Source of the DNA: Anaerolineae bacterium CG2_30_57_67
GTDB lineage: Bacteria; Chloroflexota; Anaerolineae; Anaerolineales; Villigracilaceae
NCBI GenBank assembly: GCA_001872455.1
Contig: MNXJ01000052.1
Coordinates: forward strand, 1-54,685
Reading direction: 5' to 3'
DNA length: 54,685 nt
Part shown: in pieces, positions 1 to 54,685 of the stretch
Layout: each line of letters begins with the position of its first letter
Position numbering within the stretch: position 1 is the first letter of the stretch
The notes under the pieces: model-generated
What the model was told of the DNA's origin: nothing
The model's database searches: none
What the model saw: only the letters and a program-made list of their open reading frames with translations
Translations under genes and position numbers: made by a program

Positions 1-35
1 TGAAATTTTAGAGCCGTTTGATAGGCACTGAACAG

Positions 36-146
36 ATAAGAACCCGTCCAAAAGATTGGCAAAATGGGCAGCCAACGGTGGCGCAAATCTGCGATTTGCG
101 CGGGTCTTGCTCCACCTGCCCCGTTTTTCGGATAGACTCTAAAAAA
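36..146 (+). repeat. MITE-like dispersed repeat, copy 1
   Basis: This stretch aligns with 44284-44438. Both begin with ATAAGAACC, share GATTGGCAAAAT, share the palindrome-bearing GGCGCAAATCTG(C/T)GATTTGCGC segment, then CTTGC(T/C)CCACCTGCC, and end in TTTTTCGGAT(A/G)GAC(T/C)CTAAA. The ends are imperfect inverted repeats of each other (ATCCGAAAA-type against TTTTCGGAT), clearer in copy 2. This copy is shorter than copy 2 in its left half. No coding capacity is seen, so a non-autonomous miniature element is the best reading. Confidence 0.6.
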
Positions 147-166
147 TGGCGTCAGCCAAATTTCAG

Positions 167-184
167 CACGACATAAATGTCGTG
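167..184. repeat. Palindrome of the GCGACAT family, copy 1
   Basis: CACGACAT, two spacer bases, then ATGTCGTG: an 8-bp perfect inverted repeat. It is followed by GTGCTACGG, which matches the flank of the related copies at 25041 and 48040 (GCGACAT...GTCGCGCTACG type). It is non-coding, and its function is unknown. Confidence 0.55.
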
Positions 185-375
185 TGCTACGGTGTATCGC
201 GTAACATCAGGTGGTTAAATTAGCAGTGATGCGAATTTTGCACATAACTCCACTGCAAAAAGAAAATCTTACTGCAAAGACGCAGAGAACGCAGAAATTC
301 TTCGCTTTTCCAGAAGCAAATCGGCGTTTTTTGTTAAACCAATTTGTTAACTTTATCGCAGTTTCGAGAAAAGAA

Positions 376-414
376 TGTTAAAACTCTTGACAAATACTAA
401 CCAGGTGTTATCAT
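376..414 (+). promoter_or_regulatory. Promoter of the ROK gene with overlapping operator
   Basis: TTGACA (387-392), a 16-base spacer and TATCAT (409-414) form a strong sigma-70-type promoter; transcription should begin near 421, giving a leader of about 34 bases. The 17-bp imperfect palindrome TGTTAAAACTCTTGACA (376-392) covers the -35 box, the usual place for a repressor site. An almost identical sequence recurs at 490-506. An AGGA ribosome-binding sequence lies at 443-446. Confidence 0.75.
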
Positions 415-454
415 AAAGGTTGTCAAAACAGCACTTTTCCCCAGGATAACCGTC

Positions 455-1699
455 TTGAGCCAATTTTTATGGCCTACACCGATACAGAATGTTAAAAATC
501 TTAACAAACATGCCGTCCTGGATTTAATTCGTTTCACGCCGGGCGGAATTTCGCGCGCCGAACTGGCCCAACGCATGGACTTGAGCCGCGCGGCCATGAC
601 CGCCATCGTCAACGACCTGCTGGAGAGCGCCATCGTCCGCGAAACAGAATCGCACAGTAAGCAGAGCGGCCGCCCCCCCATCATTCTCGAAATCAACCCT
701 GCACGCGGCCACGTCATCGGCATTGACATGGGCGTCACACACTTAACCATCGCGCTTTCAAATTTTGCCGCGCAAGTGTTGGATGAAATCGAAATTCCCT
801 TCGATATTACCCAAGGGCCCGAACCCTGCCTGGCGCAGGCCGAAGCCCTGCTGACCGAATTACTTGAAAAGAACGACCTGAACATTGAAAAAATCATGTC
901 GCTTGGCATTGGCGTTCCCGGCCCCATCGTTAGCGAAGAGGGCATGGTGATTGCGCCGCCCGTAATGCCCGGCTGGGACGGCTACCCGATTCGCAAGCAA
1001 ATTCAGGCCTACTGGAGTATTCCTGTTTCCCTCAATAACGATGCAGAACTAGGTGCGCTGGGCGAATGGGCCTACGGCGCTGGGCGCGGCGAGAGCCACC
1101 TGGCCTACATCAAAGTTGGCTCGGGCGTCGGTGCGGGGCTGTTGCTAAACGGCCAAATTTATCAGGGCTCGACCGGCTCGGCTGGTGAAATCGGCCATTT
1201 GACGGTAGACGAAAACGGCCCGGCCTGCGATTGTGGCAACACCGGCTGCCTGGAAGCCGTTGCTGGCGGCAAAGCGATTGCCCGCCAGGGGCGCGAGGCC
1301 ATCCAAAAAGGTCAGCGCACGCTACTTTCCAGCATGGGGCCAATTGAAGAATTGACCGCGCGCGATGTGGCCGTCGCCGCGCGGCGCGGCGACTTGGTAT
1401 CACAACAAATCATCACCCGCGCTGGAAGTTATCTGGGCATTGCCATTGCGGGTCTGGTCAACCTTTTCAACCCACGCATGGTTGTCGTTGGCGGCGGCGT
1501 TTCGCAGGCAGGCGATTTACTGCTTCAGCCCATCCGCGACACCATTCAGCGCCGCTCGCTGCCCGGCGCGGCAAAAACCGTCAAAATCAATACAGCAATT
1601 TTGCGCCGCCGCTCGTCGAGCATGGGCGCTGTCGTTCAGGCATTATCCAATGCGCTTCATCAATTTGCGGAAAAGAAGGGAGGGGAAAGTCTTCTGTAG
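455..1699 (+). CDS. ROK-family (NagC/XylR-type) transcriptional repressor
   Basis: A 414-residue ROK protein. Residues about 15-60 form a winged helix-turn-helix (ISRAELAQRM then LSRAAMTAIVNDL). The ROK sugar-kinase-like domain follows, with the phosphate-binding IGIDMG near residue 90, LGIGVPGP, and the zinc motif CDCGNTGCLE. Such proteins bind operators and release them when a sugar binds. I chose the TTG at 455 because AGGA lies 8 bases upstream, the promoter is just before it, and nearby ATGs are out of frame. It is the first gene of a maltodextrin locus, which suggests a glucose- or maltose-related inducer (inference). The two operator copies suggest autoregulation. It could retain sugar-kinase activity, but the N-terminal DNA-binding domain argues for a regulator. 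Confidence 0.92.
   Translation: MSQFLWPTPIQNVKNLNKHAVLDLIRFTPGGISRAELAQRMDLSRAAMTAIVNDLLESAIVRETESHSKQSGRPPIILEINPARGHVIGIDMGVTHLTIALSNFAAQVLDEIEIPFDITQGPEPCLAQAEALLTELLEKNDLNIEKIMSLGIGVPGPIVSEEGMVIAPPVMPGWDGYPIRKQIQAYWSIPVSLNNDAELGALGEWAYGAGRGESHLAYIKVGSGVGAGLLLNGQIYQGSTGSAGEIGHLTVDENGPACDCGNTGCLEAVAGGKAIARQGREAIQKGQRTLLSSMGPIEELTARDVAVAARRGDLVSQQIITRAGSYLGIAIAGLVNLFNPRMVVVGGGVSQAGDLLLQPIRDTIQRRSLPGAAKTVKINTAILRRRSSSMGAVVQALSNALHQFAEKKGGESLL
490..506. promoter_or_regulatory. Second ROK operator copy, inside the coding start
   Basis: TGTTAAAAATCTTAACA is a perfect 6-bp inverted repeat with a 5-base centre. It differs from the promoter-proximal site at 376-392 at two positions. It lies within codons 12-18 of the ROK gene, 114 bases downstream of the first site. 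Paired sites like this fit repression by a dimer or tetramer with looping (inference). The reading frame here encodes part of the conserved NVKNLNKHA start of ROK proteins, so the codons themselves constrain the sequence. Confidence 0.6.
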
Positions 1700-1805
1700 G
1701 TTCGCCCAACCCGGTGTTCCCACGGAATGCGTTCACCCCCTTTTTTTGACCAAGACAGAGACATCCCGTGAGGTGTCTCCAAATTTTCTACAAGGAGAAA
1801 GAGAA

Positions 1806-3038
1806 ATGAAGAAAAACCTGCTTGCCGCAATCAGCCTGCTGCTGATTGCCACCTTCGTCCTGGCTGCCTGCGGCCCTGCCGCGACTGCCACGACGGAAGC
1901 CCCTGTGGCGGCAACCGAAGCGCCCGTTGTTGAACCCACCGTCGCCCCCGCTGCCGAACCCATCGAAGTGACCTTCTGGCACGCCTACGGCACCGGCTCT
2001 ACCGAAGAAGCCACCCTGACCAAGATTTTGGACCAGGCTGCCATTGACCTGCCCCAGTACAAAATCAGCGTCTTGCAGGTGCCGTTCAACGACATCTACA
2101 ACAAGTACCGCACCGACGTTGCTGCTGGCGGCGGACCAGACATGTTCATCGCCCCGAACGACTCGCTGGGTGACGATGCCCGCGCCGGCCTCATCGCCGA
2201 CATCACCGACCTGGCCGCTGGCAAACTGGGCGACTACTCCCAGATTTCCATTGACGGCATGAGCGTTGAAGGCAAGCTGTATGGTCTTCCCGAATCCCTC
2301 AAGGCTGTCGCCTTCTGGTACAACAAGTCCATGCTGCCCGAAGCCCCCAAGACCACCGATGAACTGAAGGCCCTCATGGAAGGCGGCACCGCCGTCTCCA
2401 TCAGCTACGGCTGCTACCACCACTTCGGCTTCTTCAGCGCCTTCGGCGGCAAAGTCTTCGACGAGAGCTGGAAAGTCGTCGCCGACCAGGGCACTGGCGT
2501 CACCGATGCCATGACCTACCTCAACGACTTGTATCAGATTTCGGACAAGAACGGCTGGCCGAAGAATGATGGCGATGGCTTGGCTCCCTTCACCGAAGGC
2601 AAAGTTGCCGCCATCACCAACGGTAACTGGGCCATGGGCGACTACAAGAAAGCCCTCGGCGACAACCTGGCTGTGGCTCCGCTCCCCGCTGGCCCTGCCG
2701 GCCCCGCCACCCCCCTGCTCGGCGTGGATGGCTTCTACTTCAACCCGAACAGCGCCAACCAGGCCGCTGCCCTCGAAGTTGCCATGTACCTGAGCAACAA
2801 AGCCAACGCGACCCTGATGATGAATGAAGCTGGTCACGTTCCTGCCAACAACACCGTCGAAGTGACCGACCCGCTCATCCAGGGCCTGCTCGATGGCTTC
2901 GCCAATGGCTACGTCCGCCCGCAGGTTCCGCAACTGGGCCTGTACTGGTCGAACTTCTGCGGCACCGATGATGTCTTCAAGGGCGTCACCTCGGCTGCAG
3001 ACTGGGTCACCGCTGCGACCGCCAACGCCAACAAGTAA
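1806..3038 (+). CDS. Sugar-binding lipoprotein of an ABC transporter (maltose/maltodextrin type)
   Basis: A 410-residue extracellular solute-binding protein of family 1. The N-terminus is a lipoprotein signal (MKKNLLAAISLLLIATF, then VLAACG with the lipidated cysteine), followed by a Thr/Ala/Glu-rich linker and the binding domain starting at VTFWHAYG. PDMFIAPND and NGNWAMGDY are typical of MalE-like proteins. The ATG at 1806 is preceded by AAGGAG about 8 bases upstream and gives a perfect signal peptide, so the longer in-frame extension is rejected. Two permeases and two amylases follow, which points to malto-oligosaccharides as ligand (inference). A strong hairpin directly after the gene probably protects its mRNA end so that the binding protein is made in excess. 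Confidence 0.9.
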   Translation: MKKNLLAAISLLLIATFVLAACGPAATATTEAPVAATEAPVVEPTVAPAAEPIEVTFWHAYGTGSTEEATLTKILDQAAIDLPQYKISVLQVPFNDIYNKYRTDVAAGGGPDMFIAPNDSLGDDARAGLIADITDLAAGKLGDYSQISIDGMSVEGKLYGLPESLKAVAFWYNKSMLPEAPKTTDELKALMEGGTAVSISYGCYHHFGFFSAFGGKVFDESWKVVADQGTGVTDAMTYLNDLYQISDKNGWPKNDGDGLAPFTEGKVAAITNGNWAMGDYKKALGDNLAVAPLPAGPAGPATPLLGVDGFYFNPNSANQAAALEVAMYLSNKANATLMMNEAGHVPANNTVEVTDPLIQGLLDGFANGYVRPQVPQLGLYWSNFCGTDDVFKGVTSAADWVTAATANANK

Positions 3039-3053
3039 TCCCAAGCGCTAAAA

Positions 3054-3091
3054 AAGAAGGCGAACAGGAACTCACCCCTGTTCGCCTTCTT
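3054..3091 (+). promoter_or_regulatory. Intercistronic hairpin after the binding-protein gene
   Basis: A perfect 15-bp stem (3054-3068 with 3077-3091, AAGAAGGCGAACAGG and its complement) closes an 8-base loop. No T-run follows, only CCTCTCTCG, so this is a weak terminator at best. Its place between the binding-protein and permease genes matches the mRNA-stabilising palindromes known between malE and malF in enterobacteria. A part-terminator role is possible. Confidence 0.75.
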
Positions 3092-3123
3092 CCTCTCTCG
3101 AACTTCTCACAAGGAGTTTTGCC

Positions 3124-4149
3124 ATGGCTGTCTTGAGCGCAAGTACTGGTGCAGGCAAACAAAAGAAGGCATCAAATTTTCGGCGGGCTTCATTGCCCTA
3201 TTTGTACCTGGTACCGGCTTTTCTATTAATGGGGGTCATTACATTCTACCCTCTGGTTTATCAAGTCATCATCTCTTTCACCAATTTTGAAACCAAGCAC
3301 CTGCTCAAGCAACTGGCAGACCCCACCCTCAAATTTATCGGATTCAAAAACTACATAGACATCATCACCGGGGCGCTGCCAGTCCAAAACTTTGCGTTTT
3401 TTCGGGTGCTGGTCTACAACTTTTGGTGGGCTATCAGCAATGTCGCCGTCCACGTCCCGGCGGGCGTATTGATTGCCGTCCTGCTCAACACGCAGGGGCT
3501 GTGGTTCAAGCGCATCTATCGCGCCATGTACATTCTGCCAGTTGTCATCCCGCCCGTAGTCATCGCCGCCGTCTGGCGCAACATTTTTGATGAACAATAC
3601 GGCGCGATGAATCAACTGCTCAACAGCATCGCCCCGCTGCTGGGTTACAAAGAACTGATCAGCATTGGCTGGCTAACGGACTACACCTTCCCCATTCCGT
3701 GGCTGTTACCCACCGGTCCGCTGCCGTTGGCCTATTACGCCATGATGATTGCCAACTTCTGGCTGGGCTGGCCGTTTATGACGATGGTCGCCACCGGCGC
3801 GCTGCAATCCATCCCCAAAGATTTGTATGAAGCGGCCTCGATTGATGGCGCCTCCGCGCAACAGCAATTTTGGAACATCACCGTTCCGCTGCTGCGCCCA
3901 GCCATGATTCCCGCCGCCGTGTACGGCTTCACCATGTCGTTCAACCTGTTTGCTTTTGTCTACTTTATGACCGGCGGCGGCCCGGCCCGCACCACCGAAA
4001 TTCTGGTCACCTTCGCCTACGACCTGGTGCGCAACCTGCGCCTGTTTGGCGTCGCCGCCGCTTTCGCCGTCATCGTCTTCTTCGTCGCGCTGACCGTTTT
4101 CCTGGTCACCAACCGCATCACCGGCGCCACCGAATCATACGAGGGCTAA
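3124..4149 (+). CDS. ABC sugar permease, MalF/UgpA type
   Basis: A 341-residue inner-membrane permease. After a short basic N-terminus the first membrane segment is at about residues 27-47 (YLYLVPAFLLMGVITFYPLV). Further hydrophobic segments follow, and the EAA loop (YEAASIDGASAQQQF...VPLLRP) lies in the last third; this loop docks the ATP-binding subunit. An AAGGAG lies 7-8 bases before ATG 3124. It pairs with the next gene, 3 bases downstream, as the two halves of the channel. It lacks the large periplasmic P2 loop of enteric MalF and is therefore closer to the shorter UgpA/LacF-type subunits. Confidence 0.9.
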   Translation: MAVLSASTGAGKQKKASNFRRASLPYLYLVPAFLLMGVITFYPLVYQVIISFTNFETKHLLKQLADPTLKFIGFKNYIDIITGALPVQNFAFFRVLVYNFWWAISNVAVHVPAGVLIAVLLNTQGLWFKRIYRAMYILPVVIPPVVIAAVWRNIFDEQYGAMNQLLNSIAPLLGYKELISIGWLTDYTFPIPWLLPTGPLPLAYYAMMIANFWLGWPFMTMVATGALQSIPKDLYEAASIDGASAQQQFWNITVPLLRPAMIPAAVYGFTMSFNLFAFVYFMTGGGPARTTEILVTFAYDLVRNLRLFGVAAAFAVIVFFVALTVFLVTNRITGATESYEG

Positions 4150-4152
4150 ACC

Positions 4153-5163
4153 ATGACCACCCAATCGCAAACCCAAAAGCAAAACCCCATCGTCCGCTTT
4201 TTCAACATGAACACCTCCGGCGAAGTCGGCGGGCGCAAACTTCCCCTGTGGCGACAAATGCTGTTGCAGTTGCTCACATTTCTCATTTTGGCAGAAGTGA
4301 TGTTCCCAATCATGTACATCGTCACCCTGTCACTCAGTTCCAAAACCACCCGCCCCTCCAGCCTGCAGCTTTTCCCGACCGAATTTTCCTTCGGCGCTTA
4401 CCAGCAAGTCGTAGACCACCCCACCGCCAACCCGGTCAGCTTTCTCGAACTCTTGCGCAACAGCTTTCTGCTCTCCTTTGGCGTTGGCTTTATCGCCCTG
4501 CTGGTCGCCGTCACCGCCGCCTACGCCTTCTCGCGCTTCAAATTCAAAATGCGCCAGGTGCTGATGGTCATGGTTTTCATTCCCCTGCTCATGCCAGCCA
4601 TCGGCCTCGCCACCCCACTCTACCTGCTGATGAACCAATTCCGCATTGTGGATTGTGGCAAGGGCCAAACCGCCCTCGCTCCCATCACCACCTGTGACCA
4701 GACCAAGGGCAAAATCATCTTCAATCTGCGCGACTCTCTGCTCGGCGTCGGCATTGCCATGACCGCCGGAGCCCTGCCCTTCGCCGTCTGGAATCTCAAA
4801 GGCTACCTCGACACCATCCCCAAAGAATTGGAAGAAGCCGCCGCCATTGACGGCGCCGACCCCAATCAAATTTTCTTTTTGATTGTTCTCCCCCTGGCGA
4901 TTCCCCAACTGGCAGTCACTTTCTTCCTCGGCTTCATCGGCCACTGGCAAGAATTCGCCCTACCCTGGCTCTTCCTCAGCAAACCGGGCGATTACACCCT
5001 GGCGATGACCCTCTACAACATGCAAGGCCAATACGCCAACGCCATCCCCTGGAACCGCTTCTCAGCCTTCGCCATCATCGTCGCCCTGCCGGTCGCCATC
5101 ATCTACATCGCCCTGCAAAAATATATCGTCGGCGGCCTGACCACCGGCGGCGTCAAGGGCTAA
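4153..5163 (+). CDS. ABC sugar permease, MalG/UgpE type, with an inserted Cys-pair loop
   Basis: A 336-residue partner permease. It has an N-terminal membrane segment at about residues 37-55, several further segments, and an EAA loop (EEAAAIDGADPNQIFF...LPLAIPQ). It starts 3 bases after the preceding gene, in the same operon. Oddity: between two membrane segments there is an extra hydrophilic loop of about 25 residues, DCGKGQTALAPITTCDQTKG, where MalG-type proteins usually carry a short turn. It contains two cysteines 14 residues apart that could form a disulfide if the loop is outside. No ABC ATPase follows, so a shared MsmX/UgpC-type ATPase elsewhere must drive the transporter (inference). 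Confidence 0.88.
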   Translation: MTTQSQTQKQNPIVRFFNMNTSGEVGGRKLPLWRQMLLQLLTFLILAEVMFPIMYIVTLSLSSKTTRPSSLQLFPTEFSFGAYQQVVDHPTANPVSFLELLRNSFLLSFGVGFIALLVAVTAAYAFSRFKFKMRQVLMVMVFIPLLMPAIGLATPLYLLMNQFRIVDCGKGQTALAPITTCDQTKGKIIFNLRDSLLGVGIAMTAGALPFAVWNLKGYLDTIPKELEEAAAIDGADPNQIFFLIVLPLAIPQLAVTFFLGFIGHWQEFALPWLFLSKPGDYTLAMTLYNMQGQYANAIPWNRFSAFAIIVALPVAIIYIALQKYIVGGLTTGGVKG

Positions 5164-5180
5164 TTTCCCGTCACACCCTC

Positions 5181-5215
5181 ATCCCGAAGGCGCACAACCT
5201 TCGGGATATTTTTTT
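5181..5215 (+). terminator. Rho-independent terminator after the permease genes
   Basis: ATCCCGAAGG, loop CGCACAA, CCTTCGGGAT (10-bp perfect stem, 5181-5190 with 5198-5207), followed by ATTTTTTTCC. This separates the transporter genes from the amylase genes. The CCCGAAGG/CCTTCGGG stem is the same as that of the terminator at 10875-10899. Confidence 0.85.
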
Positions 5216-5219
5216 CCTT

Positions 5220-5225
5220 TATAAT
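5220..5225 (+). promoter_or_regulatory. TATAAT box just upstream of the amylase start
   Basis: A perfect TATAAT ends 11 bases before ATG 5237 and directly follows the terminator. No convincing -35 hexamer and no Shine-Dalgarno sequence are seen (AGCCAGCCAACATG). Transcription from this box would begin within a few bases of the start codon, giving an almost leaderless mRNA. Confidence 0.45.
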
Positions 5226-5236
5226 AGCCAGCCAAC

Positions 5237-6856
5237 ATGAAAACCTGGAAGAAAATTTCCCTGCTCTTTTTGATTTTCGCCCTGATGGCGGCCTGCGCCC
5301 CTTCAGCCACGACCTCCCCACAGACGGCCTCCCCCGCTCCGGCGGCGACGGCCACGCTTCAACCGCCGAGCCTGCCCTGGTGGCGCAAAGCCGTCTTCTA
5401 TGAAATTTTCGTCCGCTCCTTTCAAGACAGCAACGGCGACGGTATCGGCGATTTCAACGGCATCACCAACCGGCTCGATTATCTGCAAGACCTAGGCGTC
5501 ACCGCCCTGTGGCTGATGCCGATTAACCCCTCACCCTCCTATCACGGCTACGACGTGCTGAACTACTACGCCGTCAACCCGCAATATGGAACGATGGCAG
5601 ACTTCAAAAAACTGCTGGCCGAAGCCCACAAACGCGACATGCGCGTCATCATGGACTTGGTGCTTAATCACACCTCCAACCAGCATCCCTTTTTCGTCTC
5701 CGCCAACAGCGATGTCAACTCACCCTACCGCGATTTTTACCGCTGGGCCGCTACCTACCCCGGCACGCACTGGCACACCGGCAACACCGGTTTTTACTAC
5801 GGCTTTTTCTCCGACCGGATGCCCGACCTGAACTACGCCAACCCCGCCGTCACCACCCAAATAGAGCAAATGAGCGCCTTCTGGCTCGAAATGGGCGTGG
5901 ACGGTTTTCGTATTGACGCGGCCAAACACCTGGTGGAAGAAGGCGAAAAATTTGAAAATACCGTCTCCAATCACGCCTGGCTGAAAGGCTACTACGCCGC
6001 CATCAAAACCGACTTTCCCAACGCCTACACACTGGGCGAAATTTACGGCGCAGGCGCGCTCGTCAGCAAAATTTACCAGAACGAACTCGACCACATCTTC
6101 AATTTTGAAGTTGCCAGCGGTTCGGTCAACAGCGCCCTCGGCCAGGCCAATTCGGGCATCAACAGTGCCATCACCTTTGCCAAAAAAGACAATCCGCAGG
6201 GCGATTTTGCCACGTTTCTCACCAATCACGACCAGGAACGGGTGATGAGCACCCTGCGCGGCGACGTGAACAAAGCCAAAGTGGCCGCCGCCCTGCTGCT
6301 GACCGCGCCCGGCACGCCTTTTTTGTACTACGGCGAAGAAATCGGCATGACCGGCAAGAAGCCGGATGAATACATCCGCACCCCCATGCAGTGGGATGCC
6401 TCGCCCAACACCGGGTTCACCAGCGGCCAACCCTGGATTGAAATCAACGCCGATTTCGCCAGCGGGACGAATGTCGCCGCCGAACAGGCCGACCCGGCCT
6501 CGCTGTGGAATCTCTACCGGCAGTTGATTGCCCTGCGCCGGGCGCACCCCGCCCTGAGCATGGGCGACACGCTCTTGCCGGAAACCGCCAATCGGGGCGT
6601 GTACGCCCTGCTACGGGTTGATTCATTCAGCGGCGAAACGCTGCTGGCGCTGGTCAATCTGACGGGTGAGCCCATCAGCCAGTACGCGCTGTCTGCCAGC
6701 GGGCTGCCGCTGCCCGACGGCGAAGCCGCGCCGCAGACTCTCTTCGGCGGCGAAACTGCCGCGGGGGTAACCATCTCCGGCGGGGCGTTCCACGCCTGGC
6801 AGCCACTGGATTCTCTGCCGCCCTATGGAATTTTCATTTTTCAACTTTCCCGCTAA
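5237..6856 (+). CDS. Secreted GH13 alpha-amylase/alpha-glucosidase lipoprotein
   Basis: A 539-residue lipoprotein: signal peptide with lipobox LMAAC (Cys20), a Ser/Thr/Pro/Ala linker to about residue 46, then a GH13 (beta/alpha)8 barrel. The calcium-site motif NGDGIGDF lies near 66-73. Conserved regions are visible: DLVLNH (Asp140, His145), GFRID with nucleophile Asp227, GEIYG with acid/base Glu268, and TNHDQER with Asp332. All three catalytic carboxylates are present. The C-terminal beta domain begins near residue 440. It should be anchored outside the membrane and cut alpha-glucans into oligosaccharides for the upstream transporter (inference). Exact specificity (alpha-amylase or oligo-1,6-/alpha-glucosidase type) cannot be fixed. 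Confidence 0.9.
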   Translation: MKTWKKISLLFLIFALMAACAPSATTSPQTASPAPAATATLQPPSLPWWRKAVFYEIFVRSFQDSNGDGIGDFNGITNRLDYLQDLGVTALWLMPINPSPSYHGYDVLNYYAVNPQYGTMADFKKLLAEAHKRDMRVIMDLVLNHTSNQHPFFVSANSDVNSPYRDFYRWAATYPGTHWHTGNTGFYYGFFSDRMPDLNYANPAVTTQIEQMSAFWLEMGVDGFRIDAAKHLVEEGEKFENTVSNHAWLKGYYAAIKTDFPNAYTLGEIYGAGALVSKIYQNELDHIFNFEVASGSVNSALGQANSGINSAITFAKKDNPQGDFATFLTNHDQERVMSTLRGDVNKAKVAAALLLTAPGTPFLYYGEEIGMTGKKPDEYIRTPMQWDASPNTGFTSGQPWIEINADFASGTNVAAEQADPASLWNLYRQLIALRRAHPALSMGDTLLPETANRGVYALLRVDSFSGETLLALVNLTGEPISQYALSASGLPLPDGEAAPQTLFGGETAAGVTISGGAFHAWQPLDSLPPYGIFIFQLSR

Positions 6857-6885
6857 ACCACCCCATTTTCATCACAGAGAGCCAC

Positions 6886-8409
6886 ATGCCAAACATTCTC
6901 ACCCCCGATTGGGTCAAAGACGCCATTTTTTATCAGATTTTCCCCGACCGTTTTGCGCGCAGTGGCCGCAGCCCGTTAAATGGTCTCCAATTTGAAGCCT
7001 GGGATACGCCGCCAACCACGTTTGGTTTTAAAGGCGGCGACCTGCGCGGGATTGTGGACCGGCTGGATTATTTGAAGGAATTGGGGGTGACAGCACTCTA
7101 CCTGAACCCAATTTTTGCCTCGGCCAGCAATCACCGCTATCACACCTACGATTATTTCACCATCGACCCGCTGTTAGGCGGAAACGCCGCCCTGCGCGAG
7201 TTGCTGGACGAGGCGCACGCGCGCGGCATGAAAGTGGTGCTGGATGGCGTTTTTAACCACGCCAGCCGCGGGCTGTGGCAGTTCAATCATGTGCTGGAAA
7301 CCGGGGCCGCCTCGCCCTATGTGGATTGGTTTCACTTCAACCCGGAATTTTTGCGCGGCAAACGCGCCTGGGGCGCCTACCCCAGCCCCGAACAGCAGGA
7401 AATGCTGCGGCGCGGAGCCAGTTCTTACGACGCGCTCGGCTATCACGCCTGGTGGAATTTGCCCGCCCTGCCCAAATTCAACACCCAAACCCCCGCCGTG
7501 CGCGAATTTTTATTTGAAGCCGCCGAATTTTGGATTAAATTCGGCGCGGACGGCTGGCGGCTGGATGTGGCCTCGGAAATTGACGATGACTCGTTCTGGC
7601 AGGAATTTCGCCGCCGGGTCAAAGCCATCAACCCCGAAGCCTACATCGTCGGCGAAATCTGGCACGAAAGCCAGCACTGGCTGCAGGGCGACCAGTTTGA
7701 CGCGGTGATGAATTATCTCGTCACCGGGGCGCTGCTCGGCTACTTGATCGGCGAGCGCATGGGCGCGGAAGCCTACAGCGCCGGCGACTATCGCCGTTAT
7801 CTGCGCCCGCTCGACGCAACTGGCTTTGCAGAACGGATTGACTACATTCTTGGGCTGTACGCGCCCGAAATCAATCAGACGCAACTCAACCTGCTGGATA
7901 GCCACGACACGCCGCGCTTTTTGACTCTGGCACACGGCGACAAATCCGCGCTGATGTTGGGTTGGGTTTTTCTGATGACCTACCCCGGCGCACCCTGCAT
8001 TTACTACGGCGATGAAATTGGGCTGGAAGGCGGCCCCGACCCCGACTGCCGCCGCTCCTTCCCCTGGCAAAATCAAAGCGGCTGGGATAAAAATCTGCTC
8101 GCCAGCCTGCGTGAACTGATTGCGCTACGCAAAGCGCACCCGGCCTTGCGGCGCGGCGAGTATCTGCGCCTGTTCGCCGGGCAGGAAGTGGTGGCCTTTG
8201 GCCGCGCACTCAACAAAGACTCGCTGTTGGTGGTGCTCAACGCCGCCCGCGAGCCACGCGATATACAAATTCCCGTTGCGGGGCTGGGCTGGGAAAACGG
8301 AAAGCCCAAAACGCTGTGGGGCAACGGTTCCATCAGCCTGCGCGATGGAATTATCAATTTGCACCTTGGCCCGCGCGAAGCGGGCATGTTTAAGAATAAC
8401 GGGTTTTAA
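6886..8409 (+). CDS. GH13 neopullulanase/cyclomaltodextrinase-like enzyme, cytoplasmic type
   Basis: A 507-residue GH13 enzyme with no signal peptide. It begins almost directly at the barrel (WVKDAIFYQIFPDRFARS). Conserved regions: DGVFNH (Asp120, His125), GWRLDVASE with nucleophile Asp227, VGEIWHES with Glu267, and LLDSHDTPR with Asp341. The HDTPR and VGEIWHES forms are typical of the GH13_20 maltogenic amylase/neopullulanase group. That group usually has an N-terminal CBM34 domain for dimerisation, which is absent here. It follows the secreted amylase by 29 bases and probably hydrolyses imported maltodextrins in the cytoplasm. Its end overlaps the convergent DUF429 gene by 20 bases. Confidence 0.88.
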   Translation: MPNILTPDWVKDAIFYQIFPDRFARSGRSPLNGLQFEAWDTPPTTFGFKGGDLRGIVDRLDYLKELGVTALYLNPIFASASNHRYHTYDYFTIDPLLGGNAALRELLDEAHARGMKVVLDGVFNHASRGLWQFNHVLETGAASPYVDWFHFNPEFLRGKRAWGAYPSPEQQEMLRRGASSYDALGYHAWWNLPALPKFNTQTPAVREFLFEAAEFWIKFGADGWRLDVASEIDDDSFWQEFRRRVKAINPEAYIVGEIWHESQHWLQGDQFDAVMNYLVTGALLGYLIGERMGAEAYSAGDYRRYLRPLDATGFAERIDYILGLYAPEINQTQLNLLDSHDTPRFLTLAHGDKSALMLGWVFLMTYPGAPCIYYGDEIGLEGGPDPDCRRSFPWQNQSGWDKNLLASLRELIALRKAHPALRRGEYLRLFAGQEVVAFGRALNKDSLLVVLNAAREPRDIQIPVAGLGWENGKPKTLWGNGSISLRDGIINLHLGPREAGMFKNNGF

Positions 8410-9145
8410 GTTCCCGCGCCGGCAGCGTCACCTGGCCTTCGGCGGAGTCGCCCAGACGGGTGACTTCGGCGGGGCGCGTGACGGTCAGCCAGGCGGTGTG
8501 CGCGGCCATGAGCGCGTCCAGCTGCTCGGATGGATAGAGATGCTCCAGCGGAAGCGTCCCTTTCAGCAATTTGTAGCGCGTCAGTTCTTCAAAAAAATCC
8601 ATTGGGTCGCGCAAACGCACGCCCTGCTCGTACAGAATCAGTTGGCGTTGCAGGCGACCTTCCAGCGTGGCGCGCGCAAGGGGCAGAGCGGCCACAAGAA
8701 CGGTAAAACCAGCCTGCGGGTGAGTCTCCAGCCAGCGGCGTTGCGCCCCTTCGACAGAATCTGGCTGGTATTCCAACTCTGCCATGCCACGGTAAAAATC
8801 AAATCCCATTTGCACCCAGCCAGAACAAAATTCTCGCCGGGCAGATGTGGTGGCGACCTGGATGCCGCGCTGACGCAGTTCGTACTCGGCCAGACGCATT
8901 TCGAACGTGCGCCCGACACCGGGAAGTGTCAGACGGGCTGCGCGCACCAGCCCCTGATTGGGACGCAGCGGAGCGTTGACAGCGACAAGCGCCTGAGGCA
9001 GGCCGCCAAGAAAAGCCAGCGCGTCGCTCATCTCGCCTTCGGCCAGCGCCAGCAAATGCTGTTGCGCATCCAGCGCCGCCCAGGTGAAGGGTTTGCGTCC
9101 GCCACACGGGTCAATTCCAACAAAAGTAAGTGTGTCAAATAGCAT
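8390..9145 (-). CDS. DUF429-family protein (predicted RNase H-fold)
   Basis: A 251-residue soluble protein. It begins FVGIDPCGGRKPFTWAAL, a GID motif followed by a beta-hairpin, then AVNAPLRPNQGLVR (canonical IDAPL-like), then RxxExxLR and a late YPSEQLDALMAAHTAWL. This order fits the DUF429 family, which is predicted to have an RNase H-like fold and whose biochemical role is unknown. The ATG at 9145 faces the thioredoxin gene across a 55-base divergent spacer. Its 3' end overlaps the amylase gene tail-to-tail. No partner genes are evident. Confidence 0.65.
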   Translation of the reverse strand: MLFDTLTFVGIDPCGGRKPFTWAALDAQQHLLALAEGEMSDALAFLGGLPQALVAVNAPLRPNQGLVRAARLTLPGVGRTFEMRLAEYELRQRGIQVATTSARREFCSGWVQMGFDFYRGMAELEYQPDSVEGAQRRWLETHPQAGFTVLVAALPLARATLEGRLQRQLILYEQGVRLRDPMDFFEELTRYKLLKGTLPLEHLYPSEQLDALMAAHTAWLTVTRPAEVTRLGDSAEGQVTLPARELKTRYS

Positions 9146-9200
9146 GGTTGGTCATCTAATCATGTAGAATGAGTGAATTTCTTATAACTATAGAGGCAAA

Positions 9201-9761
9201 ATGAGTTTTGTGCAAGCAATTCGCAAAAACTGGCCGGGAATACTGGCAGTGGCGCTGGGATTGGTTTGGATTTGGGTTTCACGCGCGCCGGAGGGGGCAA
9301 CCACCGCCGGGGGAATCCCCGCGCCGCAAGCCGGATTTCTGGCTCCCGCAATCAGCCTGACGACGCTGGAGGGTGAAACCGTTGCACTGGCCGACCTGCG
9401 CGGCCAGGTTGTGCTGGTCAATATTTGGGCAACGTGGTGTCCGCCCTGCCGCGCTGAAATGCCCGCCATTCAACGCGCCTACGAGACCTATCACAAGCAA
9501 GGTTTTGTGGTGCTGGCAGTCAATTCCACCGTGCAGGATGACGCGGCCAAAATCCCCACTTTCGTGGCCGAATACAGGCTGACATTTCCGATTTTGCTTG
9601 ATGGAGACGGAGCGGTAACGCGGTTGTACAAAGTGGCCTCGCTGCCAAGCTCGTTCTTCATCGGCAGAGATGGCATCATCCGCGAGGTCGTGATTGGCGG
9701 CCCGATGGATGAAGCCCTGCTAAAAACGCGCATCGAAACCTTGCTGAAGGAGAAACCCTGA
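9201..9761 (+). CDS. Membrane-anchored TlpA/ResA-type thiol-disulfide oxidoreductase
   Basis: A 186-residue protein. Residues about 12-28 (WPGILAVALGLVWIWVS) form a signal anchor. The thioredoxin-fold domain follows, with the active site WCPPCRAEMP near residues 81-90 and the cis-proline segment SLPSSFFIGRDG. Such proteins act outside the membrane and usually reduce disulfides, for example in cytochrome c maturation. A GAGG sequence lies 5 bases before ATG 9201. The stop codon overlaps the next start (TGATG), so it is translationally coupled to the Lgt-like gene, an uncommon pairing. Confidence 0.88.
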   Translation: MSFVQAIRKNWPGILAVALGLVWIWVSRAPEGATTAGGIPAPQAGFLAPAISLTTLEGETVALADLRGQVVLVNIWATWCPPCRAEMPAIQRAYETYHKQGFVVLAVNSTVQDDAAKIPTFVAEYRLTFPILLDGDGAVTRLYKVASLPSSFFIGRDGIIREVVIGGPMDEALLKTRIETLLKEKP

Positions 9762-10492
9762 TGTTGCCCACCCTGCAAGTTGGCCCGCTGGCGCTGCAAG
9801 TTCCCGGCCTGATGTTTTTGCTGGCGCTGTGGCTGGGGCTAAATCTAACGGAAAAGTTCGCGCCACGACGCGGCATGAACGCCGAAACACTGTACAATTT
9901 AATCTTCGCCGCGCTGATAAGCGCTCTTATCGGTGCGCGCCTGTCTTTTGCGGCGCAAAATTTTGCCATTTTCACCGCCACACCGCTCAGCCTGATTTCG
10001 CTCAACCCCGGTCTGCTCGACCCGTTTGGCGGTTTTGCGGCAGGACTGTTGGCCGCGCTAATTTATGGACAACGAAAAAAATTGGCGCTCTGGCAAACAC
10101 TGGATGTTTTGACACCGTTTTTTGCAATGATGATGGCAGGGCTGGCGCTTTCCAACGCAGCGTCGGGCGCGGCTTTTGGGATGGAAACGACACTGCCCTG
10201 GGGCATTGACCTGTGGGGAGCAAAACGCCACCCAACGCAATTTTATGCGCTCGGGCTGGCGCTGGCAAATTTAGCGCTGCTTGGCTGGCAGTGGAAAACC
10301 ACTGGCTGGCGTGATAGAACGTTATTTTTATTTTTTGTGGCGCTGACGGCTGGCGCGTGGTTATTTGTGGAAGGTTTCCGCGGCGATTCGGTTATTCTGG
10401 CGGGCGGTTTTCGTGCCGGACAAGTGCTGGCCTGGGCGCTGATGGCGGCGGCACTGGGACGAATTATGTTACTGGATGCGTCAAAAAAATGA
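9761..10492 (+). CDS. Lgt-like membrane protein lacking key Lgt catalytic residues
   Basis: A 243-residue polytopic membrane protein related to prolipoprotein diacylglyceryl transferase. It keeps the RHPTQFY motif (RHPSQLY in Lgt) and the late FVEGFRGDS (EFFR-type) with the essential arginine. The E. coli-type HGGLIG histidine region reads PFGGFAAG, with Phe for the essential His103. The GRxGNFxNGE signature reads AGLALSNAASG, with no arginine at the Arg143 position. It is therefore either a very divergent Lgt or a paralogue with another job. AAGGAG lies 7 bases before ATG 9761. It is coupled to the TlpA gene before it and nearly to folB after it. Confidence 0.7.
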   Translation: MLPTLQVGPLALQVPGLMFLLALWLGLNLTEKFAPRRGMNAETLYNLIFAALISALIGARLSFAAQNFAIFTATPLSLISLNPGLLDPFGGFAAGLLAALIYGQRKKLALWQTLDVLTPFFAMMMAGLALSNAASGAAFGMETTLPWGIDLWGAKRHPTQFYALGLALANLALLGWQWKTTGWRDRTLFLFFVALTAGAWLFVEGFRGDSVILAGGFRAGQVLAWALMAAALGRIMLLDASKK

Positions 10493-10509
10493 ATGAACGG
10501 GGTTCCGGC

Positions 10510-10866
10510 ATGGACAAAATAATCATCAAAGACCTGACGGTCGAGGCAATTCTTGGAATTTACAAACAGGAACGCCTCACACCGCAAAAAGTGGTACTGA
10601 ATGTGGAGGTCTTTACCGATATTCGCGCGGCGGCGCACAGCGACTCGATTGCCGATTGCGTGGATTATGAACAACTGGCAAATCGGCTACGGGCGCATGT
10701 AAAAACAGCAAAACGACAGACGGTGGAAGCGCTCGCCGAAGATTTGGCGCAATTGTGTTTGCAAACGCCCGGGGCGCGGGCTGTCACAATCCGCGTGGAA
10801 AAGCCCAAAGCCTACTGGTATGCAAGCGCGGTCGGTGTCGAAATTTATCGAGAAAAAATTGTCTGA
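10510..10866 (+). CDS. folB: Dihydroneopterin aldolase
   Basis: A 118-residue FolB. The enzyme cleaves 7,8-dihydroneopterin to 6-hydroxymethyl-dihydropterin and glycolaldehyde in folate synthesis. Family landmarks: GIYKQERLTPQKVVLNVEV near the start, DCVDYEQLANRL in the middle, VEALAEDLAQLCL, and VTIRVEKPKA with the conserved late lysine. I chose ATG 10510 because the fold begins at DKIIIKDL. An in-frame ATG at 10489 overlaps the Lgt-like stop (ATGA) and would add seven residues by coupled translation. A terminator follows. Confidence 0.88.
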   Translation: MDKIIIKDLTVEAILGIYKQERLTPQKVVLNVEVFTDIRAAAHSDSIADCVDYEQLANRLRAHVKTAKRQTVEALAEDLAQLCLQTPGARAVTIRVEKPKAYWYASAVGVEIYREKIV

Positions 10867-10874
10867 TAAAAGAA

Positions 10875-10899
10875 CGTCCCGAAGGTTTCCTTCGGGACG
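10875..10899. terminator. Bidirectional terminator between convergent genes
   Basis: CGTCCCGAAGG, loop TTT, CCTTCGGGACG: an 11-bp perfect stem. It lies 8 bases after the folB stop and 27 bases beyond the end of the BcsB-like gene on the other strand. T-rich flanks are modest on both sides (GTTGTT; on the - strand TTCTTTT). Confidence 0.8.
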
Positions 10900-10926
10900 G
10901 TTGTTCCAACAGCGATGCAAGCGGCG

Positions 10927-13128
10927 CTATTTTTTGCGGGCAGCGCTCCAGAGTACGAGAAGCAAGAGCAACACCGTCAGCACAGAAAGCGTCACAATCG
11001 CCGGAAAAATCCAACTGGGGTGGGCAGAAGTCGGCGAAACAGCGGGCAGAGAGACGGTGGGCAGTTGTCCCGGCACAGCGGTGGCCGAAAGGTTGGTGCT
11101 GGTGACGCCAATGCGCGTATCGGTGGCAAGCACCTGCTGACGGTTGATAACCGCGTAATTGCCCGTCACCTTGCCGTGCAAAACCGGGTCGGTCATGGCG
11201 GTGAGTACCCAGCCCAGCCCTTCGGGCGTGCTTCCCAGAAAAGTGATGACCGTTTCGGCGGCGTTCCAGGGCGAGGAAAATATTTCGATGTAGCCCAGGC
11301 TGGCGTTTTCGGGTAGGCGATAGGTAACCGGCATACTGCGCTCCAGCGCCTGATTGGTGCCCGCCTCAAAAGGCGCGGGCATGGCATCCGCCATTTCGCT
11401 GACGAGCGGAATTTGCGCCGGTTGCCCGACAATCATCAACGATTTTTGACGAAATTCATCTGAAACAGCATCGGCGTAGGCCACTTGCGGAGCGAGAATT
11501 TTGCCAGTGGCGCGTCTGCCAAGATCCGCCATCAATTGCGAGGCGATGCTCCAACTGGCCGGGTCCGTAGCAGAAACGATCAGACCCATCCCATCCAGGC
11601 TGGGGGTGGAGGTAAAAGGGAATGGGTAAAGACTCAGGTTGAGCAGTTGAGTGGAAATGCCTGCCTCGGCAGGGATGAGCGGCAAATGCACCAGCGACGA
11701 GGCGTTGGCGGTAAACCACAACCCATTGGTGGCAAAATCGGAGCAGAAATTGGTCGGGCGCATGTCGGTCTGAATCACCAGTTTGTTATCGCCGGGGCGC
11801 AAGGCTTCGGGGTGCAACAAGATTTTCAGAACGTTGACCTGTTTGGCCGTGTCGGCAGTAAATTGAACACTGCCGATGCGCTGTTCGTTGAGAATGACAA
11901 CCAGCCCAGAATTGCCCAAATCCACCAGCGCGGAGTGGCTATACACCAGGTTGAGATACGGGTCAATGCCGGGAACCTGGCCGGGCGGCAGATAAAAACG
12001 ATATTCAAGCGAACTGACGCCGTAACCGGTGACGGTGCGGGTCGGATAGCCCAGGTCGCCAAAACTGCGGTCGGGTGCCACAGAAGTTGCCTGCGCCTGC
12101 GGATTGACCTGGCTGATGACAGCAAAGGAAGCGTCCGCGCCCGGCTGGACAATGCCAAAAGTGAGCGCTTGCGCGGCTTTGAGCGCCCCAACTTCATCTG
12201 CGCCGCCGATGTAGAGAATGGCACGCGCCGGGTTCCAGGGCGAGACCGCCATTTGAATAACGCCATCGCCAGCCTGAACGCCAGTAGCGGGCAGAATCAC
12301 CTGCGGCAGAGCTGCCAGCAACGCGGGTGTTCCCACCAGAATCAGATGCGCCTGGCTTTTCTGTTCCTCCGTCAGCGCCGAAACCGTCAATAGCGGCAAA
12401 ACCAGCCCGCCCTGCGACATGCGCCCGAAGGCGGCGGAAGTTGTCAGCGCGGCTTGCAATTCAGCAGCGCTTGGCTGATCTGCTGTCACCAGATAAACGG
12501 CTTCGGGCAAAAAGGAACTATCCTGATAAAAAGGCCGGGGCAAGGTTACCAGGTCAGCGGCGGGAGCAACCAGCGTGTGCGGCAATTCCAGAAACGAGTT
12601 GGAGCGCAAAATCAGGGTGGTTTCCTGGGGAAAACGACAGTCATACGCGGCATCCAAGAAGAAACGCAGGGTATGACGCCCATCAGAACGATGGGAAACC
12701 AGCGCTTCGGTGGAAATGGGAACAACAATCGTCTGCGCGCCCGCCTGGTTGATGAACAGCGTCGCTATCAACCTATCGTTGAGCGTAATTTCCAGCGCCG
12801 CGCCCGAACTGCGCTGATCAAGCGGCTCCTTGGCCGAAAAAGAAGCCTCGATACTAAGGGTCAGCGCCGCGCCCGGGCTAAGCTGCCAGGATGCAGGCGG
12901 CGTGTAACGCACCTCCGCCGAGTCAAACGGCCCGCGCATCACCAAATCTTTGGTGCCCAAGGCGACAAAGGGAATCACACCGCCCGCCAGGTCAGGTGCG
13001 GGAGTCTGGCTGAGTGTCGCGCTGGGCGTGGGCGTCACACTGGCTTGCGCCAGGCCGGGAGTGACATTCGCCGCCATCAGGCTGATGGCAATAACAATAA
13101 AAAGGCAAACGCTTAAGATTTTTTTCAT
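10927..13128 (-). CDS. BcsB-like membrane-anchored polysaccharide synthase subunit
   Basis: A 733-residue exported protein. The signal peptide is MKKILSVCLFIVIAISLM..., cleaved near GLAQA. A large extracytoplasmic part carries features of BcsB (cellulose synthase regulatory subunit): jelly-roll-like segments (ALEITLNDRLIATLFIN; LVIQTDMRP) alternating with flavodoxin-like segments. A C-terminal membrane helix (IFPAIVTLSVLTVLLLLLVLW) ends in ARKK. ATG 13128 is preceded by AAGGAG, which decides the start over two upstream ATGs. In BcsAB systems BcsB guides the nascent glucan across the membrane. No BcsA is present here; the only processive-looking GT2 nearby is at 14302-15492. It is the last gene of the exopolysaccharide run. 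Confidence 0.78.
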   Translation of the reverse strand: MKKILSVCLFIVIAISLMAANVTPGLAQASVTPTPSATLSQTPAPDLAGGVIPFVALGTKDLVMRGPFDSAEVRYTPPASWQLSPGAALTLSIEASFSAKEPLDQRSSGAALEITLNDRLIATLFINQAGAQTIVVPISTEALVSHRSDGRHTLRFFLDAAYDCRFPQETTLILRSNSFLELPHTLVAPAADLVTLPRPFYQDSSFLPEAVYLVTADQPSAAELQAALTTSAAFGRMSQGGLVLPLLTVSALTEEQKSQAHLILVGTPALLAALPQVILPATGVQAGDGVIQMAVSPWNPARAILYIGGADEVGALKAAQALTFGIVQPGADASFAVISQVNPQAQATSVAPDRSFGDLGYPTRTVTGYGVSSLEYRFYLPPGQVPGIDPYLNLVYSHSALVDLGNSGLVVILNEQRIGSVQFTADTAKQVNVLKILLHPEALRPGDNKLVIQTDMRPTNFCSDFATNGLWFTANASSLVHLPLIPAEAGISTQLLNLSLYPFPFTSTPSLDGMGLIVSATDPASWSIASQLMADLGRRATGKILAPQVAYADAVSDEFRQKSLMIVGQPAQIPLVSEMADAMPAPFEAGTNQALERSMPVTYRLPENASLGYIEIFSSPWNAAETVITFLGSTPEGLGWVLTAMTDPVLHGKVTGNYAVINRQQVLATDTRIGVTSTNLSATAVPGQLPTVSLPAVSPTSAHPSWIFPAIVTLSVLTVLLLLLVLWSAARKK

Positions 13129-13178
13129 TCTTCTCCTTTTCGTCATACGGCAGTTGCACCGCAAAGATTATGGTCGCA

Positions 13179-14309
13179 CTATAAAATGGTTTGTTCAATC
13201 ACCGGGCGCATGGCGGCGACCACCCGCTCCCAGGTGAAGAAAGTTTCGACGCGCCGGCGGCCTGCCTGCCCCATACGGGCGCGCAAATCCGGATCGCGGA
13301 ATAAACGTATCAACGCGGCGGCCAGCGCCTGCGGATTTTCGGGCGGCACCACCAGCCCGGTTTCCGCGCCGGTGATAATTTCGCTCATGGCATCATTCTG
13401 CACGCCAACACAGGGCAGGCCGCAGGCCATCGCTTCCAGCAAAACGTCGCCCCAGGTTTCCAGGCGCGAGGGCAACACAAAGACATCCGAGCTACAGTAC
13501 AAATTCAGAATCGGGCCGCGCTCCCAGGTGGGCGAAAGCACATCCACGCCGTCCACCGGCAGTTCCGCTGGAATGTGGTCGCCAGTCACCAGCGCCAGGC
13601 GCGCACCCGGAATTTGGCGGCGTACTTCGGCAAATGCCAGCAACAAAACGTCACCACCCTTGCGGATAAATTCCTTGCCAATGAAAAGGGCGATTGGCTC
13701 CTCGCTGGAACGAGGTCGCGCCGAAAGGTCGGGTAGCGCCGAAAAGTTAGCTCCGCCGCCGACAATGGATATCTTTTCGGGGGAAACAGCGTACCCGGCA
13801 ACCAGCGAGTCGCGCACCAACTGACTACGGACGAAAATATGCCGCGCGTGCTGATACGCCCTCGTTTCCATCTGCAGCCATTTTTCCCGGTGCACGGGCG
13901 AAAACGGCGAGCGCCCCGCTTCGGCGCGACAGGCCGATAACCGGGCGGTGTAATCGGTGTAAATCAGCGTTGGGACGGCGGATTGATAGAGCGCCGAGTC
14001 AAACACCGCGCCAAGTTGCAAGACCATATCGGGCTTTTCCTGCGCCACTTTCTGCGCCACACGCCGTGAGCGGGCTTCAAAGGTGTAGATATTCTTCCAA
14101 AAACGCTCACGCCAGACGTGACGGTTGGGGTGAAACACCAGCGCGGCATTGAACCAACGCGCCAGCCCGCGCAGGGAGGCGTCGAAAGGCGTTACCTGAG
14201 CGTAAGCAGAAAGCGCCTGTGCAAAGTAGCCATATTTCACCCTGGCGGTCATTTCCAGCGTCAGGTCACCCATCAGCGCCAGCAAAATGCGCGGAGCAAC
14301 ATTAGTCAT
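13179..14309 (-). CDS. GT4-family glycosyltransferase
   Basis: A 376-residue GT-B fold glycosyltransferase. Near the middle is the donor-site motif IGKEFIRKGGDVLLLAF, followed by the family-4 E-x7-E motif ETWGDVLLE, then ACGLPCVGV and the usual C-terminal helix. ATG 14309 is preceded by GGAG 6 bases upstream and overlaps the stop of the GT2 gene by 8 bases (ATGACTAA), so the two are translationally coupled. It adds a sugar to a lipid-linked repeat unit (inference); donor and acceptor are unknown. A gap of 50 bases separates it from the BcsB-like gene. Confidence 0.85.
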   Translation of the reverse strand: MTNVAPRILLALMGDLTLEMTARVKYGYFAQALSAYAQVTPFDASLRGLARWFNAALVFHPNRHVWRERFWKNIYTFEARSRRVAQKVAQEKPDMVLQLGAVFDSALYQSAVPTLIYTDYTARLSACRAEAGRSPFSPVHREKWLQMETRAYQHARHIFVRSQLVRDSLVAGYAVSPEKISIVGGGANFSALPDLSARPRSSEEPIALFIGKEFIRKGGDVLLLAFAEVRRQIPGARLALVTGDHIPAELPVDGVDVLSPTWERGPILNLYCSSDVFVLPSRLETWGDVLLEAMACGLPCVGVQNDAMSEIITGAETGLVVPPENPQALAAALIRLFRDPDLRARMGQAGRRRVETFFTWERVVAAMRPVIEQTIL

Positions 14310-15492
14310 GCGATTCTCCGCGACGTTGAGCGCGTTTCCATTGCGCGTTTTGCCCACGCGTGGCAAAACGCCAAAATCCGCGCAGGGCAGACAGGTTGCT
14401 GTTGACCAGAAACGATGTCAAATAAAACAATTTACCAACCTTGCCCCGCTCGCCGATAAAATTACCGAGCAAAGCCGCCAGGTAAAAAATTACCTGTGCG
14501 CCCAACGCCAGCCCATTCCAGGGAGCGGACAGCCACAACCAGGCCGGGGATGCGGCGGACGGCCAGATGACCGCCATCAGCGCCGAAACCAACGCCAGAA
14601 TCATAAAAAACGGCACCAGCGGGCGGGTGTATTTATGCGAAATCAGTTGCCAGAGCCAGAGTGGATGCTTGAACGGCAACATTTTGGCAGAGCGCGCCAT
14701 GGCCTGATAACGCCCGGCCACAATCCGCGCGCGGCGTTCTGATTCATCGCGCGCTGAAACAGAAACGCGCTCGAAAGATTGGGCCTGCGGCACATATACC
14801 ATGCGATAACCCTGACGAAAAACCTGGGTCATTAGAAAATAATCATCGTTGATGGTGTCACGCGGCGGCGCGACGTACAAACGGCGGCGCATGGCGTTGG
14901 CTTCGCCCGCCGCGCCGGTGGCACAGCCCAGGCGGGTTTCCTGCTTCTTCAGCCACGATTCATATTTCCAGTACGCGCCTTCCGAGTCGCCCAGCGCGCC
15001 GTCGCCTTCGATGACGTGTTTCGCGCCGCCAGTTGCGCCGACGCTGGCATCCTGAAAGGGCGCAACCAGCGCGCGCAAGGTATTGGGGCTGTACAGGTTG
15101 TTGGCGTCCGACATCAGCAAAATTTCACCGCGCGCTTTTTGCAGGGCATGGTCAATCGCGGCCATTTTTCCGCCGCGCTCCGGGCGGAAGGAGAGTTCGA
15201 CGCCGCGGTCGGAAAAACCAGCCACAAGCGCATCGGTGCCGTCATCCGAACCGTCGGCGGCCACCAGAATTTGCAGTTTTTCGCGCGGATAATCCAGCGA
15301 CAGGCTGTTTTCCAGTTTTTCGGCGATGACGGCTTTTTCGTTGTAGGCGGCAATCAAGAGTGTCACCGTCGGCGCGTAAGGCGGATAGGGCGCAGGGCCA
15401 GGTTTCAGGCGCGCCAACAAGGCCACAAGCCATGGGTAGAGGGCATAGGAATAAAGAATGAAGATGACGGAAAGCCAGAAGAGGATGCTCAT
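14302..15492 (-). CDS. GT2-family membrane glycosyltransferase
   Basis: A 396-residue inverting glycosyltransferase. It has one N-terminal membrane helix (residues about 2-25), a GT-A domain with LIAAYNEKAVI, AADGSDDGTD and the metal-binding SDAN, then NDDYFL in the acceptor-base position. It ends with RRARIVAGRYQ and three or four C-terminal membrane helices. The layout resembles IcaA/ExoO-like synthases, but the canonical QxxRW of processive synthases is not evident. It could be the transferase that partners the BcsB-like protein two genes on (inference). The leader in front of ATG 15492 lies in a dispersed inverted repeat. Confidence 0.85.
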   Translation of the reverse strand: MSILFWLSVIFILYSYALYPWLVALLARLKPGPAPYPPYAPTVTLLIAAYNEKAVIAEKLENSLSLDYPREKLQILVAADGSDDGTDALVAGFSDRGVELSFRPERGGKMAAIDHALQKARGEILLMSDANNLYSPNTLRALVAPFQDASVGATGGAKHVIEGDGALGDSEGAYWKYESWLKKQETRLGCATGAAGEANAMRRRLYVAPPRDTINDDYFLMTQVFRQGYRMVYVPQAQSFERVSVSARDESERRARIVAGRYQAMARSAKMLPFKHPLWLWQLISHKYTRPLVPFFMILALVSALMAVIWPSAASPAWLWLSAPWNGLALGAQVIFYLAALLGNFIGERGKVGKLFYLTSFLVNSNLSALRGFWRFATRGQNAQWKRAQRRGESHD

Positions 15493-15510
15493 GGGCGCAA
15501 AAACCTATCG

Positions 15511-15586
15511 AACACAAAGGTCGCAAAGGATCACAAAGAAATACTTTTCATCCATCAACCTTCGTATACTTGGCGTCCTTTGTGTT
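15511..15586. repeat. Dispersed inverted repeat covering the end of a GT4 gene
   Basis: Arms AACACAAAGGTCGCAAAG (15511-15528) and CTTGGCGTCCTTTGTGTT (15569-15586) pair at 16 of 18 positions. The sequence is of the cacaaagg...cctttgtg type seen as intergenic repeats in many bacteria. The right arm lies inside the 3' end of the GT4 gene and encodes its last residues (LNTKDAK...); the left arm lies in the leader of the GT2 gene. Confidence 0.65.
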
Positions 15587-16753
15587 TAAAGACTTTGTTA
15601 GAAGAGACTGATAGAGCGCCGCCAGTTGGTCGGCAGTTTGATACAGGGAATAACGCGCCACGATCGTTTCGCGCCCGGCCCGGCCAAGCGCCTGGCGCAG
15701 CGGCGAATTTGCCAGCGCAACTTCCAGCGCATTTTGCAGGGCGGGCAGGTCGTCGGGCGCAATCAGCAGGCCGTTTTGACCGTGCGCGATGACATCCGGC
15801 GCGCCGCCGACGGCGGTCGCCACAACCGCCAGCCCCGCCGCCAGCGCTTCGAGCATGGCATTGGAAAGGCCTTCGGTGGCAGAGGGCAGGACGAAAATAT
15901 CGGCGGCCTGCAAGTACGGGGCGACATCTTCGACCAAGCCGAGGAATGTCACGCCCGGCAGCGAATCCGCCGTTAAACGGGCCTTTTCTGGCCCATCGCC
16001 GAGAATCAGCAAGGCGGCGTCGGGAAATTGCTGACGGATGGCAGGCCAAATCGTCAGCAGGTGATTGACCCGCTTTTCGGCGACGAGACGCCCGGAATAA
16101 ATCACCAGCGCTCCAGTGGCGGGCAAGCCTAACCGGCGGCGCATCTCGCTTTGACGGGAATCAGACAACGGGGCGAATCTGGCAGTGTCAACCCCGTTGG
16201 GGATAAAAAATCGTTTGGCAGGCGCAACGCCCATTTGGGCGATTTCCTGTTCAATTTCGGCGCTGATGGTGATGAAAGCGTCAATTTGTTCACGCAAATT
16301 GTTCAGACGCCTTTGGCCGAAGGCGCGCCGGGTGAGTTTATCCACGTCGCCCAGCCGCCCGCCACGCAGTACTTTGGCCGCAACAGGAATTTTCCACCAG
16401 CGTTTGGCAATCAACGCGGCGGAAGCAGGCGAAAGCAGTTCAAAGGCATGAATGACATCCGGGCGTGAACGCGAAATTTGCCAGAGTGCGCCCGCGATGA
16501 AGGAAACCGCCGCGCCGGGCTTGGTGGGCAAAAGCGGAATGCGGTAAACAGGCGTGCCGTCCAACGTTTCGCTGGGGTTCATGCCGGGGTAGCGGCGGGT
16601 AATGATACTGGCTTGCACACCGTGCGCGCGCAGGAGCGGCAACAGGGCGGCAAGCTGCCGCTCTGCTCCGCCGACATGCGGCAGGTAAGCCTGAGTCAAC
16701 ATGGCAACACGGATCGTATTGACGGGATGAACAGGATAAATCGGATGATTCAT
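15548..16753 (-). CDS. GT4-family glycosyltransferase with repeat-derived ends
   Basis: A 401-residue GT-B enzyme. Core motifs: LTQAYLPHVGGAERQ (acceptor-side loop) near the start, SGRLVAEKRVNHLL, and the E-x7-E motif EGLSNAMLE followed by AAGLAVVATAVGGAPDV. ATG 16753 overlaps the previous stop by 4 bases (ATGA). Oddity: residues 2-12 (NHPIYPVHPVN) and the final 13 or so (NTKDAKYTKVDG) look like translated dispersed repeats rather than enzyme. The family core normally begins near IRVAML, so a start near 16699 is possible. It belongs to the exopolysaccharide operon. Confidence 0.85.
   Translation of the reverse strand: MNHPIYPVHPVNTIRVAMLTQAYLPHVGGAERQLAALLPLLRAHGVQASIITRRYPGMNPSETLDGTPVYRIPLLPTKPGAAVSFIAGALWQISRSRPDVIHAFELLSPASAALIAKRWWKIPVAAKVLRGGRLGDVDKLTRRAFGQRRLNNLREQIDAFITISAEIEQEIAQMGVAPAKRFFIPNGVDTARFAPLSDSRQSEMRRRLGLPATGALVIYSGRLVAEKRVNHLLTIWPAIRQQFPDAALLILGDGPEKARLTADSLPGVTFLGLVEDVAPYLQAADIFVLPSATEGLSNAMLEALAAGLAVVATAVGGAPDVIAHGQNGLLIAPDDLPALQNALEVALANSPLRQALGRAGRETIVARYSLYQTADQLAALYQSLLTKSLNTKDAKYTKVDG
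16717..16743. repeat. GATGAACAGGATAAAT-type dispersed repeat at a gene start
   Basis: The + strand reads GTATTGACGGGATGAACAGG then ATAAATC. This matches a short intergenic repeat type (attgac-gggatgaacaggataaatc) that I know from other bacterial genomes. Here it lies inside the first codons of the GT4 gene and is read in frame as PIYPVHPVN. This is recognition by memory and pattern, not by search. Confidence 0.45.
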
Positions 16754-17865
16754 TTGCCAATCATCTCGCAGTAGTAGTCAATGAAGGTTTGCGCCCAAGT
16801 GGCGGCGTTATAGTGTTCAGCCACACGCTGACGGGCGGCTTGCCCCAAACGTTGCATCAGAGACGGGTTTTCAAGCAGGACGCGCATGGCGTGGCTCAAC
16901 TCTTCGGGAGCGCGCGGCGCAACAAGCGTGCCGGTTTCACGGGTGACCATGTACGGAGCGTCGCCAACGTAAGTGGCAACAATCGGCAGGCCAGCGGCCA
17001 TACCTTCGAGCAGGGCCACCGACATGCCTTCCCAATGCGAGGCGCTGACATATAAATCGCTGGCGGTCAACAAGGGTGGAATATCCTGGCGCGCGCCGGT
17101 CAAGAAGACGCTCTCCCGCAGGCCAAGGCTTTCCACATGATCGCGCAAAACGGTCTCCATTTCGCCGCTGCCAACCAGCGCCAACGATGCGTCGGGAAAG
17201 TCGGGAAGCAGGGCGGCGAAAGCATCAATCAGGTCAGGGTAGCCTTTGGCGTGAGAAAGTCGCCCAACACTGATAATGAGTGGGCCGTTGCGTGCACCGA
17301 TAAGATCGCGGCGCGCCTGTTGGCGTTCTTCTGCTGTGGGGCGGGGCGGCAGGCTGACAGCGTTGGGAATGACGCGAACAGGGATTTTACCCACGCGCGG
17401 CGCGTGAAATTCGGCAATTGAATAGCCATTGACCAAAATTCCACGCGCCAGGAAACGCAAGGAAAGCGATTCGAGATGAAAGCGCAGGGGATTGTAATGA
17501 CGCGGGTCCACTGCCGCCGAACGGATGGAGGCGATGACCGGTATGCGCGCCAGCCGCCCAGCCATCGCGCCGAGGATGTTGGAATAGGTCAGGTACGTCT
17601 GCACCAGGTCAAAGTGGCCGTCGCGCAGTTTTTGCGCCAGCCGTTGTACGCGCGTAAAGTTCAGCAAACCGTGACCGGGGCAAAGGCAAACTTCCACGCC
17701 CATTTGACGTAGTTGCAGCAGAAAAACCGCGCTGGGGTCGGTATCGCTTTCGAGGCTGAAGATAACAACTTCCACGCCGTGCGCCAGCAGTTCACGGGTG
17801 AGAGCGGTCATCATCTTTTGCGCGCCGCCCCAATTGAGGGTGTCAATAATTTGGGCGATTTTCAT
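16750..17865 (-). CDS. GT4-family glycosyltransferase
   Basis: A 371-residue GT-B enzyme. It begins MKIAQIIDTLNWGGAQKMM, the glycine-rich loop typical of WcaL/RfaB-like transferases. Later come SVGRLSHAKGYPDLIDAF and the E-x7-E motif EGMSVALLE, then AAGLPIVAT. ATG 17865 overlaps the Wzx stop by 4 bases (ATGA), which fixes the start against a long upstream extension that is only the flippase gene read in another frame. It should transfer a sugar onto an undecaprenyl-linked intermediate (inference). Confidence 0.87.
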   Translation of the reverse strand: MKIAQIIDTLNWGGAQKMMTALTRELLAHGVEVVIFSLESDTDPSAVFLLQLRQMGVEVCLCPGHGLLNFTRVQRLAQKLRDGHFDLVQTYLTYSNILGAMAGRLARIPVIASIRSAAVDPRHYNPLRFHLESLSLRFLARGILVNGYSIAEFHAPRVGKIPVRVIPNAVSLPPRPTAEERQQARRDLIGARNGPLIISVGRLSHAKGYPDLIDAFAALLPDFPDASLALVGSGEMETVLRDHVESLGLRESVFLTGARQDIPPLLTASDLYVSASHWEGMSVALLEGMAAGLPIVATYVGDAPYMVTRETGTLVAPRAPEELSHAMRVLLENPSLMQRLGQAARQRVAEHYNAATWAQTFIDYYCEMIGK

Positions 17866-19319
17866 GCCCGCCTCCGTGCAACGAGCGCCAGTTGTTTGAT
17901 AGTCAACGTCAAATCCGGTTGCTGAAGCAGGAGCAAAGCAATGTAAACGAGGCCGCCTGTCAGCGTGAAAATAGTCAGTTGTAAGGCGGGCGGCCATCCG
18001 CCAGCAAAAACACTGATTCCCCAAACGGCCAGCGCCATACCAAGACCACTCAGCGCGGCGGGGCGCAAAGAGGCGAGAACCTCTGCAAAGCTCACACTGG
18101 CAATGCGCGCGGCAACGATGAGATTGAGCAGGCCGGAGAGGAAGGCGACCAGCGCGTGAGCATAACCAACAGCGCGAATGGTGACCATCACCGCGGCGGC
18201 ATAGTAAAGCGCGGGAGCGAGCAAAGCCAGTCGAATCAGCGCCAGACGGGTGAGAATATACGGCTGCCCAGTGGCTTTGTAAAGGCTGCCAGCGTTGTAA
18301 GCCAGCGAGAAAAACATGGCGTAGAGCGCAATCGCCTGAATGACGGGGATGGCATCCAGCCACTGAACAGCCAGGAAAGTACGCACAAACGGACCCGCCA
18401 CCAGCATCAGGCCGATGCCAAGGGCAATCGTTACCATCGAAACATAGCGCAGCGTGGTGAGAAATCCGCGCCCCAGCGAATCAGCCTGTTCGCGCATCTT
18501 GACGTAAATGGGAAAAAGCACCGAACTGACAGAGGTGGCAAACTGGGTGATGAGCAAATCCGGCAGGCGAAAAGCCAGGCTGTAAACGCCCAAGGCTTCG
18601 GTCCCGAGAAAATGACCGACGAAAAGAAAATCGAGATTTAGCAAAATGGAAGCCAGGCCATCCACAGCGACGACGCTTTTGCCAAAGGTCAGCAAACGCC
18701 GGGCAATGGCGCGGTCAAATTCCAGCGCAGGCCGCCATGGGAAAACGCCCCAATAGGCGATGACCGTCGCCAGCGTGCCAAGCAGTTGTCCCCACACCAG
18801 GCTCCAGAAGCCAAATCCGAGCAAAGCAAAGGCTACCGAAAAGACGCCTTTGGCGACGGCGCGGGCAAAATCTGGAATAAATCTGCGCCGGAATTGCAGG
18901 GCTTTGGTCAACAAATTGGCGTGGATGTTGCTAAGGGCTGTGATGGGGAAGGTGAACGCCAGCGCGCGTAAAACGGGGACGGCGCGCGGGTCTTTGAAGT
19001 AATAAGCCGTCAGCGGGGCAAGTAACCACGCAAAAACGCACAACGCCAACCCGACGGCCAGACCAATCCAAAAGGCGGTGCTGCCAGATTTGGGATTTTC
19101 GCGCTCATAGACCACCGCCGGGCCAATGCCAAGGTCGCTGAGCACATCCAGAAAGCCAATCACCACCAGCGCAAAACCTACCACGCCAAAATCTTCCTTT
19201 GTCAGCAGGTTGGCGAGAAGAATGGTGCTGAGAAAGACGATAAATTTTCCGCTGTAGTACGACGCATACGTCCACAGCGTGCCTTTGATGGCGGAATGAG
19301 CGTAAGAGGCGTTAGTCAT
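17862..19319 (-). CDS. wzx: Wzx-type polysaccharide flippase
   Basis: A 485-residue membrane protein with about 12-14 hydrophobic segments in the MATE/PST layout. It begins with GTLWTYASYYSGKFIVFLS and LLANLLTKEDFGVVGFALV, the usual start of oligosaccharide flippases. It moves the lipid-linked repeat unit across the membrane. ATG 19319 overlaps the Wzy stop by 8 bases (ATGACTAA), the same junction as at 14302-14309. A longer in-frame start exists but adds residues unlike the family. Next to Wzy and Wzz it completes the Wzx/Wzy pathway core. Confidence 0.87.
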   Translation of the reverse strand: MTNASYAHSAIKGTLWTYASYYSGKFIVFLSTILLANLLTKEDFGVVGFALVVIGFLDVLSDLGIGPAVVYERENPKSGSTAFWIGLAVGLALCVFAWLLAPLTAYYFKDPRAVPVLRALAFTFPITALSNIHANLLTKALQFRRRFIPDFARAVAKGVFSVAFALLGFGFWSLVWGQLLGTLATVIAYWGVFPWRPALEFDRAIARRLLTFGKSVVAVDGLASILLNLDFLFVGHFLGTEALGVYSLAFRLPDLLITQFATSVSSVLFPIYVKMREQADSLGRGFLTTLRYVSMVTIALGIGLMLVAGPFVRTFLAVQWLDAIPVIQAIALYAMFFSLAYNAGSLYKATGQPYILTRLALIRLALLAPALYYAAAVMVTIRAVGYAHALVAFLSGLLNLIVAARIASVSFAEVLASLRPAALSGLGMALAVWGISVFAGGWPPALQLTIFTLTGGLVYIALLLLQQPDLTLTIKQLALVARRRA

Positions 19320-20787
19320 TGCTGGCGCGGAAAAAATGGGATTCAGACAGGGTTTCGGCGAAAACAGGAAAAGCCAGCGCCAGACCAACCAAAATCCAGA
19401 AGGGGCGCGGATAGGCGCTGTTGATGAAGAGCGCCGAAGTGAGATAAACAGTCAGGCTGATAGTGGCGGCAACTGCCATGCTCATCATTTCGTGATTATG
19501 GAGGCGCTCAAAGGCGCGGCGCGCGCGCGCCAGACCTGCATACAGGTTGTAGATGAGAATGCCAAAAATGACAATGCCCAGCAAGCCCTGTTCGGAGGCG
19601 ATTTCAACGTACAGGCTGGCGGGAGAACGGTTCTCTGCGCGCGGGTCAATGCCAAGCTGACGTGAGTAACTCTGGTAGTAGACAGCATAGTTTTTGGAAC
19701 CAACGCCCAACAACGGATGGTCAAGAAACATCATCCAGCCGACCATCGCTTCACTGGCGCGCCCGCGGAAAGAGTATTCAGACTGGATGGCGTTGGGGTC
19801 GCCAAACAGGTTTGTCAGCGTGCCTAAACGGTCGGTGTACTGCGTTGGCGCAAAAGAAATCAGGGCCAACGCCAGCGTAGCCAGAATGATGTACGTTCCA
19901 AACTGGGTGCGCCGCCAGAGCATGAACAGCCCAACTGCCAGCGAAAGCGAGATAAAACCACTGCGCGAAAAAGTGAAGACAACGGTCAGTCCGGTCGCAA
20001 CCAGCGCCGCGCCCGCCAGAAATTTCATTATCAGGTTGCGTTCCGAAAGCATACGTTCCAGCGCCAGTGGAACAATCGCCACCATGATCTGCGCGTAAAC
20101 GTTAGGGCTACCGTAGGGGCCGCCGATGCGGTAGTCGCTGGTCTGGCCGACGATATTCATCAACACCGCCTGGGCAAAACCGCCGTAATTGTCAGCATAC
20201 GTGCCGGTCAGGTACTGGTAAACGCTCAACGCGCCCATAAAAAGCCCGGCGGCCATCAACGCCCAAAAAGTCCAGCGGAACATTTGCTTGCGTTGCACCA
20301 GCACGACCACGATGACTGCAATCAGGCCATCTTTGATGAAGTCGTCAAGGGCGTTGTAGCTACGGTCAAAATTGGTGGCATAGATGAGCGAGGTAAAAAC
20401 CATCACGCCCCACAGCATGACCAGAAAGAGCGCTCGTACCCATCCGCGCGGGGGTTGGCTGTAAAACAACCAGCGCAAGATAATCCCCACCAGCATCAAC
20501 CCAATGAAGATTTTGGCAATGGAAGGCGCGCCGTAAAATCTCACCAACACGTCGGAAAGGCGGATGAAGGTGATGAAAATTAACCCCAGCAGGCCGACCT
20601 CGGCGTTGAGCATGGAGGTCAGAGCAACCAACATGCCTAGCACCCCGGCAACCGCCCAAAGCGGCTTACCGAGCCAGACGACAGCAACGCCAATAAAACC
20701 GCCCAGGGTTGCGGCGGCCAAACCAAAGCCAAGAGAAATCCATGCGCTGGGGCTGAAGGACAGTCTGGCAAACATGAGACGGCTCAA
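19312..20787 (-). CDS. wzy: Wzy/O-antigen-ligase-type polysaccharide polymerase
   Basis: A 491-residue membrane protein with about 11-13 hydrophobic segments. The large external loop carries GHPLLGVGSKNYAVYYQ and, after it, SPASLYVEIASEQGLLGIV, matching the Wzy_C/RfaL region (H-N-x-Y-L...GLLG in the consensus; the histidine is not seen). It should polymerise repeat units outside the membrane. The TTG at 20787 overlaps the Wzz stop by 4 bases (TTGA) and I take it as the start; an ATG at 20775 is the alternative. Wzy and Wzz both end in xxASND. Confidence 0.82.
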   Translation of the reverse strand: MSRLMFARLSFSPSAWISLGFGLAAATLGGFIGVAVVWLGKPLWAVAGVLGMLVALTSMLNAEVGLLGLIFITFIRLSDVLVRFYGAPSIAKIFIGLMLVGIILRWLFYSQPPRGWVRALFLVMLWGVMVFTSLIYATNFDRSYNALDDFIKDGLIAVIVVVLVQRKQMFRWTFWALMAAGLFMGALSVYQYLTGTYADNYGGFAQAVLMNIVGQTSDYRIGGPYGSPNVYAQIMVAIVPLALERMLSERNLIMKFLAGAALVATGLTVVFTFSRSGFISLSLAVGLFMLWRRTQFGTYIILATLALALISFAPTQYTDRLGTLTNLFGDPNAIQSEYSFRGRASEAMVGWMMFLDHPLLGVGSKNYAVYYQSYSRQLGIDPRAENRSPASLYVEIASEQGLLGIVIFGILIYNLYAGLARARRAFERLHNHEMMSMAVAATISLTVYLTSALFINSAYPRPFWILVGLALAFPVFAETLSESHFFRASND

Positions 20788-21908
20788 TCGTTGGAAGCCC
20801 AGAAGGGGCTTTTCATTTGCCAGATGTAGACCGGCTTTTCTGGGTCGCGCCGCGCCTGGTCAAGAGCGCTCTGCGCCTGCGCCAGCAATTCTTCAGAGGC
20901 CAGGTCGTTACTGAAAACTGAACCGCCAATGTGTGGATCCATCGAAGCGGTCATGTTATAGCCTTCAATATCAGAGGGTTCGAGCAAAGCCTGATAAATA
21001 CGCTGAAAAGTACGTGCGGCGGCAGTGCCGGGCGTGGTGGGGAGCATGACAATGAAACTGGTCTCATTCCAGCGCCCAACGATGTCGTTACCACGCAATT
21101 CCTTGCGCAAAATTTCGGTCACCTTGCGAAGCAGGCGCTGCGAAGCAACCGGCGGCAGAGTTTCCAGCACTTCCTGCAAACCGCCCACATCTACAAGCCC
21201 CACCGATAGCAGGTCGTTAGGCTTGGAAGACAATTCCGCATCCAGCAACGTGCGGAAATAGCGGCTGTTGAAAACGCCGGTTTCACTATCCACGCGCAAG
21301 CGTTGGCGATAACTTTCCAATGGAATGCGCAATTGCTCGCTCAAAATTGCCAGCGCCGCGCCGCCTACCAGCCCAAGCCCCAGCGCCAGCGCCGCATCAC
21401 GGGCCGGTTGCGGCGTGTACGGCAAAGCGGCAGGCAAGGCCGGGTCAAGCACGCTGATATCATAAGAACTGTAAAACAGGCTGATGTAATCAATGGCGCG
21501 TTGACCGACACTGTTTGCCAACAAAGCCGCCACGACCGGGTCGGGGCCAGAGACGGTCAACTCCAAAATGGCGGCTTCCGGCAAAACGACAGTCGTCACG
21601 TCGTAATCTTTCACCGCCAGTGGGTCAATTTGGATATGTTGAAGGGTTTCCTGAAAAATACGGCGGCTGCTCATGAATTCAGCATAGGTGGAAAGAATGG
21701 AGCGCTTATCGAGCGCGGTCAGGCTGTTGACCAAATCTTTGCCGCTAACTTGTTCCAGATTGGGACTGACGATAAAACGAGCGCTGGAGGAATACAGCGG
21801 CGTCGTCAGGTAAGAACTAACCAGCGCGGCATTCAACGCCAGCAAAACTGTTAGAACAATAATCCACCAACTGCGGCGAAGCATTTCAACGTATAAGCGA
21901 ATTTCCAT
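20784..21908 (-). CDS. Wzz-type chain-length protein fused to a degenerate GGDEF domain
   Basis: A 374-residue fusion. Residues 1-190 are a short polysaccharide co-polymerase: membrane helix 14-34, an extracytoplasmic alpha/beta part with a chain of Wzz-like features (PLYSSSARFIVSP), and membrane helix 171-189. Residues about 205-362 are a cytoplasmic GGDEF-fold domain: DSETGVFNSRYF (normally D-x-LTGLxNRRxF), VDVGGLQEVLETL (normally D-x-D-x-FK), then RWNETSFIVMLP where active cyclases have R-x-GGDEFAVLLP. The signature is NETSF (281-285), so cyclase activity is very unlikely. The fold could bind a nucleotide or another protein. RBS AGAGGAG lies 6 bases before the ATG. It is the first gene after the interrupted hairpin and is coupled to Wzy. 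Confidence 0.82.
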   Translation of the reverse strand: MEIRLYVEMLRRSWWIIVLTVLLALNAALVSSYLTTPLYSSSARFIVSPNLEQVSGKDLVNSLTALDKRSILSTYAEFMSSRRIFQETLQHIQIDPLAVKDYDVTTVVLPEAAILELTVSGPDPVVAALLANSVGQRAIDYISLFYSSYDISVLDPALPAALPYTPQPARDAALALGLGLVGGAALAILSEQLRIPLESYRQRLRVDSETGVFNSRYFRTLLDAELSSKPNDLLSVGLVDVGGLQEVLETLPPVASQRLLRKVTEILRKELRGNDIVGRWNETSFIVMLPTTPGTAAARTFQRIYQALLEPSDIEGYNMTASMDPHIGGSVFSNDLASEELLAQAQSALDQARRDPEKPVYIWQMKSPFWASND

Positions 21909-21977
21909 TTTTTCTCCTCTGGCTAAAAATTAGGTGCAAATACCCAAAATAACGGCTCACCGCATTGAAATAAAGAC

Positions 21978-22113
21978 CGTCCCGAAGGTTGGGGAGCCAA
22001 TAACGCTAGTACCGGAACTTTCCGATTTTGTAGGGTAAAAACGGCTAAATTGCGCCGTTTTTACCCTACATCTTTATAAAGTTCCGGCACTAGTTCTCAA
22101 AATCTTCGGGACG
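21978..22113. terminator. Terminator-like hairpin interrupted by a foldback element
   Basis: Outer arms CGTCCCGAAG (21978-21987) and CTTCGGGACG (22104-22113) are the same sequence as the intact terminator at 10875-10899, but here they are 116 bases apart with the foldback element at 22006-22093 between them. It lies between the GT4 gene ending at 22128 and the Wzz gene starting at 21908. Whether it still ends transcription is not clear; the nested hairpins could do so. Confidence 0.6.
22006..22093. mobile_element. Foldback (MITE-like) element with CTAG at both ends
   Basis: Arms: T(A/G)CCGGAACTTT at each end (one mismatch), a short unpaired part, then a perfect 16-bp stem GTAGGGTAAAAACGGC (22030-22045) with its complement (22054-22069) around an 8-base loop. 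CTAG stands directly outside both ends (22006-22009 and 22090-22093), as a 4-bp target duplication would. The element proper is 80 bp (22010-22089). No coding capacity. The size and structure fit a non-autonomous insertion element moved by a transposase elsewhere. Confidence 0.6.
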
Positions 22114-22127
22114 AGTACGGTTAAAAG

Positions 22128-23366
22128 TTACGCCTGTATTATAGACCTTACAGATTTGTTAAGCAATAGCAAAAGAAGACTAATATTATCCGAAATTCCA
22201 AATTCACGCAGAACCAGGTCGCGCCCGGCCTGCGCGCGGCGCGCGGCTTCTTCGGGGCGGTTGTACACATCGAGGAGAACATCGGCCAGGGCAGCCGCAT
22301 CACGCTGCGGGGTCAGCCAGCCGGTTTCGGCAGGACGCACCAATTCAGAAATGCCAGAAATATCGGAAGCAACTACCGGCAGAGCGCAGGCCAGCGCCTC
22401 CATCAACGAAACGGGGATGCCTTCCATTTTGCCAGAGGCAGTGATGATGCTGGGCTGAACATAACAATCAGATTCGGAGAGAATCTGCGCCACTGATTCT
22501 TGGGTTTGCGGCCCGGTGAGAATGACCTGCCCGGAGAGACCACTCGCGGCAATTTGTTTTTCCAACGCTGAAGCCAACTCGCCGCCGCCGATGATGCGGC
22601 ATCGGAAGTCCAATCCGCGCTGATGGAGCAAAGCGCAGGCTTCAATAAGATAACGCTGCCCCTTATAGGGCTGTAAACTGCCAATGCTGATAATTTCAAA
22701 ACGCCCGGATGGCTTTTTCTGCGCCGGTTGGTAGCGATCTGGCTGAATGCCGCAGTGAATAACATGCGTTTTCTCCAGCGTCCAGTCGCCCAAATGATGC
22801 ACCAAAAATTGGCGGTTGAATTGCGAAATGGCGACGACAAAAGCGGCATCGCGCACTTTGGCAGACAGCATGGCGCGGTCAACATAAATATCGTGGGCGT
22901 GAACGGTAAAACTATAGGGAATGCCTGTCAGGTGATGAATGAGCCAGGCAGTCAGCGCCGGATGCGTAGCGTAGTGCGCGTGAATGTGCTGAATACCTTC
23001 GGCCTGCATCTGCACAGCCATGCAAACAGTTTTGGGGAACAAGGCCAACGCGCGCGCCAAAAATTTTGGGCTGGTGAGATTGCCCCAAAATACCCGCCAA
23101 AGCAGTGCCGTGTAGCGCAGCGGATGTTTAAAAAAATACCGCCCGTTGGCGGCAAGAATTTCCAATGAAATCCAAGGCAAGCGATGGGCGCGCGTCAACC
23201 ATTTTTCTGCATCGGGATGAATGACGGTTTGTTTTTGAACAATAAGCGGATAAAGCGAAACTTGCAAGCCCTGTCTTTCCACTTCCATCATCTCCCGCAA
23301 AATAAATGTTTCAGGCAGATGAGGAAAGCGGGACATGATGTAGGCAATTTTTACTGGCATTCGCAT
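22128..23366 (-). CDS. GT4-family glycosyltransferase (WcaL-like)
   Basis: A 412-residue GT-B enzyme. It begins VKIAYIMSRFPHLPETFILREM, the start typical of colanic-acid WcaL-type transferases. It contains HAHYATHPALTAWLIHHLTGIPYSFT, SIGSLQPYKGQRYLIEA, and the E-x7-E motif EGIPVSLME followed by ACALPVVA. It lies 2 bases after the phosphoglycosyl transferase gene and is probably cotranscribed with it. The hairpin region after its stop separates it from the Wzz gene. Donor and linkage are unknown. Confidence 0.86.
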   Translation of the reverse strand: MRMPVKIAYIMSRFPHLPETFILREMMEVERQGLQVSLYPLIVQKQTVIHPDAEKWLTRAHRLPWISLEILAANGRYFFKHPLRYTALLWRVFWGNLTSPKFLARALALFPKTVCMAVQMQAEGIQHIHAHYATHPALTAWLIHHLTGIPYSFTVHAHDIYVDRAMLSAKVRDAAFVVAISQFNRQFLVHHLGDWTLEKTHVIHCGIQPDRYQPAQKKPSGRFEIISIGSLQPYKGQRYLIEACALLHQRGLDFRCRIIGGGELASALEKQIAASGLSGQVILTGPQTQESVAQILSESDCYVQPSIITASGKMEGIPVSLMEALACALPVVASDISGISELVRPAETGWLTPQRDAAALADVLLDVYNRPEEAARRAQAGRDLVLREFGISDNISLLLLLLNKSVRSIIQA

Positions 23367-23368
23367 TT

Positions 23369-24043
23369 TTAATGAGCGCCCCTTTGCTGAAACACGGCAA
23401 AAACAGTTTGAACGAGGATGTTGAAATCGAGCCAGAGACTGCGGCGCTCAATGTAGGCAATGTCGAGGCGCAGACGGTCATCAAATTCGAGCGAAGCGCG
23501 CCCGGCGATTTGCCACAAACCGGTCAATCCGGGGATGACATCCAGCCGCTCAGTATGCCAGAGTTTGTAGGTATCCGCGCCGAAGGAAGTCGGGCGCGGG
23601 CCGACCAGGCTCATTTCACCTTTAAAAACATTGAAAAGCTGGGGAATCTCGTCAAGACTGGTTTTGCGCAAAAATTTTCCAACGCGGGTGATGCGCGGGT
23701 CGTTGGTGATTTTAAAATCAGGCCATTGCAGTTCGTTCAGGTGGGCGTATTTTTTCTTCAGTTCTTCGGCGTTTGGCACCATGCTGCGAAATTTGTACAT
23801 AGCAAAACGCTTGCCGCCTTTGCCGGTGCGATATTGAATGAACATGACCGGCCCGCCGGGAGAGGTAATCCTAATCAGGGCGGCGATAACGCCAATGAGC
23901 GGAACCCAGCCAATGGCGCTCAGCGTCAAAATGGTCAGGTCGAAAATACGTTTCAAAACCAGATAGGAACGCCCAACAAAAATACGTTTTTTGGGGTCGA
24001 ATTTACGCGCCCAGGTATAACCAAAATTAGCAGCAGAACTCAT
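23369..24043 (-). CDS. Monotopic phosphoglycosyl transferase initiating polysaccharide synthesis
   Basis: A 224-residue enzyme of the PglC/WcaJ-core family. One reentrant hydrophobic segment (RIFDLTILTLSAIGWVPLIGV) is followed by the catalytic region: YKFRSMVPNAEE, then TSLDEIPQLFNVFKGEMSLVGPRP with the Asp-Glu pair, and PGLTGLWQIAGR. It transfers a sugar-1-phosphate to undecaprenyl phosphate and so starts each repeat unit. It is the short form without the WcaJ N-terminal membrane domain. It is the second gene of the run, 38 bases after the GGDEF-like gene. Confidence 0.92.
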   Translation of the reverse strand: MSSAANFGYTWARKFDPKKRIFVGRSYLVLKRIFDLTILTLSAIGWVPLIGVIAALIRITSPGGPVMFIQYRTGKGGKRFAMYKFRSMVPNAEELKKKYAHLNELQWPDFKITNDPRITRVGKFLRKTSLDEIPQLFNVFKGEMSLVGPRPTSFGADTYKLWHTERLDVIPGLTGLWQIAGRASLEFDDRLRLDIAYIERRSLWLDFNILVQTVFAVFQQRGAH

Positions 24044-24081
24044 AGAAACTACCCTTCAACCGAGTGGCTTTGCGACGTGAT

Positions 24082-24894
24082 TTACAGCGTGGACAGGCCT
24101 TGTTTGGCCTTTTCAACCAGGTCTTCAAAAGTGAGCGCGTCTTCGGGAAAGGCCGCGACGCTCCAGGTTGTGTTTGCGCCCATAGTTTCGGCAATGGTGG
24201 CTTGAATGCGCTTCGCCATCAGCGCGGCGCTATCGCGCTCGGTTTCGGTGCACAGGACGATGAATTTGCCATCGTGGTCGCGCGTGATGACATCGGTCTC
24301 GCGGGCCTGCGCAGCGATAATTTGGCCGATACGAGCGTGAACAAATTGCCGAAGCATGTCTTCACGTAAGACGTGGTAAGCTTTTTGATTAACATCCGGC
24401 TCAATATTTTCGGGCGATACAATCACCAAGCTGAGCGGGCGGCTGTGACGGCGGGCGCGATTCATCTCCGTATCCACCGGACGGGTGGCGTTGGCAAGCT
24501 CAAGGGTGTGATTGGGGTAGGTGGAGGAAGCCAGCGCACTCATAATCGACTCAGAAGCAGCCATCTGCACGTTAAGCTGATACGCAATCCAGATGGCGAC
24601 TGCCAAAAAGACACCTTCCACAACGCTCACTTGCAAATACTCCATTCCTTGACGTAAAAGGTAAAAATAAGCAATAATGACAAAGATTGCGCCCCAGAAA
24701 AACATTAGAGTCCCAAAGTTCATCCAGCGCAAATTAGGCACAGTGACAGTAGTAATCACAGCCAAGACGATCAAAAAGTAAAAATGGGATGGAAAATAAA
24801 TAAACGACTTGTCACCAATTTTAATTTGCTCAAGAGCAAAGATAACCAGAATAAACATCAACAACAAGACAAAAGTTTTCTTTAATTCGTTCAC
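24082..24894 (-). CDS. Membrane protein with C-terminal degenerate GGDEF-like domain
   Basis: A 270-residue protein. Four membrane helices fill residues about 7-105; a linker follows, and residues about 135-268 have the GGDEF fold plan. EMNRARRHSRPLSLVIV is the usual first strand, ARETDVITRDHDGKFIVL stands at the signature (HDGKF in place of GGDEF), and TFEDLVEKAKQGL is the last helix. Catalytic residues are lost. The start is GTG 24894: AGGAG ends 5 bases before it, while the upstream in-frame GTG at 24909 has no ribosome-binding sequence. It heads the exopolysaccharide run under a good promoter, so a sensory or regulatory role in polymer production is a reasonable inference. Confidence 0.75.
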   Translation of the reverse strand: MNELKKTFVLLLMFILVIFALEQIKIGDKSFIYFPSHFYFLIVLAVITTVTVPNLRWMNFGTLMFFWGAIFVIIAYFYLLRQGMEYLQVSVVEGVFLAVAIWIAYQLNVQMAASESIMSALASSTYPNHTLELANATRPVDTEMNRARRHSRPLSLVIVSPENIEPDVNQKAYHVLREDMLRQFVHARIGQIIAAQARETDVITRDHDGKFIVLCTETERDSAALMAKRIQATIAETMGANTTWSVAAFPEDALTFEDLVEKAKQGLSTL

Positions 24895-24955
24895 CAAGGC
24901 TCCTGACACAACAAGGGCAAAAGAGAAGACTAACCCACAACATTAACATTCTATT

Positions 24956-24985
24956 ATTATAACGGTTGTTCGGATAGCAAAGCAA
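24956..24985 (-). promoter_or_regulatory. Promoter of the exopolysaccharide run
   Basis: Read on the - strand: TTGCTT (24985-24980), an 18-base spacer, and a perfect TATAAT (24961-24956). Transcription would start near 24949, giving a leader of about 55 bases before GTG 24894. Confidence 0.65.
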
Positions 24986-25218
24986 TCTTGTTTTACTGGT
25001 GATTACCCACAAGTCGCCAATTCTCGTCCTGCGGAAGAAAGCGACATAAATATCGCGCTACGTTGTGCAACACTTATGTCGCTTTGCAGGGTGGAGCAAA
25101 GATGTGGGGTATCGCCAGTGATCAGTTACCAAATTTTCACCTTGGTTTCCTCTATTTTTCCTATTCTGATAAATGGGATTAAAGCAAAACCAACGACTCG
25201 TGATAACATCAAGACACT
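24986..25218. other. Non-coding spacer between the exopolysaccharide run and smpB
   Basis: The divergent gap between 24894 and 25219 is 324 bases. Its left part holds the exopolysaccharide promoter and its middle a GCGACAT palindrome (25038-25085). I see no open reading frame of note, no tmRNA and no clear promoter for smpB. The ATG of smpB follows TGATAACATCAAGACACT without a Shine-Dalgarno sequence. Confidence 0.6.
25038..25085. repeat. GCGACAT-family palindrome, copy 2
   Basis: AAAGCGACATAA (25038-25049) pairs perfectly with TTATGTCGCTTT (25074-25085). Its left half continues as GCGACATAAATATCGCGCTA, which matches the reverse complement of copies at 47971 and 48040 (GTAGCGCGACATTCATGTC). 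GTGGAGCAAAG-like sequence follows, another motif recurring in the intergenic repeats here. Confidence 0.6.
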
Positions 25219-25674
25219 ATGACCGAAGGCATCAAAAACATCGCCACCAACCGCAAAGCCAGTTTTGAATATTTTCTGCTGGAATTTTTTGAAGCGGGTA
25301 TTTCGCTGCAAGGCTCCGAAATCAAATCCATTCGCGCCGGACAAGTCAGCATCAACGAGGCCTATGTCGAAATCCGCGAGATGGACGCCTGGCTGATGGA
25401 TGCGCACATCGCCCCTTACGAACAGGCCAACCGCTTCAACCACGACCCCAAACGTCCACGCCGCCTGCTGTTGCACAAAAAAGAACTCCGCGACATGTGG
25501 GACGCCGTGCGCCAAAAAGGCGTGACGATTGTGCCAACCAAACTCTACTTCAAAAAAGGCCGCGCCAAGTTGGAAATCGCCCTGGCGAAAGGCAAAAAAC
25601 TGCACGATAAACGCGAAGCCATCGCCGAACGCGACCAGGCGCGCGAAGCCGCCCGCGAAATGCGCGGCGATTAA
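25219..25674 (+). CDS. smpB: SsrA-binding protein SmpB
   Basis: A 151-residue SmpB. It binds tmRNA and brings it to stalled ribosomes for trans-translation. Visible hallmarks: NRKASFEYFLLEFFEAGISLQGSEIKSIR at the start, GQVSINEAYVEI, HIAPYEQAN, the RPRRLLLHKKEL stretch, and a basic C-terminal tail from GKKLHDKREAIAERDQ. Full length for the family. The start lacks a Shine-Dalgarno sequence. The ssrA gene itself is not in the window. Confidence 0.95.
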   Translation: MTEGIKNIATNRKASFEYFLLEFFEAGISLQGSEIKSIRAGQVSINEAYVEIREMDAWLMDAHIAPYEQANRFNHDPKRPRRLLLHKKELRDMWDAVRQKGVTIVPTKLYFKKGRAKLEIALAKGKKLHDKREAIAERDQAREAAREMRGD

Positions 25675-25685
25675 CGGAGTTTGCC

Positions 25686-26468
25686 ATGCCCCCATCCACC
25701 ATCAGCGCCATCAACCTGCTGCCCGAAGCCGAAAAACGCCAGATTTACAGCCGGGTCGTACCGCAAGCCCTGCTCCAGCATTTCAACCTGCCCGGCCTTG
25801 ACACCACCCGTGGAAGCGCCCTGCTCCAATTCAAGGCCACGCCAGGCACCTCCGATGTTGAGATGCGTCTGTATCACGAGGCGCGTTTCCCCGACCCAAT
25901 TCTCTACGGACATCTGACGGATACCCTCACCGGGCAAATTCACGTCCTGCTCTACATCCTCAACGACCCCGACTCGCCGCGCTACAACGTAGATTTTATG
26001 CCCGACGGCAGTTCCACCCGCTTCGGCACATTTCAGCGCAACCTGCAAGCCGAAGAAGAAGCCCTGCGCGCCAGTTTCGCACCCGGGCAGGTGCGCCACG
26101 GCTTGCGAATGCTTTCCGGCGCCATCGAAACCTTCGAGCAATTCGTCGCCAGCCTGGGACACGACATTTATTTTGTTGAACCACTCTACTATCACAACGC
26201 CATCATCTTCGAGCGCTACGGCTTCACCTATCAGCAAGGCAAACGCCTCATGGAAACCATCGAGACCGGCTTCGGCGCGGCTGGCAGCCTCTCTGCCCGG
26301 CTGGACGGTTCCAACCCCTTCCGCGCCCCCGCCGCCGCCCGCAGCATCCGCTTGCGCTCCTGGGCCATCCACGACGGCATTCTGGGCGAACCCTTCACCA
26401 ACGTCACCATGTACAAACGCGTCGGCCAAAACGCGGGCATCAGCACCTGCCCCGGCTGTGCCTGGTAA
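25686..26468 (+). CDS. Conserved-looking protein of unknown function with C-terminal CPGC
   Basis: A 260-residue soluble protein that I do not recognise. There is no signal peptide or membrane segment. It has an alpha/beta look: an N-terminal helix, a beta segment (LLQFKATPGTSDVEMRLYH), and a middle with VDFMPDGSSTRFGTFQRN. IIFERYGFTYQQGKRLM resembles the C-terminal part of some acyltransferases but is not enough for a call. It ends in TCPGCAW; the CxxC could bind metal or be redox-active. CGGAG lies 6 bases before the ATG. It follows smpB by 11 bases and precedes the FAD-subunit gene by 11 bases, so the three may be one operon. Confidence 0.6.
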   Translation: MPPSTISAINLLPEAEKRQIYSRVVPQALLQHFNLPGLDTTRGSALLQFKATPGTSDVEMRLYHEARFPDPILYGHLTDTLTGQIHVLLYILNDPDSPRYNVDFMPDGSSTRFGTFQRNLQAEEEALRASFAPGQVRHGLRMLSGAIETFEQFVASLGHDIYFVEPLYYHNAIIFERYGFTYQQGKRLMETIETGFGAAGSLSARLDGSNPFRAPAAARSIRLRSWAIHDGILGEPFTNVTMYKRVGQNAGISTCPGCAW

Positions 26469-26479
26469 ACCAGAGAACT

Positions 26480-27229
26480 ATGATTACCGCCTATCACCGC
26501 CCCCAAGATTTACAAGAAGCGCTGACCCTGCTAGCGCGCCCCAATACTCTGCCGCTCGGCGGCGGAACCAAACTCAACACCCCCGCCTACCAAAATCAGG
26601 ATTTTGAAGTGGCGGATTTGCAAGCCCTTGGGCTGAATCACCTCCACAAAAAAGAGAACACGCTGGAAATTGGCGCCGCCGCCCCGCTGGAAGTGTTGCG
26701 CCAAAACTCGCACAGTTCCGCCGCCCTAAAGCAAGCCCTGCGGCTAGAAGCGCCACTCAACTTGCGAAACGCCGCCACCGTTGCCGGAACGCTGGCGGCC
26801 TGCGACGGACGTTCCCCGTTGGCCGTGCTAATGCTGGCGCTGGACGCCAAGCTAACCATTATCAGCGAACAAACTTCCGTCGTCGGCCTGGCCGAATACT
26901 GGGCGCTGCGCCCCGCCGGGCTGATTACCCGCATTGACTTGCCGCTCAACATCACCTGCGCCTACCAGCAAGTCGCCCGCACCCCCGCCGATGTACCCAT
27001 CGTTTGCGCTGCGCTCGCCCAATGGAAAGGTGGCCGCACCCGCCTGGCGCTCGGCGGCTGGGACAAATTCCCCACCCTGGCGCTGGATGGCACCGAAGCC
27101 GACGGGCTGGCAGAAGCCGTCCGCAGCGCTTGCCATGAATCCGGCGACGCCTGGGCCAGCGCCGACTATCGCGCGAATGTTGCCGTCACGCTGGCCGGGC
27201 GCTGCCTGGCGGGGTATCCTGAAGAATAA
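26480..27229 (+). CDS. FAD-binding subunit of a molybdenum hydroxylase (CoxM/XdhB-like)
   Basis: A 249-residue protein of the FAD_binding_5/CO_deh_flav_C type. It begins ITAYHRPQDLQEALTLL, then LPLGGGTKL for the FAD pyrophosphate loop, then LRNAATVAGTLAACDGRSPL, the second FAD contact. The C-terminal part is short but present. In xanthine dehydrogenase and CO dehydrogenase this subunit passes electrons between FeS centres and FAD or NAD. Oddity: the usual neighbours (2Fe-2S subunit, molybdopterin subunit) are missing, so the partners lie elsewhere or the protein works alone. Confidence 0.78.
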   Translation: MITAYHRPQDLQEALTLLARPNTLPLGGGTKLNTPAYQNQDFEVADLQALGLNHLHKKENTLEIGAAAPLEVLRQNSHSSAALKQALRLEAPLNLRNAATVAGTLAACDGRSPLAVLMLALDAKLTIISEQTSVVGLAEYWALRPAGLITRIDLPLNITCAYQQVARTPADVPIVCAALAQWKGGRTRLALGGWDKFPTLALDGTEADGLAEAVRSACHESGDAWASADYRANVAVTLAGRCLAGYPEE

Positions 27230-27342
27230 TTTTGCGCTTGCTACTCCCCATTTACATTAAGATTCGCCTTGCCCAAATTACCAACATGGCGTCACAGACG
27301 TCCCAGTGATCTATCTACCTGTCTGCCAACAAGGTACTGAAA

Positions 27343-28992
27343 ATGGAAAACAGAACATCATCCCAAATTGCAAAAATATCCAAAAAACTCGCCATCTACG
27401 CAATCGTAAGCGCCCCTTTACTTATCTATTGGATTTACTGGACATTACACCCTAGCTATTGGTCTAACGCCGACCCTTCGGCCTGGTATTTTCTCGACTC
27501 ACTTGCAATTTTTGCAGGAAAAACCTATCGCTTTGTCGATCACCCCGGCGTGCCCGTTCAAATTATCGGCTCCATTTTGCTCGGCATCACCTACCCATTT
27601 TTCAAAAGCAAAGAGGCGTTTATTCAGTTTTACATCGCCAAGCCAGAATATTTTTTCTTCATGGCGCATATTTTTTTACTGATAACAAATAGCCTGAACG
27701 CGTGGCTGCTGTACCAAATCGCATCAACAAACCTAAAAAACAACAAAACATTAGGGGGCATCGCCATCGCTCTCACATATTTTGCGATTCACCATAAAAG
27801 TTTTACGATGCTCAATTTTTGGACCCACAATGCCCTATATTTTTCACTAGGAAGTTTATGGTGGATCTTCTATTACCGTGAAATGAGCTCAGAAAAAGAA
27901 GTATCCCCAAAAAAGTTGTTTTTTTTCGGAGTAACAGCCGGAATGCTGGCAATGATTCAGGCATTTTTCATTCCCTGGCTGGTTGCGGGCATCTTTGGCG
28001 CAATCATTTATTCCTGGCGGCTCGGGAAACCTCTAAAACGTGCCATTTTATCGGGCGGCTATGTGTTCATTGGCGGAATAGCTGGCATTGCCGCGTTATT
28101 CATCCCAATTTATCAAGAGATGCCCAGGTTCATCGGCTGGGCAAAAAAAATTATTACTCACGATGGTACTTACGGAACCGGTGAGCAACAATTTTTCACG
28201 CTAAACATGTTTTTTTCTGATCAAACAAGAATGACATGGGCACAATCACCCTTTGTATTGCCCGCGCTGGCAATTATTATTTTTTTGATAGTGTTTAGCG
28301 TTTACCGGATAAATAAAAGTCACATCAAAATCTCGTCCAGCTTGTTCACGCTTATAGCCACCTTATCCATTCAGATTGTCATACTATTTTTGATGGTCTC
28401 CAAAGCCCATGCCATGCCGAGGTACAGTCTATCCATCGCATCAATTTTGCCAATTTTTCTGCTAGGCGCCTTAAAAATGCTCGAATTCTCTTCGATAAAA
28501 ACTGTCCGACTAACACAAATTCTCTTCAGCGTTGTTTTATGTGGCGTTGCGGCCTCGCTCGTTTCGGGAATCAACGCGCAGGCTAGCATAGCAAATACGG
28601 AAATAACGATAACAAGAAGTAACTCGCTCGTAACAAGGTTAATGGCCCGTGAAAAGCAGGTGGACAAAAGAACCATCGTCACCCTCTATGCGTACGGAAC
28701 ACCCATAAAATGTGCGGGTCTGGTTATGGCAAATGACTGGCTAGCAAAGTTTGATAATGAAATTTCCGTACTATGCCCCAGTCAGTATGCATACTACACC
28801 GCAGGGGACTACATGGACTTGAATAGTTCGCGCCCTCTAACGAAAGTAAACGATGTTCATTGGGACATCCTTGTGGCGCGCGATATTACCCTATTAACTG
28901 ACTCTCTAATAAATGTTTCAACGCAAAACATTCCAAAATCCTGGCCCGTCAAGGGCGCGGTCTGGTTTTTTGTTCACGCAAAACAAAAGTAA
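27343..28992 (+). CDS. Polytopic GT-C-like membrane glycosyltransferase, AT-rich
   Basis: A 549-residue membrane protein with about 10-12 hydrophobic segments. The first helix (residues 17-36) is followed by a loop with NADPSAWYFLDS and then FVDHPGVPVQ. Acidic residues in that first loop are typical of GT-C enzymes such as the GT39/ArnT group that use lipid-phosphate sugars. The C-terminal 150 residues are mostly soluble. AAGG lies about 6 bases before the ATG. Base use is clearly more AT-rich than the neighbours, with many AAA/AAT codons and runs of T, which suggests transfer from another genome. It is convergent with the large repeat protein. Activity is inferred only. Confidence 0.6.
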   Translation: MENRTSSQIAKISKKLAIYAIVSAPLLIYWIYWTLHPSYWSNADPSAWYFLDSLAIFAGKTYRFVDHPGVPVQIIGSILLGITYPFFKSKEAFIQFYIAKPEYFFFMAHIFLLITNSLNAWLLYQIASTNLKNNKTLGGIAIALTYFAIHHKSFTMLNFWTHNALYFSLGSLWWIFYYREMSSEKEVSPKKLFFFGVTAGMLAMIQAFFIPWLVAGIFGAIIYSWRLGKPLKRAILSGGYVFIGGIAGIAALFIPIYQEMPRFIGWAKKIITHDGTYGTGEQQFFTLNMFFSDQTRMTWAQSPFVLPALAIIIFLIVFSVYRINKSHIKISSSLFTLIATLSIQIVILFLMVSKAHAMPRYSLSIASILPIFLLGALKMLEFSSIKTVRLTQILFSVVLCGVAASLVSGINAQASIANTEITITRSNSLVTRLMAREKQVDKRTIVTLYAYGTPIKCAGLVMANDWLAKFDNEISVLCPSQYAYYTAGDYMDLNSSRPLTKVNDVHWDILVARDITLLTDSLINVSTQNIPKSWPVKGAVWFFVHAKQK

Positions 28993-29058
28993 GCCCATCC
29001 GCGCATTGCGGGAAAGAGCAATGATACGCATTGAGCGCCAGAGACGATCACAATACCA

Positions 29059-32000
29059 TCACCTCTTGATCAAAGGCAGGTATAAGCGGTACGGGGTTGG
29101 ATCGAGGATGATCGTGGCGCCGACCCATGGGCCGACCTTTCCATCGCTATCCACAATAGATACTCTCCAATAGTATGTATTTGGAAAAGCGTATGTTTTG
29201 ATCGGGGTATAGCGGGTGTTATCGGTCGTAACCGAATCGACCGTCGGTGAAAAGGTGGGAAACAGCGAGACCTCGAGTTTGTACTTCGCCGCGCCGTTTA
29301 CCGGCGTCCAAACAAAGGTTGGAGTGCCGCCGATACTTGCGCCGCTGGTCGGGCTGACCAGGGTGGTTATCGGATATTGTTTGGTAAAGGTCTGGTAAGC
29401 ACTGTAATTTCCAACTTTTCCTTCGCCATCTATCATCGCTACGTGCCAGTAGTATTCGCCGTCGGCGTAGCCTTTTGTCGGTGTCCAGCAGCTTTGCTCC
29501 GTGTCAATGTTGTCAAAGATGGAGGAGAACCCGTGTTCTGTGCTTACCTGGATACGATATTTCCACGCGGCAAGCACCGGGTTGTCACCGGCGTCATTCA
29601 CGATCAGAGGCGTCCAACATAATGTGGGTGCCCGCCCGACGACACCGGGCGGATTATGATTCAGGCCGGTTGGCGTTGGCAATGCCAGCGTAAAGCTTTG
29701 ATTGGCAGTCCAGTTATTGGTCACATTGCCGTTGCGATGAACACTCACGCGCCAGTAATACGAGGCATTTGCTAGTGTGTTTAGACCGGTGTAGGAATTC
29801 TGTCTGGTATTAATGTTGATTGCGGTGGTACCAAAATTAAAGTCGGTACTCACTTGCAAATCGTAGGATTCGGCCCCCTCGACCATATCCCAGGAAAAAG
29901 TCGGCGTGGCGAAAGTGACCGAAGCTTGCAGATTCTGCGGGACGAAACCCTGACGCTCGAAACTCCAGCCCTGGCTCCAGACCCCATTGTAAAGGGAGCC
30001 ATTCACCAAAGTTGGCCGGTAGCGTGGCCGAACACGCCAGTAGTATGTATTGTCGCCCCGTAAATCCGTACCCCAAGCGTGGGACGTACCCGCATAGAAA
30101 GCGCCATTGGATGTCAGTTCGTAATTCGCAATCACTGAAGAAAAGGCTGAGTCCAGATGGGCTTCCATAAACGCGCCGGACCAGGGGGACAGCACCGGCC
30201 AATCCCAAAAGAAAGGCAGAACAGATGAGAAGACGGAAGGGTCCACGCCGGCATTATTGGGCGGCATCGAGAGATTCATGCGCTCGGTAACATTGGAAAA
30301 ACGACTGATCGGCCCAGTTCCCGGAATAGTTGGATCGGAGGGTACAGAATCTTGTGGTTGTTGTCCACTACAAGGTGGCACGCTACAGGCGGGCAGACTA
30401 AACAAGGAGACAGCATAACTTCCAGTTGTGTCTTGATAGCCAATGGCGGTACTGGGCAACTCGATCTCGACATAACTGCCGGTCTTATTGAGCCGCCCCC
30501 CAATACTACTGAGAACTTTCACTAATATATCCCAGCCGCTGCCGTTCCAGTGATAGAGATAAACTTTGTCAGCGGTGAAACTGCCCGCTTCCTGAAGAAC
30601 ATAAATGGCATATTCGGGCCGGTAGGCCGGGATGGTTGTCGCGTTATAGCCGCGGGCATCTGAAGTGGCGCCAGAGTTATCCTGGTGGTCAAGATCCAGG
30701 TAGAGCGCATAGGTGACATCCTGGGTGGGAGAAGCGGGGACATGGAAACCGAAATACCAAAAACCACTGGATTGGGCAGCCTGGAGACTGGTCAGATCAT
30801 AATCAGCGGCAACGTCAATTGCCAGATCGGAGCCGATTTGAAGCCGATTACCGGCATCACCAAGAGTGCGCGAGGGTTGCGCGGTCACTTCAGATGGTTT
30901 GGGCAGCCACTGGCTTTGCGCGGCAATCTGGAAACGCCGGGTCTCGCTCCAACTACCGCCTGACTTGCGAACCCGCCAGTAATAAATGCCAAAGTCCACC
31001 GCCCCAAGACTGCGCTGTGCCAGGCTTTGGATGGGGGCATAAGCCGGATAAGACACGGTAGCGCTATCCACTGTGGAACTGAAACTCTGGTCAAGACTGA
31101 TCTCCACATCGTAGGAAGATGCACCGCTCATTGGAAACCATTCCAATAAAGGAGTCGTCTCAACAAATTCAAAGCCAGCCGTCGGGCGGATCAATGTCGG
31201 GACGCTGCCAGAAGTCGGCGTCAATCCCAGCGCTGGATCAAAGCGAGTTCTCCACGCCTGGCTCCACGGTCCGGTTAATGTTCCACCCAAGCCACTCAAC
31301 GGACTTACACGCCAGTAATAATCCGTATCCGCTGCTGGTGCAAAGGGAGTATCCGTAGTTGGCGCGGCAATCAGATTTTCGGTGTCTACCGTCCAATTCC
31401 ACGAGGCAAAGTTTGGATCAGTGGAAACTTGCAGCCGGTAGGCCTGAGCATATACTTCGCCTTGATTGGGATCGAAGACCGGCCTATAAACACGGTGCCA
31501 GATGAAAATCGGTTGCGGCACGGTGCGGTCTTCGTGAGGATTGGTCGTCAGTCCGGGAAAACCGGAGTAAGTATCGGGAGGGTAATAATAGAGCGGATAA
31601 ACCTGGTGAGGGGCTACCGAATCTTGATAACTGACATAGGATGATGTATCACTAACCTGTCCTTTGTTCCCGCTTCCGTCGTAGGGTGTCACTCGCCAGT
31701 AATAGGTCTGATTCGCGCCATCGTACTTGCTGGGACTGTAAAATGTATTGGCTGTATAACCACTATCATAAATGGGACTGAATCCCGAAAACTTGCTGAT
31801 TTCAACAAAATATTTCGCGGCGCCAGGCACCGGCGTCCAACTGTAAATTGGAAAACGCACATGTTGGTAGTTACCCGTAGGGGTGAGAAGCACAGGCTTG
31901 ATATACCACTTTTTTATAAAAGAACGGCTGGAAGTCCAGTCCGAAATTGAGTTCCCGGCATGGACTCTCACCCGCCAATAGTAGTCGAAATCATTCGGCA

Positions 32001-32964
32001 TTGCGATGGTCGGTGTAAAAGCCGTGTTGCGAGTATCAACAGTTGTAACGCTTGCATTAAAGCTGGGATCGGTAGAGTATTGCAGACGGTAGTATTGAGC
32101 GCCGCGCACGGCTGTCCAGCGAAAGGTGGGAGTAAAGGTGGGGGTGGCAAGATCGTCTGGCGCCAGCAAAGTTAGAACAGGATTGTAGCCTTCGGTAAAG
32201 GAACTCTCCACGCTCGGCATGCCATCGTGGTTGCCGGGATCAACCGGCACGACACGCCAATAATAAGTACCATTGGCCCGTTTATCCTTTGGCTGATGGG
32301 TGGTTGCCAAGGTCGTTGCGGTATAAAGAGGGGTTGACCAGCCGCCAGGGCTGGAATATATCTGGAACTTATACTTGGCGGCGCCCGTCACCGGGCTCCA
32401 CGAGAAGACCGGTTCGTCGTAGAAGTCGATCGTGGCAAAGTCTGCCGGGGAGGTCAGGGTCGGTAAATTTTCAGGCGTGGCCCATTGCTTGGTAAAGCTC
32501 CAGATGCCGCTATAATCGCCAGCCGGCGCTGGCGCTTCCACTCTGACGCGCCAGTACCAGGTCCCATCCGCAAAGACACTCGCGCTGGTGGGCGTATAGG
32601 TAATGTTTGGCGTGGTGATATTCACAATTGTAGTTGTGAAAGCAATATCACTGCTAACCTGCAAACGATAACTCGTCGCGCCTGGCACAGCCGTCCATTC
32701 AAATTCAGGGATACCCAAAGGCGGGGTATCCGCCACAGTGGTGGTCAGGGCGTCGGTCGGCGCAATCAAGACAGGCGCAGCAAGCGCGTAAACAGGGGAT
32801 GAACCTGCCGAGCTTAACAAAAATGAAATCAGCAATAAAGCGCTAACCGAAAATCGTTGCCACTGCCCACCGCGGTTTCGGGGAAATGGCAAACGCATAA
32901 CGATTCGTTTCCAGTGGCTTCCCATCATGGAAGCAAGAGTTGATGCATACTTGTCCTGGTTCAT
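29059..32964 (-). CDS. Giant secreted repeat protein with ten YYWRV-type beta-sandwich repeats
   Basis: A 1,301-residue exported protein. After a basic N-terminus a signal-like helix (FSVSALLLISFLLSSAG) precedes AAPVL. Then come ten repeats of about 90-110 residues, each with a P-x-F-x-W(T/S)PV-x-GA-x-x-Y start, an LQVS or EIS strand and a YYWRV (or WYWRV/YYWHV) core, the pattern of fibronectin-III-like domains. Between repeats 6 and 7 lies a non-repeat domain of about 200 residues (AIDVAADYDLTSL; DVTYALYLDLDHQDN) that looks like a carbohydrate-binding beta sandwich. It ends in YRLYLPLIKR. The start at 32964 is chosen for GAGAGG 6 bases upstream. Probable cell-surface or extracellular role; ligand unknown. 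Confidence 0.75.
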   Translation of the reverse strand: MNQDKYASTLASMMGSHWKRIVMRLPFPRNRGGQWQRFSVSALLLISFLLSSAGSSPVYALAAPVLIAPTDALTTTVADTPPLGIPEFEWTAVPGATSYRLQVSSDIAFTTTIVNITTPNITYTPTSASVFADGTWYWRVRVEAPAPAGDYSGIWSFTKQWATPENLPTLTSPADFATIDFYDEPVFSWSPVTGAAKYKFQIYSSPGGWSTPLYTATTLATTHQPKDKRANGTYYWRVVPVDPGNHDGMPSVESSFTEGYNPVLTLLAPDDLATPTFTPTFRWTAVRGAQYYRLQYSTDPSFNASVTTVDTRNTAFTPTIAMPNDFDYYWRVRVHAGNSISDWTSSRSFIKKWYIKPVLLTPTGNYQHVRFPIYSWTPVPGAAKYFVEISKFSGFSPIYDSGYTANTFYSPSKYDGANQTYYWRVTPYDGSGNKGQVSDTSSYVSYQDSVAPHQVYPLYYYPPDTYSGFPGLTTNPHEDRTVPQPIFIWHRVYRPVFDPNQGEVYAQAYRLQVSTDPNFASWNWTVDTENLIAAPTTDTPFAPAADTDYYWRVSPLSGLGGTLTGPWSQAWRTRFDPALGLTPTSGSVPTLIRPTAGFEFVETTPLLEWFPMSGASSYDVEISLDQSFSSTVDSATVSYPAYAPIQSLAQRSLGAVDFGIYYWRVRKSGGSWSETRRFQIAAQSQWLPKPSEVTAQPSRTLGDAGNRLQIGSDLAIDVAADYDLTSLQAAQSSGFWYFGFHVPASPTQDVTYALYLDLDHQDNSGATSDARGYNATTIPAYRPEYAIYVLQEAGSFTADKVYLYHWNGSGWDILVKVLSSIGGRLNKTGSYVEIELPSTAIGYQDTTGSYAVSLFSLPACSVPPCSGQQPQDSVPSDPTIPGTGPISRFSNVTERMNLSMPPNNAGVDPSVFSSVLPFFWDWPVLSPWSGAFMEAHLDSAFSSVIANYELTSNGAFYAGTSHAWGTDLRGDNTYYWRVRPRYRPTLVNGSLYNGVWSQGWSFERQGFVPQNLQASVTFATPTFSWDMVEGAESYDLQVSTDFNFGTTAININTRQNSYTGLNTLANASYYWRVSVHRNGNVTNNWTANQSFTLALPTPTGLNHNPPGVVGRAPTLCWTPLIVNDAGDNPVLAAWKYRIQVSTEHGFSSIFDNIDTEQSCWTPTKGYADGEYYWHVAMIDGEGKVGNYSAYQTFTKQYPITTLVSPTSGASIGGTPTFVWTPVNGAAKYKLEVSLFPTFSPTVDSVTTDNTRYTPIKTYAFPNTYYWRVSIVDSDGKVGPWVGATIILDPTPYRLYLPLIKR

Positions 32965-33029
32965 TTCGCCTCTCATTTCTGCATTTCAACGCCACTATTT
33001 CACAAGCATCCGAATTGCCCGCGCTGTTT

Positions 33030-33057
33030 ATTGTACCTCTACTCATAAAAGCATCAA
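33030..33057 (-). promoter_or_regulatory. Promoter of the giant repeat protein gene
   Basis: On the - strand: TTGATG (33057-33052), a 16-base spacer and TACAAT (33035-33030). Transcription would start near 33023, about 60 bases before the start codon. Confidence 0.6.
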
Positions 33058-33137
33058 TTAGGCTTAATTTAACTCAATGCCGCTTACGTCCAAGTTTTTC
33101 ACAAAAGAGTCCATTCCAACCATGCCGAAAACAAACG

Positions 33138-33178
33138 CGGCAGGGTGAGAAAACCCGCCTGGTCTTCTCACCCTGCCG
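33138..33178 (-). terminator. Terminator after the H+-pyrophosphatase gene
   Basis: CGGCAGGGTGAGAA and its complement TTCTCACCCTGCCG form a 14-bp perfect stem (33138-33151 with 33165-33178) with a 13-base loop. It lies 17 bases after the hppA stop. On the - strand it is followed by CGTTTGTTTTC. Confidence 0.78.
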
Positions 33179-33194
33179 TAAGTTAAATCGCCGT

Positions 33195-35534
33195 TTACTT
33201 GATTTCTGGCGCGGGGGCCTTCGAGCGCATCACCGCCCAAGCCAACAGACCCAGCAATGCCAGGGAAACCACCCAAACGCCCACCAGCGTGCCGCCAGTA
33301 GCGCCAGCATATTGCACCACAATCGGCGCGATGATGACCGAGACCAGGTTGACCACCTTGATCATCGGGTTGAGCGCCGGGCCGGCGGTATCCTTGAACG
33401 GGTCACCGACGGTGTCACCGACCACACTGGCTTTGTGACGTTCGGAGCCTTTGCCAGTATTTTTAGCCAGGCTGCGCGGTTCATCTTCAATCAATTTTTT
33501 AGCATTGTCCCATGCGCCGCCAGAGTTATTGAGGAAAACCGCCAGCAGCTGACCGGAAAGAATGATGCCCGCCAAAAAGCCGCCGAGCGCTTCCACCTGC
33601 AACATCAGGCCGACGACAATGGGGGTGACGATGCCGAGCAGCGCCAGGCCAACCAGTTCCTTTTGCGCAGCGGCAGTCGAGATGGAAACCGCCTTGGCGT
33701 AATCGGGCTTGACTTTGCCCTCCAAGACCCCGGCCTTGAACTGACGGCGGGCCTCCTCGACAATCAGCGCAGCGGCGCGGCTGACGGCCTGAATGGCAAA
33801 GGACGAAAACAGCCAGGGCAGGGCCGCGCCCAGCAACATGCCGACGAAAACCTGCGGCACATTGGCGCGAATACCCACAACGCTGATCAACTCATTGGCC
33901 GGAACGCCCATCCCCACCTGCGCCCGGGCGACATCCACCAGAAAAGAGCCGAACAGCGAAACCGCCGCAATCACCGCCGAACCAATCGCCACGCCTTTGG
34001 TGATGGCTTTGGTGGTGTTGCCGACCGCGTCCAAATCTGACATAATTTGCTGGGCGGCTTTGGTCTGCTTGTCTTCCAACCCCGACCAGGACATCTCGCC
34101 GATGCCGTTGGCGTTATCGGCAATTGGGCCAAAGGAGTCCATCGCCACGTTGTTGCCGGTCAGAGTCAACATGCCGATGCCGGTCATCGCCACGCCGTAA
34201 AGAATGAAATTGACCCGCTGTCCGGCGTCGAGGCCAGGGATTGAGCCCATAATGAAGACCGAAGCCATGATCGTCAGGGCAATCACCACCACCGACCAGA
34301 CCGAGGACTCGAATCCGGCAGAGATACCCTGCAAAATGAGCGTCGCCGGGCCGGTATTAGCCGCTTTTTTGATATCCGTTACCGGCGCAGCGTGCGTACC
34401 GGTAAAATACTCCGTCAGCCGGTCAATCAAGATTGCCAGCACAACGCCGACGCCCACCACCATCGGCACGCGCCACCAGCCGCCCCAAGCGTCCATGGCT
34501 GGGGTGTTCAGGTAGAAAAAGCCAGCGGTGAAAAACAGCGCCGCCGAAATTGCCGCCGAGGAGAGGAAGCCCTTAAAGATGGCGGCCATCGCGTCGCCGC
34601 CCTTGCCGGGTTCACTGCGGACAACGTAAGTTCCAATGATGGAGGAAAGCACACCCACGCCGCGCACAATCAGCGGGTAGATAATCCACTCCATGCGGTG
34701 CGTAAAATTGAACAGCGCCAGGCCCAAAATCAGGCCAGAGACGATGGTCACTTCATACGACTCGAAAATATCCGCCGCCATGCCGGCGCAGTCGCCAACA
34801 TTATCGCCCACCAGGTCGGCGATGACGGCCGGGTTGCGCGGGTCATCCTCGGGGATGCCCGCTTCGACTTTGCCGACCAGGTCCGCGCCAACATCCGCCG
34901 CCTTGGTGAAAATGCCGCCGCCGACGCGCATGAACAGCGCCAGCAGCGTGCCGCCAAAACCAAAACCGAGCAGGGCATCGGGCGCAGCTTTTCCTAGAAT
35001 AATGAAAATGATGGTACCGCCGAACAGGCCGAGGCCGTCCGTCAACATGCCGGTAATCGTACCCGTACGATAGGCGATCCGCAGCGCGTCAGAAAATGAG
35101 CGACGCGAGGCCGAAGCCACGCGCACATTGCCCTGAACGGCCATGCGCATCCCAATTTGCCCAACCGTCAGCGAGAAGGATGAGCCCATAATAAAAGCCA
35201 GGGCACGGGCGAGACCAATCCAAAAACGAACCTGATTCTCATCCATGCCCTGGAAGCGTTCTGATGCTTCAGGCGTCGGCGGGACGATGTAAACCGAGAA
35301 AAACAGCGCCACCGTCAGCACCCCAATCAGCGGAAGAATAGAGCGCAACTGCCGCCCAAGGTAAGCGTCAGCGCCGTCGCGGATGGCTCCCCACACTTCC
35401 TGCATCTTTTGACTGCCTTTGTCTTCGCGCATAATTTGAGTGCGCAAAAACCAGGCGTAGGCCAGCCCCAAAATGGCAATACCTAAAACGCTCCAAATGG
35501 CAATCTGTTCAAATTGCGTAAGTCCTTGCATCAT
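33195..35534 (-). CDS. hppA: Membrane-bound proton-translocating pyrophosphatase
   Basis: A 779-residue polytopic membrane enzyme that couples PPi hydrolysis to proton export. Signature motifs: DVGADLVGKVEAGIPEDDPRN (substrate-binding loop), DNVGDCAGMAADIFESYEV, and near the end GDTVGDPFKDTAGPALNPMI. The segment GNTTKAITKGVAIGSA carries lysine where K+-dependent enzymes carry alanine (GNTTAA), so this is predicted to be the K+-independent, H+-pumping type. ATG 35534 is taken since GGAGG lies 9 bases upstream; an ATG one codon later is equally possible. Full length, with its own promoter and terminator. Confidence 0.95.
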   Translation of the reverse strand: MMQGLTQFEQIAIWSVLGIAILGLAYAWFLRTQIMREDKGSQKMQEVWGAIRDGADAYLGRQLRSILPLIGVLTVALFFSVYIVPPTPEASERFQGMDENQVRFWIGLARALAFIMGSSFSLTVGQIGMRMAVQGNVRVASASRRSFSDALRIAYRTGTITGMLTDGLGLFGGTIIFIILGKAAPDALLGFGFGGTLLALFMRVGGGIFTKAADVGADLVGKVEAGIPEDDPRNPAVIADLVGDNVGDCAGMAADIFESYEVTIVSGLILGLALFNFTHRMEWIIYPLIVRGVGVLSSIIGTYVVRSEPGKGGDAMAAIFKGFLSSAAISAALFFTAGFFYLNTPAMDAWGGWWRVPMVVGVGVVLAILIDRLTEYFTGTHAAPVTDIKKAANTGPATLILQGISAGFESSVWSVVVIALTIMASVFIMGSIPGLDAGQRVNFILYGVAMTGIGMLTLTGNNVAMDSFGPIADNANGIGEMSWSGLEDKQTKAAQQIMSDLDAVGNTTKAITKGVAIGSAVIAAVSLFGSFLVDVARAQVGMGVPANELISVVGIRANVPQVFVGMLLGAALPWLFSSFAIQAVSRAAALIVEEARRQFKAGVLEGKVKPDYAKAVSISTAAAQKELVGLALLGIVTPIVVGLMLQVEALGGFLAGIILSGQLLAVFLNNSGGAWDNAKKLIEDEPRSLAKNTGKGSERHKASVVGDTVGDPFKDTAGPALNPMIKVVNLVSVIIAPIVVQYAGATGGTLVGVWVVSLALLGLLAWAVMRSKAPAPEIK

Positions 35535-35617
35535 CAGGTATTTTCCTCCCGAGAAAAAAAATTTAGATGCCGGGTATCTTTTGACACGCTTCAACATCTA
35601 ATAAAAGGTTGTATAAA

Positions 35618-35647
35618 ATTGTACAATGAAGAACGGCCTTGTGTCAA
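35618..35647 (-). promoter_or_regulatory. Promoter of hppA
   Basis: On the - strand: TTGACA (35647-35642), an 18-base spacer and TACAAT (35623-35618), followed by a leader of about 75 bases to ATG 35534. Confidence 0.75.
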
Positions 35648-35735
35648 GAAAAATTATCATAATTCAACAATTGAATTATGGCCGCCTATTTTTTCGGGGT
35701 AGAGGTTAACGTTTGATTAGAATTTCACAATCTGC

Positions 35736-35765
35736 TTGACTTTTTGTTTTCATTTGTTGTATAGT
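35736..35765 (+). promoter_or_regulatory. Promoter of the GldA/GldF/GldG-type operon
   Basis: TTGACT (35736-35741), an 18-base spacer and TATAGT (35760-35765). Leader of about 80 bases; the ribosome-binding sequence ACGAGG lies 8 bases before ATG 35852. Confidence 0.75.
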
Positions 35766-35851
35766 TTTAGGCGGTTCTCAAACATACGGCACCGCTGGCT
35801 TTTGCCCGCTGTGCCTTTAATTTCGCATTTTCTCAAAACGAGGTCAATTTT

Positions 35852-36784
35852 ATGATTCAAGTTTCAGGGCTGACCAAGTTCTATGGAGCGCGACGCGCCA
35901 TTGACCAGCTGAATTTTGAAACCCACCCAGGCGAAATCGTCGGCTTTTTGGGTCCAAACGGAGCAGGGAAAACCACCACCATGCGCATCCTGACCGGCTA
36001 CATGCCCGCTTCCAGCGGCGTCGCCACCGTCGCCGGGTACGATGTGATGAAAGAGTCACTCGAAGTGCGCAAACGGGTGGGCTATTTGCCTGAAACCGTG
36101 CCACTCTATACCGATATGACCGTTTTCGGCTACCTAAAGTTCATGGCCGACCTGCGGCACATGCCCAATATCACCAACGCAGTAGAAGAAGCGCTGGAAA
36201 AAGTCGGTCTGCTGGAGCGCGCGGGAGGCTACATTAGCAACCTTTCCAAAGGCATGCGACAGCGCGTCGGCCTGGCCCAGGCCTTGCTCCACAAACCTGA
36301 AGTGCTCATTTTGGACGAGCCAACCATCGGCCTCGACCCGGCGCAAATCATCGAAGTCCGCAACATCATCCGCGAAGTTGGCAAAGAACGCACGGTCCTG
36401 CTCTCCACCCACATTCTCACAGAAGCCCAACAAATTTGCGACCGCGTCCTGATTATCAACAAGGGCAAAATCGTTGTCGAAGATACCACCAACAACCTAC
36501 AATCCAACCTGGCGGGCGGGCAACAGGCACAACTGATCATTCGCGGCGAGGCGGCCCAACTGGCGCCCAGCCTGCAGAAAGTCCCCGGCGTGCGCGAGGT
36601 CAAACTGACCGCCGCCGACAGCCTGCAATTTTCCTACGAAAGCAAGCAAGACCCTCGCCCACAGGTGGCGCGCGCCGTACTGGCCGCCAACTTCGACCTG
36701 CTCGAAATGCGCCTGATCAGCCTCAGCCTGGAAGATATTTTCCTCGAACTGACCCGCGAAGATGCCCCGAAAGAAGCGGAGTAA
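35852..36784 (+). CDS. ABC-2 type ATP-binding protein (GldA-like)
   Basis: A 310-residue ATPase. Walker A GPNGAGKTTT near residue 36, signature LSKGMRQRVGLAQALL, Walker B VLILDEPTIGLDP, switch histidine in LLSTHIL. The C-terminal 80 residues after INKGKIVVEDT are the usual DUF4162-like extension. It powers export through the permease encoded 3 bases downstream. Together with the next three genes it matches the GldA-GldF-GldG arrangement, widely conserved well outside gliding bacteria, so gliding is not implied. Confidence 0.9.
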   Translation: MIQVSGLTKFYGARRAIDQLNFETHPGEIVGFLGPNGAGKTTTMRILTGYMPASSGVATVAGYDVMKESLEVRKRVGYLPETVPLYTDMTVFGYLKFMADLRHMPNITNAVEEALEKVGLLERAGGYISNLSKGMRQRVGLAQALLHKPEVLILDEPTIGLDPAQIIEVRNIIREVGKERTVLLSTHILTEAQQICDRVLIINKGKIVVEDTTNNLQSNLAGGQQAQLIIRGEAAQLAPSLQKVPGVREVKLTAADSLQFSYESKQDPRPQVARAVLAANFDLLEMRLISLSLEDIFLELTREDAPKEAE

Positions 36785-36787
36785 ACC

Positions 36788-37531
36788 ATGCGCAATATTT
36801 GGACCATTGCCAAACGCGAGTTTGACCTGTACTTCGTCAGCCCGGTGGCCTACACCATCGCCTTCCTTTTTTTATTCATCGTCGGGTTGATCTTCGTCAT
36901 CAACATCGGCAGCCTTTCCGTCAGCCAATTCGGCTTTGCCTCCGCGCCCGATATTCGTATCGTCACCGGCCCGATGGCCTTTCTGCTGTTGCTCACCACT
37001 CCCGCCATCACCATGCGCCTGGTAGCGGATGAGGTGCGCATGGGAACGATGGAATTGCTCCTCACCGGCCCAGTACGCGATTTTGAGTTAATCGCCGGAA
37101 AGTGGCTGGGCTCTTTTCTCTTCGTGCTGACGCTGATTGCCTTTTCGCTGATTTTCCCCATTTTGATGAATCGCCTCGTCAGCCCCGGCATTGACCAGAT
37201 GCATATGCTGTCCGCCTATTTAGGCGTCATCCTGCTGGCGGCGGCTTTTCTCGGGCTAGGAGTCGGCATTTCGGCCATTTTCAGCAATCAGATTGCCGCC
37301 TTCTTCAGCACGCTGGTCGTCTTCATCATCTTATGGTGGCTGGTCGGCGCTCCGGCCAACATCCTGCCCATCGGCGGCGAAATTTTCCGCTACTTTGACA
37401 TGAGCGCCCACTTTTACGACAGTTTCAATAGCGGCATCCTCTCGCTCGGCGGGGTAGTCTACTATTTGAGCCTGACCGCGCTGGGGCTTTTCCTCGGCAC
37501 AATCTCAATCGAAATTCGGAGGTGGCGCTAA
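36788..37531 (+). CDS. ABC-2 type permease (GldF-like)
   Basis: A 247-residue membrane protein with six predicted helices. It begins MRNIWTIAKREFDLYFVSPVAY, the usual first lines of GldF/NosY-type permeases. RMGTMELLLTGPV lies in the cytoplasmic loop after the second helix, and TISIEIRRWR forms the end. GGAG lies upstream. Its stop overlaps the next start by one base (TAATG). Substrate unknown. Confidence 0.88.
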   Translation: MRNIWTIAKREFDLYFVSPVAYTIAFLFLFIVGLIFVINIGSLSVSQFGFASAPDIRIVTGPMAFLLLLTTPAITMRLVADEVRMGTMELLLTGPVRDFELIAGKWLGSFLFVLTLIAFSLIFPILMNRLVSPGIDQMHMLSAYLGVILLAAAFLGLGVGISAIFSNQIAAFFSTLVVFIILWWLVGAPANILPIGGEIFRYFDMSAHFYDSFNSGILSLGGVVYYLSLTALGLFLGTISIEIRRWR

Positions 37532-39117
37532 TGAACCGCGACTTTCGCCGTTACGCCCCGCTTGGGCTGGTGCTGACAGCGCTTTCCATCCTGGCGATTT
37601 TTATTCTTCTGCTGGTGCGCGGCCTGAGCGCAACCACCATCGTTACCTTGCCCGACCCAACCCTTCTCGACCGTGCCACCTGGGTGGCGATTGCACTAGC
37701 CGTGCTTGGTCTGGCAATTCCGGCCCTGCTCAACCCGGATGGCGTGCGCCAATTTCTCACCGGACGGCAGGCGCAATACGGCAGCAACGCATTCGTCATG
37801 CTGCTGGCCTTCCTCGGCATTCTGTTCTTCATCAACAGCATCGCCTACAGCAACCCCAAAACCTGGGATTTGACTGAAGACAAAACCAACACCCTTGCGC
37901 CAGAAACCATCAAAACCTTGCAAGCGCTGGCTGAGCCCGTTCACGCCCGCGCCTACTTCACATACAATGCCAACGCCCAAAAAGACAGCGCCCAAAAACT
38001 ACTGGAAAACATCAAAGCCAACAGCGCCGGAAAATTTACCTACGAATTTATTGACCCTGATCTAAACAGAGTCGCCGCCCAGGCCGATAAAATCCAACGC
38101 GACGCCTCCATCGTTCTGCTGATGGGCGAACAGCATGAACTGGTCGAAACCGTCACCGAAACCGAATTGATGTCGGGCCTGTTACGCCTGCTCAACCCCG
38201 AAGCGCGTGTCATCTACTTCACCACGGGTCACGGCGAAGCAGATACCGAAAATTCCGCCGACCTATCGTACACCAGCCTGCGCCGCAGTTTGGAAGGAAA
38301 AAACTACACCGTCAAAAACCTCGACCTGTTTTCAGCCGGGCAGGTCCCCGCCGATGCCAGCGTCGTCATCGTGGCCGGGCCGAAAAAACCCCTCAGCGCC
38401 GCAGAAACCCAATCGCTGGAAGACTATCTCACCCGCGGCGGCGGCCTGATTCTGCTCAAAGAACCCGACACCCTGACCAGCTTCGGCGGCACCGCCGACC
38501 CACTGATTGCCCTCAGTGCCAAATGGGGGCTCGGCTTTGGCAACGACTTAATTGTAGATTTCAACGTCCAACCAGCCACTTTCGCCGCCGCCGACCCGCT
38601 GGCCTATGGCAGTCACCCCATCACCGCCAACCTGCGCCGCGTTTACACCTACTTTCCCACCGCGCGCAGCATTACCGTCGGCCAAGCGCCCCAGGGAGTC
38701 ACCGTCACCGCGCTGGCGCAGACATCCGAATACGCCTGGGGCGAGACGGATATGGACTCCATTAAAAACAACGCCGTGCAACAAAACGACACCGACACTC
38801 CCGGCCCACTAACCCTGGCCGCCGCCGCCGAGGATAGCGCCAGCAGCGCCCGACTGGTCGTCATCGGCGACTATGAACTCGGTGTTAACAAGTTCTACGC
38901 CTCTGGCAACGCTGACCTGCTAATCAACGCCATTGACTGGGCCGCCAAAAAAGACAAGTTAATTGACCTGACCCCCAAAGACCGCGTTGACCGGCAGTAC
39001 ACCCCGCCCAGCGCCCTCGGCCTGGTCGGAATCGTCATCGTTTCGCTGTGCCTGCTGCCACTTGTCATCATCATCGGCGGCATATCCGCCTGGTACAGCC
39101 GTCGCAGGCAGGGCTAG
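37531..39117 (+). CDS. GldG-like ABC transporter auxiliary protein
   Basis: A 528-residue protein. Two N-terminal membrane helices (about residues 9-28 and 48-66) and a third near 87-105 precede a large outside domain that begins at KTWDLTEDKTNTLAPETIKTL, the hallmark of GldG/ABC_transp_aux proteins. YFTTGHGEADTE and VVIVAGPKKPLSAAE lie in its ligand-fold core. A final membrane helix near the C-terminus (LGLVGIVIVSLCLLPLVII) ends in RRRQG. CGGAGG 8 bases before ATG 37531 selects this start over an in-frame GTG at 37522. It partners the ATPase and permease before it. Confidence 0.85.
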   Translation: MNRDFRRYAPLGLVLTALSILAIFILLLVRGLSATTIVTLPDPTLLDRATWVAIALAVLGLAIPALLNPDGVRQFLTGRQAQYGSNAFVMLLAFLGILFFINSIAYSNPKTWDLTEDKTNTLAPETIKTLQALAEPVHARAYFTYNANAQKDSAQKLLENIKANSAGKFTYEFIDPDLNRVAAQADKIQRDASIVLLMGEQHELVETVTETELMSGLLRLLNPEARVIYFTTGHGEADTENSADLSYTSLRRSLEGKNYTVKNLDLFSAGQVPADASVVIVAGPKKPLSAAETQSLEDYLTRGGGLILLKEPDTLTSFGGTADPLIALSAKWGLGFGNDLIVDFNVQPATFAAADPLAYGSHPITANLRRVYTYFPTARSITVGQAPQGVTVTALAQTSEYAWGETDMDSIKNNAVQQNDTDTPGPLTLAAAAEDSASSARLVVIGDYELGVNKFYASGNADLLINAIDWAAKKDKLIDLTPKDRVDRQYTPPSALGLVGIVIVSLCLLPLVIIIGGISAWYSRRRQG

Positions 39118-39119
39118 CC

Positions 39120-39713
39120 ATGAAACGTCCGACCCTTATTTTTCTCATTCTACTGGCGCTGGCCGCCGGGTTGTACACATACATGCAACAGCCCAACAAC
39201 GTTGTCGCCACCACATTGGCAGGGACTGCTCAACCCAGCCAGGCCGTGTCCGAATTTCTGGTCGGGCCACTCGCGCCCGCCTTTGCCAAAATTCAGATCG
39301 AAACAACCGACGGACGCCGTCTGACGTTCGAAGCCGTCGGCGCAACCTGGCTGCTACGCGAAGGCAATTCTGACCCTGTGCCAGCCGACGCCGCCCAGAC
39401 AGAATCCGGCGCCGGGGCATTGCGCGACGCAGAGATCCTACGCCACCTTGAGCATGGCGCCAACCCCGCCGATTATGGGTTGGACAAACCCAGCCACGCC
39501 ATCAGCATCCTCTACGCTGATGGTTCCGAGCTACACTTCCGGCTGGGCTCCCCCACCGTTACCGGCAGCGGCTACTACGCCCAGTTGACAGATGGCGAAA
39601 TCGTCATTATCGGCGCTACCAGCGTGGAGAAACTTCTCCGCCTGCTGACAACGCCACCCTATCTTTTCACCCCCACACCCACCGCTGCGGAAACCGCCAC
39701 GCCCGTGCCGTAA
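39120..39713 (+). CDS. DUF4340-family protein of the GldA/F/G-type operon
   Basis: A 197-residue protein with an N-terminal membrane anchor (PTLIFLILLALAAGLYTYM). Outside, the DUF4340 pattern is seen: IQIETTDGRRLTFEA...WLLREG (a typical short beta unit), ADYGLDKPSHAISILYADGSELHFRLGSPT and GYYAQLTDGEIVII. The C-terminus is Thr/Pro-rich (FTPTPTAAETATPVP). ATG 39120 lies two bases after the previous stop. DUF4340 genes regularly follow GldG-like genes. Function unknown. Confidence 0.82.
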   Translation: MKRPTLIFLILLALAAGLYTYMQQPNNVVATTLAGTAQPSQAVSEFLVGPLAPAFAKIQIETTDGRRLTFEAVGATWLLREGNSDPVPADAAQTESGAGALRDAEILRHLEHGANPADYGLDKPSHAISILYADGSELHFRLGSPTVTGSGYYAQLTDGEIVIIGATSVEKLLRLLTTPPYLFTPTPTAAETATPVP

Positions 39714-39754
39714 AAAACGTACGCGGTTGTTATGCAAAATCAAAGTTAAGCAAC

Positions 39755-39790
39755 AACTTTTCAAAACATTCCACATCGTTTTGAAAAGTT
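39755..39790. promoter_or_regulatory. Perfect 13-bp inverted repeat upstream of the sigma factor gene
   Basis: AACTTTTCAAAAC (39755-39767), 10 bases, then GTTTTGAAAAGTT (39778-39790). A third half-site, ATTCAAAACTAC, follows at 39791. There is no T-run, so it is not an ordinary terminator. It ends 15 bases before the -35 box, so an activator or repressor site is likely. It is not the CIRCE sequence. Confidence 0.6.
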
Positions 39791-39805
39791 ATTCAAAACT
39801 ACTGG

Positions 39806-39834
39806 TTGAAATTACACGAGAAAAAGAGTATGCT
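39806..39834 (+). promoter_or_regulatory. Promoter of the primary sigma factor gene
   Basis: TTGAAA (39806-39811), a 17-base spacer and TATGCT (39829-39834). Leader of about 26 bases; GGAGG at 39849-39853 lies 13 bases before ATG 39867, a longer spacing than usual. Confidence 0.65.
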
Positions 39835-39866
39835 GGTTTTGACTTTACGGAGGAAGAAAATACGTT

Positions 39867-41060
39867 ATGGATGAACCTTTATTAATTCTCGAGGAAGAAG
39901 AATACTCGCCCATTGCCCGGCTAATCGAACTTGGCCGCCAAAAATCCTACGTTACGTTGGACGATATTCTGCATTTTTTCCCCGAAGCCGAGCAAGACGT
40001 CGAACAATTAGAGGAAGCCTTTGCCGCTCTGCTCAGTGCGGGGATTCCCTTTGTGGAAGACGCTGTCAGCATCGAACCGAGTGAAGACGAGCTGGCCGTC
40101 CCGGAAGAAACCGAACCCGAACTGGCAATTGACGACTACCTGGCAAATATTGACACCGACGACACAATCGGTCTGTACCTCAAAGAAGTCAGCCGCGTCC
40201 CGCTGCTCACCGCCAATGAAGAAGTCCAGCTGGCCCAACGCATTGAAGGTGGCCGCACCGCGCGCGAAGAACTCGCCAAAGGCAACGTCAGCCCACGCCG
40301 GCGTTCCGAACTGCGTACCATCATCGAAGACGGCTGGGCCGCCCGCGAACATCTCATCACCGCCAACAGCCGCCTAGTCATTTCCGTTGCCAAAAAATAC
40401 ATGGGACGCGGCGTTCCCTTTCTGGATTTAATTCAGGAAGGCAACATCGGCCTGATTCGCGCCACCAAAAAATTTGACTACCGCCGCGGCCACAAATTTT
40501 CCACCTACGCCACCTGGTGGATTCGGCAGGCCGTCACCCGCGCCATCGCCGACCAGGGGCGCACCATCCGCGTTCCCGTCCACATGGGCGACCAAATCAA
40601 CAAGCTCCTGCGCGTCCAACACCAACTCACCCAGCGCCTGGGACGCGACCCATCCGTGGAAGAAATCGCCAACGCGCTGGAAGTTCCGCCCAAAAAGGTG
40701 GAAAACATGATTCAAGTGGCGCGCCGCCCGCTCTCGCTGGAAACCCCCACCGACGACGAGGAAGATTCTGTGCTGGGAGATTTCATCGAAGACGATGAAG
40801 CCACCCCGCCCGACGAAAGCGCCACCTACAACCTGCTGCGCGAACATCTGGGCGAAGTGCTCAACAGCCTGCCCCCGCGCGAAGTGCGAATTTTGCAACT
40901 GCGCTACGGCCTGCTCGACGGCCAGGCCTACACCCTGGAAGAAGTCGGCAGAAAAATGGGCGTCACCCGCGAGCGCGTCCGCCAAATCGAAGCGCAGGCA
41001 CTCAGCCGCCTGCGCCACCCCTCCATCCGACGCAAACTACGCGACTACCTCGGCGACTAA
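39867..41060 (+). CDS. rpoD: Primary RNA polymerase sigma factor (sigma-70)
   Basis: A 397-residue sigma factor. Residues about 10-65 ([25 protein letters not shown]) resemble region 1.1. [29 protein letters not shown] is region 1.2, and there is only a short spacer instead of the long non-conserved region. [33 protein letters not shown] and [21 protein letters not shown] are region 2. [17 protein letters not shown] is region 3; [30 protein letters not shown] is the region 4 helix-turn-helix. Complete set, hence group 1 (or a close group 2). It ends just before a terminator shared with tRNA-Leu. Confidence 0.93.
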
Positions 41061-41065
41061 AAATC

Positions 41066-41096
41066 AAAAATCCCGGCCAAAAGGTCGGGATTTTTT
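41066..41096. terminator. Bidirectional terminator shared by rpoD and tRNA-Leu
   Basis: AAAAATCCCGGCC, loop AAAA, GGTCGGGATTTTT: a 13-bp stem with one G-T pair, flanked by A-runs on the left and T-runs on the right. It therefore works as an intrinsic terminator in both directions: for rpoD (+), 5 bases after its stop, and for the tRNA (-), directly after its 3' end. Confidence 0.88.
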
Positions 41097-41097
41097 G

Positions 41098-41179
41098 TGC
41101 GCTGGGAGGGACTTGAACCCTCACGCCTTGCGGCATACGCCCCTCAAACGTACCTGTCTGCCAATTCCAGCACCAGCGC
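41098..41179 (-). tRNA. tRNA-Leu (GAG)
   Basis: On the - strand it reads GCGCTGG at the 5' end, pairing with CCAGCGC at the 3' end, discriminator A. The D-arm contains GGAATTGGCAGACAGG, the T-arm GGGTTCAAGTCCC. The anticodon stem TACGT/GCGTA holds the loop TTGAGGG with anticodon GAG. A long variable arm (TGCCGCAAGGCG) is as expected for leucine. CCA is not encoded. Its own promoter lies at 41193-41220. Confidence 0.95.
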
Positions 41180-41192
41180 AAAGCAAGGTCGT

Positions 41193-41220
41193 ATTATAAT
41201 CGCCTTCTCTTAAGTGTCAA
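41193..41220 (-). promoter_or_regulatory. tRNA-Leu promoter
   Basis: On the - strand: perfect TTGACA (41220-41215), a 16-base spacer and perfect TATAAT (41198-41193). Predicted start near 41186, seven bases before the mature tRNA. Confidence 0.85.
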
Positions 41221-41232
41221 GCAACATTTTTT

Positions 41233-41260
41233 GTGGAGCAAGTCTGCAGACTTGCTCCAC
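41233..41260. repeat. Perfect 28-bp palindrome before plsX
   Basis: GTGGAGCAAGTCTG followed at once by its exact complement CAGACTTGCTCCAC, with no loop. It lies in the divergent gap between the tRNA promoter and plsX. The half GACTTGCTCCACC recurs in both MITE-like repeats (CTTGCTCCACCTGCC at 108-122; GACTTGCCCCACCTGCC near 44400-44416), so this seems a sub-unit of that repeat family. Confidence 0.75.
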
Positions 41261-41278
41261 CGTTAAAAAGGAACCGCC

Positions 41279-42301
41279 ATGACTCGAATTGTACTGGACG
41301 CAATGGGCAGTGATGAATATCCGACGCCCGACGTACTGGGGGCCGTATTGGCCGCGCGCGAATACGGCGTGGAAATCTTTCTGGTAGGCGACGAGGCCAA
41401 AATCCGCCCGGTACTCGCCGCCCAAAACCCCGGCAACCTGCCGATTCACATCGTCCACGCCGACGAAATGCTGACCATGCAAGACAAAGGCATGGCGCTG
41501 GTGCTGAAAGCCCGCCGCCCCAATGCCAAAAACTCGATGGCGGTAGCGCTCGACTTGCTGAAAACCGGCCAGGCGGACGCCTTCGTCACCGCCGGAAACA
41601 CCGGCGCGGCCATGACCAGCGCCTACTTCCGCCTGGGAATGCTGCCAGGCGTGGATAAACCTGCCCTGGCGGCGGTTTTTCCCACCGCCACGGGAACCTG
41701 CGTCGTGCTCGACATCGGCGCCAACCCGGATGTAAAACCCGAAAACCTGCACCAATTCGCCATCCTGGGCAGCCTCTACGCCGAAAAAGTGCGCGGCGTC
41801 AAGAATCCCAAAGTCGGCCTGCTCTCCAACGGCGAAGAAGAAGGCAAGGGCAATGAATTGGTACGCGCCGCCACCCCCCTGCTTAAAGCCGCCGGGCTGA
41901 ATTATTTCGGCAATGTGGAAGGCAAGGAAGTCATCGGCGGAAGCGTGGATGTAGCCGTCACCGACGGCTTCACCGGCAACGTCATGCTCAAATCCTCCGA
42001 AGCGGTTGCCAAAATGATGACCGACAAAATCAGGCAAGCCATCAAAAACGGCGGCCCGCTCGCCATGCTGGGCGGAATTTTGGTCAAACCGGCGCTCGGC
42101 AAAATTAAAAAAATGCTTGACCCCTCGGAAGAAGGCGCCGCGCCTCTGCTGGGAATCAACGGCCTGGTCTTCATCGGGCATGGCCGCTCCGACGCGCTCG
42201 CCATCAAAAACGCGATCCGCGTCGCCAAAAACGCCGCCGAATCTGGGGTACTCGACGCCATGCGCGCCGGCATCGCAGAACGTCTGCCGCACACCATTTA
42301 A
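41279..42301 (+). CDS. plsX: Phosphate acyltransferase PlsX
   Basis: A 340-residue PlsX. It makes acyl-phosphate from acyl-ACP for phospholipid synthesis. Landmarks: IVLDAMGSDEYPTPDVLGA at the start, DAFVTAGNTGAAMT, FPTATGTCVVLDIGANPD, VGLLSNGEEEGKG, VTDGFTGNVMLK and GHGRSDALAIKNAI near the end. AAGGAA lies 7 bases before the ATG. The fabF gene follows by 16 bases, as in many fatty-acid gene clusters, although fabH, fabD, fabG and acpP are not next to it here. Confidence 0.94.
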   Translation: MTRIVLDAMGSDEYPTPDVLGAVLAAREYGVEIFLVGDEAKIRPVLAAQNPGNLPIHIVHADEMLTMQDKGMALVLKARRPNAKNSMAVALDLLKTGQADAFVTAGNTGAAMTSAYFRLGMLPGVDKPALAAVFPTATGTCVVLDIGANPDVKPENLHQFAILGSLYAEKVRGVKNPKVGLLSNGEEEGKGNELVRAATPLLKAAGLNYFGNVEGKEVIGGSVDVAVTDGFTGNVMLKSSEAVAKMMTDKIRQAIKNGGPLAMLGGILVKPALGKIKKMLDPSEEGAAPLLGINGLVFIGHGRSDALAIKNAIRVAKNAAESGVLDAMRAGIAERLPHTI

Positions 42302-42317
42302 TTGGGAGATTAATTGT

Positions 42318-43562
42318 ATGAACCACAAACGAGTTGTCATCACCGGCATGGGCGTCGTCAGCATCATCGGCACCGGCCTGCCCGCCTACTGGGAAGCGCT
42401 CAAAGCGGGCAAGTGCGGCATCCGCCGCATCACCCAATTTGACGCCAGCGCCTTTCCCTGCCAAATCGCCGGGGAAGTTCCCGACTTCGCCCCAGAACTT
42501 TACATGGAACGCAAAGAAGCCCGCCGCGTACCGCGCTCGGCGCAGATGGGCTTCGCCGCCGCCACCCTGGCCGTCGCCGACGCTGGTCTGCCCAGCCCCC
42601 TGCCTGAGCCAGAGCGCTCTGGCGTGGCCTTTGGCACCGCTATCGGCGGCATGGAGCGCGTCGACGAGGGCATCAAAATTATCCGCGGGCAAAGTTACGA
42701 CCGGCTGAATCCCTTCGTCGTGCCAACTTCCCTGCCCAACACATCCGCCTATCTCATTTCGCAGGGCTTTCAATGCCTGGGGCCGACCATCACGATTGGC
42801 ACGGCCTGCGCCACCGGCACGCAAGCCGTCGGCGAGGGGCTGGAGATGATCCGGCGCGGCGCGGCGGATGTGGTCATCGTCGGCGGCACCGAGGGCCTGA
42901 TTCAAGATTACGCCATCGGCGGGTTTTGTGCCATGCGCGCCTTGCCCGTCAGCTACAACGACGACCCGCAGCGCGCCTCGCGTCCCTTCGATAAAAACCG
43001 CGAGGGATTCATCTTTTCGGAAGGCGCCGCGGCGCTCGTGCTGGAATCGCTGGAACATGCCCAGGCGCGCGGCGCGCGCATCTACGCCGAACTGGCCGGG
43101 CAGGCTTCCTCGTCTGACGGATTCCACATGGCGCAGCCCGACCCGGAAGCCGCCGGCCCGGCCCGCGCCATGCGCTGGGCCATCGCCGACGCCGGGCTGG
43201 TCCCCGCCGATATTGACTACATCAACGCGCACGGCACATCCACCCCGCTCAACGACCTGACTGAAACCAAAGCCATCAAAGCCGTCTTTGGCGCAGACGC
43301 CTACCGCCTGAAAATCAGTTCCATCAAATCCATGCTCGGCCACGCCATGGGTGCATCCGGCGCGTTGGAAGCCATCGCCACGGCGATGACGCTCTACGAG
43401 GGCGTCATCCCACCCACTATCAACTACGACACCCCCGACCCGGAACTGGACCTGGATTACACCCCCAACCACGCCCAAAAAGCCGACCTGCAGGCCGCCA
43501 TGTCCAATTCGTTTGGGCTGGGCGGGCAAAACGCCTGCATCATACTCAAAAAATTCGCCTGA
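42318..43562 (+). CDS. fabF: Beta-ketoacyl-ACP synthase II
   Basis: A 414-residue condensing enzyme that extends fatty acyl chains on ACP. The Cys-His-His triad is complete: GTACATGTQA with Cys164, NAHGTSTPLND with His305, and GHAMGASGAL with His342. The start is ATG 42318 (GGGAG 9 bases upstream; MNHKRVVITGMGVVS is the family start). Cotranscribed with plsX. Cells of this type may use it as the main elongating enzyme. Confidence 0.95.
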   Translation: MNHKRVVITGMGVVSIIGTGLPAYWEALKAGKCGIRRITQFDASAFPCQIAGEVPDFAPELYMERKEARRVPRSAQMGFAAATLAVADAGLPSPLPEPERSGVAFGTAIGGMERVDEGIKIIRGQSYDRLNPFVVPTSLPNTSAYLISQGFQCLGPTITIGTACATGTQAVGEGLEMIRRGAADVVIVGGTEGLIQDYAIGGFCAMRALPVSYNDDPQRASRPFDKNREGFIFSEGAAALVLESLEHAQARGARIYAELAGQASSSDGFHMAQPDPEAAGPARAMRWAIADAGLVPADIDYINAHGTSTPLNDLTETKAIKAVFGADAYRLKISSIKSMLGHAMGASGALEAIATAMTLYEGVIPPTINYDTPDPELDLDYTPNHAQKADLQAAMSNSFGLGGQNACIILKKFA

Positions 43563-43573
43563 CCGAGGAAGAA

Positions 43574-44287
43574 ATGAACATCGTCACCAACGAAAAAACC
43601 ATCCAACGCAACAAACGCATCGGTTCCATCGCCACCATCGGCTCGATTTTGCTCTTCGGCGCGGGCATTTGGTTCACCACCGCCGTCAAAGACCCGGTCA
43701 TCATCAACCAATACATTTGGGTCGTTTACGGCACGCTCATCATCGGCTTCATCGGCTCGCAAATTGGCATCAGCCTGGGCAACCGCTTTGGCCGCACCCC
43801 GCGCATGGACGAACGCGTCAGCGCCGCGCTGAAAGGCATGACCAAAGACTACACGCTCTACCATTACGTCAGCCCGGCCTCGCACCTGCTGGTCGGCCCG
43901 GCAGGGATTTGGGCGCTGGAAACCTACCATCAGCGCGGCACCATCGTCTACGAGAAAAACCGCTACCAGCAAAAAGGCGGCGGATTGCTGCTCGGCTACC
44001 TGAAAATCTTCGCCCAGGAAGGCCTGGGCCGCCCAGATCTGGACGTGGAAAGCGAATTCGCCGGGCTGAAAAAATTGTTCAAAAAAGAATTTAGCGAAGA
44101 CCTGCCGCCGCTCAACGCCGCGCTGGTTTTTCTCGACCCGCGCGCCGAAATCAACGCCGAGGGCGCGCCCTACCCGGCGCTCAAACCCGACGGGCTGAAA
44201 GACTTGCTACGCAAAGCCGCCAAAACCAACCCGCTGCCCGCCGAAACCATTCAGCGCGTTAACCGCCTCTTCCACGCCGAAGAATAA
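43574..44287 (+). CDS. Membrane protein with NERD-like domain
   Basis: A 237-residue protein. Two membrane helices (about residues 17-36 and 46-66) are followed by a soluble part. DYTLYHYVSPASHLLVGPAGIWALETYHQRGTI resembles the core of the NERD (nuclease-related) domain, D-hhhGPxGhhhhE-x-K, but with tyrosine where the lysine usually stands. If correct, the nuclease site is incomplete. GAGG lies 5-6 bases upstream. It follows fabF by 11 bases, perhaps in the same transcript. Function not known. Confidence 0.6.
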   Translation: MNIVTNEKTIQRNKRIGSIATIGSILLFGAGIWFTTAVKDPVIINQYIWVVYGTLIIGFIGSQIGISLGNRFGRTPRMDERVSAALKGMTKDYTLYHYVSPASHLLVGPAGIWALETYHQRGTIVYEKNRYQQKGGGLLLGYLKIFAQEGLGRPDLDVESEFAGLKKLFKKEFSEDLPPLNAALVFLDPRAEINAEGAPYPALKPDGLKDLLRKAAKTNPLPAETIQRVNRLFHAEE

Positions 44288-44438
44288 GAACCTATCCGAA
44301 AATTCCCCGAATCGCGCACACTCATCTAAAAAAATCTTCGCGCAAGCCTTGATTGGCAAAATACACGGCCAAACGTGGCGCAAATCTGTGATTTGCGCAG
44401 ACTTGCCCCACCTGCCGAATTTTTCGGATGGACCCTAA
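44284..44438 (+). repeat. MITE-like dispersed repeat, copy 2
   Basis: Matches copy 1 (36-146). The ends are imperfect inverted repeats: AACCTATCCGAAAATTCC at the left and GAATTTTTCGGATGGACC at the right (about 14 of 18 positions pair). Inside is the palindrome GCGCAAATCTGTGATTTGCGC. The left end begins at the stop codon of the NERD-like gene and the right end abuts ATG 44439 of the metallopeptidase gene, so the whole gap between the genes is the element. Confidence 0.62.
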
Positions 44439-45113
44439 ATGCCCGTCAAAATTGACCAACTCATCCGCAGCCAGCGCAAGACCGTCTCGCTCATCATCCA
44501 GCGGGACGGCCTTTTAATCGTCCGCGCGCCGCTCAAAATGCCGGAAAAAACCATCCGCGAAATTGTCGCCAAAAAAGAAGCCTGGATTTTGAAGCATCAG
44601 GCCGCGATGAAGGCCGCTCCCGCGCCGGGGACAAAACCCTACCACCCGGGCAACAGCCTGCCGCTGCTGGGCAAGACCGTCCCGCTGACGATTGTTCCCG
44701 GAAGACAAACAACACTGACCTGGGTGAACGACGAGCGCCTGGAACTCACCGAAGCCGGATTGCCTCATGCTGCCATTTTGATTGAGCGCTGGTATCGCAG
44801 CCGCGCCAAAGAGTATTTCACCACCCGCGTCACCGAACTGGCCGCCCAATTTCAGTTGACGCCCAGCGCCATCCGCATCACCTCGGCCCGCACCCGCTGG
44901 GGCTCGTGCAGCGGAAAAAACAGCCTGGCCTTCACCTGGCGGCTGGTCATGGCCCCGCTCGCCGTGGTGGATTACGTCATCCTGCACGAACTGGCCCATA
45001 TCGAAATCAAAAACCACTCGGCCAAGTTTTGGGCCAAAGTCAAAAGCATGTTACCCAACTACACCCAGCGCCGCCAATGGCTCAAAGAGCATGGCCGCGA
45101 ACTGGATTTGTAA
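44439..45113 (+). CDS. YgjP-like (DUF45) zinc metallopeptidase-type protein
   Basis: A 224-residue protein. The N-terminus IDQLIRSQRKTVSLIIQRDGLLIVRAP is the usual DUF45 start. The middle has ITSARTRWGSCSGKNSLAFTWRLVMAP, and the zinc site is HELAHIEIKNHSAKFW, HELAH plus a downstream histidine, followed by LPNYTQRRQWLKEHG. Such proteins are predicted metal-dependent hydrolases of unsettled substrate. The start codon directly follows the MITE-like repeat and has no Shine-Dalgarno sequence, so expression depends on whatever the repeat supplies. Confidence 0.85.
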   Translation: MPVKIDQLIRSQRKTVSLIIQRDGLLIVRAPLKMPEKTIREIVAKKEAWILKHQAAMKAAPAPGTKPYHPGNSLPLLGKTVPLTIVPGRQTTLTWVNDERLELTEAGLPHAAILIERWYRSRAKEYFTTRVTELAAQFQLTPSAIRITSARTRWGSCSGKNSLAFTWRLVMAPLAVVDYVILHELAHIEIKNHSAKFWAKVKSMLPNYTQRRQWLKEHGRELDL

Positions 45114-45156
45114 GCCGCCAGCCAAGGCGCGTCCCCGATTTTTCGCACAAATGTTT

Positions 45157-45162
45157 TATAAT
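45157..45162 (+). promoter_or_regulatory. TATAAT box 7 bases before the helicase start
   Basis: A perfect TATAAT followed by CAACACC and ATG 45170. Transcription from this box should begin at or next to the ATG, and no Shine-Dalgarno sequence is present, so the mRNA may be leaderless. No good -35 hexamer. Confidence 0.45.
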
Positions 45163-45169
45163 CAACACC

Positions 45170-47968
45170 ATGACCTCTATAGTTGCCCTCGATATTGAAA
45201 CCACCGGCCTCGATCCCCAGCGGGATACCATCATCGAAATTGCCGCCATCCGCTTCAACGGCCACCGCATTGAAGATGAATTTTCCACGCTCGTCAACCC
45301 GGGACGCCACATCCCCGAAAACATCAGCCAGCTGACCGGCATAGACGACAGCATGGTACGCGCCGCGCCGCAGATTCAAGACGTGGCCGGAATGTTTGCC
45401 CAATTTGTCGGCGAAGCGCCGGTGCTCGGTCAAAACGTGCGTTTTGATTTGAGCTTCCTCCAGCGTCAGCGGATTTTGCTGTTGAACCCAGTAGTGGACA
45501 CCTACGAAATGGCCTCGGTGCTGCTGCCGACAGCGGCGCGCTACAACCTGGGCGCGCTCGGCAGCCTGCTGGGAATCCCCTTTCCGGCCACACACCGCGC
45601 CCTCGACGACACGCGCGCCACGCAAGCCGTGTATCTGCGCCTGCTGGAACTGGCCGCCGAACTACCGCTCAAAACGCTGACCGAAATCGTCGAACAGGGC
45701 GAGCCGCTGGAGTGGGATGGAAATTATGGTTTCCAGCAAGCGCTCCACACCCGCAGCCACGAACCGGTCAGCGCCAAACGCGGGCAAAGCGCCTTCGCCG
45801 GGCCACTCTTCGAATCCGACGAGAGTGACGCGGCCCGCCTTATCGGCGCGGTCAAAACCCCCAAACGCCTCGATCCCGATGAAACCGCCTCCATTCTGGA
45901 TTATGGCGGGCCGTTTTCCGCTTACTTTGAAAATTACGAACACCGCCCCGAACAGGTGGAAATGTTGCGCGCCGTCACCGACGCGCTTTCGCAAGGCTAT
46001 CACCTGCTGGTCGAAGCGGGAACGGGCGTCGGCAAATCGTTTGCCTACCTGGTCCCGGCGGCGCTGTTCGCCATCGAAAATAATACCCGCGTGGTGATTT
46101 CCACCAACACCATCAACCTGCAGGAACAATTGGTGCGCAAAGATATTCCCGCCGTGCGCGAGGCGCTCGGCCTGAATTTGCGCGCCGCCGTGCTGAAAGG
46201 CCGCGGCAACTACCTTTGTCCGCGCCGATTGGACGCTCTGCGCCACGCCGGGCCGCGCAGCGCTGACGAAATGCGCGTGCTGGGCAAGGTGCTGGTTTGG
46301 ATGACGCAAAACGACAGCAGCGGCGACCGCGGCGCGCTCAATCTGAACCGCCCGCAAGAAAAAGAGTACTGGGCGCGGCTTTCCGCCGAGGACGACGCCT
46401 GCACCAGCGATATGTGCGCCGGGCGCATGGGCGGAACCTGCCCCTTTTTCCGCGCCAAACAAGCGGCGCAAAACGCCCACCTGCTGGTGGTCAACCACGC
46501 TCTGCTGCTTTCGGATGTGGCCGCGCAGGGCAAAGTGCTGCCCGAATATCAATACCTGGTGGTGGATGAAGGCCACCATCTGGAAGAAGCCACCACCGGC
46601 GCGCTTTCCTTCCGCCTGAGCCAGTTTGACTTTGAGCGGCTCATCAAAGAAGTTGGCGGAGCCACCGGCGCGGGGGTGCTGGGCCGCTTCCTGACGGTGA
46701 TTCACGACGTGGTACGTCCCAGTGACTACGCGCAAATCGGCCAACTCGTCCAACGCGCAGGCGACCTGTCATTCCGGCTGGAAAATCAATCGCGTGAGTT
46801 TTTCTACGGGCTGAATGAATTTATGCGCTACGCGCAGGAAGGCCGCCCGCAAAGCCGCTATTCCTTCTCCACGCGCATTTTGCCCGCCACGCGCAGCGCC
46901 CCCGGCTGGGACAACGTCGAAATGGCCTGGCAGGTGGCCGGTGAAACCTTGCGCCTGCTGCTCAACGTGGTTGACGAAACCCACAAGGCGGCAGGCTCAC
47001 TCTTCGCCGACGGCGTGGAAGAAGTGGAAGACCCGCTCGGCGCCATTGGCAGCCTATACCGCCGCCTGCTGGAAACAGAAACCGCCATCAGCGGCATGAT
47101 ACACAACCCGAAACCAGAGACGATTTACTGGGTGGAGGTGCAGCCCGCCAACAACCGGCTGACGCTGAATACCGCGCCCCTGCGGGTTGGCCCGCTGATT
47201 CAAAAAAACCTGTGGAACGAAAAGACCACCGTCATCCTGACCTCGGCCACGCTGACCGCCGCTGGCGATTTTGACTACATCAAAAACACGCTCAACGCCG
47301 AAGACGCCGCCGACCTGACGCTTGGCTCGCCCTTCGACTACGAAAATTCCACCCTGCTCTACGTCACCAGCGACATCCCCGAACCCAACCAGCCCGGCTA
47401 CGAACCCGCCGTCAACAAAGCGCTTTTACAACTGGCCCAAGCCAGCGGCGGACGCATGTTGGCGCTATTTACCAGCTACGCGCAGCTCAAACGCTGCTCG
47501 CAGGCCATCAGCGGCGCGTTACGCATGCAGGAGATTCAAGTCTACGAACAGGGCGAAGGCGCTTCTCCGGCGGCGCTGCTGGAGGCCTTCAAGGCCAATC
47601 CGCGCGCGGTATTGCTGGGAACACGCTCTTTTTGGGAAGGCGTAGATTTGCCCGGCGAGGGGCTTTCTGTGGTGGCGATTACCAAACTACCCTTTGAAGT
47701 GCCCTCCGACCCGATTGTGGCGGCGCGCTCTGAAACGTTTGAGGACCCCTTCGGCCAGTACCAGGTGCCGGAAGCGATTCTCAAATTCCGCCAGGGATTC
47801 GGGCGGCTGATTCGCTCGGCCAGCGACCGCGGCGTGGTGGCCATCCTCGACCGGCGCGTGCTGACCAAACAATACGGCAGGCTCTTCATCCAAAGCCTGC
47901 CGCAATGCACCCTGCGTCAGGGCAGCGCCGCCGACCTGGCGCGCCTGACAGAAAAATGGCTGGGCTAA
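45170..47968 (+). CDS. dinG: DinG-type FeS helicase with N-terminal DEDDh exonuclease
   Basis: A 932-residue two-part enzyme. Residues 1-170: DEDDh 3'-5' exonuclease with ALDIETTG (Asp8, Glu10), GQNVRFDLSFL and HRALDDTRAT, all catalytic residues intact. From about residue 245: superfamily 2 helicase of the DinG/XPD type, with Walker A EAGTGVGKS, STNTINLQEQL, four cysteines for a 4Fe-4S cluster (YLCPRR; DDACTSDMCAGRMGGTC), DEGHHLEEA as motif II, then ILTSATLT and GRLIRSASDRG near the end. The layout is that of Bacillus-type DinG. Role in DNA repair or R-loop removal is inferred. Convergent with scpB. Confidence 0.92.
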   Translation: MTSIVALDIETTGLDPQRDTIIEIAAIRFNGHRIEDEFSTLVNPGRHIPENISQLTGIDDSMVRAAPQIQDVAGMFAQFVGEAPVLGQNVRFDLSFLQRQRILLLNPVVDTYEMASVLLPTAARYNLGALGSLLGIPFPATHRALDDTRATQAVYLRLLELAAELPLKTLTEIVEQGEPLEWDGNYGFQQALHTRSHEPVSAKRGQSAFAGPLFESDESDAARLIGAVKTPKRLDPDETASILDYGGPFSAYFENYEHRPEQVEMLRAVTDALSQGYHLLVEAGTGVGKSFAYLVPAALFAIENNTRVVISTNTINLQEQLVRKDIPAVREALGLNLRAAVLKGRGNYLCPRRLDALRHAGPRSADEMRVLGKVLVWMTQNDSSGDRGALNLNRPQEKEYWARLSAEDDACTSDMCAGRMGGTCPFFRAKQAAQNAHLLVVNHALLLSDVAAQGKVLPEYQYLVVDEGHHLEEATTGALSFRLSQFDFERLIKEVGGATGAGVLGRFLTVIHDVVRPSDYAQIGQLVQRAGDLSFRLENQSREFFYGLNEFMRYAQEGRPQSRYSFSTRILPATRSAPGWDNVEMAWQVAGETLRLLLNVVDETHKAAGSLFADGVEEVEDPLGAIGSLYRRLLETETAISGMIHNPKPETIYWVEVQPANNRLTLNTAPLRVGPLIQKNLWNEKTTVILTSATLTAAGDFDYIKNTLNAEDAADLTLGSPFDYENSTLLYVTSDIPEPNQPGYEPAVNKALLQLAQASGGRMLALFTSYAQLKRCSQAISGALRMQEIQVYEQGEGASPAALLEAFKANPRAVLLGTRSFWEGVDLPGEGLSVVAITKLPFEVPSDPIVAARSETFEDPFGQYQVPEAILKFRQGFGRLIRSASDRGVVAILDRRVLTKQYGRLFIQSLPQCTLRQGSAADLARLTEKWLG

Positions 47969-47970
47969 CC

Positions 47971-48085
47971 GTAGCGCGACATTCATGTCTCGCAGGGTTT
48001 GGGGACACGGAGTTGACAGAGTGGACGGAGTTTGCGATTGTAGCGCGACATTCATGTCGCGGTCGAAAGTCGGGAGACTTTCGAC
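47971..48085. repeat. Two GCGACAT repeats and a hairpin between dinG and scpB
   Basis: GTAGCGCGACATTCATGTC(T/G) occurs twice, at 47971-47990 and 48040-48060; the second contains the perfect palindrome GCGACA-TTCA-TGTCGC. A separate hairpin follows: GTCGAAAGTC, GGGA, GACTTTCGAC (48062-48085, 10-bp stem). The unit lies between two convergent genes, where the hairpins may end transcription of both. Confidence 0.65.
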
Positions 48086-48100
48086 TCCGGCAGGCCGCTG

Positions 48101-48664
48101 TTAACTTTTCAGCAAGCCAGCATCCTGCACCGCCACCTTTTCCAAATCGAGCAGCGGCAATTCGGTCAACGAACTCAGCCCAAAATGCTGCAAAAAATCG
48201 GGGGTGGTGCCGTACAAAATGGGACGCCCGGCGCCTTCGGAGCGGCCCACTTCCTGCAGCAAGCCTTTGCTGAGCAAACTCTTCATCACCCCGTCGCTGT
48301 TGACGCCGCGAATAGCGTCCACCTGCGGGCGGGTGACCGGCTGCTGGTAGGCGATAATTGCCAGCGCCTCCAACGCGGCGCGAGAGAGGCGGCTGGTCGC
48401 TTCCAGGCCAAGCAGGCGCTCAATCACCTCGGCAATTTCGGGAGCGCTGGTTAATTGCACGCGCCCCAAATGTCGCTGCAGGCAAATGCCGCGCCCGCGC
48501 AGGTCTTGCTCCAGGTCGGCCAATCCTTTTTCCACCTCGCTGACGTTCATCTCCAGCGCCGCCGCCAGTTGGGCGGGCGTCAGCGCCTCCGACGCGGCAA
48601 ACAACAGGCCTTCCAGCAGGGCCGCCAGGCTGGCTTCGGGTAAATTTTGCGCTTCTTCGCTCAT
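48101..48664 (-). CDS. scpB: Segregation and condensation protein B
   Basis: A 187-residue ScpB, the kleisin-associated winged-helix subunit of the SMC-ScpAB condensin. Seen: LLEGLLFAASEALTPAQLAAAL at the start, then LTSAPEIAEVIERLL, then LSRAALEALAIIAYQQPVTRPQVDAIRGVNSDGVMKSLLSKGLL and GRPILYGTTPDFLQHFGL, all typical. ATG 48664 is preferred over a TTG seven codons upstream. No scpA lies next to it. Confidence 0.93.
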   Translation of the reverse strand: MSEEAQNLPEASLAALLEGLLFAASEALTPAQLAAALEMNVSEVEKGLADLEQDLRGRGICLQRHLGRVQLTSAPEIAEVIERLLGLEATSRLSRAALEALAIIAYQQPVTRPQVDAIRGVNSDGVMKSLLSKGLLQEVGRSEGAGRPILYGTTPDFLQHFGLSSLTELPLLDLEKVAVQDAGLLKS

Positions 48665-48666
48665 GC

Positions 48667-48672
48667 TATAAT
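48667..48672 (+). promoter_or_regulatory. TATAAT box of the small lipoprotein gene
   Basis: A perfect TATAAT between the divergent scpB and lipoprotein genes. TTTTGC 16 bases upstream is a poor -35. AGGA lies 7 bases before ATG 48705. Confidence 0.5.
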
Positions 48673-48704
48673 TGCTCCGCTCCAACCAAATTCAGGAAAA
48701 GATA

Positions 48705-49271
48705 ATGAAAAATAACCAATTTACCATTCTGGCCTGCCTGGCGCTGATGACGACCAGCCTGGCCTGCACGCTTTTTGTCGGCGGGCCACAATTACCCGAA
48801 GCGACCATTCCCGTTTCGACCGAGGCCGCCGCCAGCGTGGAAGAACAAATGAATCAGGCCGCCACTGCCGCCGCTGCCAGCGGGGTGATGACGCTTTCCA
48901 TCAGCGAAAGCCAGCTGACTTCCCTGCTCACCTACCGGCTGCAGCAAGACGCCAACCCAATTTTAACCGAACCACAGGTGCTCTTGCGCAACGGCGAAAT
49001 TCAAATTTACGGCAAGGCGGTGCGCGGCAATTTTCAGGCCAACATTCGCATTGCGCTGACGGCGACGGTTGACAGCAATGGCCGCCCGCAAATTCTCGTC
49101 ACCGCGGTGGATTTGGGGCCGCTGCCCGCGCCCGAAGGCCTGAACAACGCCATCAACGCCCTGGTGAACGAGGCCTTTACCGGCGCGCTCGGCCCGGCGG
49201 CGCTCGGATTCCGTCTCGACAGCATCGTCATCGCCGACGGGGTGATGACGATGACCGGGCGCGTCAAGTAG
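48705..49271 (+). CDS. Small lipoprotein of unknown function
   Basis: A 188-residue lipoprotein. Signal peptide MKNNQFTILACLALMTTS with lipobox SLAC. The mature part begins with a Thr/Pro/Ala-rich linker and an alanine-rich helix (EEQMNQAATAAAAS). Then come VMTLSISESQLTSLLTYRLQQ and VLLRNGEIQIYGKAV...ANIRIALTATVD, alternating amphipathic strands, a pattern like LEA/SMP-type or lipid-binding barrels. It ends VIADGVMTMTGRVK. I do not recognise a family. The next lipoprotein gene follows by 19 bases, so the two may act together at the outer face of the membrane. Confidence 0.7.
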   Translation: MKNNQFTILACLALMTTSLACTLFVGGPQLPEATIPVSTEAAASVEEQMNQAATAAAASGVMTLSISESQLTSLLTYRLQQDANPILTEPQVLLRNGEIQIYGKAVRGNFQANIRIALTATVDSNGRPQILVTAVDLGPLPAPEGLNNAINALVNEAFTGALGPAALGFRLDSIVIADGVMTMTGRVK

Positions 49272-49290
49272 GCGATTATACCAACATCCC

Positions 49291-50868
49291 ATGCGCCGCG
49301 TTTTTTACAGGATTGCCCCGTTTTTGCTGGCCGCCGCGCTGCTGACAGGCTGCGCCGCGCCGCAAATTTCCAATAGCAACATTCCCCTTTCGGTCACCAT
49401 TTTGGCAGATGGGCAAACCCTCCACGCGGAGGTGGCCTCGGGCAGTACGGTGGCTCAGGCGCTGCAACAAGCCGGTGTGACGCTCGATAAACTCGACCGG
49501 GTGGAGCCGCCCGCCTACGCCCTGGCGCAAGAAAATGTCACGGTGACGGTGACGCGCGTGCGCGAGGAATTTGGAACCGCGCAGAGCGTTTTACCCTTCG
49601 AGCGGCAAACCGTGCGCAATGAGTCGCTGCCAGAGGGCGAAACGCGCCTGCTTCAGCCAGGAACCAACGGCCAGCAGGAAATCACCACGCGGCGCGTACT
49701 GGAAAACGGCGTGGAAATCAGCCGGGGCGTGGTAAAAGTTGTCACACTGCAGGCCGCCCAGCCAGAAATTATCATGGTCGGGGCGCAAACGCCGTTTGCG
49801 GCGAGCGCCCTCAGCGGCAGGCTGGTCTATCTTTCCGGCGGAAACGCCTGGCTGATGGAAGCCTCCAGCGCCAATCGCCGCCCGCTGACGCAGGAAGGCG
49901 ACCTCGACGGGCGGATTCTGCGCCTGGCGCGCGACGGGAACTGGCTGCTGTTTACCCGACGCTCACAAAAACCGGCCCAGGAAGAAATCAACACGCTGTG
50001 GGCGCTGGAAATTGACAACCCGCAGGCCAAAGCGATTGACCTGAAAGTGTCCAACGTCGTCCACTTTGCCGATTTTATCCCTGGCACAACCACCAACATC
50101 ACTTTTTCCACGGTGGAACCACGCGCCGCCGCGCCCGGCTGGCAGGCCAACAACGACCTGTACACGCTCAAATTTAGCGCCAGCGGTGCGCTGGGCAAAC
50201 CCGGCCAGGTGATTGAAAGCAATACCGGCGGCGTGTACGGCTGGTGGGGCACCGATTATGCCTGGTCGCCAGACGGCAAGCGGCTGGCCTACGCCCGCCC
50301 GGACGGTATTGGCCTGGTCAGTTTTCGTGATAATGCGCTGGTGCCGCTGCTGGATGTGACGCCCCTGCAAACCCGGCGCGACTGGGCGCTGATTCCCGGC
50401 CTGGCCTGGGGCGGCGATTCGCGCACCCTGTTTTACGTCAGCCACGCCGCCGCGCCCGGCGGAGGCAACCCCGAAGAATCGCCGCGCTTCGACCTGGGGG
50501 CGCTTTCGCTGCTTTCTGGCGCGGAAGTGGCGCTGGCGCGCGAGGCGGGCATGTTCGCCTACGCCGCCACTTCCGCATCCGATACGGCGGGGAACTTTCG
50601 GCTGGCGTATTTGCAGGCGCTTTCCCCGGCGCAGTCCGAAACCAGCCGCTACCGGCTGGTGATTCTCGACCGCGATGGCTCGAACCGCACCGCACTTTTT
50701 CCGCCGCAGGGTTCGCCCGGGTTGGAGCCGCAGATTCCGCACTGGTCGCCGCAGGGCGATAGCATCGCCATTTTGTACCAGGGCAACCTGTGGCTGATTG
50801 ACCTGGCAACCGGTCAGCCAGCGCAGGTGACCGGAGATGGATTAATTCAAAAATTGGATTGGAGATAA
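49291..50868 (+). CDS. Lipoprotein with DUF348, G5-like and beta-propeller domains
   Basis: A 525-residue lipoprotein. Signal with lipobox LTGC (Cys21). Residues about 33-75 ([29 protein letters not shown]) match DUF348 of YabE-type proteins. Residues about 95-165 ([31 protein letters not shown]) match a G5 domain. The remaining 350 residues are a TolB/WD-like propeller with repeated blocks: [66 protein letters not shown]348 and G5 are common in cell-wall resuscitation-type proteins. No catalytic domain is seen. TATACC lies 8 bases before the ATG, without Shine-Dalgarno. Confidence 0.75.
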
Positions 50869-50873
50869 CTTTC

Positions 50874-51829
<956 letters not shown>

Positions 51830-51833
<4 letters not shown>

Positions 51834-52288
51834 GCGCAATTTTGCACAACCCGACCGAACGCGGACGATTTCTGCGCTTCGCCGCCGTTGGCGCCATCGG
51901 CACAGTGGTGGATTTCAGCCTGATGAACCTGCTGGTGGCGCTGGCGCATTTCAGCCTGGTGCTGGCGGGCAGTATTTCCTTCATCGCCGCCGTCATCAAC
52001 AACTTCATCTGGAATCGCTTTTGGACGTACCCGGAATCGCGCTCCAAAGCGCTCTTCGGGCAGTTGATGCAATTCGGCGTGGTCAACGCCTTCGGGCTGG
52101 TCATCCGCATTCCCATTCTCAAAATTGGCGAACCCGCGCTCGACGCCGCTTTCCTCAAAACGCCGCTCGGTTTCACCCAGGCCGCGCACACCTTTCTCAG
52201 CCACAATCTGACACTCGCCATCGCCATCGCCATCGTCATGCTCTGGAATTTCTTCGTCAACCGCTACTGGACCTACAATGACATCTAG
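51830..52288 (+). CDS. GtrA-family membrane protein
   Basis: A 152-residue protein with four membrane helices. It begins [23 protein letters not shown], has [22 protein letters not shown], and ends with [14 protein letters not shown], the double NFxxNRxWT motif of GtrA/DPMS proteins. These help move lipid-linked sugars or add sugars to cell-wall polymers. It overlaps the UDP-xylose synthase gene by 4 bases and the next gene by 11, so it is coupled to sugar metabolism. Confidence 0.9.
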
Positions 52289-52658
52289 CCCAACCATCAT
52301 TCCGCTCTACACCACGCGCGGCGACGTGGAAGCCTTTCTGGTTTACCCCTACGTCTACAACCGCCAGGGCGAATGGGTCGGCTTTGTCACCCCGGCGCGC
52401 GAAGTCTACTCGGTGCTGGGCAACTTCATCGGCGAACTTTCGCTCGACAAGCGCATTCTGCGCCCGCGCTCGCTGACCAGCGAAGACAAACCGCGCCGAA
52501 CACCACCCGCCAAACCGCCGCGCCTGCGCCTGCCCTCCGGCATTCCCCTGCCGCCGATGATGCGCGAACTGCCGCACAGCCAGGTGGACGTGCTGGAAGA
52601 CGAACCGGAACGCCTGCACACGCTCGACTCGGGCGAAATGCGTCAGGACATGGACTGA
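52278..52658 (+). CDS. Small beta-flower-like protein of unknown function
   Basis: A 126-residue protein without signal or membrane segment. The first 60 residues have the pattern LYTTRGDVEAFLVYPYVYNRQGEWVGFVT...VYSVLGNFIGELSLDKRILR: short repeated x-G-x-hh-Y/F units, as in the four-fold beta-flower proteins. The second half is rich in Pro and Arg (PRRTPPAKPPRLRLPSGIPLPP) and ends acidic. It overlaps the GtrA gene by 11 bases, and its stop directly abuts the recJ start (TGAATG). I infer a structural or binding role only. Confidence 0.6.
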   Translation: MTSSPTIIPLYTTRGDVEAFLVYPYVYNRQGEWVGFVTPAREVYSVLGNFIGELSLDKRILRPRSLTSEDKPRRTPPAKPPRLRLPSGIPLPPMMRELPHSQVDVLEDEPERLHTLDSGEMRQDMD

Positions 52659-54685
52659 ATGCGCTGGCAAGACCCGGCTCCGCTGCCAGAAAATAACGCC
52701 CTGCAAGAATTGGGGCTAACTCCGCGCCTGAGCAATTTCCTGCTCCGGCGCGGAATCGATTCTGCCGCCGCCGCGCGCGCCTTCCTCGACCCGCAGCACG
52801 CGCCACCCGCCCCGGCCTTTGACCTGCCCGACATGGAGCAGGCCGCCGCCCGCCTGAAAACGACCATCCGCGAAAAACAGCGCATCCTCGTCTGGGGCGA
52901 TTTCGACGTGGACGGGCAAACCTCCACCGCCCTGCTGGTCGAAAGCCTGACCGCGCTCGGCGCAGTCGTCAGTTACCACATTCCCAACCGCCAGCGCGAA
53001 TCGCACGGAATGCGCCCGGAGGTGCTGGCAAAACTGCTCGACGAGCGTCAGCCCGCCCTGATTCTGACCTGCGACACCGGCAGCTCGGCGCACGAGGGCA
53101 TCGCGCTGGCAAAAAGCCGCGGCGTCGAGGTCATCGTCACCGACCACCACGAACTGCCCGCCGAGCTGCCGCCCGCCGATTGGCTGATTAATCCGCGCCG
53201 CCTGCCGGAAGACCATCTGCTTGCCAGCCTGGCCGGGGTCGGCGTCGCCTTCAAACTGGCCGAAGCCCTCGGCGCAGAAACAACCTCCCTGCTCGACCTG
53301 GCCGCGCTCGGCCTGGTGGCCGATGTCGCCCTGCTGCGCGGCGAAACCCGCGCCCTCGTTCAGCGCGGGCTGAAAGTTTTGCAAGCCACGCCGCGCCCCG
53401 GCCTGCTCGCCATGCTGGCGCTGGCCGAAGTCAAAGCCGCCACCCTGACCGAAAGCGGCATCGGCTTCAGCCTGGCCCCGCGCCTGAACGCGCTCGGACG
53501 CCTGAGCGACGCCACCCCCGCCGTGGAACTGCTCACCACCCGCGACGAAACCCGCGCCCGCCTGCTGGCGCAAACGCTGGAAGAACTCAACCTGCAGCGG
53601 CGGCATCTCACCCGGCAAGTCACCGCCGGGGTCGAAAGCCTGCTGCGCCAATCGCCCGACCTGCTGAGCGAACCCGCCATCGTTTTGCATCATCCCGACT
53701 GGCCGAATGGCATTTTGGGCATCGCCGCCAATCATTTGGCCGAACGCTACCAGAAACCGGTCATTCTCTTTTGCGGCGCCGACCCCTTGCGCGGCTCGGC
53801 GCGCTCGGTGGACGGGATTCACATCACCAACGCCATCGCCGCCTGCTCGCTCGCGCCCAACTCCTTCGGCGGGCATCCAATGGCCGCCGGGCTTGCCCTG
53901 CCAGCCGCCGAACTGGAAAATTTTCGGCGCGCGCTGGGACGCGCTATCGAAGCGCAAGGCGGCGCCCGCCGCGAGCCGTCGCTGCAGATTGACGAATGGC
54001 TGCCGCTGAGCGAAATTTCGCTCGACCTGGCGCGCGAGATGGAACAGCTCGCCCCGTTTGGCGCGGGCAACCCGGCCCCCATTTTCGCCACTCGCGGCCT
54101 GACGCTGAAACAGGACATCAACAATTTTGGCAAGACGCGCGAACACCGCAAAATCATCGTCGCCGATGACGGCGGCGTGGAGCAAAGCCTGCTGTGGTGG
54201 GGCGGCGCTGATGAAGCCGCGCCGGAAGGCCGTTTCGATGTCGCCTACACGCTCCACGCTGGCAGTTGGAAAGGCCAGATTCAACTGACGCTGGAACTGA
54301 CCGCCTGGCGTCCGGGCGCAGAATCTCCGCTGGAAGTTCACTCCGCGCTGGAGGCGATTGACCTGCGCGGCGCACCCGACCCGCAGACGGCGCTGACCGG
54401 CTGGCAAAATTCCGCGCCCGAAGCGCTTTTGTGGGCCGAAGGCGACGAACACAAAACCCTGCCCGGCGCGACCAACCGCCAAAAACTTTCCCGCGCCGCC
54501 ACCCTGCTGATTTGGACGACGCCGCCCGACGGTGAAACCCTGCGCCGCGCGCTGGAGACCGTTCAGCCCCGGCGGGTGGTGATTTTTGGACAGGCGCCCG
54601 CCGCGCCCGAAGCCGGGCAGTTTCTGCGGCTGCTGGCGGGGAAAATCAACTTTGTGCTGCGTCAGAAAAATGGGCAAACCAGCCT
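52659..54685 (+). CDS. recJ: RecJ-type single-strand DNA exonuclease, cut by the window edge
   Basis: At least 675 residues; open at the right edge, so the C-terminus is missing. DHH-family motifs: WGDFDVDGQTSTALL (motif I), ILTCDTGSSAHEGI (motif II, with DTG where DCG is usual), VIVTDHHELP (the DHH motif), GLVADVALLRGETRAL (motif IV). The DHHA1 part carries GFSLAPRLNALGRLSDA and NSFGGHPMAAGLAL. LAPFGAGNPAPIFATRGL begins the OB-fold. Beyond it lies a further C-terminal domain as in long Bacillus-type RecJ. ATG 52659 directly follows the preceding stop codon. It degrades 5'-ended single strands in recombination and mismatch repair. A 653-residue open frame on the other strand is only its shadow. 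Confidence 0.93.
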   Translation, partial: MRWQDPAPLPENNALQELGLTPRLSNFLLRRGIDSAAAARAFLDPQHAPPAPAFDLPDMEQAAARLKTTIREKQRILVWGDFDVDGQTSTALLVESLTALGAVVSYHIPNRQRESHGMRPEVLAKLLDERQPALILTCDTGSSAHEGIALAKSRGVEVIVTDHHELPAELPPADWLINPRRLPEDHLLASLAGVGVAFKLAEALGAETTSLLDLAALGLVADVALLRGETRALVQRGLKVLQATPRPGLLAMLALAEVKAATLTESGIGFSLAPRLNALGRLSDATPAVELLTTRDETRARLLAQTLEELNLQRRHLTRQVTAGVESLLRQSPDLLSEPAIVLHHPDWPNGILGIAANHLAERYQKPVILFCGADPLRGSARSVDGIHITNAIAACSLAPNSFGGHPMAAGLALPAAELENFRRALGRAIEAQGGARREPSLQIDEWLPLSEISLDLAREMEQLAPFGAGNPAPIFATRGLTLKQDINNFGKTREHRKIIVADDGGVEQSLLWWGGADEAAPEGRFDVAYTLHAGSWKGQIQLTLELTAWRPGAESPLEVHSALEAIDLRGAPDPQTALTGWQNSAPEALLWAEGDEHKTLPGATNRQKLSRAATLLIWTTPPDGETLRRALETVQPRRVVIFGQAPAAPEAGQFLRLLAGKINFVLRQKNGQTS

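Follow-up and report, generated by a model that had tools for sequence, protein, structure and literature searches.

In the Anaerolineae bacterium CG2_30_57_67, a Wzz-type polysaccharide co-polymerase (PCP), a protein that sets the length of exported sugar chains, carries a degenerate GGDEF domain where related proteins have a tyrosine kinase. This domain has lost its catalytic residues but has kept the RxxD inhibitory site (I-site) through which GGDEF proteins bind c-di-GMP, suggesting that the protein probably lets this signal steer sugar-chain export directly, although binding is inferred here from sequence and predicted structure. The gene lies in the window, by which we mean the whole stretch of DNA analysed (54,685 nucleotides, contig MNXJ01000052.1 of assembly GCA_001872455.1). 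The papers searched gave no description of this architecture.

The fusion gene is a single intact open reading frame with an ATG start and no internal stop, and hydropathy analysis places two membrane helices at residues 12-36 and 171-191, flanking the extracytoplasmic part. Pfam profiles match Wzz (PF02706) at residues 4-91 (E=3.4e-11, 43.7 bits against a cut-off of 25.5) and GGDEF (PF00990) at residues 206-356 (E=4.1e-15), both over the curated cut-offs. RWNETSF is found at residues 279-285, where active enzymes have RxGGDEF. An AlphaFold2 model built with an 81-row alignment (mean pLDDT 85.8) has a predicted GGDEF fold, which matches the solved PleD domains 1w25 and 2wb4 at Z 23.5-23.9 with an rmsd of 2.1-2.4 Å over 164-169 residues; because the Foldseek and VIA-align rows were dominated by the GGDEF part, the Wzz part of the model was hardly tested structurally. 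A set composed of the window protein and 80 relatives, which are 35-58% identical to it, was then examined, and 81 of 81 members match both families at E<=1e-3. The observation in the earlier note, that a Wzz protein is fused to a dead GGDEF domain, is therefore confirmed, and both conditions it had set for refutation, a model without a GGDEF fold or a sequencing error joining two genes, came out in its favour. What had escaped it were the intact RxxD (R272 and D275) just before the dead signature, the likely third ligand R303, and a second degenerate GGDEF protein with the same pattern encoded nearby (Table 1).

Table 1. Features of the polysaccharide cluster in the window
Position	Strand	Feature	Observations
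20784..21908	-	Wzz-GGDEF fusion, 374 aa	Wzz extracytoplasmic part between two membrane helices; helical stalk from the second helix into the degenerate GGDEF
21054..21095	-	Codons for residues 272-285 of the fusion, R-G-N-D-I-V-G-R-W-N-E-T-S-F	Intact I-site RxxD followed by the dead GGDEF signature
24082..24909	-	Second degenerate GGDEF protein, 275 aa	Four N-terminal membrane helices plus degenerate GGDEF; RETDVITRDHDGKF keeps RxxD (R203, D206), and R234
23369..24043	-	Small monotopic phosphoglycosyl (sugar-1-phosphate) transferase	PF02397, E=5e-63; priming step
22128..23366	-	GT4 glycosyltransferase	
19312..20787	-	Wzy_C / O-antigen-ligase-type polymerase	PF04932, E=4.5e-21; overlaps the fusion gene by 4 bp; neighbour +1 of the fusion in 42 loci
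17862..19388	-	Wzx-type flippase	PF13440, E=5.6e-70; true start probably downstream of the listed TTG
13179..17904	-	Block of three GT4 and one GT2 glycosyltransferase genes	
10927..13164	-	BcsB-like protein	PF03170, E=3.1e-46; the only one found in the genome

To determine which residues of the degenerate domain are maintained, the window protein was aligned with 15 homologues found by whole-protein search, revealing that R272, D275, R279 and R303 are invariant while residues 281-284 vary. In 23 members not chosen by motif, compared with 22 active-type GGDEF domains from the window's genome and relatives, R272 is kept in 23/23, D275 in 23/23 and R303 in 22/23, whereas the positions fixed in the active set (D240, D242, N248, H253 and G256, each 22/22) are scrambled; the window protein itself keeps D240 but not N248. 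Some of the scrambled positions, D240 and N248 among them, serve metal and substrate binding in active cyclases, and residual cyclase activity was rejected as unlikely on these grounds. The active-type domains were picked with a GG[DE]E[FL] pattern, so that their signature, but not their other positions, is fixed by construction. On a tree of the 23 members, R272, D275 and R279 show no changes and R303 one, while residues 281-284 show 10-13 and D240 12, against a median of 8 for 151 columns. In the full set of 81, R303 is lost in 5 and kept in 76. The retention of R272 and D275 in all 81 is partly by construction, since the scan for relatives used LRG[NR]Dx[VI]GRW as one of its two patterns and the best 80 of 103 were kept; we therefore rely on the sets of 16 and 23. 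Open reading frames of the search with the Wzz part were filtered for R..D...R before entering the set of 23, but no locus was lost, as 15 of 15 (L112-L125 and L129) passed and the same loci had been read without the filter. Two further relatives (L176 and L177) keep RxxD, although L177, which is divergent, has lost R279.

The position and spacing of these residues agree with known I-sites. RxxD lies five residues before the signature, and R272 and D275 align with the arginine and aspartate that are alanine in solved DgcR variants, one of which is titled 'I-site mutant'. The spacing from R272 to R303 is 31 residues, while in B. cereus PelD (R363/D366/R395) it is 32, and each alanine mutant of PelD lost detectable c-di-GMP binding (PMC7112168). 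RxxD is also common in active cyclases (R in 18/22, D in 21/22), so its presence alone is weak evidence, and the case rests on its retention after the active site decayed. As a control, 26 other GGDEF matches were read: 20 of the 24 non-family matches below 60 bits outside the window's genome together with two more (L151 and L152), of which 0 of 22 keep RxxD, and the four remaining, partial matches. Dead GGDEF domains need not keep RxxD, since 0 of 20 of a response-regulator-like type do, but this control is mixed: these 20 rows are one orthologous-looking type, two of the matches read (L165 and L175) look like other families, and, of the four partial domains, L184 is a gapped, otherwise active-looking domain without RxxD while L185, L186 and L187 are dead-looking and keep it. 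The full count is thus 3 of 26, which slightly lowered our confidence; either these three are receptors too or RxxD lingers for other reasons.

The second degenerate GGDEF protein shows the same pattern. In a set clustered by sequence rather than by motif, RxxD is kept in 39/39 and R234 in 36/39, and the priming transferase is the next gene called in 37 of 39 loci, as well as being present in the window. This protein is nevertheless missing from about half of the loci (present in 33 of 62 with at least 5 kb upstream). Of 45 loci with at least 9 kb on both sides of the fusion gene, 35 contain Wzx, 32 Wzy, 37 BcsB and 22 the second degenerate GGDEF protein. These cluster counts are somewhat low, because the crude gene caller used dropped the window's own transferase gene in favour of an overlapping spurious frame and missed one fusion gene (L085). 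The possibility that the second protein and the short transferase are a split form of the large WbaP-type transferase was considered, but transferases are mostly short with or without the second protein (169-264 aa with, 37 loci; 100-281 aa and one of 491 aa without, 11 loci), so length does not discriminate. Searches of the window for a known RNA such as a c-di-GMP riboswitch gave no Rfam match at the gathering threshold, an OPX/Wza export partner was not found in the genome (no PF02563 match), and 12 stretches matching a pattern in viral contigs encode no relative.

The interpretation offered in the earlier note, that the organism replaces the kinase part with a nucleotide- or protein-binding GGDEF fold, possibly controlling polymer length by c-di-GMP or a related ligand, is partly supported. 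The evidence supports a Wzz with a dead GGDEF fold where tyrosine-kinase PCPs carry the kinase. Solved Wzc chains match the family profile at positions 144-202, around the second membrane helix (E 6.4e-7 for the whole chain, though no single stretch passes 0.001 on its own). The cytoplasmic part of the fusion matches GGDEF, NCBIfam kinase models match only its Wzz region, and the genome contains one Wzz and no BY-kinase over the TIGR01007 cut-off (best 56.6 against 108.05 bits). The vague ligand of the note is sharpened to a specific I-site prediction, because RxxD and the third arginine are kept while the GTP-site residues are gone. Replacement of the kinase fits this genome but is not general, as three other genomes (G008, G031 and G125) hold both a Wzz-GGDEF and a longer Wzz protein of kinase size, judged only by the length of its open frame (632-665 aa), suggesting that the two can probably coexist. 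From the search with the Wzz part, 30 loci and six more rows of 335-458 aa were read, to the exclusion of the other listed and unlisted rows, and none of these six is a GGDEF fusion (kinase-like or lone Wzz by eye). The family is patchy, since none of the four same-genus genomes has a full-length homologue. As to the signal itself, searches of the genome found nine active-type GG[DE]E[FL] domains and seven HD-GYP domains, but no PilZ and no EAL.

Considering these results, we propose, with fair but not full confidence, a model where the protein is a co-polymerase whose catalytically dead GGDEF domain is kept as a c-di-GMP receptor through its I-site. In this model, PCP subunits form a ring round the Wzy polymerase, and c-di-GMP, probably as a dimer, binds R272, D275 and R303 and bridges or reorients the cytoplasmic domains of neighbouring subunits; the change would pass along the continuous helix formed by the second membrane segment and the stalk and set the assembly, and so the rate or length of polymerisation. 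c-di-GMP would then do the job that autophosphorylation of the tyrosine tail does in Wzc. The neighbouring four-helix protein would be a second receptor, probably acting on the priming transferase beside it, so that the signal would act at the first and last steps of one Wzx/Wzy pathway. The analysis establishes the fusion, the predicted fold, the loss of catalytic residues, the retention of the I-site and the conserved cluster, while c-di-GMP binding, ring formation, the direction of control, the effect on chain length and the action of the second protein on the transferase are inferred.

Other explanations are less likely. The dead GGDEF could be only a dimerisation or oligomerisation module of the PCP ring, without ligand, with RxxD kept for structure: GGDEF domains dimerise, and PCPs need a cytoplasmic assembly element, a part played in Wzc by the kinase and its tail (PMC8285477). 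However, the fixed residues are the ligand residues of known I-sites while most of the domain drifts, and the response-regulator-like type in the same genomes lost RxxD in 20 of 20 rows, though a small further type keeps it in 3 of 3. It is somewhat less likely still that the domain senses another ligand (cGAMP, c-di-AMP, GTP or ppGpp). RxxD alone does not prove specificity for c-di-GMP, and PleD has been solved with ppGpp or pppGpp as well as c-di-GMP (titles of 9g85 and 9g86), but the residues fixed in active GGDEFs, where GTP and metal bind, are scrambled here (D240, D242, N248, D257, GG281-282, K353), making a nucleotide in the old active site unlikely, and the genome encodes ample c-di-GMP enzymes. 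A third and doubtful possibility is that the domain is not the effector but recruits an active diguanylate cyclase by I-site or surface contact, giving a local c-di-GMP pool at the EPS machine. Degenerate GGDEF proteins can act as local signalling partners, and nine active-type domains are available, but this reading explains the invariance of the binding residues less directly, and no active-type cyclase was seen among the neighbour families present in 10 or more loci (one of which has no Pfam match). An assembly or sequencing artefact is refuted by the 81 of 81 aligned sequences, among them cultured strains, that carry both domains in one frame.

Comparison with described systems shows both precedents and differences. 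PelD, the c-di-GMP receptor of the Pel polysaccharide, is a dead GGDEF whose I-site RxxD plus a downstream arginine bind c-di-GMP and are needed for an exopolysaccharide-based biofilm (PMC7112168), and the second protein described here resembles it most. In contrast, PelD has a GAF domain before the GGDEF and serves a synthase-dependent pathway, whereas the fusion is a Wzz co-polymerase in a Wzx/Wzy cluster; at E<=1, no GAF match was found in either protein and no PelD model was among the Pfam matches. The tyrosine-kinase co-polymerases Wzc and CapAB (PCP-2) have the same Wzz module, two membrane helices and a cytoplasmic domain after the second, and 29 of 81 family members also match GNVR, 'G-rich domain on putative tyrosine kinase', but the fusion has a GGDEF domain instead of the kinase domain and tyrosine-rich tail. 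BcsE is a dead GGDEF that binds c-di-GMP by its I-site in a polysaccharide system (PMC8461298), but it is a partner of cellulose synthase rather than a co-polymerase. Alg44 uses PilZ and a synthase-dependent pathway and is not a Wzz protein. HfsK of Caulobacter is a c-di-GMP effector acting on the holdfast polysaccharide (PMC5362036), but is a soluble N-acetyltransferase-family protein that high c-di-GMP is proposed to inactivate; holdfast is a Wzx/Wzy product. Finally, EpsW-EpsZ of Myxococcus, in which a partner protein regulates a Wzx/Wzy pathway post-translationally at the priming transferase (PMC12802240), is a precedent for the second protein acting on its neighbour, although a response regulator and phosphorylation are used rather than c-di-GMP, and the transferase is large, not small.

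Direct c-di-GMP control is well described for synthase-type polysaccharides, while post-translational control of Wzx/Wzy pathways is called incompletely understood in a 2025 paper (PMC12802240). A co-polymerase with a built-in I-site would link the messenger directly to Wzx/Wzy polymerisation and would swap a tyrosine kinase for a second-messenger receptor on the same scaffold. More tentatively, this may represent a widespread kind of EPS control in one phylum, where, in Anaerolineae and Herpetosiphon, c-di-GMP takes the place of tyrosine phosphorylation as the direct, post-translational switch of a Wzx/Wzy machine, acting on priming through a four-helix dead GGDEF beside the phosphoglycosyl transferase and on polymer length through the Wzz fusion, with a BcsB-like partner borrowed from cellulose synthesis. 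In a genome where no PilZ and no EAL were found, these two proteins may be main readers of the signal. Cultured carriers of the fusion exist (Herpetosiphon aurantiacus, H. geysericola, Levilinea saccharolytica, Longilinea arvoryzae and Pelolinea submarina, from record titles), and the finding would give a molecular handle on matrix production in Anaerolineae and their kin.

The observation made in the earlier note, a Wzz chain-length protein fused to a dead GGDEF domain, was confirmed: an open reading frame without internal stops lies exactly where the note placed it, Pfam recognizes both domains above the curated cut-offs, two membrane helices flank the outside part, and the sequence RWNETSF stands at the signature position. 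The coordinates of the features considered here are collected in the following table.

Coordinates of the fusion protein, its domains and neighboring features (residue numbers refer to the fusion protein)
Feature	Position	Strand	Description
Wzz-GGDEF fusion gene	20784-21908	minus	374 aa from an ATG
Wzz domain	residues 4-91		Pfam, E 3.4e-11
First membrane helix	residues 12-36
Second membrane helix (TM2)	residues 171-191
TM2 and stalk	residues 168-205		one helix in the predicted model
GGDEF domain	residues 206-356		Pfam, E 4.1e-15
Gene of the putative second receptor	24082-24909		four N-terminal helices and a degenerate GGDEF; Pfam E 2.7e-5
Palindrome	22006-22093		88 bp, 40-nt arms, 83% complementary; between the GT4 and Wzz-GGDEF genes
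BcsB-like gene	10927-13164

To determine whether the fusion is real, 61 genomes were searched, and strong matches starting in the Wzz part (E below 1e-67) were found in 17 of them, counting the window's own, one of the 17 being cut by a contig end. A scan of one genome per species yielded 103 relatives, of which the best 80 were kept. Record titles name Chloroflexota for 77 of these 80, mainly Anaerolineae with Herpetosiphon as a second group, while the titles of the remaining three, which lie on contigs of limited length, name other phyla; these are contigs of 3.5, 6.4 and 23 kb that, we infer, may be mis-binned. All 81 aligned sequences match both Wzz and GGDEF. The distribution of the family is nevertheless patchy, as none of the four same-genus genomes has a full-length member.

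AlphaFold2 prediction on the 81-row alignment (mean pLDDT 85.8) placed TM2 and a stalk in a single helix running into a GGDEF domain. Comparison of the model with solved structures aligned PleD 1w25 and 2wb4 at Z 23.5-23.9, with an rmsd of 2.1-2.4 A over 164-169 residues. In sequence-profile searches, solved Wzc chains matched positions 144-202 of the family profile, around TM2, with an E of 6.4e-7 for the whole chain although no single stretch fell below 0.001. Given that the kinase follows TM2 in Wzc, the GGDEF domain stands where the kinase would. The interpretation offered in the earlier note, that a GGDEF fold replaces the kinase part and possibly controls polymer length through c-di-GMP or a related ligand, is therefore partly supported, with ligand binding and control of length remaining inferences.

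The main new result concerns which residues were lost and which were kept. We compared 23 members, none chosen by motif (16 from the whole-protein search, window included, and 15 from a search with the Wzz part alone, thinned at 90% identity), with 22 active-type GGDEF domains from the window's genome and relatives. Positions fixed or nearly fixed in the active set, which serve in metal or GTP binding, are scrambled in the family: D240, D242, N248, H253, G256, D257, the two glycines and the glutamate of the signature, D346 and K353. In contrast, the residues of the I-site are retained: R272 in 23 of 23, D275 in 23 of 23 and R303 in 22 of 23 members, compared with 18, 21 and 10 of 22 in the active set. 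On a tree of the 23 members, R272, D275 and R279 show no change and R303 shows one, while positions 281-284 show 10-13 changes each and D240 shows 12, against a median of 8 for 151 domain columns. On 80 distinct sequences, which come from a search biased in part by the motif and are used only as support, the corresponding numbers are 0, 0, 0 and 2 against 19-37, with a median of 20. R272 and D275 align with the R and D that are alanine in two solved DgcR variants, one of them titled 'I-site mutant'. In B. cereus PelD, three residues in the same places (R363, D366 and R395) were each needed for c-di-GMP binding and for biofilm (PMC7112168). In PleD numbering these residues are R359, D362 and R390.

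Other dead GGDEF domains were examined as a control. Of 22 other low-scoring PF00990 stretches from the window's genome and relatives, none keeps a contiguous RxxD; two look like unrelated families, while 20 (loci L151, L152 and L156-L174 without L165) are, by eye, of one response-regulator-like type, found across the relatives as proteins of about 300 aa with another dead GGDEF (for example GHAGGDNF), in which RxxD is replaced and preceded by an insertion. These data show that dead GGDEFs need not keep RxxD. However, of four partial matches left out of this set, three (L185, L186 and L187, small frames of about 150-200 aa in three relatives) are dead-looking GGDEFs that do keep RxxD, so that 3 of 26 retain it and the control is weaker than it first appeared; these proteins may be receptors too, or RxxD may linger for other reasons. 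Three divergent Wzz-GGDEF proteins (L129, L176 and L177; 28-30% identity) keep RxxD in 3 of 3 although their signatures are also dead, and two of their three genomes (G011 and G027 among the genomes searched) also hold the main type. Of six further mid-sized Wzz proteins, none is a GGDEF fusion.

A second degenerate GGDEF protein, a putative second receptor, is encoded nearby. Its predicted model has a pLDDT of 87.2 and matches GGDEF structures with Z up to 17.8. In 39 homologues, window included, that were grouped by sequence alone, R203 and D206 are present in 39 of 39 and R234 in 36 of 39, while the signature positions vary; E148, R153 and R154 are also invariant. Pfam recognizes GGDEF in 26 of the 39. 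The protein occurs in 33 of 62 loci with at least 5 kb upstream, and the priming transferase is the next called gene in 37 of 39; of the other two, the window does have it, hidden by a spurious ORF.

A common gene order is putative second receptor, priming transferase, GT4, Wzz-GGDEF, Wzy, Wzx, glycosyltransferases and BcsB, and the window has the full set. Of 45 loci with at least 9 kb on both sides, Wzx is found in 35, Wzy in 32, BcsB in 37 and the second receptor in 22. The BcsB-like gene, which would encode a cellulose-synthase subunit travelling with a Wzx/Wzy cluster, is the only one found in the window's genome; it is conserved in 56 of 81 Wzz-GGDEF loci, and in 34 loci of the whole set it directly follows the fusion gene. 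Other neighbor families seen in 10 or more loci, as judged from one representative each, are a polysaccharide deacetylase, a GT4, an APH-like protein, a methyltransferase-like protein and one without a Pfam match. The palindrome beside the fusion gene is present at 18 places in the genome, including this one, mostly at 93-99% identity and in one case partially, suggesting a REP- or MITE-like family.

The combination appears to be new, although its parts, a PCP and an I-site receptor, are known. Literature searches on Wzz or its domain with GGDEF or diguanylate cyclase, on degenerate GGDEF with an I-site and exopolysaccharide, on c-di-GMP in Chloroflexi, on c-di-GMP with Wzc/Wzy or with co-polymerases, and on transferases with degenerate GGDEF revealed no paper that appears, from its title and the start of its abstract and within open-access literature of which little was read beyond this, to describe this architecture, and a search on Anaerolineae with BcsB returned none. 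Three papers found on Wzz with GGDEF speak of separate proteins. Domain databases probably list the architecture, so that 'undescribed' means here not discussed as a system in the literature that could be searched. A 2021 review on c-di-GMP and biofilm polysaccharides does not contain the words Wzx, Wzz or Wzc, and a 2025 mBio paper states that post-translational control of Wzx/Wzy pathways is incompletely understood. HfsK is the nearest precedent found for a c-di-GMP effector acting on such a polymer.

The window's genome has one Wzz, no BY-kinase over the cut-off (best 56.6 of 108 bits) and no OPX exporter match. Of its 13 GGDEF places, nine have the GG[DE]E[FL] signature, seven of these with RxxD, and two of the four dead ones are the EPS pair. 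Searches of the genome revealed seven HD-GYP matches (PF13487), no EAL and no PilZ. These results indicate that c-di-GMP is very probably made and degraded in this organism, with turnover that seems to rest on HD-GYP only, and that two common signalling domains are missing. In Wzc, cycling between a dephosphorylated octamer, held by the tyrosine tail of one subunit in the kinase site of its neighbor, and phosphorylated monomers is proposed to govern polymerization (PMC8285477). While the fusion, the loss of the catalytic positions and the retention of the I-site residues rest on the sequence comparisons, the binding of c-di-GMP, the assembly of a ring, and whether the signal lengthens or shortens chains are inferred. 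We propose that c-di-GMP bound at the I-sites does the corresponding job here, and from PelD and Alg44 one would guess activation at high c-di-GMP.
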